Assembly (NCBI RefSeq): GCF_016406085.1 | Contig: NZ_JAEHFJ010000003.1 | Location: forward strand, 436,288 to 500,287 | Origin: Aureibaculum flavum | GTDB lineage: Bacteria; Bacteroidota; Bacteroidia; Flavobacteriales; Flavobacteriaceae | Direction of reading: 5' to 3' | DNA length: 64,000 nucleotides | Shown: positions 1 through 64,000 of the stretch, piece by piece | Layout: each line of letters starts with the position of its first letter | How positions within the stretch are numbered: position 1 is the first letter of the stretch | Notes under the pieces: generated by a model | What the model saw: the letters and a program-made list of their open reading frames with translations, nothing else | Databases searched by the model: none | What the model was told of the DNA's origin: nothing | Program-made: the position numbers and the translations under genes

Positions 1-1
1 A

Positions 2-133
2 TTTTTAATAAAAGATGGTCGTACTGATCATAATTTGTTCCAAGAAGTAATATTAAAAGTGATTAATGGAGAAACTTATTATTGTGATACAGTTTTAAAT
101 GTAATGAGCAATATAAAAATCCGAAATAAGTAA
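2..133 (+). CDS. C-terminal end of a cut-off protein
   Basis: An open frame runs in from the window edge and stops with TAA at 131-133, giving 43 residues that end in -KIRNK. No domain can be recognised in so short a tail. The next gene downstream on the same strand ends in the very similar -KTRNK, and the DNA around the two stop codons is nearly identical (aaaaayccgaaataagtaa). The cut-off gene could therefore be a tandem relative of that thioredoxin-like lipoprotein, but this is only a guess from the tail. The 38-bp gap to the next start fits one transcript. Confidence 0.5.
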   Translation, partial: FLIKDGRTDHNLFQEVILKVINGETYYCDTVLNVMSNIKIRNK

Positions 134-171
134 TTTATTTCAACTTGTTGGAGAATTAAAAAAGAGTAATA

Positions 172-1524
172 ATGTATAGATTTTTAACCCTTTTAGGATG
201 TTTTTGTGTGTTATTTTCATGTAAAATGAGTAAAACTAACGTAAATGATATTTCAATTGAATTAACTAAAACTGATAATGACTCTATAGCTTTTGATAAT
301 TTTTATTCAATAAAAATGGTATCTTCATTATATAATTTTAATCCAAAATTTTACCAATCTCAATTTGAATATAAAAATATACCTAATGTAGATTCACTAT
401 TGATTTCAACGTTAGTTCAAGACTATAATAAATTTAAGTATGACTTATATAAGTTAGGTTTCCTTGATAGCTTGTCTCCCAGAATAGATAGCTTAATTGA
501 AAAGAAGAAACCAGCTTTGAACGTTCAAGCTATTGTAACCTATTTTTCTAACGGTAAACAGACTGTTATTTTTGATGAAAATAATAATAAAGATTTTTCA
601 GATGACCAGGTTTTAACTTTTAATGAAAATTATTATTTAGAGTATAAAGATCAGAGAATCGATACTAATTTACCTGTTCAAAATCTTAATCTAAGATTAG
701 AAATAAACGACAGTATTATTTTTCAAAAACGAAAAGTTATTATTTACCCTAGTGCATATTCTTACTATACGGGTTCTTTAAGCAATGATGAGGTAATAAA
801 TAAATCTAGAATTCATTTTAAATTTAAAGATTATTGGAAAGGTAAGTTTAGTTACCAAGACAAAAAATATGATTTAGCCATACAAGGTTTTCATCCTCGT
901 TATTTAACGTTTCTTATAAAACCAGATTCATTTTCTTTTAGCAAAACGTCTTCAGAGTATAATGCGAATTTCACTTACAAATTAAAAGATACTATACAGC
1001 TGAATAATGATTACTTTGTTTTAGATACTATAAAACAAGATATGTTCGCTTTAAAATTAAAAAAACTTGATTCTTTAAAGGAATTTTTCAGTGATAAAAT
1101 GGGTTATAAACTCAAAGACTATCAGTTGTTAGATTTGAATACTATTCCATTTTCAGTTGATAGTGCTTTAAAAGAAAAAGATTATGTTCTATTAGATTTC
1201 TGGGGAACATGGTGTTTGCCTTGTAAAGCGTTAACTCCGCAATTGAAAAGCCTTTTTGATACGTTTGAAAATTTAAATATAGTAGGCATTGCTACGGATA
1301 GAGATATAGCCTCTGTTAAGGATTATGTAAAGAAAAACGATATTAGCTGGAAGAATACATTCAACGATGCCTCACCTAAGGGAATTAAAAGAGATTTAAG
1401 AATCTCAGCATATCCAACGTTTATATTAATTGATAATAACCGCAATATAGTATATCGGGGTGTTGGTAAGTTAGCCTTAAATGAAATAGAAGAGATAATT
1501 AACAAAAAAACCCGAAATAAGTAA
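172..1524 (+). CDS. TlpA-like thioredoxin-fold lipoprotein
   Basis: A 450-residue exported protein. Residues 1-17 form a lipoprotein signal ending in the lipobox LFSC, so it is probably anchored in a membrane facing the periplasm or surface. The first 320 residues are a lysine- and asparagine-rich region that I do not recognise. The C-terminal 130 residues are a TlpA/ResA-type thioredoxin domain with the redox motif C348-L-P-C351 in the context WGTWCLPC and a cis-proline region (YPTFILID). Family members reduce or exchange disulfides in exported proteins, often during cytochrome maturation or stress responses; the partner is not visible here. The start is chosen because it begins directly at the hydrophobic signal. 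Confidence 0.85.
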   Translation: MYRFLTLLGCFCVLFSCKMSKTNVNDISIELTKTDNDSIAFDNFYSIKMVSSLYNFNPKFYQSQFEYKNIPNVDSLLISTLVQDYNKFKYDLYKLGFLDSLSPRIDSLIEKKKPALNVQAIVTYFSNGKQTVIFDENNNKDFSDDQVLTFNENYYLEYKDQRIDTNLPVQNLNLRLEINDSIIFQKRKVIIYPSAYSYYTGSLSNDEVINKSRIHFKFKDYWKGKFSYQDKKYDLAIQGFHPRYLTFLIKPDSFSFSKTSSEYNANFTYKLKDTIQLNNDYFVLDTIKQDMFALKLKKLDSLKEFFSDKMGYKLKDYQLLDLNTIPFSVDSALKEKDYVLLDFWGTWCLPCKALTPQLKSLFDTFENLNIVGIATDRDIASVKDYVKKNDISWKNTFNDASPKGIKRDLRISAYPTFILIDNNRNIVYRGVGKLALNEIEEIINKKTRNK

Positions 1525-1593
1525 CATTTAGCAAAAGGGAGTAAGCTAAACGGTACTCATTAAGGGTTCATTAGTATCTTCTGTTAAGTTCTT

Positions 1594-3318
1594 TTAAAAA
1601 TCGAATTTATAGGTCAATCCACCAAAAACTTGTAAACCTTGCACATAGTAATTCGTATATTTTTGATAATCGCTACTTAATAAATTATTTACCTTAGCAA
1701 ACGCAGTAAGTTTTTCATTAAATTTATAACCTCCATTAAGGTTTAAATCTACATAATCACCTACGGTAACTCTAGTTGCTGGGTTAATTGGTGTTGAGAT
1801 TTCATCTTTGCGACTACCCACATAAAATATGTTAGCACCAGCAAACCAATTATCATTATTATAATCAGCAAAGGCACTTATTTTTAACGCAGGTAAGTTC
1901 CATGCTTTATCTTCGGTTTTAGTGTCGTATTGATTGAATTCTGCATTACCACCTAATTTTAACTGTTTTGATACATCTATAGTGACTTCTGCAAAACCAC
2001 TAATAGTTTTAATAGTATCATAAACCACTCCAAAAGAATTTCCGGCTTTATAGCCATAATCAACTAAATCAGTTCCTTGGGTTTTAGAAGCATTTAACTT
2101 GTATAAAGGCTTATCACGCTCGTTGCTATATGATGCTTTAAAGTTATATCCAATATTCGAGGCTAATTTTCCTTTTAAACCAAAGAACCCATTATATTGT
2201 TCATCGGTACGTCTCATGGTTAAGGTAGGCGAAATAAAAGGATTCTCATCTGCAAAGCCTTTAAAGGAGTTTTGATGTAAATCTCCAGTTACACCTCCAT
2301 AAAGTGTCAAAACCTCGTCTATAAGCTTGTAAGAGGCTGTAACGTTCGGATAATAATAGCCTTTACTTTCATTACCACTGCCTGTACCTGAACTATATAA
2401 TAATTTTACACCAAGGTTCACGGTAAGGTCATTACGTAAAATTTCTAAACTAGGGTTAAAACCAATATTAAAAAAGGTATATTTTAAATCGTCTGTATCT
2501 TCGTAATTTCTTTCAAATTTACCTCTTAAAAATTCTAAGCGTACATCAGCATTGATATACTCTGATGCAATAGGAAATTCTATTTTTGGTTTTGCTAAAA
2601 AGTGAATTTCTGCACTCCCTTGGTCGTCTGTAAAACGATTAGATTCAACAGTGCCACCTTGAAAAAAGGAATCTTTATAATCCACTTTACCGCCTACATA
2701 AATTTCGGTATATTTTTGTTGTTCATCAATACTTTCAATAGTATTTTCACTAAAAGAAATTAGTTCAGGTAAACCATACCAGTTGTATTTTTGCATTCTT
2801 GCACCCGCATTTACTTGCCAGTCAAAGTCGCGTTCTTCTTGTTTATAAAAAAGATCTAACCGTGTATCAAAATAATTATCATCTAGTTCAATATTATTAA
2901 TACCTCCTTTGGATGAAATAAAGTTAAAAAAGGCTCCAAAGTCATTATAACGATTGCTATTTCCATGAATAAATAACTCTACACCTGGGGTAGAGAAATT
3001 ACCAAATCCTGCAGAAACATAATTGTCATACACTTGTGGACTCGGATTTACCTTTAGCACTTTAGCTTTTCCTTTATTGGGCGTAAATGTAGAAGCTACA
3101 GGAATGGAAAAAATGCTATAACTAATAGGCTTTTTTATATCAATGTCGTTGGTGTCTATTTGAGGTGATGATTTAATTTTGAAAGCATCAGAAACTGTTG
3201 GGGTATATGATTTTACCACATTAATAACTTCCGTACCAATAGTATCTTTACTTCTTACTTGAGCAAAAGTTAAGGTGGTTACCAACAGTATAATCAATGT
3301 TGAAATGTATTTTTTCAT
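1594..3318 (-). CDS. TonB-receptor-like outer-membrane beta-barrel without a clear plug
   Basis: 574 residues from the chosen start (MKKYIS...), which opens directly with a signal peptide ending TLTFAQ; an in-frame start ten codons upstream would spoil that signal. After a short N-terminal stretch the protein is almost entirely alternating aromatic/polar beta-strands and ends in a terminal phenylalanine (KFDF), as outer-membrane barrels do. Its late strands resemble TonB-dependent receptors, but I see neither a carboxypeptidase-like N-terminal domain nor a convincing plug. It lies 70 bp downstream of the giant TPR gene on the same strand, and the pair is probably cotranscribed. A role in outer-membrane transport or assembly together with the TPR partner is inference. 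Confidence 0.7.
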   Translation of the reverse strand: MKKYISTLIILLVTTLTFAQVRSKDTIGTEVINVVKSYTPTVSDAFKIKSSPQIDTNDIDIKKPISYSIFSIPVASTFTPNKGKAKVLKVNPSPQVYDNYVSAGFGNFSTPGVELFIHGNSNRYNDFGAFFNFISSKGGINNIELDDNYFDTRLDLFYKQEERDFDWQVNAGARMQKYNWYGLPELISFSENTIESIDEQQKYTEIYVGGKVDYKDSFFQGGTVESNRFTDDQGSAEIHFLAKPKIEFPIASEYINADVRLEFLRGKFERNYEDTDDLKYTFFNIGFNPSLEILRNDLTVNLGVKLLYSSGTGSGNESKGYYYPNVTASYKLIDEVLTLYGGVTGDLHQNSFKGFADENPFISPTLTMRRTDEQYNGFFGLKGKLASNIGYNFKASYSNERDKPLYKLNASKTQGTDLVDYGYKAGNSFGVVYDTIKTISGFAEVTIDVSKQLKLGGNAEFNQYDTKTEDKAWNLPALKISAFADYNNDNWFAGANIFYVGSRKDEISTPINPATRVTVGDYVDLNLNGGYKFNEKLTAFAKVNNLLSSDYQKYTNYYVQGLQVFGGLTYKFDF

Positions 3319-3388
3319 GTTGTAATTAAATTTGAAATTTATATTCAAGATTTAAAATTGTTTTTGTACTTAATTTATTGATCCTATT

Positions 3389-6300
3389 CTAATTATCAGG
3401 ATTGACAGATTCGTTAGTTTCAGCTTCTTTCTTCTTAATTTTTGAAAGTTCTGATTTGGCTTCATCGGTTACATCTTTATAATCTGAAAAGTTTTTAATC
3501 ACACTTTCTAAAATATAAGTAGCTTGATAAGCATCTTGTAATTCGTAAAAGTTTTTTGCCATTACAATAAGTCCTTTGGCTCCATAATATTTATAAGCAG
3601 AATAATCAGCCACTAATGTTTGCACTGTGGTATTTGACACTTTGTAATTACCCTCTTGATGTTTAAAATAAGCATCGTAATAAATAGACTCGGCTTTTAA
3701 TTCGCCTGTAGCAATTTTACCAACTTCGATATATGCTTCTTCAGCCTTACGTTCATCACCAGTTTTAATAGCAGAACGAGCAATAATTACTTTAGCATCA
3801 GATTTTACTCTATTTTCTAATTTTGGTCTTAATAAAACTTTTTCAGCATAGGCTACAGCAGCATCGTAATTTTCTTGTTCGTAATATCCTTTCATCAAAT
3901 TACTTTGAGCAAAAGTGATGTTTTGAGGAAAATCAGCTTGTTCTTCCAAACGTTTTAAAATGGGCATTGCCTTCGTCCAATTATTAGCTTCTAAATAAGC
4001 TTGAGATAACCTTGATAAAGCTTGTTCAGTAAACTCATTACGTTCTTGATCTGTTACATAATTATAATAGGGTATAGAGGCTGTTTGTTGTTTTTCATTA
4101 AATAGAGCCTCTGCTAGATAGAAATTCGCGTTTAAAGCGTGCCCGCCACTTGGAAATTCTTTCAGATAACTTTTAAATGCTGAAATTGCTTTTTTACGAT
4201 TGTTTAAGAGGTATTGTTTTTCAGCCGATTCGTACATGTCATTATCCAAATCAGAATCTGTTACAGTTACAAAGTCAAGGTCTTTTACCCACGCAGCATA
4301 TTCGTCAACACGACCTAAATCTACATAGATTTGTCGTGCATTTGCAACAGCCTGTTTGGCTTCACCGGTATCAGGAAATTCTTTGACTACACGTCTATAT
4401 TTATCTAAAGCTTCATTATCTCTTTCAATATTATAATAGATTAACCCTTGTTTTAATAAGGCTTTTGGCACATAAGAACTTCTTTTATATTCACTTAAAA
4501 GACTGTTATAAGAAGCTAAGGCAGATTCATTATCATCAGCAACAACATAAGAATTACCCAATTCATAATACACATCATCACGAAGGGTAGATTTAGGATA
4601 CGCTTTTAAAAAGGCATTAAAATCAGCAATTTTAGCATTGTTTTTACGGATAAATCCATAACTCATCGCTCTTTGAAAATGAGCATAATCCCTATCTATA
4701 CCTTTTTTGTTGATAACATTGTTATATGCTGTTATGGCTTTATTATAATTACTAGAAACATAAAATGCATCACCTAAGCGTAAGTAGGCATCGTTAAGTT
4801 TGTTTTCGTCGTCCGGATTGGTGTCAATAAACGACTGAAACTCATCACCAGCACGATTATAATCTTTTAATTTAAAGTAAGAATAGGCAATGTTGTAATC
4901 AATAAATTCATTCTCTGGAAGGCCAGAAGCGTTCATTTTTTGAAATTTTTGAAAACCAGCTAATGCGTCTTTAAAGTTATTTGATAAATAATTAGTCTCT
5001 GCTTTCCAGAAAATGGCTTTTGCTGTAGTTGAGGTGTTTCTAGGACTATCAATAGCAAGGTCAAAATAAGTCAATGCATCATCATAATCTCCATCATTAA
5101 ATAATTGAATTCCTCTGTATAAAGCTACTTTTTGATATAAATCTTTATGATGTGCCTCGTTTTTACCCTTTAATGCAACTAAAGCACCAGCATAATCTTT
5201 AGAAGAAATATAAGCACTAATTAGTAATTCACCAATTTCATCTTTGGCGGTAGATTTTGGATACAGGTCTAAATATTCTTGCAACACATCAGGTACACTC
5301 TTATAAGGATTACCTATTTCATAACTCAGTTTAGCATAGTTTAACCAAGCATCTTTTTTAATATCCTCATTGAATTCCATTTGCGAGGCATTTCTAAAAG
5401 CATTTAGAGCTTCAGTTTTAAGATCCGTTTTCAAATAACACTCTGCTAAATGGTAATACGCATTTTGTGATACAGAATTTTCTCCACCAATAATTTTATT
5501 AAAATTAGCGATTGCATTTTCATAATCGTTTTGTTTGTAATAGGCATAACCTAATAAATAATAATCTGTATTATTCCATTTACGACGTTTCCCTTTGTAA
5601 TTTTTTAGATGCGGTATGGCTTCAGCATATTTATTAAGGTTAAAATAACTTTCACCAATAATTTTTGAAATTTCTGATCGCTCGTTTACATCCGCTTTTT
5701 TAAGAAATGGTTCTGCAACATCAATAGCTTCTTGAAACTGTCCTGTTTTAAATTTGATATTTGCCATGTAGTATGGTACATCATCACCTAATTCTTTGTC
5801 ATTAGCAACTTCGCCTAAATAACGATCAGCGTTGTCATAATCATCATCTTGATAAGCGATAAATCCGTAGTAATATTTCGCTTGAGAGCCATATTCTTGA
5901 GAAGTCAATAATTTTTGAAAAATACCTTTGGCTTGTTCATAGCTTTTCACTGCAAATAGACCATAAGCATATTTAAAATTAAAATCTTCTTCTTGCTTTA
6001 TAGATAGGTTACGCGTTTCTACACGTTTGTACCATTTTAGGGCATAAGGATAGTTGGCATTTTTAAAATAATAATCGCCAACCTCTAAAAATGCCGTATT
6101 TTGTTTGGTACTTGTAGGAAAACGTTCAACAAATTTTAGCATCATTTTGTCGCCATCGCGTTCGCCAATTTGAATGGCACTGAATGCTTCATAATAAGCA
6201 CAATTGGCTTTATACTCAGAAATATCGTCAAAATCAGATTTTAAAGAATTAAATTGGTGCTTGGCAGCAACAAAATCTCTGTTGTTATATAAGTCAACAG

Positions 6301-6412
6301 CATGATTGTAGGCCGTTAAATTGTGCGTATAAATTTCTGTTTTTTGAGCAAAGCTAGAAGCTGAGCAAATAAAAACTATGGTGGCGAGAAGCCAATTTTG
6401 GCAATGCTTCAT
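3389..6412 (-). CDS. Giant periplasmic tetratricopeptide-repeat protein
   Basis: 1007 residues from the preferred start (MKHCQNWLL...), which begins with a signal peptide ending SSFAQ; a longer in-frame start 22 codons upstream adds a hydrophobic segment that does not fit an export signal. The mature protein is TPR-like helical hairpins from end to end, with recurring motifs of the type AxxxYNxxI, YxLGxxYxxxxxYxxAIxxF and A-x-Y-x-L-A-E. No catalytic domain is seen. TPR proteins of this size act as assembly scaffolds in the periplasm. The outer-membrane barrel gene follows in the same direction, so the two probably form an envelope complex. Confidence 0.8.
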   Translation of the reverse strand: MKHCQNWLLATIVFICSASSFAQKTEIYTHNLTAYNHAVDLYNNRDFVAAKHQFNSLKSDFDDISEYKANCAYYEAFSAIQIGERDGDKMMLKFVERFPTSTKQNTAFLEVGDYYFKNANYPYALKWYKRVETRNLSIKQEEDFNFKYAYGLFAVKSYEQAKGIFQKLLTSQEYGSQAKYYYGFIAYQDDDYDNADRYLGEVANDKELGDDVPYYMANIKFKTGQFQEAIDVAEPFLKKADVNERSEISKIIGESYFNLNKYAEAIPHLKNYKGKRRKWNNTDYYLLGYAYYKQNDYENAIANFNKIIGGENSVSQNAYYHLAECYLKTDLKTEALNAFRNASQMEFNEDIKKDAWLNYAKLSYEIGNPYKSVPDVLQEYLDLYPKSTAKDEIGELLISAYISSKDYAGALVALKGKNEAHHKDLYQKVALYRGIQLFNDGDYDDALTYFDLAIDSPRNTSTTAKAIFWKAETNYLSNNFKDALAGFQKFQKMNASGLPENEFIDYNIAYSYFKLKDYNRAGDEFQSFIDTNPDDENKLNDAYLRLGDAFYVSSNYNKAITAYNNVINKKGIDRDYAHFQRAMSYGFIRKNNAKIADFNAFLKAYPKSTLRDDVYYELGNSYVVADDNESALASYNSLLSEYKRSSYVPKALLKQGLIYYNIERDNEALDKYRRVVKEFPDTGEAKQAVANARQIYVDLGRVDEYAAWVKDLDFVTVTDSDLDNDMYESAEKQYLLNNRKKAISAFKSYLKEFPSGGHALNANFYLAEALFNEKQQTASIPYYNYVTDQERNEFTEQALSRLSQAYLEANNWTKAMPILKRLEEQADFPQNITFAQSNLMKGYYEQENYDAAVAYAEKVLLRPKLENRVKSDAKVIIARSAIKTGDERKAEEAYIEVGKIATGELKAESIYYDAYFKHQEGNYKVSNTTVQTLVADYSAYKYYGAKGLIVMAKNFYELQDAYQATYILESVIKNFSDYKDVTDEAKSELSKIKKKEAETNESVNPDN

Positions 6413-6702
6413 TGTGGTGAATTGTTTAAAAAATAATTCGTAATAAATATCAAAAATAACACACTCTAAGTTAAACAACGTGCAAATTATTCTAAATTGT
6501 ATAATTGTTAATTAATATAACATTTTGTTAACTAAATGTGTTAAAATTCATTATCAAATGGCAAAAATTGAGCCAAAATGATCTAAGTTAAATCATAAAT
6601 ATATTTTCTAATCGTTATTTTAGGGACTTTGGTAAAATCACTTCACACCTTAAACATTCAATTTTATTCCCTAAATTTGTCAAGCAAAATAATTACAAAT
6701 CC

Positions 6703-7380
6703 ATGTCCGAGCAAAAACCGGTATTACATTTAAAGAATGCCTTTATTTTTCAACAAGAAAATTTAATATTATCTGATATTAGTTTAGATATTTATAGAGG
6801 TGATTTTATGTATTTAATTGGAAAAACGGGGAGTGGTAAAAGTAGTTTGATGAAAACCTTATATGGCGACTTACCCTTAACACAAGGTGAGGGAGATATT
6901 GTAGATTTTGATTTGATAAAATTAAAAGAAAAGGAGATACCTTTCCTTAGAAGAAAATTGGGTGTTGTATTTCAAGATTTTAGGCTACTTAATGATAGAA
7001 ATGTACATGATAATTTACTTTTTGTATTGAAAGCTACGGGTTGGAAAGATTCTTCTAAATGCAAATCTAAAATTGATGAGGTTTTAGAAAAAGTAGGGAT
7101 GAGAACCAAAGGGTTTAAAATGCCTTTTCAACTTTCTGGTGGTGAGCAACAACGTGTGGCAATTGCTAGAGCGTTATTAAATGATCCTGAATTGATTTTA
7201 GCTGATGAGCCGACGGGTAATTTAGATCCGAAAACCTCTTTGGAGGTAATGAGCGTTCTGGAGGAAATTAATAAAGAAGGTAAAACCATATTGATGGCTA
7301 CACATGATTATGCTTTAATTTTAAAATATCCTCATAAAACCATTAAATGTGATGGTGAAAAGGTTTTTGAAGTGGTTTAG
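6703..7380 (+). CDS. ftsE: FtsE-type ABC transporter ATP-binding protein
   Basis: A 225-residue ABC ATPase with Walker [10 protein letters not shown] (residues about 39-47), Q-loop FQDFRLL, signature [15 protein letters not shown] and Walker [11 protein letters not shown] followed by the H-loop histidine in ATHD. Length and sequence fit FtsE, the ATPase that with FtsX drives peptidoglycan hydrolase activation at the division septum. No ftsX lies beside it; solitary ftsE genes are common in Bacteroidetes. A TAnnTTTG -7 box lies at 6672-6679, 24 bp before the start. The stop codon overlaps the end of the convergent glycosyltransferase gene by four bases. Assignment as FtsE rather than another LolD/FtsE-type ATPase rests on overall resemblance. 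Confidence 0.8.
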
Positions 7381-8501
7381 GAAATTAAATCAATTATTTT
7401 TTGAGCATTTTCCTTGTTGTTAAATCCTTTTAAATGATTTGATTTCTTCCGTTTTTCGAACTCTTTTATTGAAAAACGCTCACCCATCAATTGATTCGTT
7501 TTTTCTATAAATTGTTGCTTTGTATTGGCAATTTCACATAAGTCTTTAAGTCCTGTACCTTCTACCATATCACTATTTACTAAACAAAATCTACCATTAT
7601 AAAGTGCGTTGATTAATTTTAGTTTAATACCTGTTTTTTGAAAGGTTGGTAGTACATTAATATGAGCCTTTTCTAATAAGAGATCGAGGTGGCCTCCATC
7701 TTTAATAACAACAAATTTCATGTTGCTATGTAAGTCAATTTTTTTAGAAATATCCTTGTTGATAAAACTGCTTGCAAAGATTATAGGATAATTAATTTCT
7801 TTAAAAGCCGCTATTAAAAAAAGTGCAGATTTTATGTTATCGGCTATTCTTAAGTCACCATAATACAATATATAATCACCTTTCTCTGATAAGTGTTTTA
7901 TAGTATTATTCTTATGAAATGCAGGAATGTAGACAGCTTTGTTAACGTATTTTTTTTGAAAATATTCATGTTCTAAAGGAGAAATCGTTAAAACTGAATT
8001 TGTTTTATTTACTATTTTTTCAAAGTATAAAAATTTTATAGCTTCAAGTTTAAAGATAATCTTTTTAAAAATGTTTTTCTCACTTTTTGCTAATCCATTT
8101 AAATACTCATGCTCTATATTATGAGCTCTTACAAGTATTATTCTATTTGCAAAAGTATTTTTTAGTAATGGAACAGTAGTATGTAAACCTTCAAATAATA
8201 TGGGAGTATTACTATTTTTCAAATTTTTAAGCAGTACATTATTGTATCTAGATTTCGCTCTGAATGGGACTGTTGAAAAAACGCTACTTAAAATAGTATT
8301 ACGTTTATAATAATAGATATGTTTACAATACTTTTTTAAATTTTCAGGCCTACCTCTACCAAACTCAAATACGTGTAAATAAATATCAACGTTTAATTCG
8401 CTTAATGCCTTTATTTTGTAGAAAACATCTATTACGCCACCGTAATTTGGGGGGAAAGGAACATCAAAGGAAACTATATGTAAGGATTGCTTCATTAGCA
8501 C
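7377..8501 (-). CDS. Glycosyltransferase, GT4-like
   Basis: 374 residues. The N-terminus LHIVSFDVPFPPNYGGVIDV is the usual opening of a GT-B glycosyltransferase of family 4, with the glycine-rich loop that contacts the nucleotide sugar and acceptor. The C-terminal half shows the second Rossmann fold (YILYYGDLR, INVLPTFQKTGIKLKLINALYNGRFCLVN), the region that normally binds the nucleotide-sugar donor. A start two codons later is equally possible. It converges with ftsE and is divergent from the oxygenase gene. Together with the second glycosyltransferase at 9409-10521 it may take part in making a surface glycan, but the sugar and acceptor cannot be read from sequence. Confidence 0.75.
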   Translation of the reverse strand: MLMKQSLHIVSFDVPFPPNYGGVIDVFYKIKALSELNVDIYLHVFEFGRGRPENLKKYCKHIYYYKRNTILSSVFSTVPFRAKSRYNNVLLKNLKNSNTPILFEGLHTTVPLLKNTFANRIILVRAHNIEHEYLNGLAKSEKNIFKKIIFKLEAIKFLYFEKIVNKTNSVLTISPLEHEYFQKKYVNKAVYIPAFHKNNTIKHLSEKGDYILYYGDLRIADNIKSALFLIAAFKEINYPIIFASSFINKDISKKIDLHSNMKFVVIKDGGHLDLLLEKAHINVLPTFQKTGIKLKLINALYNGRFCLVNSDMVEGTGLKDLCEIANTKQQFIEKTNQLMGERFSIKEFEKRKKSNHLKGFNNKENAQKIIDLIS

Positions 8502-8586
8502 GTATTCATAAAAGTAAATAACCTTACGAAGGTATTGTTTTTAATATATTTTCAATACCTTTAAATTATAATTAATTTATCTTTTT

Positions 8587-9405
8587 GTGGAATATAGAAG
8601 AGAGACAATCGCAACACTATTATTAAATAGACTTACAGAACAAAAAGTAGATTTAAAAAGGCAGTTTATTGATTCTAAGCCATTAATTGGTCACTTTATT
8701 CTCGATAACCTTTTACCTAATGCCCTCACAAATGAGATTTATGAAAAATTTCCATCTACGAAAGAGGTAAAACAAAAAAAGAATATAAGAGAATCTAAAT
8801 ATATAGCGTATCAAATGAACGCCTACGATGCATTGCTGGAAGAAACTATTTATGCTTTTCAAGACAAAAGAGTAGTAAATATAATTAAAGAAATATGTGA
8901 TTTAGATTCTGTATTACCAGACGAGAATCTATATGCAGGTGGGCTTTCGATGATGGGTAAAGAGAATTTTTTAAACCCTCACTTGGACAATTCTCATGAT
9001 GCAGATTTAAAAAATTGGAGAGTATTAAATTTATTATTTTATGTTACTCCAGATTGGAAAAAATCATCAGGAGGTAGTTTAGAGTTATGGCCAAAAGGAT
9101 TAAAGGCACCTTCAATTGAGATAACGAGTAAATTTAATAGGCTTGTGGTTATGTCTACGCATAATAACTCATGGCATTCTGTAAATAAGGTTACGACAGA
9201 GGGGGTTCGGTGTTGTGTTTCAAATTATTATTTTTCTGAGAATCCAATTCATAATTCTGATAAGTTTCATATAACTACGTTTAGAGGGAGGTCAAATCAG
9301 AAATTGATAGATGTTTTATTAAGATTAGATAATCAATTAAGAAAAGGGGTTCGTAAAATTTTTAAAAAAGGAATTAGAGAGAACCCTCATAAATATAAAA
9401 AGTAA
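8587..9405 (+). CDS. 2OG-Fe(II) oxygenase family protein
   Basis: 272 residues with a GTG start, chosen because it is the first start after the divergent promoter region and keeps the conserved N-terminus. The double-stranded beta-helix core carries the iron-binding triad H132-x-D134 (in HLDNSHD) and distal H197 (in SWHSVNKV), and R208 (in GVRCC) is placed to hold 2-oxoglutarate. This matches prolyl-4-hydroxylase-like oxygenases that hydroxylate proteins, lipids or sugars. The C-terminus is strongly basic. It sits between two glycosyltransferase genes, so hydroxylation of a glycan, its lipid carrier or a glycosylated protein is a reasonable inference, though the substrate is unknown. Confidence 0.75.
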   Translation: MEYRRETIATLLLNRLTEQKVDLKRQFIDSKPLIGHFILDNLLPNALTNEIYEKFPSTKEVKQKKNIRESKYIAYQMNAYDALLEETIYAFQDKRVVNIIKEICDLDSVLPDENLYAGGLSMMGKENFLNPHLDNSHDADLKNWRVLNLLFYVTPDWKKSSGGSLELWPKGLKAPSIEITSKFNRLVVMSTHNNSWHSVNKVTTEGVRCCVSNYYFSENPIHNSDKFHITTFRGRSNQKLIDVLLRLDNQLRKGVRKIFKKGIRENPHKYKK

Positions 9406-9408
9406 TCT

Positions 9409-10521
9409 CTATTTCAAGTTTTTAAAAACTTCAACTAACGTTGATTGTTCACTTTCCCAGGTATATTTTTCTGATGCTTTTTTTAGGTTTTGTTTATAGG
9501 TTGCATACTCTTTAGTATTCGCAACTATTTGTTTTATTTTTTCTGCTAATTTTTTGGGCTCTACATCATCAATTACCCAACCAATATTGTTTTCTCTAAC
9601 TAGATTGGCCACTTCTTTTCTATTAGAAACCAATAGAGGTGTTTCTGCTTGTATATAATCAAATACTTTATTAGGAAGGCTGAATTCGTAGTTGAGGTTG
9701 GTAGCTTTGTCTAATGATAAACCTAAATCAGCTATTTTTGTATATTCCATCAAATCGAGATAAGACATTTTATCTTTTATGACTACCTTTTCTTGCAATT
9801 GTAAGGATAGTACTAATCTTTTTAAATCTTCAAAAACATCACCGCTACCAATAATGTAAAGAATAGTATTTTCTAAAAACGCCATCATTTTTACAGCTTC
9901 TTCAGCTCCTCTATCGATATTGATACCTGACCCCTGTAAAATTAGCATTTTTTTATCTCCCTTTATTTTGTTTGCCAATGAAAAGTCAACAGATTTATGT
10001 TGCAATTTAGGGGCAATATTTCTGATAATATTGACATCAACAGCGTATGTATTTGAATAAATATCAGCAATACTTTGATTTACAGTATATACATTTTTGA
10101 GTTTAGGAAAGATGAATTTCTCAATGGTTAGCCATGCTTTTCGTACACGTGGCCTATCAATTAATTCTCCTATTTCTGTAAAAAGTTCGTGGCTATCATA
10201 TACCAGTTTTTTACCAAGTAGTTTACTAATTAAAAAGTTGGGGAGTAAAGTATCTAAATCATTAGAAAGAAGAATATCTTTTTTTAGAAACAAGAGTTTA
10301 AAAAATAAACGCAAATTATATTCTGCATAAAACCATACCTTTTTTTTAAAAATCAGGTTCATTCTAATGGTTCGATAATTTCTGGTGAGCGGTAAGCTAT
10401 TGGGTAATTTTCTTCCGATAAGAATAACATCATACTTCATCTGAACCAAGGTTGTACAAACTTTATGTACACGTTGGTCTGTAACCAAATCATTGGTAAC
10501 TGAAACAATAATTCTTTGCAA
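9409..10521 (-). CDS. Glycosyltransferase, GT4-like
   Basis: 370 residues. The N-terminus IVSVTNDLVTDQRVHKVCTTL is typical of Flavobacterial GT4 enzymes. A central LLSNDLDTLLPNFL and KLVYDSHELFTE motif marks the acceptor-binding domain, and the C-terminal domain has the donor-binding pattern (ILQGSGINIDRGAEEAVKMM, FSLPNKVFDYIQAETPLLVSN), including the glutamate and proline typical of the EX7E region. It ends three bases from the convergent oxygenase gene. The MORN gene's terminator hairpin lies just upstream of its start. Likely role: transfer of a sugar to a surface polysaccharide or lipid intermediate; the specificity is unknown. Confidence 0.8.
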   Translation of the reverse strand: MQRIIVSVTNDLVTDQRVHKVCTTLVQMKYDVILIGRKLPNSLPLTRNYRTIRMNLIFKKKVWFYAEYNLRLFFKLLFLKKDILLSNDLDTLLPNFLISKLLGKKLVYDSHELFTEIGELIDRPRVRKAWLTIEKFIFPKLKNVYTVNQSIADIYSNTYAVDVNIIRNIAPKLQHKSVDFSLANKIKGDKKMLILQGSGINIDRGAEEAVKMMAFLENTILYIIGSGDVFEDLKRLVLSLQLQEKVVIKDKMSYLDLMEYTKIADLGLSLDKATNLNYEFSLPNKVFDYIQAETPLLVSNRKEVANLVRENNIGWVIDDVEPKKLAEKIKQIVANTKEYATYKQNLKKASEKYTWESEQSTLVEVFKNLK

Positions 10522-10553
10522 CTGGACTGTTTTAAAGCGAAGGTAAATAAAAA

Positions 10554-10581
10554 TCCCGTTCTTAACTTCTTAAAAACGGGA
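10554..10581 (-). terminator. Terminator after the MORN-repeat gene
   Basis: Inverted repeat TCCCGTT (10554-10560) with AACGGGA (10575-10581). Read on the minus strand the hairpin is followed by TTTTTATTT, a proper U-tract, about 70 bases after the MORN gene's stop. Confidence 0.7.
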
Positions 10582-10650
10582 AATTGCTATGAAAAGTAGT
10601 GACAAGTCACTGTTAACTATGTCGTTGTATTTTAATAAACCTTACAAAAA

Positions 10651-11178
10651 TTATTGAGCAGGTTTAAATTTGTAGCTGTCTTGGTTAATACCAGTACCAC
10701 TAACATATTCGTTATTAATATATTTTCCACCAATATTTACACTTTCTTTATTGTAAAAATTAGCGATACCATGTTTTAAGTTGTTTTGCCAAGTACCTTC
10801 ATATAAAGTACCATTTGTATAGTAGTATAATCCATAACCACTTCTAATACCGTAACTGTAGTTTCCTTTATATTTAGAGCCATCATGCCAAACATATACA
10901 CCTAATCCGTGTCTTTTGTCTTGCATCCATTCGCCTTCATAAACATCTCCATTGGTCCAAGTATATTTACCTTCACCTTCACGGAGTCCCGATTTCCAAT
11001 ATCCTTCATAAACACCTGTTTGATATTGCATGGTGCCCTTTCCGTTTTTGCAATTTCCAGAAATACATTCTTCAATGATTACTTTACTTTCTTGCTTTTC
11101 TTCAGTGCCCGTAGCATCATCCTCTTGAGCTAATATGTATAAAGGAGCTAATAAGAATAAGAATATTAATTTTTTCAT
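10651..11178 (-). CDS. Exported MORN-repeat protein
   Basis: 175 residues with a signal peptide (residues 1-17, ending YILAQ). From about residue 35 it consists of four to five MORN repeats of the form YEGxWxxGxxxGxGxxxxxxG, with clear copies at YEGYWKSGLREGEGKY, YEGEWMQDKRHGLGVY, YKGNYSYGIRSGYGLY and YEGTWQNNLKHGIANF. MORN repeats form a beta-meander that binds lipids or proteins; bacterial exported examples are mostly uncharacterised. It is a single-gene transcript with its own terminator downstream. No enzymatic residues are apparent. Confidence 0.8.
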   Translation of the reverse strand: MKKLIFLFLLAPLYILAQEDDATGTEEKQESKVIIEECISGNCKNGKGTMQYQTGVYEGYWKSGLREGEGKYTWTNGDVYEGEWMQDKRHGLGVYVWHDGSKYKGNYSYGIRSGYGLYYYTNGTLYEGTWQNNLKHGIANFYNKESVNIGGKYINNEYVSGTGINQDSYKFKPAQ

Positions 11179-11277
11179 AAAATAATAGATTAAAAATATG
11201 TACTATAACGTTAAGTATTAAAATATAGTATACTTAGTAAAGTGAGTCTGTTTAAAAAATGAAAAATTATTACGTTA

Positions 11278-12033
11278 TTAATCAACAATAGTAACAATAA
11301 TACCTCTTTCTTGTAACTTTTTAACCAGTGATGATGATATGCCACTATCGGTAATAATTTGATCAACTTGTTCAATACCGCAGATTTTTGCAAAGCTTTT
11401 TTTACCAAATTTAGAAGAGTCTGCTAGTACAATTGTCTTTTGTGCAGAGATCAACATTTTTTTATTAAGCTGTGCTTCTTCTAAACTTGTGGTAGACAGG
11501 CCATAATCTAAATCAATACCATCAACGCCTAAAAATAACTTACTACAAGACACATTCTCTAATATTTGAGCAGCATAACTTCCAATTACTGATGCTGAGC
11601 TGTGTCTGACATAGCCCCCTAATTGTAATATTTCTATATTTTTATGTTTGATTAAATGAAGTACAACATGCAAAGAAGAGGTTATTGCCGTTAATTTATT
11701 TTTTGGTGTAATGAATTTTGCCAAAGCCTGAACTGTGGTTCCTGAAGCAATCATTATAGAGTCATTTTCATCAATTAATTTTGCTGCAGCTTGTGCAATT
11801 CCATTTTTTTCTTCAACTGAAATTTTTTCTTTTTCATTCACTTCTTTTTCGTTGATATAAGGGTTTTCTAAAGAAGCACCACCGTGTGTTCTAAATAAAA
11901 GCCCTTTTGCCTCTAAAAGTGTTAAATCTTTTCGAATGGTTACCGCTGATACATTTAATTGTTTACACAGATCTAACACCTCTATATATTTTACCTTGTT
12001 TAGAATGTCTAAAATAATTTGATGTCTATTCAT
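11278..12033 (-). CDS. glpR: DeoR/GlpR-family transcriptional repressor
   Basis: 251 residues from the chosen start (MNRHQIILDIL...), ten codons inside the longest frame; this is the usual first residue of DeoR regulators. Residues 1-55 form the DeoR winged helix (VLDLCKQLNVSAVTIRKDLTLLEAKGLLFRTHGGA). The rest is the ribose-5-phosphate-isomerase-like sensor domain, with the phosphosugar-binding features IMIASGTTVQALA and LFLGVDGID. It is divergent from glpD-glpK-glpF, the usual place for GlpR, which releases its operators on binding glycerol-3-phosphate. The symbol is by context and family. Repeated TTTCGTTT-type sites in the intergenic region are its likely operators. Confidence 0.8.
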   Translation of the reverse strand: MNRHQIILDILNKVKYIEVLDLCKQLNVSAVTIRKDLTLLEAKGLLFRTHGGASLENPYINEKEVNEKEKISVEEKNGIAQAAAKLIDENDSIMIASGTTVQALAKFITPKNKLTAITSSLHVVLHLIKHKNIEILQLGGYVRHSSASVIGSYAAQILENVSCSKLFLGVDGIDLDYGLSTTSLEEAQLNKKMLISAQKTIVLADSSKFGKKSFAKICGIEQVDQIITDSGISSSLVKKLQERGIIVTIVD

Positions 12034-12094
12034 CTTTAAATTTATTATTGATATACTGACCATAGTATATCTGCAAATGTAATTAAAATGAAAG

Positions 12095-12174
12095 AAAACG
12101 AAAAATATAGAAGAGAATATTTGATGAATATGAAGAATAATATAAAAATATTTATTTCGTTTAGTTTCGTTTTG
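12095..12174. promoter_or_regulatory. Probable GlpR operators between glpR and glpD
   Basis: Two tandem 10-bp units with core TTTCGTTT stand at 12155-12164 and 12165-12174, and the inverted form AAAACGAAAA at 12095-12104. A TAnnTTTG -7 box for glpD lies at 12187-12194, immediately after the tandem pair, so a bound repressor would block it. Similar T-rich CGTTT sites are known for DeoR/GlpR proteins in other bacteria; assignment here is inference from position and repetition. Confidence 0.55.
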
Positions 12175-12228
12175 TTACAAAAATTGTATATTTGAAATTC
12201 AATACGAAAAAATTAAAATAATATAGCA

Positions 12229-13797
12229 GTGAGTTTATATCAAAGAGAAACATTAATTGAGCAATTACAGACAACCAAAAATTGGGATGTAATTATTATT
12301 GGAGGAGGAGCTTCGGGTTTAGGAATAGCATTAGACAGTGTAACTCGCGGTTATAAAACGCTTTTATTAGAGCAAATTGATTTTGCAAAAGGCACATCGA
12401 GCCGGAGTACTAAACTAGTTCATGGAGGTGTGCGTTATTTAGCTCAAGGAAATATAGATTTGGTTAGAGAGGCATTATATGAGAGAGGTCTTATGCTAAA
12501 AAATGCTTCACATTTGGTGAGTAATCAGTCTTTTATTATTCCAAATTATAATTTATGGGATAGATTAAAGTATACAGTGGGTTTAAAACTATATGATTTT
12601 TTAGCAGGTAAATTAAGTTTTGGAAAATCTGTTGGTATTAGCAAAACAACAACAACATCAAGGTTAACCACTATAAAACCTGATAAATTAAAAGGAGGGG
12701 TTGTGTATCACGATGGGCAATTTGATGATTCTAGATTAGCTATAAATATTGCTCAAACAAGCATTGAAAAAGGAGCTACAATACTAAATTATTGTAAGGT
12801 AACTGGACTTTTGAAAGATGATGAAGGCATTGTAAGTGGAGTTATTGCTCATGATATTGAAACGGATAAATCGTACAAATTAAATGCAAGAGTTGTTATA
12901 AATGCAACTGGAGTTTTTACAGATGAAGTTTTACAAATGGATGACAATAAGGCAAAAAATATTGTCCGTCCTAGTCAGGGAATCCACTTGGTTTTAGACA
13001 AATCATTTTTACCAGGAAATGATGCCATTATGATTCCGAAAACGGATGATGGTAGGGTATTGTTTTTGGTGCCTTGGCATGATAAAGTTGTGGTGGGTAC
13101 AACAGACACCTTGTTAGATAGTCATAGTCTAGAACCAAAGCCACTGGAGAAAGAAGTAGATTTTATTATAGATACTGCGAATAGGTATTTGAATAAAAAA
13201 GTAAGTAGAAAAGATGTATTGAGCATTTTTGCTGGGTTAAGACCTTTGGCTGCTCCAAAAGATAATTCTGAAAAGACCAAAGAAATATCTAGAAGCCATA
13301 AGATTATAGTTTCAAGTTCAGAATTAATAACCATTACTGGAGGCAAGTGGACTACCTACAGAAGAATGGCACAAGACACAGTAAATAAAGCCATAAGTCT
13401 TGGTAAATTATCCAATGAAATGTGCAAAACAAAAGATCAACTTATACATGGAGCTACAGAAAATGTAGACAGATCTAATCACTTATACATTTATGGTACA
13501 GATCAGGTCCATATTGAGAAACTCATTAAAAACGAACCTGGATTAGGTGAAAAATTGCACCCAAAACTTGGCTTTACAAAGGCTGAAGTGGTTTGGGCTG
13601 TAAGAAATGAAATGTCAAGAACCATTGAAGATGTACTAGCTAGACGGGTACGTATGTTGTTTTTAGATGCTAGGGCTGCAATTAGTTCGGCACCATTGGT
13701 TGCGGAAATATTAGCAAAAGAATTAGGAAAAGATAAGGTTTGGGAGCGTCAACAAATTGATGATTTTACAACAATAGCCAAACAATACGTATTATAA
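12229..13797 (+). CDS. glpD: Aerobic glycerol-3-phosphate dehydrogenase
   Basis: 522 residues, GTG start. GlpD oxidises glycerol-3-phosphate to dihydroxyacetone phosphate at the inner face of the membrane and passes electrons to quinone. The N-terminus carries the FAD dinucleotide-binding motif IIIGGGASGLGIALD (about residues 22-36), followed by the GlpD signatures FAKGTSSRSTKLVHGGVRYL and, near residue 375, ITGGKWTTYR. The C-terminal cap domain contains the family motif AEVVWAVRNEMSRTIEDVLARRVR. Length is normal. It is the first gene of glpD-glpK-glpF, and the TTTCGTTT sites upstream suggest repression by the divergent DeoR-family protein. Confidence 0.95.
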   Translation: MSLYQRETLIEQLQTTKNWDVIIIGGGASGLGIALDSVTRGYKTLLLEQIDFAKGTSSRSTKLVHGGVRYLAQGNIDLVREALYERGLMLKNASHLVSNQSFIIPNYNLWDRLKYTVGLKLYDFLAGKLSFGKSVGISKTTTTSRLTTIKPDKLKGGVVYHDGQFDDSRLAINIAQTSIEKGATILNYCKVTGLLKDDEGIVSGVIAHDIETDKSYKLNARVVINATGVFTDEVLQMDDNKAKNIVRPSQGIHLVLDKSFLPGNDAIMIPKTDDGRVLFLVPWHDKVVVGTTDTLLDSHSLEPKPLEKEVDFIIDTANRYLNKKVSRKDVLSIFAGLRPLAAPKDNSEKTKEISRSHKIIVSSSELITITGGKWTTYRRMAQDTVNKAISLGKLSNEMCKTKDQLIHGATENVDRSNHLYIYGTDQVHIEKLIKNEPGLGEKLHPKLGFTKAEVVWAVRNEMSRTIEDVLARRVRMLFLDARAAISSAPLVAEILAKELGKDKVWERQQIDDFTTIAKQYVL

Positions 13798-13840
13798 CTC
13801 AAAATAATTTTAAACATTTACACTACACTACACTAACTAA

Positions 13841-15370
<1,530 letters not shown>

Positions 15371-15371
15371 C

Positions 15372-16109
15372 ATGACGCCATTTGTAGCAGAAATTATCGG
15401 AACTTTTTTTCTTATTCTTTTAGGAGGAGGTGTAGTAGCTAATGTTGTTTTAGAAAAAACCAAATCAAATGACCAAGGTTGGATGGTGATTACAACCGCC
15501 TGGGGTTTAGCTGTTTTTGTAGGTGTTGTAGTAGCAGGGCCATACAGTGGGGCTCATTTGAATCCGGCTGTAAGTATTGGATTGGCTGTTGCAGGAAAAT
15601 TTGAATGGAATTTGATTCCACTTTACGCTTTAGGCCAGTTTATCGGTGCTATGTTAGGTGCTTTAGGTGTTTGGTTAATTTATAAAGATCATTTTGAGGT
15701 TACTGAAGATGGAGAGGCTAAGCGAGCTATTTTTTGTACGGCTCCAGCGATTAGAAACCCTAAATCAAATATTATTTCGGAAATCATAGGCACTTTTGTA
15801 TTGGTATTCGTAGTACTTTATTTTACCAATGCATCATTAACAGAAACAGAAACTCCAATCGGTCTGGGTTCTCTTGGAGCTTTACCTGTTGCCTTTTTAG
15901 TTTGGGTTATTGGTTTGTCACTTGGTGGTACTACAGGTTATGCAATAAACCCAGCACGTGATTTGGGACCTAGAATTATACACGCCATTTTACCGATTAA
16001 AAATAAGGCTTCTAATGATTGGGGTTATGCATGGATTCCTGTTGTCGGACCAATAATTGGAGCCTCATTAGCAGGTTTGCTGATGTTGGTACTATCAGCA
16101 AGCTTATAG
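15372..16109 (+). CDS. glpF: Glycerol facilitator (aquaglyceroporin)
   Basis: 245 residues, MIP family. Six membrane segments and two half-helices carry the paired NPA motifs, GAHLNPAVS (near residue 65) and GYAINPARDLGPR (near residue 200). The aspartate directly after the second NPAR is typical of glycerol-conducting channels rather than strict water channels. It admits glycerol across the inner membrane for the kinase encoded one base upstream. No transporter for glycerol-3-phosphate is present nearby, so this operon is built for free glycerol. Confidence 0.94.
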   Translation: MTPFVAEIIGTFFLILLGGGVVANVVLEKTKSNDQGWMVITTAWGLAVFVGVVVAGPYSGAHLNPAVSIGLAVAGKFEWNLIPLYALGQFIGAMLGALGVWLIYKDHFEVTEDGEAKRAIFCTAPAIRNPKSNIISEIIGTFVLVFVVLYFTNASLTETETPIGLGSLGALPVAFLVWVIGLSLGGTTGYAINPARDLGPRIIHAILPIKNKASNDWGYAWIPVVGPIIGASLAGLLMLVLSASL

Positions 16110-16229
16110 TTGTTATTGGGTTTCTCTACTGTTTAGAATAAATGCTAATCTTCAGTCTCAGGATATCGGACTTTCTTTTTTATCTTTACACAAAATGTCT
16201 TAATTACAAGGACAGTTTAACCACTAAAC

Positions 16230-19028
16230 ATGAAAGTCACACAATTACTTTTATTGTTATTCATATCATTGACATGTTTTGGTCAAGAAATACCTCCTAT
16301 ATTAAAATTTTCATCAAACACTTATCAAGCGGAAAATCAAAATTGGGCAGTAACTCAAAATATAGATAACTTCATTTATATTGCAAATAATGAAGGTTTG
16401 TTAGAGTATAATGGTGCTCAATGGATGCTTTATCCGTCTCCTAATAACACCATAATGCGATCGGTACTAGCTGTAAAAGATAAAGTATTTACAGGTTCAT
16501 ATATGGAATTTGGGTTTTGGAAAAGAAATGACAAAGGGTCGTTAGATTACACTTCGCTTTCGGATAAAATAAGGGATGAATTATTAGAAGATGAAAATAT
16601 TTGGAATATTAAATCTTTTGATAATTGGATAATTTTTCAATCTTATGATCGATTATATTTTTATAATGTAGAAAATAACGAACTCAATTATTTTACAGAT
16701 AAAGGCAATTATTATCGCATTTTTGAGATAAATAATACCATTTATATTTTTAAAAATAATGGAAATTTATATAAACTTGAGATAGGCAAGGAAGTATTAA
16801 TAGCAAATATACCAGATAAGTATGAGGTGAAATTTGTTTTGAATATTTTTGAAAGTGATAGTGAAGGTCTTATTTTATTAACACGAAATAAGGGTTTTTT
16901 TAAGGTTGATAAAGGTGTTGTTACTGGTTGGTCTATCGCTGCAGATAAGATTTTAGATGAATATCAGATTTATAGTGGTGTTCAGCTCTTAGATAAAACC
17001 TATATGTTAGGAACAATATCTGCTGGGATTATTCATTTATCACAAGAAGGTAAATTAATTAATACTATTAATCAGTCTAATGGTTTGAGTAACAATACTA
17101 TTTTAAACTTGTTTGAAGATGCTTCAGGTAACGTGTGGTCGGCTTTAGATAATGGAATAGATTGTTTAAATATGCAGTCATTTATTCGTGAGTATAATGA
17201 TAATGGAGGTACTGTTGGTACAACCTATAGTTCAATTATACATAATGATAAGTTGTATGTAGGTACCAATCAAGGCTTGTTTTATAAGTCAACATTAGTG
17301 AATGAACCTCTGAAACTAGTAGAAGGAACAAAAGGACAGGTTTGGTCGCTTTTTGTGTATGAAAACCAGTTGCTCTGCGGGCATACTTCAGGCACTTTTC
17401 TCATTAACAACAATACGTCTGAACAAATTTGTGATATTCCTGGTACATGGAATTTTAGAGAAGTTCCAAATCGTCCTGATTTATTATTGCAAGGCCATTA
17501 TTCGGGTATGAGCATACTTGAAAAAAAGAATAATAAATGGATATTAAAAAATAAGATTAAGGGATTTGAAAATTCAGCCCGTTTTTTCGAAATTCTAAAT
17601 AATTCAGAAATATGGATTAATCATGAATACAAAGGGGTTTATAAATTACGGTTAAATAATAATTACACTGTTTTTGAAAAAGTAATTCTATTTTCTGATG
17701 TGCCGAAGGGTAAAGGTTCAAGTATTTTAAAATATGATGACGACTTGTTGTATAGCTATCAAGAAGGAGTCTATAAATTATCTGGTTCAGGAGAAAGCTT
17801 TGTTAAAGATACGGCACTGAGTAAATTAATAGTTAGAGACGAGTATATTTCTGGTAAACTGGTAAAAGATAGTAAACAAAGGTTATGGTCATTTAATAAA
17901 TCGAATATTAATTACGCCGAAAAAGGGCCCATTCCTGGTAAAATAGAAATAAAATCAATCCCCATTCAAAACTATTGGAGAAATACTACGGTTAGTTTTG
18001 AAAACATTACACACTTAAAAGACAACTTATATATTATTGGAAAAACAAACGGTTATATTTTGGTGGATTTGGATAAATATGATAAAACACCTCATAAAAT
18101 ATTTCTAAATGATATAATAGTTAAGACAAAGGATAGTGTTTTTAACGTTTTAATTAATGAAAATGGTAGTTTTAGTCATAAAGAAAATGTATTGCAGTTT
18201 AAGTATAGTACCTCTAGGTATAATAAATATGAATTTGTCAATTATCAATATAAATTAGATAATTACCAACCTGATTGGAGTGATTGGACAGCATCACCAA
18301 ACGTAATCTTTGATAAATTGCCATTTGGTAGTTATACCTTTTCGGTTAGGTCTAAAGTAGGTGATCAAGTTTCAGATAATACTGTTAATTATACTTTTGA
18401 AATAGCAAGACCCACATATTTATCAAATTTTGCAATTGGAGGATATCTGTTATTGATATTAATTTCTGGATTTATAACGCATCGCTTGTACAAAAGGCAT
18501 TATAAAAAACAGCACTTAGAGCTTATTGAACAAAATCAACGTCAGATAGAAGTTAATCGAATAAGTAACGAGCAAGAGGTAATTAAGCTGAGAAATGAAA
18601 AATTAAACCAAGAAATAGAAAGTAAAAATAGAGAATTAGCTATTTCAACCATGAGTATTGTTAAGAGAAATGAAGTGTTACGAAAGGTAAAGAAAGAGTT
18701 GAAAAGTAATATTGGCTTATCTAAAGATGATGATGTATTTAAATTGATTGATAAAAACTTAGAAAATACGAAAGATTGGAATTTATTTAAGGATGCTTTT
18801 AACAGTGCTGATAAAGATTTTCTTAAAAGAGCAAAAAGCTTATACCCTGATTTAACGCACAATGATTTAAAGTTTTGTGCTTATTTAAGATTAAATCTAT
18901 CTTCAAAAGAGATTGCTCCATTATTGAATATTTCAGTAAAAAGTGTTGAGGTTAGACGTTATCGATTGCGAAAGAAAATGAAACTAAAACATGAAATTAA
19001 CCTCACTGATCATATTTTGGATATTTAA
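16230..19028 (+). CDS. PUL sensor: beta-propeller, Y_Y_Y domain, membrane segment and LuxR-type HTH
   Basis: 932 residues. A signal peptide (1-18, ending TCFGQ) is followed by about 650 residues of two-component-regulator-type propeller repeats (for example NLFEDASGNVWSALDNGID). A Y_Y_Y domain near residues 670-715 (QYKLDNYQPDWSDW) precedes one membrane helix (about 735-752), a coiled coil, and a C-terminal LuxR/GerE helix-turn-helix (LNLSSKEIAPLLNISVKSVEVRRYRLRKKM). Such one-protein regulators sense an oligosaccharide outside the inner membrane and bind DNA inside; they lack the histidine kinase of hybrid two-component systems. Its place directly before susC makes it the likely activator of the locus. 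Confidence 0.85.
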   Translation: MKVTQLLLLLFISLTCFGQEIPPILKFSSNTYQAENQNWAVTQNIDNFIYIANNEGLLEYNGAQWMLYPSPNNTIMRSVLAVKDKVFTGSYMEFGFWKRNDKGSLDYTSLSDKIRDELLEDENIWNIKSFDNWIIFQSYDRLYFYNVENNELNYFTDKGNYYRIFEINNTIYIFKNNGNLYKLEIGKEVLIANIPDKYEVKFVLNIFESDSEGLILLTRNKGFFKVDKGVVTGWSIAADKILDEYQIYSGVQLLDKTYMLGTISAGIIHLSQEGKLINTINQSNGLSNNTILNLFEDASGNVWSALDNGIDCLNMQSFIREYNDNGGTVGTTYSSIIHNDKLYVGTNQGLFYKSTLVNEPLKLVEGTKGQVWSLFVYENQLLCGHTSGTFLINNNTSEQICDIPGTWNFREVPNRPDLLLQGHYSGMSILEKKNNKWILKNKIKGFENSARFFEILNNSEIWINHEYKGVYKLRLNNNYTVFEKVILFSDVPKGKGSSILKYDDDLLYSYQEGVYKLSGSGESFVKDTALSKLIVRDEYISGKLVKDSKQRLWSFNKSNINYAEKGPIPGKIEIKSIPIQNYWRNTTVSFENITHLKDNLYIIGKTNGYILVDLDKYDKTPHKIFLNDIIVKTKDSVFNVLINENGSFSHKENVLQFKYSTSRYNKYEFVNYQYKLDNYQPDWSDWTASPNVIFDKLPFGSYTFSVRSKVGDQVSDNTVNYTFEIARPTYLSNFAIGGYLLLILISGFITHRLYKRHYKKQHLELIEQNQRQIEVNRISNEQEVIKLRNEKLNQEIESKNRELAISTMSIVKRNEVLRKVKKELKSNIGLSKDDDVFKLIDKNLENTKDWNLFKDAFNSADKDFLKRAKSLYPDLTHNDLKFCAYLRLNLSSKEIAPLLNISVKSVEVRRYRLRKKMKLKHEINLTDHILDI

Positions 19029-19260
19029 GTTGATTTAAAAGACCTATTTTAACCATACTTTACCACTACATTTTTATTTTTTATTGTTTTTTATACACTT
19101 TATGTCAAAATTCATTATTTGTTATTTAATAGTGGTAATAATGCTTATTTGATATATTTAAGCCTCATTTTTTGAGTATTTCTATTGTATGTTTTTTGTA
19201 TGGGCAATTTTTGGGTAAACTTTGACAGTTAACTTATATTTAACAAACACTTAATATTAG

Positions 19261-19288
19261 GTTCATTTCAGTTCATTGGCTTGTTCAT
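19261..19288 (+). promoter_or_regulatory. Three GTTCAT direct repeats upstream of susC
   Basis: GTTCAT occurs at 19261-19266, 19271-19276 and 19283-19288, i.e. about one helical turn apart, 39-66 bp before the susC start. Helical phasing next to a regulated promoter suggests an activator site, perhaps for the LuxR-type sensor encoded upstream. A separate inverted pair TACCACTA (19061-19068) and TAGTGGTA (19130-19137) lies further upstream. Nothing else is seen in the 298-bp gap. Confidence 0.4.
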
Positions 19289-19326
19289 AATATTGGAAAC
19301 TTAAATAAAACAAACTCAAATTACTT

Positions 19327-22300
19327 ATGATGTTAAAATTAATTACAAAAAGGACAAACCTAGCCTTGCTCATGTTAGCTTTTGTAGTAAGCAGTTTTGC
19401 TGCTTTACAGGCTCAGAAAACAGTAACAGGTACGGTGCTAGACGAAACAGGAACTCCGTTGCCAGGTGCTTCGGTTATTGTAAAAGGAACAAGTAACGGT
19501 ACATCTACCGATTTCGATGGTAAATTTACCTTAAACGTAAACAACAATGCAACAACACTTCAAGTATCCTTTATTGGATATGTTACTAAAGAGGTAGCGG
19601 TTTCAGAAAACATTTCTGTCTCTTTAGAGCCAGACGCTAGTGTGTTAGATGAAGTTGTCGTAGTTGGTTACGGTACTCAAAAGAAAAGTGACTTGGTAAG
19701 TGCCGTTGCAAAAACAGATTTAGCAAAAGCAGTGGTTACTCCGACATCTGATGTAACTGAAATGTTGAGAGGTAGAATCTCAGGTTTGAAAGTAGATGTA
19801 GGAAGTGGTAGTTTAAGACCAGGAGGTACTTCTGAAATTATTTTTAGGGGTCAAGGGTCTATTGAAGGTAATGTAAGTGGTATATATGTCGTAGATGGTG
19901 TTGTTAGAGATGGAGGCATAGAAGACATTAGTCCTGATGATATAGAGTCAATTGAATTTCTTAAAGATGCATCTGCACAAGCTATATATGGATCAAGAGC
20001 AGCGAATGGTGTGGTTTTAGTAACTACTAAGAGAGGTAAAAAAGATAAAGTGAGTGTTACCTATCATGGCTATGTTGCCACTAAATCCATTGAGAGAAAT
20101 TTTGACGTTTATAACGGGCAAGAATTTGCACAATATAAAAGGGAAGCAGCAAGGTCTGCAGATGTTAACGATGAATATTCTGATGATGCTAATATATTTT
20201 CTGATGTTGAATTAGAAAATATTGCAAACAATAATTTTGTTAACTGGGAAGATGAATTGATGAGAAATGGGGTTGTTAATAGTCATTCTATTGGAATTTC
20301 TGGAGGTACAGATTTCACAAGTGTTTATGGTAGTTTAAGTTACTTTAATGAAGACGGTATCATTCCAACATCGAGTTATACTAGAAAAAACCTGCGTTTA
20401 AATGTTGATCAAAAAATTAGTGATAAGTTTTCGGTAACATTTGACATTGGAATTCTTAATGATGACATAGAAAGAGCCGCAAATGTAAATGTGATTACTA
20501 CTTCACCATTAGGAAGTGCTTATAATGCTGATGGTAGTATTGCAGAATTTCCAAGTGGTGATGAAGGGTCTGCTACAAATCCATTATGGAATTTACGCGA
20601 ACAAGATCACGATGAAAAAGGAAATGATTTTGTGGTAACGATTATGCCTAAATATCAAATTTCTAAAAATTTACAATATCAATTAAAAGCTTCTATGACT
20701 CGTAAAAATTCTGAAAGAGGGCAATACCTGTCTTCTTTGAGTTCCAGTGGTGAAGCAGATAGAGGGATTGCACGAATTGATAATCAATTAAGAGAAGCTT
20801 TTTTAGTTGAAAACATTTTAACTTATGATAAGATTATAAACGATAACAATAATTTCAACATAACATTGGTTCAGGCAATAGATGAGAATAAATATTCTAG
20901 AACTTTTACTCAAGGAACTGGATTTCCAAACGAAAGTTTAGGTTATGACGGTATTACCAATGCAATCGGTCTTATAACAGCTGAACGTGATAAAACAAAA
21001 GTAAGAACAGCTTCTTTTATGGGTAGAGCCAGATATAATTTGATGGATAAATATTTATTTACCGCAACCTATAGAGCAGATGGAGCTTCTGTAAATGCAA
21101 AAGACTTTAAATGGACATATAACCCAGCGGCTGCTTTTGCATGGAAAATGCATAAAGAAAGTTTTTTAGAAGATGTTGATGCCATACAAGAACTAAAATT
21201 AAGAGTGAGTTATGGTTCTTTAGCAAATGCATTGAAGAGTCCTTATACATCTTTGTTTACAGCAGAAGGTCAAAATTATGTTTTTAATGATCAAACTGCT
21301 TCTGGGTATTCTCCTTCTGTTGTGCTACCTAACTTAAGTTTAAAGCATGAAACGATTACTACACTGAATTTTGGTTTAGATTTTTCAATCTTTAAAAGAT
21401 TGTTAACAGGTAGTATTGAATATTACGATTCAAGAACGAAAGATTTATTATTAAAAAGAGGAGTCCCACCAATTACTGGATATAACTACACCTATTTTAA
21501 CGCAGGTGAACTTCAAAATACGGGTATGGAATTAAGTTTAACAGCAAATCTCTTTAATAAGGAAGATTTTAAATGGTCTATTTCAACAAATTGGTCAAAT
21601 AATAAGAATAAAATAATAGACTTGTATAATGATGGTATAGGTGAGCCAATTCTTGAAGACGATATTTACAATTACTATGTAGGGCAACCCGTAGGTGTTA
21701 TAAGAACATATGAATTTGATGGTATATGGCAAGAAGGTGAAGATATTGCAAATGCTCCTCAAGCCAATGCAGAATCAACGAATCCTCAAACAAGTCTGAG
21801 AGCTGGTGATATTAGAGTTAGTGATGTTAACAAAGATGGAAAAATAACAGAAGATGATCGTGTATTTATTGATACGAATCCAGACTGGTTTGGATCGTTA
21901 TCTACAAATATATCGTATAAAGGTTTTGATTTAATGGTTGATTTCTATGCAGTAGAAGGAGCTACAAAAGTTAATCCATTTATAAGTGAATATAATAATG
22001 GTGGTAGTTTACGTGGAATATTAAACGGTTTAAAAGTACCCTATTACACACCTGAAAGCCCATCTACAACATACCCAAGAGCAAACGCTGAAGCGGCTCC
22101 TACCTATATTGGTGCTTTGGCTGTAAAAGATGCATCTTATATTAGATTGAGAACAGTAAGTTTAGGATATACGATGCCTGAATCTTGGACATCTAAAGTA
22201 AATATGGATCAAATTCGTTTCTATGTAACAGGAACCAATTTATTTACACAGACCGACTACCTTGGATATAGCCCAGAGGTAAATATTAGAAGTACATTTT

Positions 22301-22365
22301 CTAATGCAGATACAGGTTATCCAGATGCAACAAGTTTTACATTTGGAGTAAAAGTTAATTTATAA
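19327..22365 (+). CDS. SusC/RagA-family TonB-linked outer-membrane transporter
   Basis: 1012 residues. The signal peptide ends near residue 30 (LQAQ). A carboxypeptidase-D regulatory-like domain follows (TVTGTVLDETGTPLPGASVI), then the SusC/RagA signature region VLDEVVVVGYGTQKKSDLV, a plug (about 120-230, ending AIYGSRAANGVVLVTTKRG) and a barrel that ends FGVKVNL. SusC proteins take up oligosaccharides held by the SusD lid protein, using TonB energy. The SusD gene starts 17 bp downstream. The glycosidase content of the locus points to beta-glucan-type oligosaccharides. Confidence 0.96.
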   Translation: MMLKLITKRTNLALLMLAFVVSSFAALQAQKTVTGTVLDETGTPLPGASVIVKGTSNGTSTDFDGKFTLNVNNNATTLQVSFIGYVTKEVAVSENISVSLEPDASVLDEVVVVGYGTQKKSDLVSAVAKTDLAKAVVTPTSDVTEMLRGRISGLKVDVGSGSLRPGGTSEIIFRGQGSIEGNVSGIYVVDGVVRDGGIEDISPDDIESIEFLKDASAQAIYGSRAANGVVLVTTKRGKKDKVSVTYHGYVATKSIERNFDVYNGQEFAQYKREAARSADVNDEYSDDANIFSDVELENIANNNFVNWEDELMRNGVVNSHSIGISGGTDFTSVYGSLSYFNEDGIIPTSSYTRKNLRLNVDQKISDKFSVTFDIGILNDDIERAANVNVITTSPLGSAYNADGSIAEFPSGDEGSATNPLWNLREQDHDEKGNDFVVTIMPKYQISKNLQYQLKASMTRKNSERGQYLSSLSSSGEADRGIARIDNQLREAFLVENILTYDKIINDNNNFNITLVQAIDENKYSRTFTQGTGFPNESLGYDGITNAIGLITAERDKTKVRTASFMGRARYNLMDKYLFTATYRADGASVNAKDFKWTYNPAAAFAWKMHKESFLEDVDAIQELKLRVSYGSLANALKSPYTSLFTAEGQNYVFNDQTASGYSPSVVLPNLSLKHETITTLNFGLDFSIFKRLLTGSIEYYDSRTKDLLLKRGVPPITGYNYTYFNAGELQNTGMELSLTANLFNKEDFKWSISTNWSNNKNKIIDLYNDGIGEPILEDDIYNYYVGQPVGVIRTYEFDGIWQEGEDIANAPQANAESTNPQTSLRAGDIRVSDVNKDGKITEDDRVFIDTNPDWFGSLSTNISYKGFDLMVDFYAVEGATKVNPFISEYNNGGSLRGILNGLKVPYYTPESPSTTYPRANAEAAPTYIGALAVKDASYIRLRTVSLGYTMPESWTSKVNMDQIRFYVTGTNLFTQTDYLGYSPEVNIRSTFSNADTGYPDATSFTFGVKVNL

Positions 22366-22382
22366 CACATAAAAAATACATT

Positions 22383-24014
22383 ATGAATACGAAATGTTTA
22401 TATAAAAAAATGAAGAATACTTTACTTTTATTAGTGACTATCTTTTTAGTCACCTCTTGTGAGGACTACTTAGAGGAACAACCTAGTACGCTCATTGATT
22501 TAGGTTATGTTTACAATACAGAAGAAGGTTTAAAATCTGGTATTGTGAGTTTATATACGTTTAATAGAGATCGATATGAAACCAATATTCAAGACTATAT
22601 GGGTACAGTTTTAATGTCTACTAGAGCAGATTTGACATTCTCAAGATCTGGATATACTGGTAATATGGGCAGATATGAAAGAGGTGTTTCACCTATAGAC
22701 TTTGGATCCCGATTTACATCACCTTTATTTTGGAAAAACTTCTATAAAATAGCTAATAAAGCTACAGATTTAATTAATGCTGCAGAAGTAATTGAAGGTG
22801 TAGATGAAGAAACTAAAAATCAGATTATTGCTGAGGCTAAATTTTTTAGAGCACATGCTTATTTTTACCTATACAGAATGTATAATAACATTTATGTTTC
22901 AACTACATCGGTAACAGTTGATAATGCTTTTGATTTAATTCAAAACAAATCCTCTAAAGAAGAAATTTTTGCTTTATTAAACAGCGATTTAAATTTTGCC
23001 ATAGACCATTTAGATTGGAATGTAGATTTCGGTCGTGTTTCAAAAGGAACAGCAAAACATGTAAAAGCGAAAGTTGCCATGTGGGAAGGCGACTATGAAG
23101 AAGCAAAAACTCAGGCATTATCGGTAATTGAAGACGCGGAAAGCCCGTTTAGTTTAGTAGCAACAACGGCAGATGTTTTTAAAGATCAACGAAATAATTC
23201 AGAGCAATTATATACCGTACAGTCTCAAGACAATGTGTTGGGAGGAGGAAAAGGTCATATGATGAATGCTAATTATGTTGCTCAATATTTTCAAATAGGA
23301 GGTATTGTACCTGATAGTGAGCAGGGAGGAAAAGGTTTTTCTCGTGTCGTGCCTAATCGATATTTGTTAGATTTATTAGCAGAGGATGAAAATGATACTA
23401 GAGATGACAATACCTATTTTAGATTAAACTTTTTTTATAATGATGCTGCAAAGTTACCAGATGGTAAAAGTGTAGGTGACACTATTGATATTTATAAGCC
23501 GATTAGTGAAGAGAACCCAGATGGTGTCGATTATAAAAGATACTATCAACGTTTGCATCCGTCTTGTGTAAAGTTTGCACAAGCAGATGTTGAACAAGAC
23601 ACTTATTTTCAACAAACTAATATTATTGTATACAGGTTAGCTGAAACGTATCTTATTGCTGCAGAAGCATTAATGAGAACAGGTGGAGATGGTTTACCTT
23701 ATTTAAATGCAATAAGAGAAAGAGCTAATGCGACACCAATAGAAGAGCTAACTTTGCAAGCAATAATGGATGAAAATGCACGCGAATTATCATTTGAAGG
23801 AGAGCGATTCTTTTTCTTAAAACGATTAGGTTCAGATGTGCTTAATTATCAAATGAGAACCTATGCAGGAGATGGAGAGTATTATCCTCAATATTATGAT
23901 GGTGAAAAAGATCCTAGAGTTAATTGGCAAGATCATTATATTAATTATCCTATATATCAAGAAGATTTAGATTTATTAGGTCCAAATTATCCTCAAAATG
24001 AAGGTTATAATTAA
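22383..24014 (+). CDS. SusD/RagB-family nutrient-binding lipoprotein
   Basis: 543 residues. The lipobox VTSC places the lipidated cysteine at residue 26, or at 17 if the internal ATG at 22410 is used; that shorter start gives a more typical signal. SusD features include the N-terminal DYLEEQPSTL, the TPR-like helix with AEAKFFRAHAYFYLYRMYNNI, and the C-terminal RLAETYLIAAEALMRTGG and ELSFEGERFFFLKRLG. SusD sits on the outer face as the hinged lid of SusC and binds the incoming glycan. It forms one unit with susC upstream and is closed by a strong terminator. Confidence 0.95.
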   Translation: MNTKCLYKKMKNTLLLLVTIFLVTSCEDYLEEQPSTLIDLGYVYNTEEGLKSGIVSLYTFNRDRYETNIQDYMGTVLMSTRADLTFSRSGYTGNMGRYERGVSPIDFGSRFTSPLFWKNFYKIANKATDLINAAEVIEGVDEETKNQIIAEAKFFRAHAYFYLYRMYNNIYVSTTSVTVDNAFDLIQNKSSKEEIFALLNSDLNFAIDHLDWNVDFGRVSKGTAKHVKAKVAMWEGDYEEAKTQALSVIEDAESPFSLVATTADVFKDQRNNSEQLYTVQSQDNVLGGGKGHMMNANYVAQYFQIGGIVPDSEQGGKGFSRVVPNRYLLDLLAEDENDTRDDNTYFRLNFFYNDAAKLPDGKSVGDTIDIYKPISEENPDGVDYKRYYQRLHPSCVKFAQADVEQDTYFQQTNIIVYRLAETYLIAAEALMRTGGDGLPYLNAIRERANATPIEELTLQAIMDENARELSFEGERFFFLKRLGSDVLNYQMRTYAGDGEYYPQYYDGEKDPRVNWQDHYINYPIYQEDLDLLGPNYPQNEGYN

Positions 24015-24076
24015 TCTACATTTATTATTTTTTAATGATTGTAGTTCTGAACATATTTGAGTTAAGTTAGTATTTT

Positions 24077-24112
24077 AAAAATCTAAGGACCAATTCGTGT
24101 CCTTAGATTTTT
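24077..24112 (+). terminator. Terminator after susD
   Basis: A 14-bp perfect stem, AAAAATCTAAGGAC (24077-24090) with GTCCTTAGATTTTT (24099-24112), an 8-base loop and a trailing T-run. It separates susCD from the downstream enzyme genes, which may be a way of lowering enzyme expression relative to the transporter. Confidence 0.85.
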
Positions 24113-24168
24113 TTCAATTGTAAGTATCATTAAAGTAAAGTATAAATCAAAATAAAAAGTATAAAATA

Positions 24169-25746
24169 ATGCGTTTTTTATTTATTATCTTAGTAGCTGC
24201 AAGTTTATTTGCTTGTAGCAATAACATGAAAGAAAACATTCATTTTGCAGACAATATAGTTGTTGCACATCGTGGAGCTTGGAAAGCAGAACAGCTTCCA
24301 GAAAACTCTATTGCTTCGCTAAAGCATGCTATCGAATTAAAATGTACAGGCTCAGAGTTTGATGTGCATATGACCGCTGATAGTATTTTGGTGATCTATC
24401 ATGATGCTCATTATAATGACTTGCTCATTAAAGAGTCTACTTACGAAGAATTAGCAAAATTTAAACTTTCTAACGGAGAAGCTTTACCGACATTAAGAAA
24501 CTACATTCTTGCTGGAATGGAAAACAATACCACTACCGGATTAGTATGTGAAATAAAACCAAATAAAGACAAAGAATATAATCTTAAAATGACGGACAAA
24601 GTTCTGGCTTTAGTCAAAGAATTAAAAGCAGAATCCTATATTCATTCTTATATTAGTTTTGGATATGATATCCTTCTTAGAATTATTGAACTTGATCCGA
24701 AAGCCCAAACGCAATATTTAAACGGGACCAAAACACCGCAACAATTGAAAGATGATGGTATTTCTGGATTAGATTATCATTTAAAAGTATTTAAAAAAAA
24801 TCCGGAGTGGATAAAAAGTGCCAAAGAACTAGGGCTAACATTGAATGCTTGGACGGTAAATTCTCAAGAAGATTTAGATTGGTTGATAGCAAATGAATTC
24901 GATTACATTACTACCAACGAACCTGAGTTGTTATTTGATAGAGTTAAGGTAAGTCCTGTCAGTAACGGTTATTCATTGGTTTGGAGTGATGAGTTCAATT
25001 ATAAAGGGAAACCTGATAGCTCAAAATGGACTTATGATTACGGTTTTATTGCCAATCAAGAAAAACAGTACTATACGGACAGTCTTAAAAATGCAAGAGT
25101 TGAAGGTGGCCATTTAATCATAGAAGCCCATAAAGAAGATGTGGCTAATAAAGATTTTCAAAATAAGGATTTAGAAAATACATGGGCAGCATATAAAACA
25201 AAAGATAAAGTGGCGACATACAGTTCTGCCAGAATTAAAACTGAAGGTTTAGCAGAATGGAAATACGGTCGCATAGAAGCGAGGGCAAAATTGCCTAAAG
25301 GACTTGGCATGTGGCCTGCAATTTGGATGTTGAGCGAATCAAGAAAAGAACTTGGTTGGCCAGAAAGTGGAGAAATTGACATTATGGAACATGTGGGGTA
25401 TGACAATGATACTATTCACGGAACAATACATACCAAGGCCTATAATCATACAATAGGTACTGAAAAAGGTAAAACTATTTTTATAGAAAACCCGAATGAT
25501 GAATTTCATGTTTTCGCTATTGAGTGGACACCTGAAAAAATAGATTTTATGTTAGATGACGTCGTTTATAATCACATAGAAAATGAGCATAAAACTACTG
25601 CAGAATGGCCTTTTGATCAAAAATTTTACTTAATTTTGAATGTTGCTGTTGGTGGCGGTTGGGGTGGTCAAAAAGGAATAGATGATAGTATTTTCCCACA
25701 ACAAATGGTGGTGGATTATGTAAGGGTTTATCAAGAGAAAAAGTAA
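24169..25746 (+). CDS. Lipoprotein fusion of a glycerophosphodiester phosphodiesterase and a GH16 glycoside hydrolase
   Basis: 525 residues with a lipoprotein signal (lipobox LFAC, C16). Residues about 30-260 are a GDPD domain with its catalytic set intact: H34-R35, E63-x-D65 and H78, plus EIKP and the closing NAWTVNSQEDLDWL. Residues about 265-525 are a GH16 laminarinase-type domain with E402-I-D404-I-M-E407, i.e. nucleophile and acid/base. GDPD enzymes release glycerol-3-phosphate from glycerophosphodiesters; GH16 enzymes cut beta-1,3 or mixed beta-glucans and related galactans. The two activities on one surface lipoprotein suggest a substrate with both bonds. The GH16 half closely resembles the next gene product. 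Confidence 0.9.
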   Translation: MRFLFIILVAASLFACSNNMKENIHFADNIVVAHRGAWKAEQLPENSIASLKHAIELKCTGSEFDVHMTADSILVIYHDAHYNDLLIKESTYEELAKFKLSNGEALPTLRNYILAGMENNTTTGLVCEIKPNKDKEYNLKMTDKVLALVKELKAESYIHSYISFGYDILLRIIELDPKAQTQYLNGTKTPQQLKDDGISGLDYHLKVFKKNPEWIKSAKELGLTLNAWTVNSQEDLDWLIANEFDYITTNEPELLFDRVKVSPVSNGYSLVWSDEFNYKGKPDSSKWTYDYGFIANQEKQYYTDSLKNARVEGGHLIIEAHKEDVANKDFQNKDLENTWAAYKTKDKVATYSSARIKTEGLAEWKYGRIEARAKLPKGLGMWPAIWMLSESRKELGWPESGEIDIMEHVGYDNDTIHGTIHTKAYNHTIGTEKGKTIFIENPNDEFHVFAIEWTPEKIDFMLDDVVYNHIENEHKTTAEWPFDQKFYLILNVAVGGGWGGQKGIDDSIFPQQMVVDYVRVYQEKK

Positions 25747-25839
25747 TGAAGACCTCAGAATACAATCTACTAAGTATGGTAAATTAGCCGTTTAATTATA
25801 GTACATAAAAGAAATTGTTTAAATATTACATTTAGACTT

Positions 25840-26652
25840 ATGAAGAAAGCATCAAAATATTTTATTATACTTTCCATATTTACAATTTATGCTTGTAATT
25901 CATCTGATAGTAAAGATGATAAAGAAATTGAAAAAGAATATCAATTGGTTTGGGAAGATGAATTTAATGAAGAAGGAAAACCTGATGCTACGAAATGGAA
26001 CTATGAAAAGGGGTATGTAAGAAATGATGAAAAACAATACTATACAGAAAATTTAAAAAATACGAGAGTTGAAAATGGGAATTTAATATTAGAAGCCCAT
26101 AAGGAAGAAATTGAAGGCTATAATTATTCAAGTGGGAGTATTACTACTAGTAATTTGGAGGCATGGCAATATGGAAAAATTGAAGTAAAAGCAAAATTAC
26201 CCAAAGGTGTGGGCATCTGGCCTGCAATTTGGATGTTGGGCGAAAATTGGAAACAAGTTAGCTGGCCCAAATGTGGAGAAATTGACATAATGGAGCACGT
26301 TGGTTTTACCAAAGATTCTATCTACGGAACCGTACATACCGAAGCCTATAATCATAAAATTGGAACTGCAGTTGGTAAAGCTGTTTTTATTAATGATCCT
26401 TATGATCAGTATCATATTTATGCTGTTGAGTGGACTCCAGAAAAAATAGATTTTCTACTAGATAATGTTGTTTATCATTCCTTTAAAAATGAATATAAAA
26501 CGGATGCTGAATGGCCTTTTGACCAAAAATTTCACTTAAAATTAAATATTGCTGTTGGCGGTGGCTGGGGTGGTGCACAAGGTATTGATGACAGTATTTT
26601 TCCACAACAAATGCTAGTAGATTATGTTCGTGTTTATCAAAAAACAAATTAA
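25840..26652 (+). CDS. GH16 laminarinase-like lipoprotein
   Basis: 270 residues with lipobox IYAC (C19). One GH16 domain fills the protein, with the catalytic motif E147-I-D149-I-M-E152 after the typical WPAIWMLGENW and with W-rich sugar-binding strands. GH16 members with this motif cleave beta-1,3- or beta-1,3/1,4-glucans by a retaining mechanism. It is a close paralogue of the C-terminal domain of the fusion encoded just upstream (shared stretches such as EWTPEKIDF and WPFDQKF), so one arose from the other by duplication. The next gene starts five bases after the stop. Confidence 0.92.
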   Translation: MKKASKYFIILSIFTIYACNSSDSKDDKEIEKEYQLVWEDEFNEEGKPDATKWNYEKGYVRNDEKQYYTENLKNTRVENGNLILEAHKEEIEGYNYSSGSITTSNLEAWQYGKIEVKAKLPKGVGIWPAIWMLGENWKQVSWPKCGEIDIMEHVGFTKDSIYGTVHTEAYNHKIGTAVGKAVFINDPYDQYHIYAVEWTPEKIDFLLDNVVYHSFKNEYKTDAEWPFDQKFHLKLNIAVGGGWGGAQGIDDSIFPQQMLVDYVRVYQKTN

Positions 26653-26656
26653 AAAA

Positions 26657-27490
26657 ATGAAAAAATTTCTGTTTATTATTATTCTAGCATTGTCATATTC
26701 AATGACAAATGGTCAAAGTTTAAAAATAATGACTTACAACATTCGATTAGACGTGGCTTCTGATGGCGAAAATGCTTGGGAGCATCGCAAGGAGTTTTTA
26801 ACGAATCAGATAAAATTTTATAGTCCTGATGTTATGGGTACACAAGAAGGTCGCCCTAATCAGATAAAGTATATGAAAGAAATCTTAACTGATTATAAAA
26901 TGATTGGTCACGGTAGAGATGGCGGTGATAATGGTGAGTATTCGGCAATATTTTACAATACTAATAAAGTTAAAGTAGAACAAGATAGTACCTTTTGGTT
27001 ATCTACTACGCCAGAAAAAAGATCAAAGGGTTGGGATGCCGCCTATGAAAGAGTTTGCACTTATGGTTTGTTTACGGATTTAAAATCACTAGAAAAAGTA
27101 TGGATAGTGAATACACATTTAGATCATATTGGGCAACAAGCAAGACTGAATGGTATGGAATTAATTAGGCAAAGAATTGCTTCACTCAATACTGAAAATT
27201 ACCCCGTAATTCTAATGGGTGATTTTAACGTGGAACCTGATAATGAATTAATAACCAGTTTAAAACAAAATTTTCTAGATTCTAAAGAGCAGAGCAAACT
27301 TAAATTCGGTCCTACAGGGACGTTCAACGCCTTTAAATTCAATGAACCAGTAACAAGACGAATCGATTATGTTTTTGTATCTAAAACATCAAATATTAAA
27401 GTTTATAAGTACGCAGTTTTAAGTAATTCAAAAGATTTAAAGTATCCTTCTGATCATTTACCAGTTTATGTAAAGTTAGAACTAGAGTAA
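26657..27490 (+). CDS. Exported endonuclease/exonuclease/phosphatase-fold protein
   Basis: 277 residues from the chosen ATG (MKKFLF...), five bases after the GH16 stop; the longer frame would run into that gene. A signal peptide ends TNGQ. The DNase-I-like phosphoesterase fold shows all key motifs: MTYNIRLD, TQEGR, VNTHLDH, LMGDFNVEP, RRIDYVF and the terminal SDHLPV. Members hydrolyse phosphodiesters or phosphomonoesters of nucleic acids, inositides or phospholipids. Its place between GH16 and GH3 genes in a glycan locus makes nuclease action unlikely as the main role; removal of phosphate or glycerophosphate groups freed with the glycan fits better, but is inference. Confidence 0.85.
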   Translation: MKKFLFIIILALSYSMTNGQSLKIMTYNIRLDVASDGENAWEHRKEFLTNQIKFYSPDVMGTQEGRPNQIKYMKEILTDYKMIGHGRDGGDNGEYSAIFYNTNKVKVEQDSTFWLSTTPEKRSKGWDAAYERVCTYGLFTDLKSLEKVWIVNTHLDHIGQQARLNGMELIRQRIASLNTENYPVILMGDFNVEPDNELITSLKQNFLDSKEQSKLKFGPTGTFNAFKFNEPVTRRIDYVFVSKTSNIKVYKYAVLSNSKDLKYPSDHLPVYVKLELE

Positions 27491-27526
27491 AACCACAAAA
27501 CCAAACACCCAAGTAATTTTAAAACC

Positions 27527-29860
27527 ATGAAAAAAATTTATTTATTATTTTTTATCCTACCCTCTATAATAATATTTCAGAGTTGTAATAACACGAATAG
27601 TGACGCCAAAACAACTAAAAAAGATTCAAATCAAGATGCTAATATTGAGCGGAAAGTTGATTCTGTTTTAGCCTTAATGCATTTGAATGAAAAAATCGGT
27701 CAGATGGTTCAATATGCAGCCAGTTGGGATGTAACTGGACCAGCTTCGTCAGAAGGAAACAAGTTCAAAGAAGAGAAATTAAAAAAAGGTGAAGTAGGCT
27801 CGATGCTTAACGTTACGTCTGTAAAAGCAGTTCGTGAAGCACAAAAATTAGTAATGGAAAATTCGCGATTAAAAATTCCTCTTATTTTTGGTTATGATGT
27901 AATTCATGGCTACGAAACTATATTTCCTATTCCTTTAGGAGAAAGTGCTAGTTGGGATTTAGAGATAATTCGTAAATCAGCTGAAGTTGCGGCAATTGAA
28001 ACTTCTGCAGCAGGTGTTCAATGGACCTTTGCTCCGATGGTAGATGTTTCTAGAGATGCTCGTTGGGGTCGTATCATGGAAGGTGCTGGTGAAGATCCGT
28101 ATTTAAGTTCAAAAATTGGTGTGGCTAGAATCAATGGTTTTCAAGGAGATGATTTGTCAAAAAATAATACCATAGCAGCCTGTGCAAAGCATTTTGCAGG
28201 TTATGGATTTGGAGAAGCAGGAAGAGATTATAATACTGTAAATATTGGAGAACACGAATTACATAACGCTGTTTTACCTCCATTTAAAGCTGCTGCAGAG
28301 GCAGGAGTTGCTACTTTTATGAATTCTTTTAATGAAATAGATGGTATTCCAGCAACAGCTAGTAAAAAATTACAAAGAGACTTATTAAAAGGCGAGTGGG
28401 CTTGGAATGGGTTTGTGGTTTCTGACTGGGCTTCTATTGCAGAAATGATTGCACATGGTTATGCAAAAGACAAGAAACATGCTGCAGAACTGGCTTTAAA
28501 TGCAGGTAGTGATATGGATATGGAGTCGTATGCGTATGAAGCTGAGCTAGAGAAACTTTTAGAAGAAAATAAAGTAAAGCTGAGTGATATAGATGACGCC
28601 GTAAGACGTATACTGCGTGTGAAATTTCAATTAGGTTTATTTGATGATCCTTATAAATATTGTGATGAAGAACGAGAAAAAAATGAAATATATACTAAAG
28701 AGCATTTAGAAATTGCTCGTGATGTAGCTAAAAAATCGATTGTTTTATTAAAGAACGATACTGTTACAACTAAAAAATCGGCACTGCTACCTTTATCTAA
28801 ATCTATAAAAAGCATTGCGGTTATTGGTCCTTTGGCTGATGATAAAGACACGCCATTAGGAAATTGGCGTGGAAAAGGTAAATATAATTCTGCTATTTCA
28901 TTATTAGAAGGCGTAAAAGCTGCTGCTAATGAAAATACTAAAGTTTATTACGAAAAAGGTGTAGAATTGACATCAAAAACGGTAGCACCTGGTGAAAATC
29001 AATTTTTACACAATTTGGAATTTAATACTACAGATAGATCAGGTATATCAGCAGCAGTTAATGCTGCAAGAAAGGCAGATGTTGTTTTATTGGCCATTGG
29101 TGAAAATGCTTTTCAAACAGGAGAAGGAAGAAGCCAGACAAAAATTGGTTTTGTAGGATTGCAACAAGAATTACTTGAAGCGGTTTATGCTGTTAATAAA
29201 AATGTAATTATTGTGCTTATGAATGGTCGTCCAATGGATATTTCATGGGCAGCAGAAAATGTACCCACTATTTTAGAATGTTGGCATTTAGGTTCTCAAT
29301 CAGGTTTTGCTATTGCCGATGTTTTATTTGGTGATTATAATCCGTCAGGAAAATTGCCTGTTTCTTTTCCATACAATGTTGGGCAAGAGCCTTTATATTA
29401 CAATCAAAAAAATACAGGGAGACCTACAAGTACCCAAGTAACTTATTCTGGCTATAATGATGCTCCTAAAGCGGCTTTATATCCATTTGGACACGGATTG
29501 AGCTACACTAACTTTAAATACGGTAAAGTAAGCTTAGATAATGCAGAAATGGCAAAAGACGGTGAGATAAAAGTATCAATAAATGTAACTAATGATGGAT
29601 CAGTAGATGGAGAAGAGGTTGTTCAGCTTTATATTAGAGATTTAGTAGGAAGTCTTACGCGTCCTATAAAAGAACTTAAAGGGTTTGAAAAAATAATGCT
29701 CAAAGCAGGTGAAAGCAAAACAATACATTTCACAATTAACTCTGAAACACTCCAATTTTATACTGCAAATAACAAATGGGAGGTTGAGCCTGGTGATTTT
29801 AATGTTTGGATTGGTGGTAGTTCTACAACAAAAAATATGGCTGAGTTTGTTGTTAATTAA
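27527..29860 (+). CDS. bglX: GH3 beta-glucosidase lipoprotein
   Basis: 777 residues with a lipoprotein signal (FQSC). The domain order is the GH3 N-terminal TIM barrel (about 45-380), the GH3 C-terminal alpha/beta domain (about 405-640) and a fibronectin-III-like domain (about 685-765). The nucleophile is D300 in GFVVSDWAS. The segment MVDVSRDARWGRIMEGAGEDP is the BglX-type substrate site. It would trim glucose from the non-reducing ends of the oligosaccharides made by the two GH16 enzymes. It closes the polysaccharide-utilisation locus and is followed by a strong terminator. Confidence 0.93.
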   Translation: MKKIYLLFFILPSIIIFQSCNNTNSDAKTTKKDSNQDANIERKVDSVLALMHLNEKIGQMVQYAASWDVTGPASSEGNKFKEEKLKKGEVGSMLNVTSVKAVREAQKLVMENSRLKIPLIFGYDVIHGYETIFPIPLGESASWDLEIIRKSAEVAAIETSAAGVQWTFAPMVDVSRDARWGRIMEGAGEDPYLSSKIGVARINGFQGDDLSKNNTIAACAKHFAGYGFGEAGRDYNTVNIGEHELHNAVLPPFKAAAEAGVATFMNSFNEIDGIPATASKKLQRDLLKGEWAWNGFVVSDWASIAEMIAHGYAKDKKHAAELALNAGSDMDMESYAYEAELEKLLEENKVKLSDIDDAVRRILRVKFQLGLFDDPYKYCDEEREKNEIYTKEHLEIARDVAKKSIVLLKNDTVTTKKSALLPLSKSIKSIAVIGPLADDKDTPLGNWRGKGKYNSAISLLEGVKAAANENTKVYYEKGVELTSKTVAPGENQFLHNLEFNTTDRSGISAAVNAARKADVVLLAIGENAFQTGEGRSQTKIGFVGLQQELLEAVYAVNKNVIIVLMNGRPMDISWAAENVPTILECWHLGSQSGFAIADVLFGDYNPSGKLPVSFPYNVGQEPLYYNQKNTGRPTSTQVTYSGYNDAPKAALYPFGHGLSYTNFKYGKVSLDNAEMAKDGEIKVSINVTNDGSVDGEEVVQLYIRDLVGSLTRPIKELKGFEKIMLKAGESKTIHFTINSETLQFYTANNKWEVEPGDFNVWIGGSSTTKNMAEFVVN

Positions 29861-29880
29861 GCTTTTAACTTTATAACAGA

Positions 29881-29910
29881 AAATGCCCGTTATTTATATA
29901 GCGGGCATTT
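29881..29910. terminator. Bidirectional terminator between bglX and the hydroxybutyrate dehydrogenase gene
   Basis: Nine-bp stem AAATGCCCG (29881-29889) with CGGGCATTT (29902-29910), extended by flanking A/T runs on both sides. It lies between two convergent genes and would stop transcription from each. Confidence 0.85.
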
Positions 29911-29926
29911 TTTATTTGAAATAATT

Positions 29927-30697
29927 TTATTGGGCACTCCAACCGCCATCTAAGGCAAAAGTAGTACCTGTTATTGTAGCGGATGTTTCTCCTGCTAATA
30001 AAAGAGCTGTATCTGCAATTACTGATATGGGTACAAACTCTTTAACGGCTTGTTTTTTTAACATGACTTTTTGTACCACTTCATCTTCTGTCATTTGGTG
30101 AGCTTTTGCTTGGTCTTTTATCTGACCTTCAACCAATGGAGTTTTTACATAGCCAGGGCAGATAGCATTGGCATTTATATTAAAAGGAGCACCTTCTAAA
30201 GCTAATACTTTGGTCATTCCTATTACGCCGTGTTTGGCTGTAACATAAGCCACCTTAAATTCAGAGGCTCTTAACCCGTGAACCGAGGCTATATTAATAA
30301 TTCTACCAAATTTTTGAGCTTTCATTTGTTTCCAAGCTGCTTTAGACGCATAAAAAGCAGAATTCATATTAATAGCAATAATATTTTCATACTTTTCTGA
30401 TGAAAATTCTTCAATTGGAGAAACATATTGAATACCAGCATTATTTATCAATACTTCTAAAGAACCAAAAGTTTCAATGGTTTCCTTAACCAAGTCCTCA
30501 ATTTGCTTTTTATCTAATAAGTTGGCATTAGAAAAGGAAGTTTTAACACGATACTTTGAGGCAATATTTTTAGCAATTTCAGTACCATTGGACTCTAATC
30601 CATTAAACATTATATTATACCCTTTTTCTGCAAATTGTGTAGCAATACCCAAACCGATACCACTTGTACTTCCGGTAATTAAAACTGTTTTATTCAT
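29927..30697 (-). CDS. 3-hydroxybutyrate dehydrogenase (SDR family)
   Basis: 256 residues. The NAD-binding motif GSTSGIGLG lies at residues 8-16, NNAG near 88, and the catalytic YxxxK in AYVTAKHG, preceded by the catalytic serine in NIASVHGLRAS. The segments SPIEEFSSEKYENIIAINMNSAF and ALEGAPFNINANAICPGYVKTPLV are characteristic of bacterial D-3-hydroxybutyrate dehydrogenases, which oxidise 3-hydroxybutyrate to acetoacetate. The start overlaps the end of the upstream hydrolase gene by eight bases, so the two are translated together. It is the last gene of a minus-strand set that begins with a symporter. Confidence 0.87.
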   Translation of the reverse strand: MNKTVLITGSTSGIGLGIATQFAEKGYNIMFNGLESNGTEIAKNIASKYRVKTSFSNANLLDKKQIEDLVKETIETFGSLEVLINNAGIQYVSPIEEFSSEKYENIIAINMNSAFYASKAAWKQMKAQKFGRIINIASVHGLRASEFKVAYVTAKHGVIGMTKVLALEGAPFNINANAICPGYVKTPLVEGQIKDQAKAHQMTEDEVVQKVMLKKQAVKEFVPISVIADTALLLAGETSATITGTTFALDGGWSAQ

Positions 30698-31472
30698 GAC
30701 TTAAAAATGTAAATAATGCCTTATTAAATGCTTCAGGCTGATCTAACACAACTCCATGTCTCGAGTTCTTGATTACTACAAGAGAAGCATTTTGTAATTT
30801 TTTTACATATTCCTCTTTAAATGCTATTGGAGTATAATCAATATCAGAAGCAATTACAAGTGTTTTCGCTTTAATATCTTTTATTTTGTCACCCATACCC
30901 CAATCCATCAAAGTTACAAAAGATTGATAATAACTATTAAAATCATTCTTTTTGCAACGGGCTTCAAACTCGTTCCTTAAATTCAGTTGATGAGATTCTG
31001 GAAACATATTAAAAGCAATTTCTTTTGCTAATGGATCCAAACCGTTTGTCTTTAAGAATTCAGTTCTATTTTTGAGCAAATCTTCTCCAATTTTACCCAT
31101 ATTGTTAAAATCAGGTCCGCTATTAACGATAACCATTTTGTCAATTTTTTCAGGATAAGAATAGGTAAATTGAAAAGCTATGGCTCCACCCATGGAAAAA
31201 CCTATAAAAGTGACTTTATCAATTTTTAGGGCATCTAAAAATTCTTTTATATCATTGACCATGTGGTCAACACCAAAATTAGAATCTTTCATTGTTGAAT
31301 CACCGTGGCCTCTTAGATCGACTGTGATCACACGAAAATTCTTAGAAAAGAAGGGGACTTGAAAGTCCCAATCTTTTATAGATGATCCGAGCCCGTGAAG
31401 GAAAAGTAAGACCTTGCCCTTTCCTTTATCCTCGTAGTTCAGTGTTATATTGCTGAGGTTTATTTTTGGCAT
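30690..31472 (-). CDS. Cytoplasmic alpha/beta hydrolase
   Basis: 260 residues without a signal peptide. The fold is shown by the oxyanion motif LFLHGLGSS, the strand RVITVDLRGHGDS, the nucleophile elbow G-F-S93-M-G-G and the late histidine in SRHGVVLDQP, with an aspartate in ASDIDYTP. Similar proteins are esterases or lactonases for small substrates. It ends inside the start of the hydroxybutyrate dehydrogenase gene and starts seven bases after the receptor gene, so all three share a transcript. Hydrolysis of an imported ester or oligoester to a hydroxyacid is the simplest reading; the exact substrate is unknown. Confidence 0.85.
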   Translation of the reverse strand: MPKINLSNITLNYEDKGKGKVLLFLHGLGSSIKDWDFQVPFFSKNFRVITVDLRGHGDSTMKDSNFGVDHMVNDIKEFLDALKIDKVTFIGFSMGGAIAFQFTYSYPEKIDKMVIVNSGPDFNNMGKIGEDLLKNRTEFLKTNGLDPLAKEIAFNMFPESHQLNLRNEFEARCKKNDFNSYYQSFVTLMDWGMGDKIKDIKAKTLVIASDIDYTPIAFKEEYVKKLQNASLVVIKNSRHGVVLDQPEAFNKALFTFLSHE

Positions 31473-31478
31473 TGAATA

Positions 31479-33950
31479 TTATTTTTTCTTAAAGAAATCT
31501 ACTGTATATTTTAACTCAACAGAATATAAAGTACCAATTATTGGAGAAGCTACAAACTCTCGGTTTTTAGCATTAAACAAGTTCGTTATACTAGCACCTA
31601 CTGTAAATTTATCCGTAATATAATAACCAGCATTCGCATCAACAGTAAGACCACCTAATTGACCGTAGTTCCATGTTCTTCCATTCTTTGCATTTGCAAA
31701 AACATCGTTGGTACCATCTCCATCTAAATCTTGCGTTTTTGCTGCAATGTTTATCCCAGAAAAGAAATCATATTTTTCTACCCAACGACCATAAAGAGTT
31801 CCGTAAAATTTATTTTTATTATAATGTAAACCTATGCTTAATTTATTATTTGGAGTGTTTATAGGCAATTCAGTGTCTAAAACTATACCATCTAAATTAC
31901 CATCATTAGCCATATCGTTTTTATCTAAATCTCTTCCAAAATAAGAGTAATTAAGAGAGGTTCTAAAAGCATCTGTGAAGTAATAATTTAATCCAAGATC
32001 AAAACCATAAGTATCAACTTTACCAAAGTTCATATAAGTCAATAAGAATGCTGATGGCCCTGTAGCACCAGGCACAGCGTCTTCATATTTTTCGTCTCCA
32101 ACGTGGGTTACAAATTTATTGTTTGCTGCGTCTGCAATATTACGTAATGGACTAATAAAATTCTTTGATTGATTGTAGTATGCATTAACATCAATAAATA
32201 ATTTGTCTGAAAGTTGCCCTTTATAACCAACTTCATAAGAATCAATAGTTTCCACATCTAATTTTTCAATTTTTGAACCGTCAGATAATGTGAAACCTTC
32301 TCCATTTCCAATGACCAATCCACCAAATAAATTTCCTTTTAGGTTTAATATTGAAGGCACAGCGATCCCTTTACCATACGTCACTCTAAAAGTTCCTTTA
32401 TCCATGACTTTAGTAATTGCTAGTTTAGGAATAAAGTTTGAGCCATATAGTTCATGGTTATCAACTCTGGCTCCGAATAAAAAGTTCCAACCAGACTCGG
32501 CAATTTTATATTCTAATTGTGTATAAACACCTTTTTGATCAATGTCTATTCCTCCATCATCTAAAAGATAAGTACCATTAGAATTTGCCATATCTAATTG
32601 ATATTGGGCACCTAAAGTTAAATAAAACCCGCCCCAATTGTTATTGTATTGTCCCTCTGCATTAAATCTCTTAGATGCATCTTCAAAAACGGAGCCTCTT
32701 GGTAACGGTATTCCAAAAGCAGAATTCCATTGTTCCGTATAAGACCTTCTTAAAGCCTCTTCTTCAGAAAATCCATTATCAATAAAAGAAACATAGTTTT
32801 GTGTTCTTTGGTTCATTGCATAGGTGTCTTCGGTCTTACTCCAAGTGTAATATGTATTTAAGAAAAAGTTGTTTGACACAAATTTTAATTGTGCAATGTC
32901 TATACTCCAATCTTTTATTTTATTACGCCCAGCATTTGTAACACCAATATTACTGCTGTTACTATGTCCGTAATACCCAATGATTTCAGATGCTTTACCA
33001 GGTTTATAATGCAGTGAAGCTCCGTATTTTTCACTGTCAAATTTATTGTCTTTTCCTAATTCTTTATAGGCTTTGTCTCCAACATAAACACTATCTGTAT
33101 AATCAAACTCTTCACCAGTTGATTTTTCAAAATGCAGTTTGTAGGCAAATTTATCACTAAGTGCTTGTGCATGTCTTAGTCTCGCAGTAAATACTTTTTG
33201 ATTACCAACACCAACAGCAAAAGTTGTTCCTTCAGAAGTAAAAGGGTTTTTTGTAATAGTACTTACCAAACCGTTATGAGCATTTGGTCCGTATAGTGTA
33301 CCGTTTGGTCCTAAAAGAATTTCAACACGTTCTACGTCGTCTTTAGTTACTGTAGAAAAAGTACCAAAAGGTAAACCAGTGGCTACCAATGTAGAAACTC
33401 TATCATCTGTAATTTGAAGATTTTTAGAATTAAATGCAGAGTTAAAACCTCTAATGTTGATTCCCGTGCCTAAAACACCGCTTCGAACAAAATCCACACC
33501 TTTTTGTCTTGCAGCCAATTCGCCAATGTTAAAACTAGCAAATTCTTGAATGTCTTGTGCTCTAATTACGTTGACAGTAGCCGGAACATCTGTAATTTTT
33601 TGAGGTTTTTTACCTGCAGTTACCACCACTTCATTTAAAATGTTGTCCGATGAATTTAAAGAAATATCTACTGTAGTTATTTTACCAGCTTCAACTGAAA
33701 CACGTTGTGTAATTGATTGTAATCCCAAAAATGAGAACGTTATATCATAAGTGCCTGCGGGAATATCTTCTAAAAGATAATTTCCATCAAAATCAGTAAC
33801 AACGCCTTTGCTAATACTGTTAATGCTAACAGAAGCAGATGGTAAGGGTTGTCCAGCATCATCGGTAATAATACCTTGAATACTTCCGGTTTCTTGAGCA
33901 TGCAAAATTGCAAAAGAAAATATAGTTAAAAGAAGAAACAGTTTTTTCAT
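31479..33950 (-). CDS. TonB-dependent outer-membrane receptor
   Basis: 823 residues. A signal peptide (ending LHAQ) precedes a carboxypeptidase-D regulatory-like domain (about 22-100, GSIQGIITDDAGQPLPSASVSI), a plug (about 115-225, with FNIGELAARQKGVDFVRSGV and VERVEILLGPNGTLYGPNAHNGLV) and a long barrel ending VDFFKKK. It lacks a SusD partner, so it is of the simple TonB-receptor type that imports siderophores, vitamins or small oligomers. It lies within a set of genes for an acyl-CoA ligase, two hydrolases, a symporter and hydroxybutyrate dehydrogenase, which suggests an ester or hydroxyacid oligomer as cargo. Confidence 0.9.
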   Translation of the reverse strand: MKKLFLLLTIFSFAILHAQETGSIQGIITDDAGQPLPSASVSINSISKGVVTDFDGNYLLEDIPAGTYDITFSFLGLQSITQRVSVEAGKITTVDISLNSSDNILNEVVVTAGKKPQKITDVPATVNVIRAQDIQEFASFNIGELAARQKGVDFVRSGVLGTGINIRGFNSAFNSKNLQITDDRVSTLVATGLPFGTFSTVTKDDVERVEILLGPNGTLYGPNAHNGLVSTITKNPFTSEGTTFAVGVGNQKVFTARLRHAQALSDKFAYKLHFEKSTGEEFDYTDSVYVGDKAYKELGKDNKFDSEKYGASLHYKPGKASEIIGYYGHSNSSNIGVTNAGRNKIKDWSIDIAQLKFVSNNFFLNTYYTWSKTEDTYAMNQRTQNYVSFIDNGFSEEEALRRSYTEQWNSAFGIPLPRGSVFEDASKRFNAEGQYNNNWGGFYLTLGAQYQLDMANSNGTYLLDDGGIDIDQKGVYTQLEYKIAESGWNFLFGARVDNHELYGSNFIPKLAITKVMDKGTFRVTYGKGIAVPSILNLKGNLFGGLVIGNGEGFTLSDGSKIEKLDVETIDSYEVGYKGQLSDKLFIDVNAYYNQSKNFISPLRNIADAANNKFVTHVGDEKYEDAVPGATGPSAFLLTYMNFGKVDTYGFDLGLNYYFTDAFRTSLNYSYFGRDLDKNDMANDGNLDGIVLDTELPINTPNNKLSIGLHYNKNKFYGTLYGRWVEKYDFFSGINIAAKTQDLDGDGTNDVFANAKNGRTWNYGQLGGLTVDANAGYYITDKFTVGASITNLFNAKNREFVASPIIGTLYSVELKYTVDFFKKK

Positions 33951-34105
33951 AATATAGTGTAGTTTGAGTTAAATTAGATGTGCAATCTATTATGAAAAAA
34001 CAATTATCATCAAGTTGAATCTAGTCAAACTAAGTGCGACTATTTTAAGTTAGTGTTAAATTAAATTACATATACTGTTGATAATTAGCTTATTAATACA
34101 ATAAG

Positions 34106-35521
34106 TTATAGATAGGACTTTAGTTGTAAAAAGGCTTCAGGAAGATTTTTTGAAAGTTTATCAATAACTTTAATCATGTGTTGTTTTTGATTTAAGGTGT
34201 GTTGTTTGTCGTTTATGGGCTCTTTAATTTCTTCTAATAATTTAGTGGCATTAATTTTACCTTCCATATATCTAGATAGTGAGATGCTCCAAGAAATATT
34301 GGGTACATAATTCCCTTTTTTCTTTCGTTCTTTTTCTTTGGCTATTAAATTAAATTTACTTGTAATTTTTAAAACTTCATCATATTTTTCTTCTATTACC
34401 AGCACGTTTATATAGGATGTAAAAAAATGATGCCAACGGTGTTCAATGATTTTAGATTTGTATTTTTTAATTATTTTTTTGGCATAATTATCTGCTTCAG
34501 CAAACTTATTAAGTTCGGTCAGAATTCGAATTTGATTGGAAGCATAACCTAGTTTTTGATGATAGTTATGAGTTTCATTAAAAAGATTAATGTATTCTGC
34601 CATAAGTGCATTCGCTTTTTTTGGTTTACTGTTCTTTAGCAGGATAGATACTAGATTATTCAGATACATTAAAGTATCATTATTTTCTTGGCGAATAGAG
34701 AGAAACGCATAATATTCAGCTTTTTTTAATTCATCTTTTCTAGAGTGCATTAAAACGCGACTTGCGTAATAATTAGATAATATTCTTCTCGAATACATTT
34801 GCCCCTTCCCAAAAAATACATCTATATGATCGAATATTTTTTTTAGTTTTTCGCTCTCATTGTAATTGGTATACATAAAAGCCAATAAAACAAAGGCTTG
34901 ATATCTGTTTTTACCATCAATCGCTGTGGTTTGAAAAATTTTTAACAACCATTTTTCCCAAAATTTTGGTTCATTGTTATTGAGGCTATATTGGTTGGTA
35001 ATATCGGTAGTGGCATTGTATAATTTTGAATCAATTCGAGTTGAAGTTGTATAATGGTCCTCATAATTTTTAAGAAAATCGGCGACAATTTGATGATCAT
35101 TATACCGCATTCTAACCAGTAAATAGGGTTTATAATCTTTTACCAACTCATATAAATTCTGAAAATTATAATCCACTTTTTTATATTGAATTATATATTG
35201 TAAAAAATGTTTTTCTTCCGTTGCCGTAATAGCATCGGTCAATACTTTATTTTTCAACAACATTATCCAATTAATAATAATATCAACATCTATGGAGGTG
35301 AGTTTGTTGTTAATCCATTTTTTGATATAAGAATATTTTCGTTTATCGATACTTTGATTAAAAGCTAATGGATTATTTTCCGACAAGGCATTGGCAATTA
35401 CCAATTCTATTATTTGCGTTTTTTCAGGGTCTTTAAATTGATGAAAAGCGGATAAATAAGTCGCTTCATGAGGTAGGATGTGCTGACTAAAATCGGTAAA
35501 TTTTTTTAGTTTAGTTTTCAA
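34106..35521 (-). CDS. Cytoplasmic helical-repeat protein of unknown function
   Basis: 471 residues, no signal peptide or membrane segment. The protein is almost wholly alpha-helical, with TPR-like pairs in its second half (YASRVLMHSRKDELKKAEYYAFLSIR, KANALMAEYINLFNE, KFAEADNYAKKIIKKY) and a lysine-rich character. I do not recognise a family. It starts five bases after the exported hydrolase gene and is followed, after 155 bp, by the TonB receptor gene in the same direction. Such a protein could be a regulator or scaffold of the uptake system; nothing in the sequence decides this. Confidence 0.65.
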   Translation of the reverse strand: MKTKLKKFTDFSQHILPHEATYLSAFHQFKDPEKTQIIELVIANALSENNPLAFNQSIDKRKYSYIKKWINNKLTSIDVDIIINWIMLLKNKVLTDAITATEEKHFLQYIIQYKKVDYNFQNLYELVKDYKPYLLVRMRYNDHQIVADFLKNYEDHYTTSTRIDSKLYNATTDITNQYSLNNNEPKFWEKWLLKIFQTTAIDGKNRYQAFVLLAFMYTNYNESEKLKKIFDHIDVFFGKGQMYSRRILSNYYASRVLMHSRKDELKKAEYYAFLSIRQENNDTLMYLNNLVSILLKNSKPKKANALMAEYINLFNETHNYHQKLGYASNQIRILTELNKFAEADNYAKKIIKKYKSKIIEHRWHHFFTSYINVLVIEEKYDEVLKITSKFNLIAKEKERKKKGNYVPNISWSISLSRYMEGKINATKLLEEIKEPINDKQHTLNQKQHMIKVIDKLSKNLPEAFLQLKSYL

Positions 35522-35526
35522 ACGTG

Positions 35527-36474
35527 TTATTCTTTTGATTCAACAAACTGTTCTATCAATACATTTACTTGATTTGGTTTTTCAAACTGAACGAAATGAC
35601 CACTTTCAGGGATAGACTCCACTTGAACATTTTTAATTTGTTCTTTGGCAATATTACCCACCTTTTCAGTGCTTAACGTCGGATTAAAATAGCGGTTGGG
35701 TATCAATTTATCTTCCTTACCAAAAATAACTAAGGTTTTTTGTGTTATATCCTTTAATTGATCAAAAACAGGTTCGTCTAACATACCCGCAATGCTCTTT
35801 ATGATGGCTTCACAATGAGCATCAAAATTAGAAGCATTTTTAATCTGTTTACGGTCATCAATCATTTTTTGAGCATCTTCGGGTAATTTGTAAAAGTTTA
35901 GAGCATAATTATGTACAATTTGTTCGTCAGAAGTATTTTTAACGGTAGCTGTCGTGTAAGCCGTTTTCATAAAGTTAGCTTGTTCTTTTTGAAAAGTTTC
36001 TAATCCGGCAGGGGCAATAAGTATTAATTTTTGAATGTCTTTGGGATAGGTGGTTGCTAACTTAATAGATGCTTGTCCGCCCATAGAGTGTCCAATAAGC
36101 ACAACATTTTTTAAATCTAATTTTTTAATAAGTTGATGCGTAATTGAAGCAAAAAAGGAGGGTGTATAATCAACGTTAAGCATCGATGATTTTCCGTAGC
36201 CAGGCAAATCTAAGGCAATGCAAGTATAGTTATTTTTTAGCGTTTCAATATTTTTAGACCACGCATCAGCATTGCTACTCAAACCATGTAAAAATAAAAG
36301 TGTGGTTGCACCTTTACCTTCCATTATATAACTAATTTCTAAACTATCAATGCTTATTGATTTTGCGGGATATGTATATTCAGAAACGATATTTTTCATA
36401 AGTTTTTGAGTGTTTTGTGCAAATAATATCGTGTTCATACAGAGCAAAAAAATAAGAGCTATTTTTTTTATCAT
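35527..36474 (-). CDS. Exported alpha/beta hydrolase
   Basis: 315 residues with a signal peptide ending LFAQ, so it acts in the periplasm or outside. Motifs: LLFLHGLSSNADAW (oxyanion hole), LDLPGYGKS, nucleophile elbow G-H-S130-M-G-G, an acid in IFGKEDKLIP, and the catalytic histidine in ESGHFVQFEKP. The cap region is short to medium. It overlaps the stop of the acyl-CoA ligase gene by four bases (ATGA). Being the exported member of a set with an acyl-CoA ligase and 3-hydroxybutyrate dehydrogenase, it may open an ester or oligoester before or after outer-membrane uptake. Confidence 0.87.
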   Translation of the reverse strand: MIKKIALIFLLCMNTILFAQNTQKLMKNIVSEYTYPAKSISIDSLEISYIMEGKGATTLLFLHGLSSNADAWSKNIETLKNNYTCIALDLPGYGKSSMLNVDYTPSFFASITHQLIKKLDLKNVVLIGHSMGGQASIKLATTYPKDIQKLILIAPAGLETFQKEQANFMKTAYTTATVKNTSDEQIVHNYALNFYKLPEDAQKMIDDRKQIKNASNFDAHCEAIIKSIAGMLDEPVFDQLKDITQKTLVIFGKEDKLIPNRYFNPTLSTEKVGNIAKEQIKNVQVESIPESGHFVQFEKPNQVNVLIEQFVESKE

Positions 36475-37976
36475 TTTTTTGATTTTAACGAATTAAAGTA
36501 AATCATTAATCTTTTTCTAGAAACTTTTCCTAAACCTGTAATGGGAATTTTATCCATTAAAAATATATATTTAGGATGTTTAAAACCAACTAAGTTTTTG
36601 TCCAAAAAAGTACGAATGTCTTCAATTACAATGCTTTTATTACTTGTAGTAACAAAGGCAATGCCACAACGGCCCCACTTTTCATCTTTTGTACTTAAGA
36701 CAATCGCCTTATCAATACCATTAAACTGTTCAATAACTGTTTGAATTTCTTGAGGATATATATTTTCGCCACCAGAGATATACATATCATCTTTACGGCC
36801 TTTTAAAAATAAGTAACCTTCTTGGTCTTTAAATGCCATGTCGCCAGTATGTAACCAGCCATTTTTAATTTTATTTTTGGTTTTAACCGAGTTGTTCCAA
36901 TAACCAGGACTCACAACTTCACCTTTTATACATAGTTCGCCGATTTCATTAGTTTTTACAACTTTTCCGAGGGGATTAACTATCTTTATATTGAGGTAAA
37001 AATTTGATTTTCCAATGGAATTTGGTTTTAATTTTGCCATTTCATGGTGTAATGAAGTGATGCTCGGACCCGCTTCAGTCAATCCATAACCTGGTCTTAT
37101 GTACACCTTTTTTTCTTCATACCAATAGTTAATTATCTCTTGTGAAACTTCTTCACCACCAGAAATAATATATCGTAAATGGCTCAAGTCAACTTCTTTA
37201 AAAACGTTGGTTTGTTGCATCATTAAAAGCATTGTGGGTAAGGCCATAAATAAACTGGTTTCATTTAAGGCTAATAAACAAAGTGCTTTTTCGGCATCAA
37301 ACTTATCGAGCATACCAATATGTGCTCCTTTATGTAATAAGGGTGTTATAAAAATATTCCACCCTGAAGTATGGTAAGGTGGTAGAATGTTTAATGTTGA
37401 GTCTTTAAAAGTAATTCCCAATTGCATTGAGGTGTTCAGGCTATTCCAGAACATCATTTTATTGGTGTAAATTACGCCTTGTGGACTACCCGTAGTACCT
37501 GAAGTGTAAAATATAAAAAGAGGATTGTCTTCCTTTATAATATATTCTTTATTGACAACAGGAATGGGATTTTTATAGTGATATTTTACTAATTCAGGTG
37601 TTAAAGTCTTAATATTATGAAATACTTCGGGATCTATTTTTTCTTTATAATCTTGATGATAGATTAATAATTTAGGAATACAATCGACAATTAATTTAGT
37701 TATTTCTTTTTGTGAAAGACGATAGTTAAGAGGTACTAAGATTACTCCCATTCGTTGACAAGTAGCAAATAGAACAATATATTCTAAAGAGTGTTGGGCT
37801 AAAACTGCAATTCGATCTCCTTCTTCGAGTCCTAGTGCTATGAACTTATCCATTAGCCTATTGGCATAGGTATTTAATGAGGCATAGCTATAATTCTCGT
37901 TACTATCATAAGAAGTTAACGCTGTTTTATCGGGCGTATAATCTGCCCATTTTGCTATCCAATCAAAAGTATCCAA
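36471..37976 (-). CDS. Acyl-CoA synthetase (AMP-binding family)
   Basis: 501 residues of the ANL superfamily. The P-loop-like A3 motif is FIFYTSGTTGSPQGV (near 155-170); the A5 motif is YGLTEAGPS; the hinge/A8 region is GWLHTGDMAFKDQEGYLFLKGRKDDMYISGGENIYPQEI; the catalytic lysine lies near the end in TGLGKVSRKRL. The enzyme activates a carboxylic acid to its CoA thioester through an acyl-adenylate. The length and the absence of long-chain features suggest a short- or medium-chain acid. It begins four bases after the symporter gene and overlaps the exported hydrolase gene downstream. Confidence 0.9.
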   Translation of the reverse strand: MDTFDWIAKWADYTPDKTALTSYDSNENYSYASLNTYANRLMDKFIALGLEEGDRIAVLAQHSLEYIVLFATCQRMGVILVPLNYRLSQKEITKLIVDCIPKLLIYHQDYKEKIDPEVFHNIKTLTPELVKYHYKNPIPVVNKEYIIKEDNPLFIFYTSGTTGSPQGVIYTNKMMFWNSLNTSMQLGITFKDSTLNILPPYHTSGWNIFITPLLHKGAHIGMLDKFDAEKALCLLALNETSLFMALPTMLLMMQQTNVFKEVDLSHLRYIISGGEEVSQEIINYWYEEKKVYIRPGYGLTEAGPSITSLHHEMAKLKPNSIGKSNFYLNIKIVNPLGKVVKTNEIGELCIKGEVVSPGYWNNSVKTKNKIKNGWLHTGDMAFKDQEGYLFLKGRKDDMYISGGENIYPQEIQTVIEQFNGIDKAIVLSTKDEKWGRCGIAFVTTSNKSIVIEDIRTFLDKNLVGFKHPKYIFLMDKIPITGLGKVSRKRLMIYFNSLKSKK

Positions 37977-37980
37977 ATTA

Positions 37981-39477
37981 TTATGAAGTTTTTAGTTTTG
38001 AATTGTTTGTGAATTTGTACAATACCAATCCTACAAGTAAAGATGATACAATAGCTATAGCCGCCGAAACTCCTGGATTGTTTACAGGCTCTTGCATATA
38101 TGGTGTTATTCTACCGTAATAAATTCCGAAATGCACCACTAAAGCGGTAATACTTGCAATAAAAACTACTTTTATAGAAACATCTTTTAAAAAGATACCA
38201 AATAATACTGGTACAAATGCAGCTGCAAAATAGGCATAAACTCCGTTTTGAGCAAAAATTGCAACACTTACATTGGGATATTTAATTTGGTGCCAGCTTA
38301 ATAAAAAACTTACTATTGCTAATATAACGATCACTATTTTGTTTATGACAAAGGTGTTTTTACTTACTTTATCTTTAAAAATAGGTTGTAATATATCTGA
38401 AGTTATAGTTATTGATAAGGATTGTATTAGGCTTTCTAATGTTGATAATCCTGCAGAAATTAATCCAACTACTATAATCAACCCTGTTACCACTGAAAAC
38501 TTTGTAACTACGTAAGCAGGAATAATTTCATCCATTTTTAGTTTTTCGCCATTTACAGTAAAATCAGGAAAACTGATACGAGCATATAAACCAACGACTA
38601 CAACCAAAAAGAAAACAATCATAAATGAGATGCCACTAAATAAGTAGGTGTTTACTTTTTTAGGATCTTTTAATAATAACGATTTTGTAATGATATGGGG
38701 TTGGCAAACAACAGCGACTCCAATTACAACTTGAGCGGCAATAATTTCAAAATAATCGCGAAATAGAAAGCTGGTTTCGTTGGTTGGTTTTGTTAAATTG
38801 GGGTCTATATCGTTTAGTTTATCAAAAAAACCAGAAATGCCACCGTCCATAAATTCGTAACCAGATCCAATTAAGATTAAAGCTACAATAAACATGATAA
38901 TAGCCTGTATCGTATTGGTATAAACCATGGAGTTGGCACCACCAAACATCATATATCCAAATACAAATACCGTAATGCCCATCAACACGTAAAACGGTTG
39001 TAGATTTAAAGATTTTGCAATAACCTGAGTTAATCCTACATTAATTAAAACAATAAACGTGATTAATAATAGTGCAATTACGCCAAAGAAAAAAGCATAA
39101 CTTTTGTTTTTATAGCGTTGCCCCATCCATTGAGCCATGGTCGTAGCTTTAACGGTGTTGCCATATTTAGCAAAGCCTTTGGTAAGGACAATTAGCGAAA
39201 TAAAAGCAGCTATGGGTAAAATAATACCAAAGGAAAGTACACCTGAAAGTCCGTAGAGAGCAATAAACCCCGGGTTAATAATAAAAGTTGCTGCACTGGT
39301 CATTGAGGCGGCTAATGATAAACCAACTACCCAAGACGGGAATCCAATAGTACCCACGGCATAGTCGGCAATAGTTGTTGTTTTTCTAGCTCCTCTAATA
39401 ACAAAATATAGAATTACACAGGCGTAAACGGCTAATAAAAGCCACATATAAGTTACCCAATTATCTGATGCAAACAT
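37981..39477 (-). CDS. Sodium:solute symporter
   Basis: 498 residues with about thirteen membrane helices. SSS-family features include VVGLSLAASMTSAATFIINPGFIALYGLSGVLSFG near the first helices and ISAGLSTLESLIQSLSITITSDI near helix eight, the region that binds sodium in this family. SSS carriers import sugars, amino acids, or short carboxylates such as acetate and lactate. It is the first gene of the seven-gene minus-strand set, ahead of an acyl-CoA ligase, so a carboxylate or hydroxycarboxylate cargo is the best guess. Confidence 0.9.
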   Translation of the reverse strand: MFASDNWVTYMWLLLAVYACVILYFVIRGARKTTTIADYAVGTIGFPSWVVGLSLAASMTSAATFIINPGFIALYGLSGVLSFGIILPIAAFISLIVLTKGFAKYGNTVKATTMAQWMGQRYKNKSYAFFFGVIALLLITFIVLINVGLTQVIAKSLNLQPFYVLMGITVFVFGYMMFGGANSMVYTNTIQAIIMFIVALILIGSGYEFMDGGISGFFDKLNDIDPNLTKPTNETSFLFRDYFEIIAAQVVIGVAVVCQPHIITKSLLLKDPKKVNTYLFSGISFMIVFFLVVVVGLYARISFPDFTVNGEKLKMDEIIPAYVVTKFSVVTGLIIVVGLISAGLSTLESLIQSLSITITSDILQPIFKDKVSKNTFVINKIVIVILAIVSFLLSWHQIKYPNVSVAIFAQNGVYAYFAAAFVPVLFGIFLKDVSIKVVFIASITALVVHFGIYYGRITPYMQEPVNNPGVSAAIAIVSSLLVGLVLYKFTNNSKLKTS

Positions 39478-39814
39478 TAAAATTGATTTTGAAACAAATA
39501 AAATGCTTATTGTTTAATAATAGGGAGTTTTATCGACATATTTTAGTGTGACTATTAAATATGTTTGTTTTATATATTTGTAAAAAACTAATAAACAGTC
39601 ATATAAACAAGTGGGACTTAAATATATTTTGAAATAAGAATGGATATAATAGGTACAGTCTGTTATATGTCAAGGGTAGTAATTGCAACGAGCTCATTTC
39701 TCAAATAAAAAAACTGCTTTGAGTTACATTTCAAAGCAGTTTTTACAAATAATCCCTATTATTAAAATAATTGACCCCCAATTAATTTAGTTTTAGCTCA
39801 ATTTTTATTCAAGC
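39478..39814. other. 337-bp intergenic region
   Basis: It should hold the minus-strand promoter of the symporter-led operon next to 39478 and the terminator of the DUF2911 gene at 39709-39744. A TATATTTG box faces the plus strand near 39573, but no plus-strand gene follows it. I see no coding sequence here. Confidence 0.5.
39709..39744 (-). terminator. Terminator after the DUF2911 gene
   Basis: A 14-bp perfect stem, AAAAACTGCTTTGA (39709-39722) with TCAAAGCAGTTTTT (39731-39744), and an 8-base loop. It stands 71 bases after the end of the minus-strand DUF2911 gene, and its A/T arms would work in either direction. Confidence 0.85.
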
Positions 39815-40390
39815 TTATAGTTTAGCGTAATAGTATTCTTCTGTAAATTTAATAGGTATAGAAACTCTTGTTTTGTCCCATGCAAGTACCATGTTGGCAT
39901 TTTCGTTAATTCTTTTAAATCCGATAGAAAAAACGGATAAGCGTTCTGCTTTTTTTACAGGCACTTTGATCTGAGCAACATTTGTGGAAGGATTATACTG
40001 AAAAGCACCCCAAGTATCTACTTCACTATTTAGTATTATTTCCCATTCTGTCTCACCAGGAATGGTTAATAATACATAGGTTCCTGCTTGAACTAAGGTT
40101 TCCCCGAAATAAATATCTTTATAAAACTTTACTTCTGTAGCTTCATTGGCTCCAGTTCTCCAAATATTACCATATGAAATTTGATCTGTAAGTTGTTCTT
40201 TATCATCTTTTAAAGATGGTCTTCCATATATTACTTTGGCCATTGGAGTTGATACTTTTGAAGCTCTTAAATATGCAATATCTTGTGGAGCTTCATCTAA
40301 TTTTTGAAAATCTTGAGCAGCGATTGTTGTAGTAAACAGTATTATGATCATTGTGATACTGGCGATTGTTAACTTGGTAATTTTCTTCAT
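39815..40390 (-). CDS. DUF2911 family exported protein
   Basis: 191 residues with a signal peptide (residues 1-26, ending IAAQ). The body matches the DUF2911 family: ASKVSTPMAKVIYGRPSLK, GNIWRTGANEATEVKFYKD and LVQAGTYVLLTIPGETEWEIILN. DUF2911 proteins are widespread in Bacteroidetes and have no known activity; their fold is predicted to be a beta-sandwich. An ECF-type promoter motif lies 63-91 bp upstream, identical in form to the one ahead of the FecR-like gene at 42497, so this gene is probably part of that sigma factor's regulon. Confidence 0.88.
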   Translation of the reverse strand: MKKITKLTIASITMIIILFTTTIAAQDFQKLDEAPQDIAYLRASKVSTPMAKVIYGRPSLKDDKEQLTDQISYGNIWRTGANEATEVKFYKDIYFGETLVQAGTYVLLTIPGETEWEIILNSEVDTWGAFQYNPSTNVAQIKVPVKKAERLSVFSIGFKRINENANMVLAWDKTRVSIPIKFTEEYYYAKL

Positions 40391-40452
40391 AGTATAAATT
40401 TTAATGAGGTCACCATCTTTTAGGTTTAAGTATTTAATTGCGACCTGTGAAC

Positions 40453-40485
40453 TAAAAACAACTAGAACTTGAATAGTCCTGAAAA
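40453..40485 (-). promoter_or_regulatory. ECF sigma promoter motif (copy A) for the DUF2911 gene
   Basis: Minus strand: TTTTCAGGA ending at 40477, 15 bases, then TTGTTTTTA at 40461-40453. Transcription would begin near 40446 and give a 5' leader of about 55 bases. The two blocks and their spacing equal those of copies B and C exactly. Confidence 0.7.
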
Positions 40486-40554
40486 AAAATGATTTATTTT
40501 AATTTTCTTTATAAATACAGCATTGGTGATAAGGTTATTATTACTTTTTTTATA

Positions 40555-40646
40555 AAAATAAAGCACCCTTTTGAAAAGGATGCCTTATGAACTCTGATAT
40601 GAAAAAAAATAAAATGCGTCTGCGTTAAATTGTTTTGCAGACTCCC
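40555..40646 (-). ncRNA. Putative ECF-controlled small RNA of about 90 nt
   Basis: Downstream of promoter motif copy B lies a short stretch with no usable start codon on the minus strand. It contains a 6-bp hairpin (40637-40642 with 40618-40623) and ends in a terminator (40563-40583). It is isolated on both sides: the lipoprotein gene's terminator lies upstream of its promoter, and promoter copy A of the next gene lies downstream of its end. That is the layout of an independent small RNA. The 5' end is estimated from the -10-like block. Confidence 0.5.
40563..40583 (-). terminator. Terminator of the putative small RNA
   Basis: GCATCCTTTT and AAAAGGGTGC (minus strand, 40583-40574 and 40572-40563) pair over ten positions with one G-U, and TTTATTTTTAT follows. 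The central base leaves a tight loop, so in practice a few pairs will open. Confidence 0.7.
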
Positions 40647-40652
40647 CTACAG

Positions 40653-40685
40653 TAAAAACAATCGTGTCTTTAAATATCCTGAAAA
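40653..40685 (-). promoter_or_regulatory. ECF sigma promoter motif (copy B) for the putative small RNA
   Basis: Minus strand: TTTTCAGGA ending at 40677, 15 bases, then TTGTTTTTA at 40661-40653. No protein-coding gene follows; the transcript would run into the hairpin and terminator of the putative small RNA. Confidence 0.65.
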
Positions 40686-40702
40686 AAAGTTATTTATAAA
40701 AA

Positions 40703-40730
40703 AAAACATCCCCTTTCAAGGGGATGTTTT
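40703..40730 (-). terminator. Terminator after the repeat lipoprotein gene
   Basis: A 13-bp perfect stem, AAAACATCCCCTT (40703-40715) with AAGGGGATGTTTT (40718-40730), flanked by A- and T-rich runs. It lies 24 bases beyond the stop codon of the minus-strand lipoprotein gene. Confidence 0.85.
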
Positions 40731-40753
40731 GAAGTTTTATGTGGTTTTAATTA

Positions 40754-41833
40754 CTAATTACATGCACTTTCAAATCGCAGCCGATCATCATCATCTTTAA
40801 AGTCAATTCTATTTTGTCCGGTAACTAAATCAATCTCCGTTAAGGTCCAAATATTAGAAATTTCTACCAAGCCTGGAATAGCTATATTTAATTCTATATC
40901 TTGTCCCGTACCCACAGCGGTCCAGGTTCCCGTGAATAATGGTAATGGTATGGCTAGCAAAGTAACAGTAACAGTGCCATTGGTTGCAAAGTTAAATTGG
41001 TATAGTGGATATAGCAAGTCTAAATTTAATGAATTGAGGGTTAATCGATTTATCTTCCAATCATCACAGCCCGTTAACAAGTCTTTAAATTCTTGTAATT
41101 CACATGCTATACAATCATCATCATTATAGTCATAATCATCATCTTCATCGCATATATCTATTGATGAGGTAATTTCAGTTTCTAGTTCTTGCATTGAATT
41201 TGTAGTAATTTCGGTATCATCGCTGCGAATTACAACAACGGGAAATTCAATATTGGATATATCATCAGATTTAAAATCTTCTATAAAATCAAATAATTCT
41301 CGATCATTTTGTAGTTCATCTTTGTCAAATTGTTCGGTAACGGTATTGTAAGTTGAAACTGTAATTGGAAAAACAAAATCTACACATTCAATATCTTGAT
41401 CTATTTCATTTTCACCTTGACAAGTACTTGCAAGAGCATCAAATTGACTCTGATCGTTAAGGGTTACTTCTTTAAAATCTTCTTGAGTTACTGTTATCGG
41501 AAATTGAATTTGCATTGTATCAGCGTCATCATCATGATCATCAAATATATTTTCAACGGTTTCAAAATCATCTGCTGAATTTACGATAACCTGAATGCCA
41601 TTGGCAAACACTGTAATAGGAAATTGTATAGATAAACAATTTGCTTTGTCTATAATGTTATCGAACGAACCATCTTTAAGGGTGGTACGTTTCATTAAAC
41701 CCGCTAGATTTGAATCAGCGGTAAAAGAAGATTCATTTGGACCAGGAATCAAAACTGATTCTTCGTTTCTACAGGAAATCAAAATTAATAATCCTAAGAG
41801 TAATAATTTGGTAGTTTTTATCGTTTGCTTCAT
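40754..41833 (-). CDS. Acidic lipoprotein with four FPITV repeats
   Basis: 359 residues from MKQTIKTT...; the longer frame starts inside the promoter motif and is rejected. Lipobox LISC. The middle holds four repeats of roughly 40-60 residues, each opening with a strand of the form xIxFPITV (SIQFPITVF, QIQFPITVT, VFPITVS, IEFPVVV) and ending in an acidic helix. Aspartate clusters (DDHDDDAD, DEDDDYDYNDDD) suggest cation binding. The last 110 residues resemble a lipocalin-like beta domain. I know no function. It is divergent from the ECF sigma gene and has promoter motif copy D, so it belongs to that signalling locus, perhaps as a surface ligand or partner of the receptor. Confidence 0.75.
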   Translation of the reverse strand: MKQTIKTTKLLLLGLLILISCRNEESVLIPGPNESSFTADSNLAGLMKRTTLKDGSFDNIIDKANCLSIQFPITVFANGIQVIVNSADDFETVENIFDDHDDDADTMQIQFPITVTQEDFKEVTLNDQSQFDALASTCQGENEIDQDIECVDFVFPITVSTYNTVTEQFDKDELQNDRELFDFIEDFKSDDISNIEFPVVVIRSDDTEITTNSMQELETEITSSIDICDEDDDYDYNDDDCIACELQEFKDLLTGCDDWKINRLTLNSLNLDLLYPLYQFNFATNGTVTVTLLAIPLPLFTGTWTAVGTGQDIELNIAIPGLVEISNIWTLTEIDLVTGQNRIDFKDDDDRLRFESACN

Positions 41834-41870
41834 TGTGCAATATAAATTGTTAATACTATTGTATACATAG

Positions 41871-41902
41871 TAAAACAATTAAACGTAAAAAACTCCTGAA
41901 AA
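41871..41902 (-). promoter_or_regulatory. ECF sigma promoter motif (copy D) for the repeat lipoprotein gene
   Basis: Minus strand: TTTTCAGGA ending at 41894, 15 bases, then TTGTTTTA at 41878-41871 (one T fewer than the other copies). It lies 38-69 bp before the chosen start codon and about 32 bp from the divergent sigma gene. Confidence 0.65.
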
Positions 41903-41933
41903 TTTTTACTTATAATTTATAAATAGATAATTT

Positions 41934-42446
41934 ATGACCCAAAACAAGTCTGTATGTGATGAAAGTGTTTTTGCTTCTATTTATAATTCATATGCTAAAG
42001 ACCTTCATAATTACCTTTATTATAAATATGGTGATCGTTATGACCCAAACGATACTGTGCAAGAAGCTTTTGTTAAATTATGGAACAATTGTAAAGAAGT
42101 AACGATTGAAAAAGCGAAAGGTTTCGTTTTTATGGTATCGAAAAACATGATGTTAAACGAAATAAAACATCAAAAGGTAGTTTTAAAACATCAACAAGTA
42201 AAGCCAAAGGATTACACCAATGAAAATCCGGAGTTTATCTTAGAAAAAGAACAATTCTATAAAAAATATCAACGTGCGTTAGCGAAGTTGACAGAAGACC
42301 AACGGGTTGCTTTTTTACTATGCAAAACGGAAGGCAAAAAGCATCAAGAAATAGCCGATATGCTTAATATTACCAAGAAGGTTGCTGAATACAGAATTTA
42401 TACGGCCTTTAATATTATTAAAGCTGAAATAAAAGAATTAAATTAA
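41934..42446 (+). CDS. ECF sigma factor, FecI-like
   Basis: 170 residues with the two sigma-70 regions of an ECF factor: region 2 (YNSYAKDLHNYLYYKYGDRYDPNDTVQEAFVKLW, about 15-50) and region 4 (LTEDQRVAFLLCKTEGKKHQEIADMLNITKKVAEYRI, about 115-155), whose helix-turn-helix reads the -35 element. Neither anti-sigma nor receptor motifs are fused to it. It is followed after 50 bp by the FecR-like gene, with a promoter motif between them. It therefore appears to be made first from its own promoter, and the rest of the locus is then activated through it. Confidence 0.92.
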   Translation: MTQNKSVCDESVFASIYNSYAKDLHNYLYYKYGDRYDPNDTVQEAFVKLWNNCKEVTIEKAKGFVFMVSKNMMLNEIKHQKVVLKHQQVKPKDYTNENPEFILEKEQFYKKYQRALAKLTEDQRVAFLLCKTEGKKHQEIADMLNITKKVAEYRIYTAFNIIKAEIKELN

Positions 42447-42454
42447 TTGATATT

Positions 42455-42487
42455 TTTTCAGGACTTTTATAAACTTTATTGTTTTTA
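42455..42487 (+). promoter_or_regulatory. ECF sigma promoter motif (copy C) for the FecR-receptor pair
   Basis: TTTTCAGGA ending at 42463, 15 bases, then TTGTTTTTA at 42479-42487. The motif ends only ten bases before the ATG at 42497, so the transcript would be almost leaderless, or translation starts at the second ATG (42506). Confidence 0.7.
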
Positions 42488-42496
42488 AGTAAATAA

Positions 42497-43417
42497 ATGA
42501 ATTTAATGAACCAAGAAGAATTATTAAAAAAATGGTTATCAAATGATCTGACCGACGCCGAACTGAAAGAGTTTGAGCGGTCAGAAGATTATGTGCTACA
42601 TACTGAAATTATTGAAGGAGCTCAGCAATTTAAAGCTTCTAATTTTACGAAAACAAGATCTTTTAATGAGTTTAAGGCAATACGTGATGGGCAAAAAAAA
42701 TCTAAAGTAGTACGTCTTAGTACTCGTAAAATTTTAATGAGGGTTGCTGCGATACTTATTATTAGTTTGGGATTGTTTTTTGCATTTTTTAATAATAAAT
42801 CGACTACAATTAAAACACTTGCCAGTCAAAAACAAACCTTTGAATTACCGGATGCTTCTACCGTAATATTAAATAATCTTTCTACAATTAGCTACAATAA
42901 AAAGAGTTGGAACGAGAAAAGAGAATTAAGGCTAAAGGGTGAAGCTTTTTTTAAGGTGGCTAAAGGTTCTAAGTTTGATGTAATTACAAGTGCCGGTGTT
43001 GTTTCTGTACACGGTACACAATTTACTGTGAACCAGCGTGATGGATTTTTTGAGGTTCAATGTTTTGAAGGAGTTGTACAGGTAGAAAGTGATGCCTTTA
43101 ATCAAGTGTTAACGATTGGTAAATCATTGAGAATTCGTAACGGTGAACTATCTTTAGATGAGGTTTCGCAAAGCGAACCTTCTTGGATTACGAATAAAAG
43201 CACGTTTAAAAGCATTCCTTTAATTGAAGTACTGAATGAATTAGAACGACAATTTGCCGTCAAAATTACCGTTAAGAATATTGATACGGATCAATTATTT
43301 ACGGGTGGCTTTACCCATTTAAACCTTGAACAGGCACTTCAATCTGTCACGAGTTCTTTTAACTTGAAGTATACGAAAGAAGGACCGGCTAAAATTTTGT
43401 TATATAAGAGTGAATAA
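42497..43417 (+). CDS. FecR-type anti-sigma factor
   Basis: 306 residues; an ATG at 42506 is an alternative start. The cytoplasmic N-terminal 75 residues should hold the sigma factor. One membrane helix follows (about 77-95, RVAAILIISLGLFFAFF), then a periplasmic FecR domain (LPDASTVILNNLSTISYNKKSWNEKRELRLKGEAFFKVAKG) and a DUF4974 domain (IPLIEVLNELERQFAVKITVKNI) that contacts the receptor's signalling domain. It transmits the substrate-loaded state of the outer-membrane receptor to the sigma factor. The receptor gene overlaps its end by eight bases. Confidence 0.92.
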   Translation: MNLMNQEELLKKWLSNDLTDAELKEFERSEDYVLHTEIIEGAQQFKASNFTKTRSFNEFKAIRDGQKKSKVVRLSTRKILMRVAAILIISLGLFFAFFNNKSTTIKTLASQKQTFELPDASTVILNNLSTISYNKKSWNEKRELRLKGEAFFKVAKGSKFDVITSAGVVSVHGTQFTVNQRDGFFEVQCFEGVVQVESDAFNQVLTIGKSLRIRNGELSLDEVSQSEPSWITNKSTFKSIPLIEVLNELERQFAVKITVKNIDTDQLFTGGFTHLNLEQALQSVTSSFNLKYTKEGPAKILLYKSE

Positions 43418-45920
43418 ATTAAAATGCTTTGTACTTGTAATTTACCTTTTCAACGGCTCCTTATTGTTTTCACAAGACAATAATGAAAAAAAACCGCTCG
43501 TTGAAATATTAGTAGACTTACAAGGGCGTTTTAATTACGAATTCACTTATGCAGATCAGATTGTAAAAAACATTTTTATTATAACTCCTGACCCTAAATT
43601 AAATCTAAAAGAGGCCGTTGAATATCTTCACGAAAAAACGGGACTAGAATTTAGGTTTCTTGATGGCAATTATATAGTCATTAATAAAATGAATACGGCT
43701 TTTAATATTTGTGGATTTTTAATCGATCAAGTTGATCAAACGCCAATAGCTTCTGCTTCTATAATTGGTGATGCAGACGCTACAATCTCAGATGCAAAAG
43801 GGTTCTTTAGTTTAGCTGTTGAAGACAAAAATGAAATCATAGACATTCGTCATTTAAGTTATGCACCCTTAATCTTCACATCGGGTGATTTTAATACGAA
43901 AGCCTGCGACACCATAAAGCTTAGTCTTCAAAATGAATCTTTAGACGAAATAGTGTTGGCACATTTTATTGCCAAGGGTATTAATAAACTTGCCGACGGA
44001 AGCATGCAAATTAATTTTAAAAATTTCGATCTTGTTCCGGGCTTAATAGAAACGGATGTGTTACAGACGGTACAAGCTTTACCAGGTGTTCAAAGTGCTG
44101 ATGAAACGGTTTCTAATATTAATATTCGCGGAGGAACAAATGCGGAAAATCTACTCTTGTGGGATGGTATAAAGATGTATCAATCTGGACACTTTTTCGG
44201 ATTAATTTCGGTGTTTAATCCTTTAATTACATCAAAGGTGTCCTTGATAAAAAATGGAACAGGCGTTGATTATACGGATGGGGTTTCAGGAACCATTCTA
44301 ATGAATACGGACGATAAAATAACTGATAAATTTACTGGGAGCGTGGGATCTAATTTCACAAATGCTAATGTTTTTATTGATGTACCGGTTGGTGCAAAGT
44401 CTTCCGTTCAAATTGCAGCCAGAAAAGCGATAAATGACTTTGTTGAAACGCCCACATATACTTCTTATTTTGATAGGGTATTACAAGATAGTGAAGTTGA
44501 GAATAATAATAAGCAGGTAGCACATTCCGGAATTTCATTTGATTTTTATGATACCTCCATAAGGTGGCTGTACCGTCCTAGTTCAAAAGATGTAATTCGG
44601 TTTAACTTTATAAAAGTAAATAATGAATTGATTTTTAATGAAAGTGCGGAACAAAATCAACAAACGACTTCTCGTGAGAGCCGATTGATTCAAAACACAA
44701 CATCAGAAGGATTGTACTATCAGAGAGATTGGTCTCATAAATTTAAAACTAGTCTTCAAATTTATGAGACTGATTACCGTCTCAATGCGATTAATGTAGA
44801 TGTTTTAGAAAATCAGCGTTTAGAACAAGAAAACAAGGTTTCAGAGTCTTCATTAAAATTAAAAACAACATATATTTCAAGTCCACAATGGTCTTTTATT
44901 AATGGTTATCAATTTATAGAATCAGGCATCTCCAATCTTACCGATGTTGATGATCCTAGGTTTTTAACTTTAGAAACAGAGGTAATTCGTGAGCATGCGG
45001 TTTTTTCTGCTGTAAATTTTAGTTCTGAATCAAGGAACACTCAAATAAAAGGAGGGTTGAGATATACCTATGTAGAAAAATTTAAAAAGCATTTAATAGA
45101 ACCTAGAATTTCTATTAATCAGCGATTTGCAGACTATTTTTCCTTGGAAATTGCAGGAGAATTAAAACATCAAAACACCTCTCAAATTATTAATTTTCAA
45201 AATGACTTTTTAGGGGTTGAAAAAAGAAGATGGCGTCTGTCAAACCAAGAAGAAGTTCCAATTATTCAAAGTAAACAAGCTTCTCTAGGGCTCAGTTTTT
45301 CAAATAGAGGCTGGTTGATTAGTGCAACTGGATATCATAAAAATGTAGATCAAATTACGTCGCAGAGTCAAGGTTTTTTAGGACCTCATATTTATGATCA
45401 ATCGATAGGCTCCTATAGTGTCAATGGTTTAGACGTTCTGATAAATAAACGAATAAAAAGAATCAGTAGTTGGTTGAGCTATTCGTATGGCAAAAACACG
45501 TATACTTTTGACGAATTTATTCCTTCAAAATTTCCAAATAACGTTGATGTAACGCATGCAGTAACGCTAGGATCTACTTTTTCTGCAGCAAACTTTAAAT
45601 TTTCAGCTGGTCTTAACTACTATACTGGTAAACCCACTACACGTCCAATCGGAAACCAACAGGTGGAAGAAAATACTATTCAATATGAAACTACCAATAG
45701 TAGTCGCCTTGAAGACTATTTGCGATTAGATGCATCTGCAGTTTATGAATTTAAAATTATTTCAGGAATCCAAGCTAAAGCTGGGGTTTCGGTCTTAAAT
45801 GTTTTGAATCAAGAAAATGAAATCTCCAATTTTTATCGTGTACGAGATAACGAAATTGAAAAAGGAACTAAAAAGGCTTTGGCCTTTACTCCAAATGCTG
45901 TGTTCAGTATATTGTTTTAG
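43410..45920 (+). CDS. FecA-like signalling TonB-dependent receptor
   Basis: 836 residues. After the signal peptide (ending LLFSQ) comes an STN signalling domain (about 28-95, LVEILVDLQGRFNYEFTYADQIV...LEFRFLDGNYIVINK), then a carboxypeptidase-D-like domain (about 100-180), a plug (VLQTVQALPGVQSADETVSNINIRGGTNAENLLLWDGIKMY) and a barrel ending in FSILF. The STN domain marks it as a transducer that signals through FecR. Unlike SusC it has no SusD partner; the repeat lipoprotein divergent from the sigma gene is the only candidate surface partner. The substrate cannot be read from sequence. Confidence 0.92.
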   Translation: MNKLKCFVLVIYLFNGSLLFSQDNNEKKPLVEILVDLQGRFNYEFTYADQIVKNIFIITPDPKLNLKEAVEYLHEKTGLEFRFLDGNYIVINKMNTAFNICGFLIDQVDQTPIASASIIGDADATISDAKGFFSLAVEDKNEIIDIRHLSYAPLIFTSGDFNTKACDTIKLSLQNESLDEIVLAHFIAKGINKLADGSMQINFKNFDLVPGLIETDVLQTVQALPGVQSADETVSNINIRGGTNAENLLLWDGIKMYQSGHFFGLISVFNPLITSKVSLIKNGTGVDYTDGVSGTILMNTDDKITDKFTGSVGSNFTNANVFIDVPVGAKSSVQIAARKAINDFVETPTYTSYFDRVLQDSEVENNNKQVAHSGISFDFYDTSIRWLYRPSSKDVIRFNFIKVNNELIFNESAEQNQQTTSRESRLIQNTTSEGLYYQRDWSHKFKTSLQIYETDYRLNAINVDVLENQRLEQENKVSESSLKLKTTYISSPQWSFINGYQFIESGISNLTDVDDPRFLTLETEVIREHAVFSAVNFSSESRNTQIKGGLRYTYVEKFKKHLIEPRISINQRFADYFSLEIAGELKHQNTSQIINFQNDFLGVEKRRWRLSNQEEVPIIQSKQASLGLSFSNRGWLISATGYHKNVDQITSQSQGFLGPHIYDQSIGSYSVNGLDVLINKRIKRISSWLSYSYGKNTYTFDEFIPSKFPNNVDVTHAVTLGSTFSAANFKFSAGLNYYTGKPTTRPIGNQQVEENTIQYETTNSSRLEDYLRLDASAVYEFKIISGIQAKAGVSVLNVLNQENEISNFYRVRDNEIEKGTKKALAFTPNAVFSILF

Positions 45921-46020
45921 AAAGTAACGCCTTTGATTGAAGTGTAACGAGTACTTCAATTGCAAATCAGATATCTTAAAACAACATAGCCTGCTTAAGT
46001 ACATTATGAATGTCGGAATT

Positions 46021-46039
46021 CATTGCACGTTGTGCAATG
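46021..46039. repeat. Perfect inverted repeat near the island edge
   Basis: CATTGCAC (46021-46028) with GTGCAATG (46032-46039) around GTT. No T-run follows, so it is more likely a protein-binding site or cruciform than a terminator. A second inverted pair, ACAACTACCT (46065-46074) with AGGTAGTTGT (46153-46162), encloses the receptor terminator just outside attL. Confidence 0.45.
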
Positions 46040-46104
46040 GTCCCTCTTAACCAGTACAGCAATTACAACTACCTGTCTTTGCAAGCCAGGTGTCTTAAAA
46101 GAAC

Positions 46105-46137
46105 AAAATCTGCTCAAGTAAACTTGGCAGATTTTTT
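46105..46137 (+). terminator. Terminator after the FecA-like receptor gene
   Basis: AAAATCTGC (46105-46113) pairs with GCAGATTTT (46127-46135), and inside it CAAG (46115-46118) with CTTG (46123-46126), leaving a TAAA loop and one bulged T. A run of six T ends the hairpin. Confidence 0.8.
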
Positions 46138-46170
46138 ATGTTTTAATCCACAAGGTAGTTGTGAATGATC

Positions 46171-46185
46171 GTGGAGACGGAGGGA
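46171..46185. repeat. attL, left direct repeat of the ssrA island
   Basis: GTGGAGACGGAGGGA, identical to 58223-58237 at the 3' end of ssrA. The sequences diverge immediately on either side, as expected for an integration core. Confidence 0.85.
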
Positions 46186-46323
46186 GTACAACTAATGCAA
46201 CAGTGCTATTCTTGCCAGCCCTTATTTTTTCGTAAATATAACAACAAACTCAATGATACAAATATATATTTGAAATTAATTAGTTTTTTATAAATTGATT
46301 TAGGTTGCATTTGTTTGCTATTC

Positions 46324-46357
46324 ACCGTACAAATACCGTACAATTGTATTATATTTG
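46324..46357 (+). promoter_or_regulatory. Integrase promoter region with ACCGTACAA direct repeats
   Basis: ACCGTACAA occurs at 46324-46332 and 46335-46343, eleven bases apart, directly before a TATATTTG -7 box (46350-46357) and 21 bp from the integrase start. Helical-turn spacing suggests a repressor or integrase/Xis site controlling the integrase gene. Confidence 0.45.
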
Positions 46358-46377
46358 TATTGCAAATTAAAAATAAT

Positions 46378-47640
46378 ATGGCATCAATTAATTTTTTATA
46401 CCGTTCTACAAAGAATAAAGCCGATTTAGTGTTACGCTTATTATATCGTAGTAATGAAAAAGATTATGTCTTTGGAGTAAAAACGAAACTAGAAGTAACA
46501 AAGGAATATTGGAAAAAGCATCATCGTTCAAGTCGTCTTAAAGATATTGATATTATTAATAAGCAAACGTTGGTAAAGAGCGAACTCAATAGAATAGAGA
46601 ATCATATATTAAGTTCTTTTAAAGGTATAGATTCTGAGTTTGTTAATAAGAGTTGGCTTGAAGCTCAAGTTAATCAATTTTATAACCCTATCGATAGAAC
46701 CGAATTTCCGACTGATTTGATTAATTATATAGATAAGTACATTGAGGTAAAGCAAACTGAGGTAACAAAAAGCTCCTTGAAAAAATTTAGAGTTATCAAG
46801 CGTAAATTAGAGAGATTTCAAAATTATAGATATAATATCATCTTAATAAAAGAGGTTGACCTCAATTTTAAAGCTGAATTTGAAAAATATTGTATATCTG
46901 AGCAGTATGCACCTAATACTATAGCGAGAGATTTACGCTTTATTAAAACCATTTGTAATCACGCCAAATATAATGGTCTCGAAACGAGTTATCAGTTAGA
47001 AAAAATAAAAGCTAAATACCAAAAGGTTGATAGTATTTATTTAACGGAAGTTGAAATTCAAAAGATAGAAAGCGTTTCTGCACTACCTGATCACTTAGAG
47101 AATGCAAAAGATTGGCTAATTATTAGTTGTTATACTGGTCAAAGAGTATCTGATTTTATGCGTTTTAATAAAAGTATGGTACGTATGGAAAAGAACAAGG
47201 AGGGCGTACTAAAACCTTTGATTGAGTTTTCTCAAAAGAAAACAGGCAAACTGATGACCGTTCCTTTGTCTCAAAAGGTCGTTGAAATTCTTAATAAAAG
47301 AAATGGAGAGTTTCCCCGTTCAATATCGGAGCAAAAGTATAACGTATATATTAAAGAGGTATGTAAACTAGCACAACTAAATAAAAAAGTTAAGGGTAGT
47401 AAAAAAGTAAAAATTTCACCTACTAGTAAAAAATACCGAAAAGAAATTGGTATCTATCAAAAATGGGAGCTTGTTACTAGCCATATTGGAAGACGCTCTT
47501 TTGCTACAAATCATTATGGTAAAATACCAACTTCATTTTTGATTTATATAACAGGACACAGTACGGAAGCAATGTTTTTAAGTTACATCGGTAAAAGCAA
47601 TAAGGACATTGCTATGGAATTAACTAATTATTTAAACTAA
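46378..47640 (+). CDS. Tyrosine recombinase (island integrase)
   Basis: 420 residues from MASINFLY..., the usual opening of Bacteroidetes integrases; the longer frame runs through the promoter box. An N-terminal arm-binding domain (SINFLYRSTKNKADLVLRLLY) is followed by a SAM-like core-binding domain (about 110-210) and the catalytic domain with R256 (YTGQRVSDF), H369-x-x-R372 (HIGRRS), H394 (TGHS) and nucleophile Y403. All catalytic residues are present. It sits 192 bp inside attL, so it should catalyse integration and excision at ssrA. Confidence 0.92.
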   Translation: MASINFLYRSTKNKADLVLRLLYRSNEKDYVFGVKTKLEVTKEYWKKHHRSSRLKDIDIINKQTLVKSELNRIENHILSSFKGIDSEFVNKSWLEAQVNQFYNPIDRTEFPTDLINYIDKYIEVKQTEVTKSSLKKFRVIKRKLERFQNYRYNIILIKEVDLNFKAEFEKYCISEQYAPNTIARDLRFIKTICNHAKYNGLETSYQLEKIKAKYQKVDSIYLTEVEIQKIESVSALPDHLENAKDWLIISCYTGQRVSDFMRFNKSMVRMEKNKEGVLKPLIEFSQKKTGKLMTVPLSQKVVEILNKRNGEFPRSISEQKYNVYIKEVCKLAQLNKKVKGSKKVKISPTSKKYRKEIGIYQKWELVTSHIGRRSFATNHYGKIPTSFLIYITGHSTEAMFLSYIGKSNKDIAMELTNYLN

Positions 47641-47644
47641 TAAA

Positions 47645-48352
47645 ATGAGTGTATTTTTTGGAGAAGTAGAATTAAGACAATTTTTAAATAATAATTTAAA
47701 CGTTGAGTTTATGTCTTATACTGTAGGGGTAAAATCACCTTATGGTGTTATTTTAGAGCCAATAGTACTTGATTTCAACAAGTCTGCATTAAAGTTTGCT
47801 GATCAGCTCTATAATGAGCTTAAGGGGCTGACTAAAGAGCAACGTCTTTCAATAGAGACAACTCTAAAAGAGGGTTATTTGGTTTTGATAAATAAATATA
47901 TTGATTGGTATAAGGTCAATAAGGAATTAACTGTAAACTACTTTCCTTCTAAAAACCCTTATGAGGTTATTTACGGGGACTTGACGTCTATTAAAAAGGA
48001 AATACTGAAACATATTCCAGAATTAAAGGAGCAAGCTGAACAACAAAATTCAAACATCAAATCACAAGCTAATTACTTTGATGAAAAAGGAGAAAAACTA
48101 TTTGAATATCTTAATGAAAATTATGATAAAAATGGTAAGATTAAATATATAAATATGTTTTACTACTTAAGAGAATTGTTTATAAAAGGCAAGGTACAAT
48201 TCAGTTTTACAATTGATAAATATAAAGCTTTCATTTTAGAAAAATTTAATGTTTCAATAAAGAAATTTGAAAAAGCCGAGTTTTTATATCCAGAAAAAGA
48301 AAGACCAATTTTGATGTTGTTGAGTAAAAAATTCTTCGATTCTTTGAATTAG
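47645..48352 (+). CDS. Hypothetical protein of the island core
   Basis: 235 residues, four bases after the integrase stop and in the same direction, so cotranscribed with it. It is hydrophilic, mixed alpha/beta, without signal peptide, membrane segment or recognisable motif; the middle (ELKEQAEQQNSNIKSQANYFDEKGEKLFEYL) looks like a helical linker between two domains. Genes in this place, between integrase and HTH protein, recur in small Bacteroidetes integrative elements, but I cannot name a family. A role in excision or element control is only positional inference. Confidence 0.6.
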   Translation: MSVFFGEVELRQFLNNNLNVEFMSYTVGVKSPYGVILEPIVLDFNKSALKFADQLYNELKGLTKEQRLSIETTLKEGYLVLINKYIDWYKVNKELTVNYFPSKNPYEVIYGDLTSIKKEILKHIPELKEQAEQQNSNIKSQANYFDEKGEKLFEYLNENYDKNGKIKYINMFYYLRELFIKGKVQFSFTIDKYKAFILEKFNVSIKKFEKAEFLYPEKERPILMLLSKKFFDSLN

Positions 48353-48455
48353 ATTAAAAATACCTCTTTTTTACCTAATTTTTACCTTTTATCCCCCTTT
48401 TACCATACCCTAATCACTTTCCATTTTTGCTGTATATAAATTTAAATTATACAAC

Positions 48456-48746
48456 ATGCAAAAATTACAATTTATTCAAACAACCCCACAACAGCTATCT
48501 GAGCTAATTAATGAAGGGGTTAAAAATCAATTAGCACAATTAAAAAAGGAGCTTCAACATCAAGAGAATATAGATGAGCTTTTAACAAGGCAAGAAGCTT
48601 GCAAATTTCTTCAGATAAACTCAAGTACTCTTTGGCACTGGACGAATAAAGGAAAGATAAAAGCCTATGGTATCGCCAATCGACGATACTATAAACGAAG
48701 TGAATTACTAGAAGCATTAAAACCTTTAAAAAAACAAATGAAATGA
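48456..48746 (+). CDS. Helix-turn-helix DNA-binding protein, excisionase-like
   Basis: 96 residues. The C-terminal half is a MerR/Xis-type winged helix (LLTRQEACKFLQINSSTLWHWTNKGKIKAYGIANRRYYKRSELLEAL, about residues 42-88), a family that includes excisionases of Bacteroidetes elements; the N-terminal half is a short coiled coil. The stop overlaps the start of the next gene (ATGA at 48743-48746), so expression is coupled. As a small HTH protein near an integrase, it could direct excision or regulate the downstream ATPase operon. Confidence 0.8.
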   Translation: MQKLQFIQTTPQQLSELINEGVKNQLAQLKKELQHQENIDELLTRQEACKFLQINSSTLWHWTNKGKIKAYGIANRRYYKRSELLEALKPLKKQMK

Positions 48747-49018
48747 TTTTAGAAAAAAAATTTCAAACCCTATTGGGTACAGAGGAACAAATTGCTGAGG
48801 TAAAATCTATCATAGAACAATTTGATACAATTAAAGCTGTAGTTGTGGAACATAATATTGTGAGAGTTCCAAATAACGAGCTTAAATTCATAGTGTTGAA
48901 TCACTATGAATTAGAATTAACAGCACCAAAAGAGGACTTGAATAAGTATTTTGAAATGCTTAAAAGCAACCCAACTGTACTTTTTGTTGAATCAAAAAAA
49001 AATACTCATGTCGGATAA
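48743..49018 (+). CDS. Small hypothetical protein in the ATPase operon
   Basis: 91 residues. It starts in a four-base overlap with the HTH gene and its last 11 bases overlap the start of the RepA-like ATPase gene, so the three genes are translationally coupled. It shows alternating strands and helices (EQIAEVKSIIEQFDTIKAVVVEHNIVRVP) without a motif I recognise, and has no signal peptide. Its place suggests an accessory or loading role for the ATPase; this is inference. Confidence 0.65.
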   Translation: MILEKKFQTLLGTEEQIAEVKSIIEQFDTIKAVVVEHNIVRVPNNELKFIVLNHYELELTAPKEDLNKYFEMLKSNPTVLFVESKKNTHVG

Positions 49019-50138
49019 AAGCGTTTTTAAAATACCAGAAAAAAGAGAAGTGAAACTTAAAACTCCTGAAGAGCTAAATAAAATTTTAAAAAGCCTTTTA
49101 ATCAATCCTAATGACAAATTACCACCTCCACTAAAGGCTTGGGCTACTATAGATGAAAATGGGGATGAAAGTGTTATGGGAACTTTAGAAAATTTCTCTT
49201 TAATTATTGGAAAAGCTAAAAGTCGGAAATCCTTTTTCATTGGTATTGCTGTTTCGGCTTCTATTTCAAACAAACTTTTATTAGGCAAGTTCAAAGGCTG
49301 TCTTCCTGATGATAAAAATGAAGTTTTGTATTTTGATACCGAACAAGGAAAATATCATGTACAATTATCCCTTAAGCGTATTTGCGAATTAACAGGAATT
49401 GACGTTCCTACAAATTTGAAAGTTTATGGGCTGAGAAGTAAAAGTACTGAGGAGCGTCTTGAATTAATAGAGCACTGTTTAAAAGAAAACCCAAAAGTTG
49501 GATTAGTAATTATTGATGGGGTCAGAGATATTGTTACTTCAATAAACGATGAAGCAGAGGCAACAAAAATTGGAAACCTATTTTTAAATTGGACGGAGGT
49601 TCATAAAATGCACCTAATTGCTGTGCTTCACCAAAATAAAAATGATTCTAATGCTAGAGGACATTTAGGTTCTGAGCTGGTAAATAAAGCCGAAACTGTC
49701 CTCTCTGTTAACAAGGATTCTAAAGATAAAAATATTTCAATTGTTAATGCCGAGCAATGTAGAAATAAAGAACCAGAACCTTTTGCGTTCGAAATTATAG
49801 GTGGGTTGCCTCAATTGGTTGCTAATTATGAAATGAGAGTAAAGCCAGCTAATAAATTAGAACCTTATGATATTAATGATTACGATAAGTATAGAATTCT
49901 TGAAGGCTTATTTAGAAAGCAAAATACTTATTCTTATGGTGACCTTGTTGCTATCTTTAAAGATGAATTTAATAAAAAATATAAAGGTGCAGGAAAAGGT
50001 ATAGGTATGAATAAAATAAAAGAGATTATTAGTGTATGTAAAAATAAGGGGTGGTTGCTTCAAGAAAAACCAAAAGCTCCTTATACATTAGGTAAATTTA
50101 ATGGATTAGAGGAAAATGAAGATGATTGTCCATTTTAG
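49008..50138 (+). CDS. RepA-like RecA-fold ATPase/helicase
   Basis: 376 residues from MSDKSVFKIP...; the longer frame overlaps the small upstream gene extensively. The RecA-like core has Walker A GKAKSRKS (about residues 68-75, with lysine-serine intact), a Walker B-like LVIIDGVRDIV, the AVLHQNKNDSNARGHLGSELVNKAE segment typical of hexameric RepA/DnaB-type ATPases in plasmids and integrative elements, and a C-terminal winged-helix-like tail. Such proteins unwind an origin for element replication. The 827-bp gene-free region with iteron-like repeats directly downstream supports an origin there. Confidence 0.8.
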   Translation: MSDKSVFKIPEKREVKLKTPEELNKILKSLLINPNDKLPPPLKAWATIDENGDESVMGTLENFSLIIGKAKSRKSFFIGIAVSASISNKLLLGKFKGCLPDDKNEVLYFDTEQGKYHVQLSLKRICELTGIDVPTNLKVYGLRSKSTEERLELIEHCLKENPKVGLVIIDGVRDIVTSINDEAEATKIGNLFLNWTEVHKMHLIAVLHQNKNDSNARGHLGSELVNKAETVLSVNKDSKDKNISIVNAEQCRNKEPEPFAFEIIGGLPQLVANYEMRVKPANKLEPYDINDYDKYRILEGLFRKQNTYSYGDLVAIFKDEFNKKYKGAGKGIGMNKIKEIISVCKNKGWLLQEKPKAPYTLGKFNGLEENEDDCPF

Positions 50139-50965
50139 AAGATTGTTATTATCAACTTTCAATAGTTTAACAATAGGTTTAAGGTACGTGCCTACTATAT
50201 AGGCACTAAACCTTTAAACCTTAACCAAATTTTTAAGGTTTTCTATAAAGGTTTAAACCTTTAAACCTAACGCTAGAGACCTTGTATACACGGAGAAAAT
50301 AAGGTTTAGAAAGTGTTATTAAATAAACGTTGTTAAACTAGTTTAATTTAAGGTTTAGATAAACTTACTACTAAACTTAAAAAAGGAACGAATCGGTAAT
50401 GCTTTTATTCTTGGACTAATCTAGTAAGAAAGAACTCAATATTTGGGAGTTTCCTGGCTGTTCATTATTAATAATTATAAGTGTTAAAAGTTTTTTTGCA
50501 CGTTTAGTAAATTGATTAGTAGTTTGTATGGTTCTTTTGGCGTCAGTATTCACGCTTTATTAAGAATCCTTACAACAATTACATCGAAGATTATAAAAGC
50601 CGTTATATGGCTTTAATTCAGTTTTTGGAAGAAACCAAATAGGATATATCTAAAGGCGAGCTCAATCTTATCAATTGGGAGTTAATTATATAAATATATA
50701 TACCTTAAACAGGAATAAATGTATCATAAAATTACAATAGCATCAGTTCAAATTGAATTAAATTTTCTATTTAATGCTCAAAAAAACAGCCCCCCCCTGT
50801 TAATCTCGTACGATAGCACTCGTTCCGATTTCCGATGTATTTTTGGTCTTGTAAATAGTTCCTTAACCTACTTTTTGTTGGTATAACCTTTTTATTGGAT
50901 AGTTCGGTAAAACGCTAAATTAGTACTCATCTTAGAAAAATTTTAATAGAAAAATAACAAAACAC
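50139..50965. other. 827-bp gene-free region with iteron-like repeats, candidate origin
   Basis: A hairpin GTGCCTA/TAGGCAC (50188-50206) is followed by two copies of TAAACCTTTAAACCT (50207-50221 and 50254-50268) and by AAGGTTTAG in both orientations (50206-50214 inverted, 50301-50309, 50350-50358). After about 50,360 the repeats stop. A stretch of eight C lies at 50790-50797. Adjacent to the RepA-like ATPase gene, this resembles a replication or transfer origin. No complete gene is seen; one possible ORF remnant is listed separately. Confidence 0.5.
50523..50642 (+). pseudogene. Possible coding remnant
   Basis: An open frame of 39 codons without a start at its head, ending in TAG at 50640-50642, encodes an aromatic and basic tail (FFWRQYSRF, then NYIEDYKSRYMALIQFLEETK). 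The composition looks protein-like rather than random, and could be the last part of a gene lost from the island. I cannot assign a family. Confidence 0.3.
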
Positions 50966-51435
50966 ATGAAAAATAATGATTTAAGAGGGTTAGACCTCAA
51001 TGGGTTTTCTAATCCAACAACAGAATTTAATCCTTCTATTTTTAATGACAGAGAAAAAATTGATTTAATAAGAATAATGATAAGGATGAATTTTACTAAA
51101 ACTAAAGGGTTTTATAGATTTGCAACGTCTTATGGCTTAAAACATCACATCGAAAGGCGTTTTGGAGATTACGTATCTAATGGAGAATTAATTTATGCGA
51201 TGCATCTAGAAGGGTTTAAAATAAAAAGGCTTAATATTAATGGTTTATTTAACCTGAGTGCAACTAGCTTGAAACAATTCCTGAAGATAGGTATAAAATA
51301 GCAAGATCACTCAATTATATATCCGAAAGATTTAAAGAATTATTAATTGTAACAAAGCATTGTGGCAAAATTATTTCATCACTATACTATTTTGAAGGTT
51401 TTAAAAAAAACAATTACCTCAAGCCCAATAAATAA
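50966..51435 (+). pseudogene. Hypothetical island protein, probably frameshifted
   Basis: The intact frame 50966-51301 gives 111 residues beginning MKNNDLRGLDLNGFSNPTTEF, hydrophilic and helical, with no recognised domain. Shortly before its stop another frame opens at 51268 and continues 55 codons to TAA at 51433 with a protein-like sequence (PEDRYKIARSLNYISERFKELL). A one-base change near 51270 would join the two into about 155 residues. Either the gene is frameshifted or the short product is real and the tail is chance. It stands alone, after the origin-like region and convergent to the cargo genes. Confidence 0.45.
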
Positions 51436-51480
51436 GCTATAATTAAGGGTATATAGCCCGCATTGTGGATACATCCTTTT
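51400..51480 (-). repeat. attC-like half site (a) after the GNAT gene
   Basis: On the minus strand the segment beginning CTATATACCCTTAATTATAGC (shown here only in part) matches the left arm of site (e) at about 56,520-56,470 over some 47 positions with most bases equal (CTATATrCC-TTAATT-T-GCTTA-TTAT-GGG). A matching right arm is not evident, so this site looks degenerate or truncated. Confidence 0.4.
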
Positions 51481-51482
51481 TT

Positions 51483-52199
51483 CTATTCATTCAGTTCAGT
51501 TATAAATAAAAATGGATCGAATTCAATTCTATTATTTTCCGAAAAGTATTTTACTTTATCTTCTCTTATTTTTTTTCCGTTTTTTGTCCATCTTAAATTC
51601 CAATTGCAGTTACAAGGTTGAATTATTGGCAATAATAACTTTCCTAAAGTTGAATTAACTTCCCAAGTCCATTTTGGTTCGTGATTTTTTGCTTGATAAG
51701 ATTCAACGTTCCATAATTCAATTTTGTTATCTGAATTGTTTTTTGTCGTTTGTTGAATTTCAATTAATGGTTTATAATACATCAATTCAGATTCAGAATA
51801 TCCTCTGTCAGGAAATTTTATAAAATCCATTTTTTTCCAAAATTTTTCTGATTCACTTGGCGAGCAAAATAATTTAATAGCTAAAAATCCTTTTTCTTTA
51901 AAAAATCCCGCTATTTGGTTGAAGAAATATTTTCCAATTCCGCTATTTCGATTTTCAGGTTTAATTACCATTATATCAATTTCAGCATAAATTTCCCCTT
52001 TGTTCCAAACTAAAAATCCGATTGGAAAATTATTATGTTCTAAAGTTATAAATTTTTTATTTCTAAATGCTTTTTCAATAATTGCCCAATTGCAATAGAA
52101 ACCATCTCCAAAAGTTTTATATTCTTCAATTAACCATTTTTCAATTTCATTCAAGTCAGGTTGAGTAGGTGATAAGTTTAGTTGAAAGACTATTTCCAT
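51483..52199 (-). CDS. GNAT acetyltransferase with an extra C-terminal domain
   Basis: 238 residues. Residues about 1-145 are a GNAT acetyltransferase: strand EIDIMVIKPENRNSGIGKYFFNQIAGFF carries the acetyl-CoA loop (RNSGIGK), and FLAIKLFCSPSESEKFWKKMDF is the typical closing motif. The last 90 residues (ELWNVESYQAKNHEPKWTWEVNSTLGKLLLPIIQPCNCNWNLRWTKNGKKI) form a second domain that I do not recognise, rich in tryptophan. Substrates of GNAT enzymes range from drugs to tRNA and proteins. It is the leftmost of the minus-strand cargo genes, each separated by attC-like spacers. Confidence 0.8.
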   Translation of the reverse strand: MEIVFQLNLSPTQPDLNEIEKWLIEEYKTFGDGFYCNWAIIEKAFRNKKFITLEHNNFPIGFLVWNKGEIYAEIDIMVIKPENRNSGIGKYFFNQIAGFFKEKGFLAIKLFCSPSESEKFWKKMDFIKFPDRGYSESELMYYKPLIEIQQTTKNNSDNKIELWNVESYQAKNHEPKWTWEVNSTLGKLLLPIIQPCNCNWNLRWTKNGKKIREDKVKYFSENNRIEFDPFLFITELNE

Positions 52200-52209
52200 T
52201 GGTTTTTTT

Positions 52210-52295
52210 TTTGATTAGTTGCTTATTTTAAGTAATATAGTTCGTAAGTAAGCTAAAATCAGCAATTAATTTTATACGGTAATGGGCATAGTTTT
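52210..52295 (-). repeat. attC-like site (b), right arm truncated
   Basis: On the minus strand this spacer begins like site (d): ACCGTATA, then TTATTGC/TAATTGC, then GCTTACTTACGAA. The R'-like end GTTRRRY is missing before the GNAT gene, so the site looks decayed. Its first bases (TGGGCATAGTTTT at 52283-52295 on the plus strand) form an inverted repeat with 53419-53431 on the other side of the TIGR02391 gene, 11 of 13 positions equal. Confidence 0.45.
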
Positions 52296-53408
52296 TTAGA
52301 AGGGTAAATCATCTTCTGATATTTGCTCTACAAAATTTTCTAGTTCTTTTTTAAAATCAGAATCTTTCTTCTTTCCGTAATAATTTGAAACCCAATCGTA
52401 AATTATTCTATTTCCATCATCCAATTCTTTTTTCAGAATATCTTTAAATGAATCCAAAAACAAAACATCTTCTAATCCATCAATATGATTACCGAAAAAG
52501 TCAATTACAAATCTCTGTTTTTCTTTGTCCCGTGAAACTAAGGAATTGTAAATTTTGTCAGCAACTAAGTTTCTTAATAATGACACTTTAATAATAGAGG
52601 TAAACCACGAAGCGTATATTCCAGCTTCATTTGTTGTTCCTTGAAAATCTTTTTCAGCAACAGGAATTAGTTGTATTAATTTATTTTCAGCTCTTAACCT
52701 TGAATCTTCATCTATTTTTGTCCATTGCGATTCGAATAATGCAATACATCTAATTACTGTTTTTAATGAATCCGTAAATCTTAATTCTTCCGAGACCAAT
52801 TTCAAAATCTCAATATTTTCTTCTTCGCTTAATAAATCTTTTAACGCTTCCCAAATGAGTATAATAATAGCTACTTTTCCGTTTTCTTTTTGTCTAAATA
52901 TTTCTATTGCTATTTCGAATATTTTGTTTTTTGGGATGTCTTTTATTAATAAGTTTGCATATTGATTTGTTTGAACAAAATCATTGTCAAAAACTCTCTT
53001 CAAGAAGAGTTCAGTTGTGAATTTTCCTTTTGATTTATCGATTAATTTTATAAGGTGATTAATGAAAATTATTATTTCAAATGCATCTTGTTCACTATCG
53101 TTTATTTTTGAATGACTTCTCGGGTTTCTATAAGCTGAATAAATTCCACGTAAGATACTTTCAATTCCCTTTTGGATATTCTTTTCAGATTCAGTTTTTA
53201 ATTTATTTAGCCTAATTTTTGGATTAGTTCCGCCAAGTGCTCCACCAATTAATTGATTTCCATCGTTGTCTAATCCAGACTTTTCTCGAATTATATCTCC
53301 AATGAATTGAATAGAATCAAGTATAGCTGTTTTATAATCCTCCGAATTATAACTTCTTTTTATAAACTCCCAAAGACGTTCTTCAATATGTTGTTTAATG
53401 TGTTCCAT
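52296..53408 (-). CDS. TIGR02391-family protein with HEPN-like motif
   Basis: 370 residues. The first 110 match the TIGR02391 (Ymh/Abi-type) pattern: GGALGGTNPKIRLN, ESEKNIQKGIESILRGIYSAYRNPRSH. R94-x4-H99 in RNPRSH is the HEPN ribonuclease signature, found in many abortive-infection and toxin proteins. The remaining 260 residues are helical with no known motif and could sense infection or inhibit the nuclease. The gene is its own cassette: an inverted repeat bounds it on both sides. A role in phage defence is inferred from family and setting. Confidence 0.75.
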   Translation of the reverse strand: MEHIKQHIEERLWEFIKRSYNSEDYKTAILDSIQFIGDIIREKSGLDNDGNQLIGGALGGTNPKIRLNKLKTESEKNIQKGIESILRGIYSAYRNPRSHSKINDSEQDAFEIIIFINHLIKLIDKSKGKFTTELFLKRVFDNDFVQTNQYANLLIKDIPKNKIFEIAIEIFRQKENGKVAIIILIWEALKDLLSEEENIEILKLVSEELRFTDSLKTVIRCIALFESQWTKIDEDSRLRAENKLIQLIPVAEKDFQGTTNEAGIYASWFTSIIKVSLLRNLVADKIYNSLVSRDKEKQRFVIDFFGNHIDGLEDVLFLDSFKDILKKELDDGNRIIYDWVSNYYGKKKDSDFKKELENFVEQISEDDLPF

Positions 53409-53426
53409 TCAGATGTTTAAAATTAT

Positions 53427-53617
53427 GTCCAACGGTCGTGTATAAGAATAGTAGGGCTGAAAACAGACGCTATCGTTTCGGATTATACACGAGACGAATT
53501 TTTAAATTTTTCTTTATTTTACCAAAAGCCAAATTTTTAAATTTGGCGATCTTCGCAAATACACTCAAACCTTTCGGAAAGCCTATATTAGCTATGTATT
53601 ATATACATTTTTGGGCA
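53427..53617 (-). repeat. attC-like site (c) between the TIR and TIGR02391 genes
   Basis: On the minus strand it opens GCCCAAAAATGTATATAATACATAGC (first part) and closes TTATACACGACCGTTGGAC; the two ends are complementary apart from a few bases, with GTTGGAC fitting the integron R' consensus GTTRRRY. In between, AAATTTAAAAATTT and GCCAAATTT repeats give further pairing. Length about 190 bp, long for an attC. Confidence 0.5.
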
Positions 53618-53620
53618 ACG

Positions 53621-54589
53621 TTATTTTTCCGTTCCTTTAATTTTATCAATAATATCAGACATTTTATCCAATAGTTTTGGGTCGAAATCATCACTTTTTT
53701 GTCCCATAAAAGAAGATTGATTATTTATATTCCAGTCTCTAAATATATCTTTTAATTCTTCTGTCTCAATTCTTTTGTTAAATACTTGAAGGTAAAATTT
53801 TCCAAAAGAGATAGCGTGTATTCTATCTGCTATTTTCATTGTTTCGTTCATATATGCTTTTCCAAGAGTAAATGAATATTTCGATGAGGCAATAAGTAGA
53901 ATTATTATTAGTGCACTTTTAATTGCAAAGAATATTGTCTTACTCCAATTTTCCTTTTCTCCAAAATCAGCTAAACCAGAATTTGAAAGCCATATTGTTG
54001 CAGCAACTCCTGCAATTAATGCTATAAAGCCTAAACCATACCATATTAAAGCATACGTTTTCATATTAGACTCCTTAGATTGTAAATCAGTCAAAGTCTG
54101 GGAAATATATTCTGGTGCTGAAGATTCAATTTTTTGTTTTACCTCTTTCTCTTCTTCTTCAATAGCAATCTGTTTACCGTAAAATGAGTTGATTGCATTA
54201 TCTATATCTTTTCCAACATTTTGCACATCATTTTCGGTAGTGCCATTCAGCATTATTCCGCGAATATTTCTAATTGTACTCGGTAATTCACTAAAGTCAA
54301 TATTGGGATAAAATATTGGTATAAATAATTTTCGTGAATTAGAATGGACGGAATAATTTCGGATTTGAATTACCTCATCCATAAAATAATTAGAATTTAA
54401 AGAGTCATTCGAAATCAATGCAATATGAATATCTGCACTCTTCATTGCATTTTTAATTGAAGTTTTAATGTCGTGTCCGACCTCGAAATCACTTAAAATT
54501 AATTCGTGTCCTAATTCCATTAAATTATTCATCAATGACCTAATAAAATTGTGATTTTCTTCTGAGTGTAAAATGTAAATTTTTGCCAT
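53621..54589 (-). CDS. TIR-domain protein with two membrane segments
   Basis: 322 residues. Residues 1-140 are a TIR domain: KIYILHSEENHNFIRSLMNNL (first strand and helix), DFEVGHDIKTSIKNAMKSADIHIALIS, and NSNYFMDEVIQIRNY with E72, the position of the NADase glutamate in active TIR domains. Two membrane helices lie near 180-205 (IWYGLGFIALIAGVAATIWLS) and 220-242 (FFAIKSALIIILLIASS). The rest is cytosolic and helical. Bacterial TIR proteins consume NAD or make signalling nucleotides in phage defence; membrane-bound ones are less well studied. The cassette is bounded by its own inverted repeat (TTGGGCAAC). Confidence 0.8.
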   Translation of the reverse strand: MAKIYILHSEENHNFIRSLMNNLMELGHELILSDFEVGHDIKTSIKNAMKSADIHIALISNDSLNSNYFMDEVIQIRNYSVHSNSRKLFIPIFYPNIDFSELPSTIRNIRGIMLNGTTENDVQNVGKDIDNAINSFYGKQIAIEEEEKEVKQKIESSAPEYISQTLTDLQSKESNMKTYALIWYGLGFIALIAGVAATIWLSNSGLADFGEKENWSKTIFFAIKSALIIILLIASSKYSFTLGKAYMNETMKIADRIHAISFGKFYLQVFNKRIETEELKDIFRDWNINNQSSFMGQKSDDFDPKLLDKMSDIIDKIKGTEK

Positions 54590-54624
54590 AAATTATTTAA
54601 TTCGGATGATGTTTTTTTAATGTT

Positions 54625-54757
54625 GCCCAACGTTGTTGTATATGGTTTGTTGCGTGTTTTAAGCAACTAATTTAGTAAATAATTATCGACCAAGAAAGTC
54701 CGCGAGGACTTTCGTAAGTAGGCGAGAAGCTAGCAATAAATTATATACGGTGCTGGC
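54625..54757 (-). repeat. attC-like site (d) between the P-loop ATPase and TIR genes
   Basis: A 133-bp imperfect palindrome. Outer arms: GCCAGCACC..GTATATAATTTATTGC (54757-54733, minus) pair with GCAACAAACCATATACAACAACGTTGGGC (up to 54625), ending in GTTGGGC, a perfect GTTRRRY. Its centre is a perfect hairpin GAAAGTCC/GGACTTTC (54694-54713). This is the best-preserved site of the set and shows the R''-L''-stem-L'-R' order of integron attC sites. Confidence 0.6.
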
Positions 54758-54768
54758 GGTAGTTTTTA

Positions 54769-56286
54769 TTATTCAATTTCCATCCTTCCAATGAAGTCTT
54801 CTGTTTTTTCATCTCTATTATTTTGAAATGCACTTTCAGCTCTCTCTAAATGATAAGTTGGTGATTCCCTTACTCCAATTCGTCTACGTCCCTCGTCAAA
54901 TTTCCAAAACTCAACTATTTGAATACCTCTTTTTCTAGGTTCCATAAAAAGCGAAAAGTCAAGAGTATATGCTTCAAATCTTCCTTTACGACCTGAGGCA
55001 GCTGAAGTATCTGGTTCTATTACATGGATAAGTTTAAAGTCCATAAGTTGAAGAACCAACTCGTGCATAGCACCATACTGTTGAGTTTCGTCTTGAGATA
55101 TTAAAAAACAAGTCCTCTTTTTTTCTTCAATGCAGAATTTTAGAATATCTCTAAAAACTGATTCAAGCCTAGATGCTTCAACATTTGCGTCCTTTCGAAG
55201 AGCTTTTAACTTCGATTGGTATGAGAAACTGCTAGCTGCTTTCCAGATGTTAGTTGCAGTAAGATGTTGTATTCTATCAACCGAAATTGCTTGGTCTATA
55301 GCGTTAACAAAAATCGTGAGAAAATCTCTCGGTACACCACCGGAAGCTATAACAAGTTCGTCAAATGAATTATGATTGAATAAACTTTCTTTTGCATTTT
55401 CCATTCCAACTTCATTAGCCATATAATTCAAAATTCTACCTAAATATTCACTTGGAGAGGATAAGTCTTCTAAAGTTCGGTCAAGATTTATTTCTTCGAC
55501 ATCTTGATTTAACTCAATTCCAATTGTTTGTTTTTCATGTCTAATTAATTCAGTCCTATGTCTTATTGTCGCTACCTTTAAATAATATTCAGTTCCACGT
55601 ACCAATCTGTGAATATAATCTATGACATCAGGTTGTTTATCTCTTTTTATTAAGTAGAAATCGTCTAGTAAAATGAAGCAGGCCTCATATTTACTTTTTT
55701 TAAGTTCTCTTTCGATAGCTAATTTATAGTCTGGAAGATGTCTTTCTAATTCATCAAGTTTATTCTCTTGAAATTCACTCAGTTTTCCTAAAGTATTTGT
55801 TCGGTCAGCACTTGCTTTAACACCTTTATAATTTCCTCCTCCACTAAATTTAGATTCACTTTTTTCTTCTTCTTGTACTTTTCTTGTTTCAGCTCTATTA
55901 AGAAGTTTTCTTAAATCCTCAATATGTTTTTGAACTTCTGTTTTTCGTAAAACAAATTTTCGCCATTTCTGCTTAGATGAAGGAATAGATTCCATGATTT
56001 GAAGTAATAATCTAATTAAAACATCAGGATATCCGAGTCTTTTTATATCGTCAGTAGACACATAAATCGATAATATTTCATGTTTTTTTCCAACGTCATT
56101 TTTATAGTGAACCAATAAACAAGATTTTCCGGAACCTCTTCTCCCAAAAATTACTTGTTGTTGTTTTGACCCAAGACGGTCTAAATGCCCTTCAACATCA
56201 ATATACTTTGGGTTGTGATTAGGTCTGATTCGAAATGAATCTCTGATTAGAGTCTGTAATGCTTTTACTTTTTTATCATTAAGCAT
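54769..56286 (-). CDS. P-loop ATPase of unknown function, probable defence gene
   Basis: 505 residues. Walker A is GRRGSGKS (residues 48-55) and a Walker B-like strand reads CFILLDDFYLI near residue 210. Between them lies a charged region, probably a coiled coil (KHIEDLRKLLNRAETRKVQEEEKSESK). After residue 290 it has AAA/ORC-like helices (ELVIASGGVPRDFLTIFVNAI, a sensor-2-type motif) and a winged-helix-like C-terminus. This is the layout of AAA/STAND ATPases used as sensors in defence systems, but I do not recognise a named family. It has no signal or membrane segment and lies upstream of the TIR gene with an attC-like spacer between. Confidence 0.7.
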   Translation of the reverse strand: MLNDKKVKALQTLIRDSFRIRPNHNPKYIDVEGHLDRLGSKQQQVIFGRRGSGKSCLLVHYKNDVGKKHEILSIYVSTDDIKRLGYPDVLIRLLLQIMESIPSSKQKWRKFVLRKTEVQKHIEDLRKLLNRAETRKVQEEEKSESKFSGGGNYKGVKASADRTNTLGKLSEFQENKLDELERHLPDYKLAIERELKKSKYEACFILLDDFYLIKRDKQPDVIDYIHRLVRGTEYYLKVATIRHRTELIRHEKQTIGIELNQDVEEINLDRTLEDLSSPSEYLGRILNYMANEVGMENAKESLFNHNSFDELVIASGGVPRDFLTIFVNAIDQAISVDRIQHLTATNIWKAASSFSYQSKLKALRKDANVEASRLESVFRDILKFCIEEKKRTCFLISQDETQQYGAMHELVLQLMDFKLIHVIEPDTSAASGRKGRFEAYTLDFSLFMEPRKRGIQIVEFWKFDEGRRRIGVRESPTYHLERAESAFQNNRDEKTEDFIGRMEIE

Positions 56287-56305
56287 ATTTGTTATTTTTA
56301 ATTAC

Positions 56306-56531
56306 TGCAAACGTTTGGGCTATGTGCCGTTAATTTTCTTTGATAAAGCTATAAAGTTAATAGATAAAACACAGACCTTTTCGCTTTTAAAATATTTTTT
56401 TATGTAGCCCTTGCGTTTCCCTAAACAATACCTACTAAGAGCATGAGTTGTTTGAAGAAAAAATGTTTTAAAAGCATTTGCCTAAAACCCGATAATTAAG
56501 CCAAAATTAATGGCATATAGGTGTTGTTACC
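56306..56531 (-). repeat. attC-like site (e) between the membrane coiled-coil and P-loop ATPase genes
   Basis: On the minus strand the start (ACACCTATATGCCATTAATTTTGG) and the end (rc TTTGGGCTATGTGCCGTTAATTTTC) are complementary over TATrTGCCrTTAATTTT. The terminal core is GTTTGCA, which does not fit GTTRRRY. The start also resembles half site (a). The rest of the 256-bp gap holds nothing else I can identify. Confidence 0.45.
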
Positions 56532-56539
56532 ATTTGTTT
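56524..56539. repeat. Cassette-boundary inverted repeat, left copy (partner 57144-57159)
   Basis: TTGTTACCATTTGTTT here and AAATAAATGGTAACAA at 57144-57159 are inverted copies with 15 of 16 positions equal, enclosing the 56543-57112 gene. In integrons the start of a cassette is complementary to the first box of its own attC, which is what this pair looks like. Confidence 0.6.
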
Positions 56540-56542
56540 TTT

Positions 56543-57112
56543 CTACACATAGTCTTTCAAATTCTCTCGTATTCTATTTGTATGTCCTTTTTGAAGGTCA
56601 AATAATTCAGCATAACAATCTTCCAGAATTTTAAACAGTTCACTTGCCTTTTCGGTGTTGACTGAGTCTGGACTTAATTCTGAAATTTCTCGATTTGTTG
56701 CGTTGATTTTGTTATTAATTTCCATCGCTTTGTTCTCGTCAAATTCATAGAATATATTGATATGATGATGTTCGAAATGAGGAAATGTCTTTAGTTTTTC
56801 GGCGTAAAAAGCAACCTCTTTTTGGAAGTTTTCAATTAAGGATTCGTGTTCAATTTTCCCCAATCGAAAATTCTCAAATTGTATTCGGGCTAAATTCAAA
56901 AAATTGGCATATTCCAGATAAAATTCTGATGCTTTTTTAGATGCGTTAATTTTTTCCTTCCACAAATAGGTTTTTAATTCTCTTTTGTAACGTTTCTTCT
57001 CCAATACAACGTCAAAGATACTTCTTCCAATCCAGCCTGTTGCTCCGAAAATCGCTCCGATAGCAAGTCCGCCAATTGCTGGGTAATCTCTTAAAAAGCA
57101 AAAAATGTCCAT
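56543..57112 (-). CDS. Membrane-anchored coiled-coil protein of unknown function
   Basis: 189 residues. A single membrane helix near the N-terminus (about 12-32, AIGGLAIGAIFGATGWIGRSI) is followed by a basic stretch (KKRYKRELK), which predicts the bulk of the protein in the cytosol. The remaining 150 residues are helical, probably coiled coil. No catalytic motif is visible. It is the first (rightmost) cargo gene of the minus-strand array and has a near-perfect inverted repeat at both ends. Similar small membrane helical proteins occur in defence islands, but function here is unknown. Confidence 0.65.
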   Translation of the reverse strand: MDIFCFLRDYPAIGGLAIGAIFGATGWIGRSIFDVVLEKKRYKRELKTYLWKEKINASKKASEFYLEYANFLNLARIQFENFRLGKIEHESLIENFQKEVAFYAEKLKTFPHFEHHHINIFYEFDENKAMEINNKINATNREISELSPDSVNTEKASELFKILEDCYAELFDLQKGHTNRIRENLKDYV

Positions 57113-57152
57113 TTTAATTTCTTTTATTTGGCTGATTGTTTTTAAATAAATG

Positions 57153-57197
57153 GTAACAATTGTATAAACGTATTGCGTTTATATCCGCTATCGTTAC
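57153..57197 (-). repeat. attC-like site (f), short form
   Basis: A 45-bp element with two nested stems: TATAAACG (57163-57170) with CGTTTATA (57176-57183), and outside them GTAACAAT (57153-57160) with ATCGTTAC (57190-57197), with extra unpaired bases on one side only. The paired outer and inner boxes with one-sided bulges are typical of attC structure. It would belong to a cassette that once stood to the right. Confidence 0.5.
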
Positions 57198-57337
57198 TAT
57201 AAGAAACTAAATGAGCATTATTTGTAAATAGATTGCTTTAACAGATTCAATTTAGCGACCACCTATCAAATATATAAAAATTCATTTAAAATACTGTTAA
57301 ATAGGAGTTTGAAATGACAATAATTTAAACAAACAAT

Positions 57338-57371
57338 TATATTTGATAGTATTAAGAATTGGTTCAAATTG
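57338..57371 (+). promoter_or_regulatory. Promoter box and small palindrome ahead of the right-end cluster
   Basis: TATATTTG (57338-57345) fits the Bacteroidetes -7 box. TTCAAATTGAA follows about 16 bp later, where a repressor could sit. The next start codon is at 57410. The rest of the 297-bp gap contains attC-like site (f) and otherwise nothing I can interpret. Confidence 0.35.
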
Positions 57372-57409
57372 AAACAATCACTAATTCGTTTGTTTTATAG
57401 TTTTGTAAA

Positions 57410-57661
57410 ATGAACTTTACAAAATACTTTAGTCTTATTGTAAAACAAAATGGTGTACCACATTTAAATAATGACCAATTCCGTCGATTTATGAATATTG
57501 TTAGTGTTGAAGCAAAAATTGAGGAACTTCAAAGTCTAAATTTTAATAGCCCCGTTATTTTTAAAAATATTGAAATGAAAAAAAATAAATTATCAAGACT
57601 CACAAAAGACCAAACTCCTAAAGAATTACTCAAGCAAATGGTTGCGTTATCAACAAAATAA
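57410..57661 (+). CDS. Small basic hypothetical protein
   Basis: 83 residues, strongly basic at the C-terminus (KNIEMKKNKLSRLTKDQTPKELLKQM), helical, with no signal peptide or known domain. It is the first of a three-gene plus-strand cluster at the right end of the island. Small basic helical proteins at this place often regulate element genes or bind nucleic acid, but no motif proves it here. Start chosen as the only ATG that keeps the full frame after the -7 box. Confidence 0.55.
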   Translation: MNFTKYFSLIVKQNGVPHLNNDQFRRFMNIVSVEAKIEELQSLNFNSPVIFKNIEMKKNKLSRLTKDQTPKELLKQMVALSTK

Positions 57662-57741
57662 ATTTAACTGTTTAATAAGATGTTTTTTTTATATAATTAG
57701 TATATTAAGTAATTCTTATATTAGAGGTTCAATTCTTAATT

Positions 57742-57885
57742 ATGAAAGGAACTCCAGCACCAAAAGGAAGTTGTAAAGAGCCTAGAAACACTAACAGTTT
57801 TGATGATTTTGGCAAATACACTTTAATTTATGGATTAATCTTCGCTGTAATAGGGTTAATACTAAAATACTTTAATATTATATGA
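57742..57885 (+). CDS. 47-residue single-span membrane protein
   Basis: A short frame starting MKGTPAPKGSCKEPRNTN, with one membrane helix at about residues 27-45 (YTLIYGLIFAVIGLILKYF). Its TGA shares bases with the ATG of the next gene (ATGA at 57882-57885), the strongest sign that it is translated. The N-terminal half is polar and contains one cysteine. It could be a small regulator or toxin-like membrane peptide; nothing fixes its function. Confidence 0.55.
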   Translation: MKGTPAPKGSCKEPRNTNSFDDFGKYTLIYGLIFAVIGLILKYFNII

Positions 57886-58121
57886 CCTTATACGAATACT
57901 TATTATTAGAAGAACAACAGCAATATAATTCTATATGGGATATTGGTATTTATCTAGATACAGTTAATGAAGATAACTATAAAATAAACATTTATGCTAT
58001 TGATATGTTTTTTGTTGAAGTTGTTTATAACGCTCAATCAAACAAGATAATTGAGAACAGAGCCTTTAAAGAAGGGCATAGATTAGATAAATACTCTCTT
58101 AATTTTAAAACGAAATATTGA
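57882..58121 (+). CDS. Small acidic hypothetical protein
   Basis: 79 residues in four-base overlap with the 47-residue membrane protein gene. The sequence (LYEYLLLEEQQQYNSIWDIGIYLDT...YKINIYAIDMFFVEVVYNAQSNKIIENRAFKEG) suggests a small alpha/beta fold with an acidic, aromatic face. I recognise no family. A terminator shared with ssrA follows. It may act together with the membrane peptide, for example as a paired antidote or partner; this is inference from coupling alone. Confidence 0.55.
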   Translation: MTLYEYLLLEEQQQYNSIWDIGIYLDTVNEDNYKINIYAIDMFFVEVVYNAQSNKIIENRAFKEGHRLDKYSLNFKTKY

Positions 58122-58178
58122 TAATTTATTGACGTTATTTAACTTACAATACAATAATCGTACAAATTTTAAAAGTAA

Positions 58179-58217
58179 AAAACCTCAACTAATTGTAAAA
58201 CAATGTGTTGAGGTTTT
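58179..58217. terminator. Bidirectional terminator between the island's right end and ssrA
   Basis: AAAACCTCAAC (58179-58189) pairs with GTTGAGGTTTT (58207-58217), with a further ATTGT/ACAAT pair inside. T-rich runs follow on both strands. It lies on the island side of the ssrA 3' end, so the tmRNA transcript now ends in island DNA. Confidence 0.75.
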
Positions 58218-58222
58218 AATTT

Positions 58223-58237
58223 GTGGAGACGGAGGGA
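58223..58237. repeat. attR, right direct repeat of the ssrA island
   Basis: GTGGAGACGGAGGGA, identical to 46171-46185. Read on the minus strand it is the 3' end of the tmRNA T-arm and acceptor stem, so insertion leaves the tmRNA intact. Confidence 0.85.
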
Positions 58238-58615
58238 CTCGAACCCTCGTCCAAACAAGCAACTAAAGTGCTTTCTACATGCATAGTCATCGTTTAATTT
58301 TCGTCCAAAAGCTGACCGACAACCGCCCACTTTTAGCTTATCTTCTTTAGTTTCAAAACACTAGCGAAGTATAGCATTTCTATGTCAATTTTTACGATGT
58401 CTCAAACTTGAACGCCATTAACAAAGGCTGTCAGGAGACATAAAGCTTCTCTACCTAGTAGAGACGAGGCTAAATCCTACTGTAATTCGGATTATGCAGC
58501 TAAAGCGTAGTTATTCTCGCCGTTTAAAGTGTTGAAATTGAGTTTTACGAGTACTATTTCATTGCTCGACATGCTTACAGTTCAATTGGTCTTGCTGTCA
58601 AAACCAGTCGCCCCC
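58224..58615 (-). ncRNA. ssrA: Transfer-messenger RNA
   Basis: About 392 nt. The 5' end GGGGGCG (from 58615) pairs with CGTCTCC near 58231-58225 to form the seven-bp acceptor stem, and GTTCGAGTCCCTC is the T-arm. The tag frame on the minus strand ends ...GENNYALAA followed by TAA, the Flavobacterial pattern. CCA is not encoded. tmRNA rescues stalled ribosomes and tags the unfinished protein for proteolysis. The 3' end is the insertion site of the genomic island. A -7 box TATCTTTG (58641-58634) with TTTG at 58661-58658 stands upstream. Confidence 0.93.
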
Positions 58616-58633
58616 AAATTATTATTTAATTTA

Positions 58634-58661
58634 CAAAGATAGTTATAATTTTGAAATCAAA
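58634..58661 (-). promoter_or_regulatory. ssrA promoter
   Basis: Minus strand: TTTG at 58661-58658, 16 bases, then TATCTTTG at 58641-58634, which fits the Bacteroidetes -7 consensus TAnnTTTG. The mature 5' end is about 18 bases further, so a short leader would be removed by RNase P. Confidence 0.55.
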
Positions 58662-58721
58662 ACTTGTTAAATACCTTATTTCATAATACCTTGCAACAAA
58701 ATCTGTACCAAAACCTAACAT

Positions 58722-59927
58722 ATGAAGTTTGCTATAATAAAAGAAGTTAAAAGTCCGCCAGATCGTCGTGTGGTTTTATCGCCTAAGGCTTGTTGTCAGT
58801 TATTAGAAACATACCCAAATGCAGAAGTGGTTGTTCAATCTTCTGATATTAGAGTCTTTAAAGATGAAGAATATAGAGCATTAGGTATTAAGGTTTCTGA
58901 AGATGTTTCAGATTGTGATGTGATGTTGGGTGTAAAAGAAGCTACCATTGATAGTTTAATTGCCAATAAATCTTATTTTTTCTTCTCTCATACTATAAAA
59001 AAACAACCTTATAACAGAACGTTGTTAAATGCCATTCTCGATAAAAATATTACTTTTTATGATCATGAAACGGTTACTGATAGCCGTGGGAATCGATTAA
59101 TAGGTTTTGGATATTACGCTGGAATTGTAGGAGCCTATAATGCTATCAGAGCATATGGTCTTAAATTTGGAGGTATAAATTTGCCAAATGCAGACAGTTT
59201 AAAAGATGGTAAAGAATTAGAGGAAGAATTACAGAAAATTAAAGTCCCTGCAATTAAAATTGTGGTAACGGGTACAGGTAAAGTAGGTACAGGTGTAAAA
59301 GAAATTTTAGAGATATTAAAAATTAAAGAAGTTTCAGTTAATGACTATTTAGAAAAGGAATTTAATGAACCTGTATATGTGCAATTAGATGCATTAGATT
59401 ATAATGCACGCAAAGACGGACAGGAATTAGATAAATATGATTTTTTCGAAAATCCGAGTGATTACGAATCAACATTTATGCGTTTTGCAGCAGTAAGTGA
59501 CTTATATATTGCTGCCCATTTTTATGGTGAAGGAGCTCCTTATATAATTACACATGACAACACAAAAACGGATACTTTTAACATAAAAGTAATTGCAGAT
59601 ATTAGTTGCGATATTGATGGTCCGGTTGCACCAACTATCCGACCTTCTACAATTGCTGATCCAGTTTATGGGTATAATCCTGAAACGAGTCAAGAAATTG
59701 ATTATAAAGATGCTAAGGCTATAGTTGTAATGGCAGTAGATAATTTGCCTTGCGAATTACCTGATAATGCGAGTCGCGGATTTGGAAACATGTTTTTAAA
59801 AGATGTAATTCCGGCATTTTTTAATGATGATAAAGAGGGTGTTTTACAGCGAGCAAAAATGACCGAGAACGGTAAGCTCACTGAAAATTTTAAATACCTT
59901 CAAGATTACGTTGACGGTAAAGAATAA
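58722..59927 (+). CDS. NAD-dependent dehydrogenase of the alanine/saccharopine dehydrogenase family
   Basis: 401 residues. The N-terminal domain (FAIIKEVKSPPDRRVVLSPKACCQLLE) and the later IKIVVTGTGKVGTGVKEIL Rossmann motif (about residues 180-198) place it with AlaDH/PNT-type enzymes; IADISCDIDGPVAPTIRPSTIADPVYGY is close to lysine-forming saccharopine dehydrogenases of the Bacteroidetes type. It could therefore interconvert saccharopine and lysine, or alanine and pyruvate. The glycine motif and the substrate-binding arginine near the N-terminus are present. It is divergent from ssrA and stands just outside the island. Confidence 0.75.
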   Translation: MKFAIIKEVKSPPDRRVVLSPKACCQLLETYPNAEVVVQSSDIRVFKDEEYRALGIKVSEDVSDCDVMLGVKEATIDSLIANKSYFFFSHTIKKQPYNRTLLNAILDKNITFYDHETVTDSRGNRLIGFGYYAGIVGAYNAIRAYGLKFGGINLPNADSLKDGKELEEELQKIKVPAIKIVVTGTGKVGTGVKEILEILKIKEVSVNDYLEKEFNEPVYVQLDALDYNARKDGQELDKYDFFENPSDYESTFMRFAAVSDLYIAAHFYGEGAPYIITHDNTKTDTFNIKVIADISCDIDGPVAPTIRPSTIADPVYGYNPETSQEIDYKDAKAIVVMAVDNLPCELPDNASRGFGNMFLKDVIPAFFNDDKEGVLQRAKMTENGKLTENFKYLQDYVDGKE

Positions 59928-59941
59928 AATACAAATTAATT

Positions 59942-59957
59942 GTCCCCTCGAGGGGAC
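59942..59957. repeat. Perfect 16-bp palindrome GTCCCCTCGAGGGGAC
   Basis: A self-complementary GC-rich element in AT-rich surroundings, 15 bp after the dehydrogenase stop and followed by TTTAGGGG. It could act as a terminator for that gene or be a copy of a dispersed intergenic repeat. Confidence 0.5.
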
Positions 59958-59984
59958 TTTAGGGGTGTCTAGGCACTAAATATA

Positions 59985-60206
59985 ATGCAAGACAAACAAT
60001 TTCTTATTGATTTAGCCAATACTAAAATGCCATATGGTAAATTTAAAGGGAGAGACCTTATAGATTTGCCAGAGCATTATATCGTTTGGTATCATGCCAA
60101 AGGTTTTCCTAAAGGTAAATTAGGGATGATGCTCGGCTTGGTATATGAATTAAAACTAAATGGTTTAGAACATTTGGTAAAGGAGATTAAAAGGAGGGAT
60201 AGTTAA
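59985..60206 (+). CDS. DUF3820 family protein
   Basis: 73 residues matching DUF3820: MPYGKFKGRDLIDLPEHYIVWYHAKGFPKGKLGMMLGLVYELKLNGL. The family occurs widely in bacteria as a short single-domain protein with a conserved YGKYKG-type start and an aromatic WY pair; its function is not established (some members are linked to quorum sensing by name only). It sits between the dehydrogenase gene and the convergent VTT gene, with no shared operon partner apparent. Confidence 0.85.
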   Translation: MQDKQFLIDLANTKMPYGKFKGRDLIDLPEHYIVWYHAKGFPKGKLGMMLGLVYELKLNGLEHLVKEIKRRDS

Positions 60207-60249
60207 TAGGGGCTAAAAAGGCAAGTTTTACATTGTTTTTTACTAATAA

Positions 60250-60813
60250 TCAGAATAGTTTTAAGATTCCTTCTCCTAAAAAAATATAACAAGCAACGAG
60301 AATTGATTCCCCTATAAAAATTGCTGAAATGTATTTTAAAAAGTTCATTCGAATTGAGCCTGCAATATAGCAAATCAAGTCTGTTGGGACTAAAGGGAAA
60401 AAAGACCAACCGAGAACTACCCAAAAACCGTGTTTGTCTAATTTTTCTATTATTTTGGTTTTTTTTGCATTATGTTTTTGACCAAAAAGCTTACCAAATT
60501 CTAAGAACTTGGAGGCAAAATAGAGGTAAATGGCAGTAGTCATTATTCCAAACATGGAGATCCAAAATACAGTCCAAGGTGATTCTGGAAAAAGCAAAAC
60601 GCCAGCAAAAATAAATGGAGTAGATGGAAGTAGAAATAAACCGCGGATTAGACAAATTCCAATATAGGTTGAAAATATTTTTGTTGAATTTTCTTTTACA
60701 AAGGCAGAAAGCGAGTTGTGCGTAAACCTCTCCGGATATAAAAAGAATAAGGTTAACCCAATAAGTACAAGGGCTACCCAAAAAATTCTAAGATAAATTT
60801 TTGTCTTTTTCAA
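60250..60813 (-). CDS. VTT-domain membrane protein (TVP38/DedA-like)
   Basis: 187 residues with about five membrane segments. The VTT (SNARE-associated/DedA) core is seen in RGLFLLPSTPFIFAGVLLFPESPW and the later GWSFFPLVPTDLICYIAGSIRMNFLKYI, where the conserved proline-rich half-helices and the GxxF..P pattern lie. Family members move or flip phospholipids and undecaprenyl phosphate across membranes. It is the last gene of a minus-strand membrane-protein group; the gap to the upstream gene is six bases. Confidence 0.8.
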   Translation of the reverse strand: MKKTKIYLRIFWVALVLIGLTLFFLYPERFTHNSLSAFVKENSTKIFSTYIGICLIRGLFLLPSTPFIFAGVLLFPESPWTVFWISMFGIMTTAIYLYFASKFLEFGKLFGQKHNAKKTKIIEKLDKHGFWVVLGWSFFPLVPTDLICYIAGSIRMNFLKYISAIFIGESILVACYIFLGEGILKLF

Positions 60814-60819
60814 TTACTA

Positions 60820-61212
60820 TCAATTAATTTTATTCTTGTCCAAATTAAAAAACCATATCCAGGCAAACATTGCTGTTATATAGGCAATGCCAAGAATAAC
60901 ATTTGCCGCCATAAAACCTGACATAACCGTAAATATTAAACAGAATGAAAAAGATAAAATTGCATACAATGGAAAAAATTTCTTACCTATTTTAGGTATT
61001 GGATTTTTTTTTCCAAGATAGTAAAAGGGAACAATGGTAAAACCTACGCCTAGTATAATAAGAATAAAACTTACGAATAGACAAATAGGTAGAAAAGGGA
61101 GAGCGTCTGAAATTCGCCCTTCATTTAAACAAAGTATAGCGAAGTAGAGTAAAGATACAGCTAAGAGTGCTGACTTAAAGGCCGTTTTTATTGTTCGTAA
61201 ACTGACATTCAT
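60820..61212 (-). CDS. Small four-helix membrane protein
   Basis: 130 residues with about four membrane helices (ALLAVSLLYFAILCLN, LPICLFVSFILIILGVGFTIVPFYYLG, FPLYAILSFSFCLIFTVMSGFMAANVIL, ITAMFAWIWFFNL). No catalytic or family motif is recognised. Its start overlaps the end of the DUF4173 gene by four bases and its end lies six bases from the VTT gene, so all three are cotranscribed. Confidence 0.7.
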   Translation of the reverse strand: MNVSLRTIKTAFKSALLAVSLLYFAILCLNEGRISDALPFLPICLFVSFILIILGVGFTIVPFYYLGKKNPIPKIGKKFFPLYAILSFSFCLIFTVMSGFMAANVILGIAYITAMFAWIWFFNLDKNKIN

Positions 61213-62606
61213 GGCTTAAGTATTAAATTATCAAAAACGAGTTCTTGCCAATTATTGTCTTGTAAATTTTTACAATACTGATTGTATTTATGTGTTATTT
61301 GATTTTGAGCTGATATAGGTGGTTCGTTTGTAATAACATCTACATATTCTTTTAGTATAAGAGTATTGTTATCTGATAGGCCTATCAAATAATCAAAATC
61401 TATATTTTCTGCATATTGGGTGTTATATTTTGTAATCAGTTTATCCCAATTTATTGTAGTTGAGATTAATAATACAGCAAATCCGATGCTGATATTTTTA
61501 CGACAAAGAAACCAGAAATTATAGGTAGCATATACTTTTATAAAAGTGGTTATTAAACCAATAATTGATAATAATAAATATATAAAAACACCTATTCTTT
61601 TATAGGTTAAACCATGGAAGCTTACATAGAGATAGTTTTTGTAAGTCGTAACCAAAATAAGTACGATGTTTAAACCAATCCATAGCGTGGTTAACACTTT
61701 TAAGTTTTTGTTTTTCTTATAAAAGTTGAGGTTTCCTCTAAAAAAGTACAGTATAATCCCAATGGCGAAGACAATGGAGGTAATCAATGCGTAGATGCCT
61801 TCATGGACGGTTCTAGATAGGTCAGAAGCATTTAAATCTGTTAAATGTGATAAATAGATTGTGTCTGTAACTAAGAAGAATAGAATAAGCATATTTAAAA
61901 GCACGAGTAGAATGATTCCCAATTGGTTCTCTTGACCCAAGTTTTCGCTAGATTGTGGTTTTATGTCATCTTTGTTGAGATTATTAGCTGTTATTAAGTC
62001 GAAAGCTGTAGCGGATTCAATTGTAATTGGATTGGTAATGTTTAACAGTAAAAAATAGCCTAATGTGGTAAATAAAATCCACTGAAAGTTGATAAAGCTA
62101 AAGTCTATTTTATTTAAAAGTTCATCAAAATAGGGATTAGCACTTCGGTATAGGATTACAAAAACGAGCAATACTATTGTCGGTATTCCAATCATTTTTA
62201 ACCAATAAACATAATCGATGCTTTTCTTTTTTACGGCTTCTGTCTCCTCTAAGAAACGATTGTAATACATGGAGAAACCCGAAGCAATAGAAGAGAAAAA
62301 GCCATTTAGCAGTTGAATGTAAACGGAGGAGTGTACTTCACTTAAGGTTCCTAAAAGATAAAAGAAGGCAATAATGCTCGATATTATACTTAATGTAGTG
62401 TTATAAATAAAGACAAAGGTTGCGGTTGCTAAAAAAACGAGTGCAGCTGTAAGCACCTTTATTGTTTTAAATTGCTTGGTATTAAATATAAAGAGTAGTG
62501 CTATTGTAAGCGTTGAGAATAGTAGGAAATTTAAACCAATATTCTGCTTAAAGAATAATAAGCTAAAGATTAGTGAGCTGGCGATTAATGGAATATTTTT
62601 GTTCAT
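61209..62606 (-). CDS. DUF4173 family polytopic membrane protein
   Basis: 465 residues with about eleven membrane helices. The segment VHEGIYALITSIVFAIGIILYFFRG, followed by TYKNYLYVSFHGLTYKRIGVFIYLLLSIIGLITTFIKV, is typical of the DUF4173/DUF4153 group. The C-terminal 60 residues are soluble. Function unknown. In many Flavobacteria such genes stand beside a winged-helix regulator and small membrane proteins, as here, which suggests an envelope or stress-related unit controlled by that regulator. Confidence 0.78.
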   Translation of the reverse strand: MNKNIPLIASSLIFSLLFFKQNIGLNFLLFSTLTIALLFIFNTKQFKTIKVLTAALVFLATATFVFIYNTTLSIISSIIAFFYLLGTLSEVHSSVYIQLLNGFFSSIASGFSMYYNRFLEETEAVKKKSIDYVYWLKMIGIPTIVLLVFVILYRSANPYFDELLNKIDFSFINFQWILFTTLGYFLLLNITNPITIESATAFDLITANNLNKDDIKPQSSENLGQENQLGIILLVLLNMLILFFLVTDTIYLSHLTDLNASDLSRTVHEGIYALITSIVFAIGIILYFFRGNLNFYKKNKNLKVLTTLWIGLNIVLILVTTYKNYLYVSFHGLTYKRIGVFIYLLLSIIGLITTFIKVYATYNFWFLCRKNISIGFAVLLISTTINWDKLITKYNTQYAENIDFDYLIGLSDNNTLILKEYVDVITNEPPISAQNQITHKYNQYCKNLQDNNWQELVFDNLILKP

Positions 62607-62659
62607 GTTTTTTATATTTTAAAAGCACTTTGAAATACAAAGTAATTAGGTAAAAAATT

Positions 62660-62959
62660 TTAAGGTTTATTATTAATGATACGTTCTAAGGCAGCTAAAT
62701 GTTTTTTGAATTCTAATGTACCTAAATGTGTTGCGTTATATTTAGTATTGGTTTTTTTACCAATAAATGATTTTCTTATTTTAATGTATTCTGCTCTTTC
62801 TAATGCTTTAATATGACTCGCTAAATTACCATCGGTAACATCAAGTAAATCTTTTAGTGTATTAAAGTCGAGGGTGTCATTAACCATTAAAGCAGACATA
62901 ATTCCTAGTCTGATTCTATGATCAAAGAGTTTGTTTATATTTTTAATTAGGTCTTTCAC
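62660..62959 (-). CDS. Winged-helix transcriptional regulator
   Basis: 99 residues: LFDHRIRLGIMSALMVNDTLDFNTLKDLLDVTDGNLASHIKALERAEYIKIRKSFIGKKTNTKY is a MarR/ArsR-like winged helix of the PF13601 type, with a basic wing. It starts three bases after the upstream membrane-protein gene and lies in one direction with the DUF4173 group, so it probably controls its own operon. No metal-binding cysteines are present. Confidence 0.85.
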   Translation of the reverse strand: MKDLIKNINKLFDHRIRLGIMSALMVNDTLDFNTLKDLLDVTDGNLASHIKALERAEYIKIRKSFIGKKTNTKYNATHLGTLEFKKHLAALERIINNKP

Positions 62960-62962
62960 TTT

Positions 62963-63601
62963 TTAGTTTCTCTCTATTTTAAAATACATCAATGCACCAT
63001 AGATAATATGTAGAATGCCAAATCCGAGTATCCAAAATAACAATCCATTTCCAAAAAACACCAAGGCTAATAAGCCTAATAATATTTCTAATACTCCTAA
63101 AAATCGGACTTGACTTAATGTGTATTTGCTCGCATTTATTAAGGCTAATCCATAGAATATAAGAGCAGCTGGTGCAGCAATACCATAAATGCCTCTTTCA
63201 ATTAAAAGAAAGATAAATACTCCACCAGTTATCATTGGTATTGCAAAGCTACTAATAAGTTGACGAGAAGCCGGTGTCCAAATGTTTTCATTATTCTTTT
63301 TCGCTTTTTTCTTTGTTAAAACATAGCCAGTTATCGCTGATAAAAATGCAACAATTAAAGCAAGTCCTATCAGTGAGTTTTTTAGTGAACCAAGTATTGT
63401 ATAGTTTGTTTTTAGAATTTCAGTAGAGTAATCAAAATTATAATTAACATCTTCTAATAACTTGTAGGCAATAAATGCACCAAGTAATGCATAGGTTCCT
63501 GCCAATATACCTGAGAGTCCACTTAATGAAATAAACCGAGTTGAACGGTTCATAATATCCTTAATCTCCGAGATGTCTTTTAAATAATCTTTTTCATTCA
63601 T
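62963..63601 (-). CDS. Six-helix membrane protein
   Basis: 212 residues with about six membrane helices after a polar N-terminus (MNEKDYLKDISEIKDIMNRSTRFIS). GILAGTYALLGAFIAYKLL and LEILLGLLALVFFGNGLLFWILGFGILHIIYGALMYF are typical spans. It is the first gene of the regulator/DUF4173 operon. Proteins of this kind are common beside PF13601 regulators in Bacteroidetes; the function is unknown. Confidence 0.75.
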   Translation of the reverse strand: MNEKDYLKDISEIKDIMNRSTRFISLSGLSGILAGTYALLGAFIAYKLLEDVNYNFDYSTEILKTNYTILGSLKNSLIGLALIVAFLSAITGYVLTKKKAKKNNENIWTPASRQLISSFAIPMITGGVFIFLLIERGIYGIAAPAALIFYGLALINASKYTLSQVRFLGVLEILLGLLALVFFGNGLLFWILGFGILHIIYGALMYFKIERN

Positions 63602-63702
63602 AATAAAAGTACTTTGAAATGCAAAGGTAATGGAATATTTGAAATGTGCAAGAATTTATTTACTTTGTAATCATTAAATTGGATTAATTGATTTGTTGAA
63701 TT

Positions 63703-64000
63703 ATGAACCCAGCAGAAAACTACATTTTAAATCAACCAGAACCTTATCGTTCTATGGTATTACACTTGCAGGTAATTATTGAGAATACTATTTCAGAGGT
63801 CGATTTAAAATACAAATACAGAATTCCCTTTTATTACATATACAATAGACCGTTTTGTTATATGAATGTAAGTAAAAAGGAGCAATTTGTAGATTTAGGC
63901 TTTTGGAATGGCAGTAATTTAACGGTTCATTTAGAGAATTTGACAACGGCCAATCGTAAAGTAATAAAGTCATTACGATATTTATCATTGGATGAAATTG
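63703..64000 (+). CDS. DUF1801-like protein, cut at the window end
   Basis: The first 99 codons of a gene that continues beyond the window. The sequence (NPAENYILNQPEPYRSMVLHLQVIIENTISEVDLKYKYRIPFYYI...) fits the DUF1801/YdhG-like fold, a small alpha/beta domain found in iron-chaperone-like proteins of unknown role. It is divergent from the minus-strand operon, with a 101-bp shared promoter region. Confidence 0.75.
   Translation, partial: MNPAENYILNQPEPYRSMVLHLQVIIENTISEVDLKYKYRIPFYYIYNRPFCYMNVSKKEQFVDLGFWNGSNLTVHLENLTTANRKVIKSLRYLSLDEI

Follow-up and report, generated by a model that had tools for sequence, protein, structure and literature searches.

Four exact copies of a two-block signal, CAGGA-N15-TTGTTTT, lie around an ECF sigma factor gene (41934-42446) in the window, the 64,000-nucleotide stretch of Aureibaculum flavum DNA analysed here, and many related marine bacteria carry this signal next to the same genes at an identical spacing. 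The four copies look like start signals; what they would switch on is a surface receptor, a lipoprotein and a secreted protein, together with a probable small RNA. The motif is very probably the -35/-10 promoter recognised by the adjacent sigma factor. Bacteroidetes have many ECF sigma factors whose promoters are, to our knowledge, mostly unknown, so that their regulons cannot be predicted.

Results

Four copies of the motif surround the sigma gene

Scanning the window placed the motif at 40455-40481, 40655-40681 and 41872-41898 on the minus strand and at 42459-42485 on the plus strand. Only 0.02 copies are expected, and none of 100 shuffled sequences reached four, which bears out the observation with which the sequence-only reading had begun. 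TTTT directly precedes CAGGA at all four sites. The final A of TTGTTTTA, taken in that reading as part of the signal, had to be given up: it is present at one site, T standing at the other three, and what follows TTGTT is variable. The signal rests on exactness, since the 32-mer with up to three mismatches occurs four times in the window where 1.55 are expected, a number equalled or exceeded in 8 of 100 shuffles and so not significant.

In the whole 4.75-Mb genome the exact motif occurs nine times, five of them intergenic (the four window sites and C1:554431) and four within ORFs, and the exact 31-base form, TTTTCAGGA-N15-TTGTTTT, is confined to the four window sites. Inexact matches genome-wide are mostly background: 80 for the short form with at most one mismatch, against 36 for the reversed pattern, and 408 for the 31-mer with at most three, against 262.

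Each site preceding a protein gene is at promoter distance and correctly oriented, as had been proposed, at 64 nt from the DUF2911 ATG, 38 nt from the lipoprotein ATG, and 11 nt from the first FecR ATG (42497) or 20 nt from the ATG that agrees with homologous FecR starts, which is the start adopted in the table.

Features of the locus, in window coordinates
Feature	Position	Strand	Basis
Site F, putative -35/-10 promoter in the sigma-FecR gap, toward fecR and the receptor gene	42455..42486	+	Exact motif; kept at spacing 15
Site L, putative promoter of the FPITV-repeat lipoprotein	41871..41902	-	Exact motif; kept at spacing 15
Site S, putative promoter of the candidate small RNA	40654..40685	-	Exact motif; also in G199 and G206
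Site D, putative promoter of the DUF2911 gene	40454..40485	-	Exact motif; comparable site in congeners
Candidate sigma-dependent small RNA of about 95 nt, with putative ends	40553..40648	-	Site S at 5' side, terminator at 3' side
Intrinsic-terminator-like hairpin, 3' end of the candidate small RNA	40558..40588	-	
Terminator-like hairpin, 3' of the lipoprotein gene, before site S	40703..40730	-	
ECF sigma factor of 170 aa, with Y153 in region 4.2	41934..42446	+	Pfam Sigma70_r2, Sigma70_r4_2
FecR-like sigma regulator	42506..43417	+	Pfam FecR, FecR_C
TonB-dependent receptor, probably also signal transducer	43410..45920	+	Pfam Plug above cut-off
FPITV-repeat lipoprotein, divergent from sigma	40754..41833	-	Without Pfam or NCBIfam match
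DUF2911 protein, regulon candidate	39815..40390	-	Pfam DUF2911

Proteins of the module

Both sigma domains score above their Pfam cut-offs within 170 aa, as in ECF factors, and the protein reaches 71.6 bits against TIGR02937 (sigma70-ECF; cut-off 42.9); its top-scoring NCBIfam family, TIGR02985 (Sig70_bacteroi1), stays below the cut-off at 97.8 bits (126.4 needed). The protein that follows has both FecR domains above the Pfam cut-off. Residues 27-91 of the receptor give a FecR_C-like match below the cut-off, and Pfam finds no STN domain in it.

Homologues of the lipoprotein are present in 136 of the 199 family genomes sampled. Its predicted model (mean pLDDT 82.8, pTM 0.54) has no PDB match at E ≤0.001; the C-terminal part is weakly lipocalin-like (best match 4qrl, E 9.1e-3), and a profile search gave one short match at E 0.001. 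Having only this weak likeness of one part, from which no ligand can be named, we set aside the assignment of a function from structure.

Position, orientation and spacing are kept in relatives

The same intergenic regions were compared at 59 loci with the lipoprotein/sigma-FecR-receptor module, a non-random sample, nearly all being best-scoring lipoprotein matches, that overlaps a further set of named loci. FecR follows sigma in 58 of the 59, across a gap of 32-901 nt; L122 ends there and, having no FecR match, does not enter the gap counts. With a query refined after inspection of these same loci, the lipoprotein site lies at exactly 15-base spacing in 59/59 loci and the gap site in 56/58; the reverse strand reaches the score in 9/59 and 6/58, at scattered spacings, and shuffled sequence in 11/59 and 8/58. 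The unrefined query, CAGGA/TTGTTWTA, already placed the best lipoprotein site at 15 in 55 of 59. Among the named loci, counted without L342, which has no sigma, spacing 15 is found for the lipoprotein site in 76 of 79 and for the gap site in 78 of 79; the best lipoprotein site is not at 15 in L273, L334 and L341, nor the best gap site in L288. Blocks, spacing and position persist where the lipoproteins are merely 34-46% identical, and in 26 of the 31 loci of the CAGG class the -35 block begins 1 nt past the sigma stop codon, facing fecR. An ECF promoter would be expected to show such a near-constant spacing of two blocks, together with promoter distance and sense orientation.

We also scanned 37 genomes, picked because they carry the module or as congeners, and found 60 sites of TCAGGA-N15-TTGTTNTA against two for the reversed control; together with the confinement of the exact 31-mer to this locus, this answers the concern that the motif might be as frequent elsewhere as before genes. 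Forty-three of the 60 are module sites, and the other 17 comprise 13 intergenic sites and four in ORFs. The genus pattern, applied to the congeners other than our own genome, G202, G204 and G207, gave no site in any of the four searched that lack the lipoprotein; of those with it, G203 and G205 have none and G208 one.

Upstream of sigma on its own strand the motif is found at 1/59 loci, and sigma autoregulation is therefore not supported. The full string TAnnTTTG does occur upstream of sigma in 15/59 loci, against 2.6 in shuffles.

The -35 block follows sigma residue 153

The -35 block takes clade-specific forms, CAGGA, GTAGG and TGGGA, and 57 of 59 loci, among them the one in the window, have the same class at both sites; the remaining two differ by one base at the lipoprotein site. 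Over 139 rows, in which at least six genomes appear twice, residue 153 is Y in 101/103 of the CAGG class, K in 26/26 of the GTAG class and H in 10/10 of the TGGG class. The two H153 exceptions in the CAGG class have CGGGA, so that G stands at -35 position 2 in all 12 H rows; in two Y153 rows, L300 and L335, the gap site reads CGGGA. On the tree the link amounts to three changes, and the independent pairs, which agree in 2/2 cases for H and 1/1 for K, are too few for significance. Residues 150 and 153 align with T168 and T171 of SigW, which in the solved complex, as its report describes in the part consulted, contact A-34 (PMC6713349). The -35 block thus appears to covary with the very residue expected to read it.

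The one close sigma paralogue in the genome has K at the position of residue 153, with GTAGG sites around it, and so appears to use GTAGG, not CAGGA, in the same cell. Of six GTAGG sites inspected in this genome, one falls inside an ORF; for three, no ORF of ≥70 aa begins in the 400 nt that follow.

The putative regulon and a candidate small RNA

That the regulon extends beyond the receptor is upheld by sites kept in congeners at two further genes. DUF2911 has a comparable site 37-64 nt upstream in five of the six congeners examined, and an unlinked outer-membrane protein (OMP), 59% identical in G206, keeps a diverged form of the site there.

Site S had been placed before a gene-free stretch. 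The site itself stands, and "gene-free" probably does not: a conserved stretch of about 95 nt follows, ending in a terminator-like hairpin (40588-40558), with 94% identity in G199 and 78% in G206. Putative promoter, discrete body, terminator and conservation thus occur together in our own genome and in two of 16 congeners. Rfam gave no match at gathering score over the candidate; its five matches at E ≤1 are all below gathering and none falls there. Site S therefore probably drives a small RNA, whose existence and role we infer from this arrangement. Site S, about 264 nt ahead of DUF2911 and in its orientation, might simply be a second, distal promoter of that gene, with transcription running through the hairpin and no small RNA made; the terminator-like hairpin lies between the two, and the stretch that runs from TAGGGGAGTCTG up to it is 78% kept in G206, where DUF2911 is 53% identical, and we consider this reading rather unlikely.

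Other readings of the motif

A dimeric DNA-binding protein would also fit two conserved blocks held a fixed distance apart, and the motif could be an operator through which an unlinked transcription factor co-regulates the module. Yet the blocks are not mirror images, their orientation to the gene is fixed, one covaries with a sigma residue that in the alignment matches a -34 contact in SigW, and the other contains the TGTT reported near the -10 of ECF-linked promoters of B. thetaiotaomicron; an operator is very unlikely. We rejected a short dispersed repeat with no regulatory role as extremely improbable: the sites at 40455 and 40655 are 200 bases apart and in G213 tandem gene copies each carry a site, as duplication might leave them, but the 15 filler bases differ among the four sites, as the sequence-only reading had argued against recent duplication, and the footprint spans the family even where lipoprotein identity is low.

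Read in the opposite direction the sites become AAAACAA-N15-TCCTGAAAA, which presumably also resembles an ECF promoter and which at 41872 would lead into the sigma gene. The other three sites would then read into gene ends or antisense, against the placing of the CAGG-class -35 block just past the sigma stop, facing fecR, and against the intergenic distal sites, which mostly lie upstream of genes in the forward sense; we give this reading hardly any credence. The motif as a -35/-10 pair of the FecI-type sigma, read toward fecR, the lipoprotein and DUF2911, is supported by its conserved position, orientation and spacing and by the covariation of the -35 block with residue 153.

Discussion

Transcription, the signalling steps and insulation between circuits are what we infer from motif, spacing, position, orientation, conservation and covariation, each directly observed. 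An external ligand would be sensed by the TonB-dependent receptor and the signal passed through FecR to activate sigma; polymerase carrying it would read CAGGA via region 4.2 and TTGTT via region 2. The transcribed genes would be fecR-receptor, the lipoprotein, DUF2911, the probable small RNA of about 95 nt and one or more unlinked genes for an outer-membrane beta-barrel. Sigma would not be its own target while the FecR-receptor operon would be, so that activation would raise regulator and sensor together, and use of GTAGG by the paralogous sigma would keep the two circuits apart. We give an even chance to a wider proposal, in which paralogous Flavobacteriaceae FecI-type sigmas are insulated by residue 153 (Y, K or H, with V or A at 150) selecting CAGGA, GTAGG or TGGGA, the 15-base spacer being constant and the -10 containing TGTT, and in which the sigma of this genus also controls a small RNA of its own, perhaps as a post-transcriptional repressor arm.

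With a fixed spacer and a -35 code that can be read, regulons would become predictable in any genome carrying the module, and engineering would gain paired orthogonal promoters. Residue 153 becomes a named, testable candidate for a specificity residue, and a widespread unnamed lipoprotein family would be tied to a receptor signalling system.

A search of the literature, mostly of non-subscription papers and largely at the level of listings, brought up no paper that we recognised as treating the motif or module, and a literal search within the same limits, combining CAGGA with Bacteroidetes, sigma factor and promoter, gave no papers. The SM6 motif of Flavobacterium psychrophilum, a member of the same family, marks a class of ECF-type promoters mapped through RNA-seq of 5' ends; in the text consulted it has a CGT box, with targets in type IX secretion, unlike the present motif, and the strings CAGGA, TAGGA, GTAGG, TTGTT and TGTTATA are absent from that paper's main text, logos and supplements aside (PMC9723704). 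In B. thetaiotaomicron, promoter motif 2 (PM2) and the SigW-1/SigH-1 promoters, with -30/-10 elements ascribed to ECF sigmas, have TGTT near -10 in the published passages compared, a likeness that concerns the -10 part (PMC12596196; PMC7366714); PM2, compared by its text description, is near-palindromic and tied to oxidative stress. SigW of B. subtilis shares the aligned positions that read A-34, and differs, by the same partial source, in reading GAAAC, with R175 at G-35 (PMC6713349); residue 157, aligned with R175, is here mostly S or T, the GTAGG class having G or other residues.

The nearest likeness is to FecI/FecR/FecA cell-surface signalling, in genes for an ECF sigma, a FecR-type regulator and a TonB-dependent receptor lying together. 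In E. coli, by the portion of the source consulted, FecI acts at the fecA promoter and sigma70 controls fecIR (PMC9249621), whereas here the putative sigma promoter sits between sigma and fecR, so that FecR and receptor would both be targets; the divergent lipoprotein, DUF2911, the OMP and the probable small RNA would be added to the regulon; and the -35 is CAGGA, GTAGG or TGGGA. The system is thus known cell-surface signalling in a new variant.

Exact copies of the motif

CAGGA-N15-TTGTTTT occurs four times in the window, against 0.02 expected, and four or more copies appeared in none of 100 shuffles. The sequence-only reading had extended the motif at both ends: the TTTT directly 5' of CAGGA stands in all four copies, whereas the final A is found in the 41871 site only. 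Exactness is the signal, because allowing three mismatches over the 32-mer abolishes significance (4 in the window, 1.55 expected). The 4,754,601-base genome holds nine exact copies, four within ORFs and five intergenic—the window sites and C1:554431. The 31-mer TTTTCAGGA-N15-TTGTTTT matches exactly, genome-wide, only at the four window sites, and with one mismatch at four further places: C1:554427, about 60 nt upstream of an outer-membrane beta-barrel gene, two in ORFs, and one intergenic with no same-strand gene within 400 nt. Inexact genome matches are mostly background (with at most one mismatch the short form has 80 and its reversed control 36; with at most three the 31-mer has 408 against 262).

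Features of the locus in the window
Feature	Position	Strand	Basis
CAGGA-N15-TTGTTTT, site D (before DUF2911)	40455-40481	-	exact match
CAGGA-N15-TTGTTTT, site S	40655-40681	-	exact match
CAGGA-N15-TTGTTTT, site L (before lipoprotein)	41872-41898	-	exact match
CAGGA-N15-TTGTTTT, site F (before fecR)	42459-42485	+	exact match
ECF sigma gene	41934-42446	+	Sigma70_r2, Sigma70_r4_2
Hairpin after lipoprotein gene, before site S	40730-40703	-	position relative to gene and site
Terminator-like hairpin 3' of site S	40588-40558	-	position relative to site

The module and its sites across the family

On the plus strand the sigma gene is succeeded by genes for a FecR protein and then a TonB-dependent receptor; the gene for the FPITV-repeat lipoprotein diverges from the sigma gene, with DUF2911 on its far side. 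The lipoprotein has no match in Pfam or NCBIfam, and the resemblance of its C-terminal part to lipocalin-like Bacteroides proteins is only weak. Placement of the sites at promoter distance, as originally proposed, was borne out: site D lies 64 nt upstream of DUF2911, site L precedes the lipoprotein ATG by 38 nt, and site F precedes the first FecR ATG by 11 nt, or by 20 nt when counted to the second ATG (42506), where FecR homologues start. Shortly 3' of the receptor gene lies a tyrosine recombinase (46315-47640; Phage_int_SAM_5, Phage_integrase); a mobile element may have inserted beside the module.

Lipoprotein homologues are present in 136 of 199 family genomes. We fetched 59 loci, nearly all best-scoring lipoprotein matches: the lipoprotein adjoins sigma in every one, and FecR is downstream of sigma in 58, the remaining locus (L122) ending at that point. 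With a first query, CAGGA/TTGTTWTA, the best match before the lipoprotein had spacing 15 in 55/59 loci. A second, YAGGA/YTGTTWTA, refined on the same 59 loci with spacings of 11-19 permitted, scored at least 11/13 before all 59 lipoprotein genes, always at spacing 15, and in 57 of 58 sigma-FecR gaps, 56 of these at spacing 15; reverse-strand controls gave 9/59 and 6/58, with scattered spacings, and shuffled sequences 11/59 and 8/58. Among 80 named loci, which overlap the first set (sigma present in 79), spacing 15 was best at 76/79 lipoprotein and 78/79 gap sites. Loci L243, L244 and L427 and our genome's own contig C5 (L245) have two or three tandem gap sites, not one.

The -35 block and sigma residue 153

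The second block retains TGTT (as TTGTT or, for some of the GTAGG class, CTGTT), while the first is CAGGA (or AAGGA), GTAGG or TGGGA. Within a locus the two sites share a -35 class in 57/59 cases, the window included; in the exceptions, L093 and L109, the lipoprotein site differs by one base. The gap site of the CAGG class has its -35 block starting 1 nt past the sigma stop codon in 26/31 loci; in the GTAGG class the sigma-FecR gap is longer and the site close to fecR.

Among 139 sigma sequences, partly non-independent in that at least six genomes are present twice (zero-length branches being among the signs), residue 153 is Y in 101/103 of the CAGG class, K in 26/26 of GTAG and H in 10/10 of TGGG. 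The two H153 exceptions in the CAGG class (L311, L334) have CGGGA, so that the second -35 base is G in all 12 H rows; against this, Y153 rows L300 and L335 have a CGGGA gap site, yet CAGGA before the lipoprotein. Residue 153 is one of several alignment columns separating the classes, most of which may be merely ancestry markers. A sigma tree from which residues 144-161 were omitted shows the class changing three times, and the independent pairs agree (H 2/2, K 1/1), too few for a test.

A probable second sigma circuit

The only close paralogue of the sigma in this genome is on C5 (61% identical; the other ten matches, 18-25%). It has K at the position of residue 153; its sigma-FecR gap carries two GTAGG sites, with a third upstream on the opposite strand. 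The genome holds 11 copies of GTAGG-N17-TGTTNTA (reversed control, 3); six GTAGG sites read in context were five intergenic, two of them at most 150 nt before a gene, and one in an ORF. GGTAGG-N17-TGTTNTAT has 68 sites in 25 of 29 genomes searched (control, 5). This GTAGG/K pattern is what would be expected of paralogous circuits with putative insulation. L245 and L246 (contig C35) have in common an element of ~45 bases around GTGAAACATAAAGTAAACTTTT...AGTCCCTAAAAAGAAACATTT, located downstream of GTAGG-type sites in stretches free of genes; it may represent a family of candidate RNAs of the second sigma.

Sites beyond the receptor

In 37 genomes, chosen as module carriers or congeners, TCAGGA-N15-TTGTTNTA was found at 60 sites in 31 (reversed control, 2). 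By position 43 are module sites; the other 17 comprise 13 intergenic sites and four that fall inside ORFs, of which two are no more than 15 nt from the earliest possible start. The intergenic ones precede genes for CHRD proteins (two genomes), DUF4382, DUF2490, Fib_succ_major and others, including a protein DUF4382-like by eye without Pfam match; some have no nearby gene. TTTCAGGA-N15-TTGTTTTTA, at up to one mismatch in 13 congeners, gave 32 sites in total (control, 2): 3-9 in each of six module-bearing genomes, none in four lacking a lipoprotein match; three fragmented genomes with the lipoprotein yielded 0, 0 and 1.

The proposal that the regulon reaches beyond the receptor is upheld by sites 37-64 nt before the DUF2911 ATG in five congeners (G199, G206 with CGGGA, G211, G212 and G213; the site nearest to the G209 gene is at 190 nt) and by a diverged site 25 nt before the unlinked outer-membrane protein in G206, the proteins being 59% identical. 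The sigma gene itself is predicted not to be a target, because the motif lies upstream on its strand in only 1/59 loci and the complete housekeeping -7 consensus TAnnTTTG in 15/59, against 2.6 in shuffles.

Other arrangements were seen among the relatives. L427 (G213; 5453-6960) has three tandem copies, ~753 bases apart, of a gene for a 133-aa secreted-looking protein, each with its own CAGGA-type site 44 nt upstream (second block TTGTCTTT). L428 (G199) has two divergently reading CAGGA/TAGGA-type sites, at 5158 and 5433, one ~209 nt upstream of the gene for a secreted-looking protein of 1368 aa, the other lacking any gene within 300 nt. In L247 and L257 only short same-strand open frames follow (~50-65 codons by eye), perhaps small peptides. 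A CAGGA site at G206 C11:266152 (L258), just 3' of a DUF2911-like gene and beside another sigma gene, has no same-strand gene for ~3 kb—possibly a second candidate small RNA, or cross-talk.

A candidate small RNA at site S

The hairpins flanking the site S region leave ~95 nt for a candidate small RNA. G199 matches its body at 94% identity and G206 at 78%, and G206 retains the 5' stretch TAGGGGAGTCTG, a GTCT/AGAC pairing and the terminator; the best match in other genus genomes is 19 bases (E 0.0075), and an Rfam search gave no match at gathering score. E. coli sigma-E drives repressor RNAs; by analogy, and speculatively, this RNA might reduce outer-membrane protein synthesis. The small RNA, like the transcription start sites and signalling steps, we infer from sequence.

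Comparison with known systems

Literature searched by topic and motif string yielded no recognised description of motif or module, which is not proof of absence. The closest kind is the FecI-type signalling already described in PMC9249621, and the sigma-FecR-receptor order here is of that type. TGTT near -10 is reported for ECF-linked promoters of B. thetaiotaomicron (PMC12596196, PMC7366714), and likewise stands in the second block here. The mapped ECF promoter class of F. psychrophilum carries a CGT box (PMC9723704), whereas the present motif joins CAGGA, GTAGG or TGGGA to a TGTT block; the main text of that paper contains none of the strings CAGGA, TAGGA, GTAGG, TTGTT and TGTTATA. Residue 153 was chosen from the class comparison before the SigW structure was looked up; in an ungapped C-terminal alignment to 5wuq, residues 153 and 150 are the counterparts of T171 and T168 of B. 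subtilis SigW, two residues that PMC6713349 reports as interacting with A-34 in the solved structure of the SigW/-35 complex.
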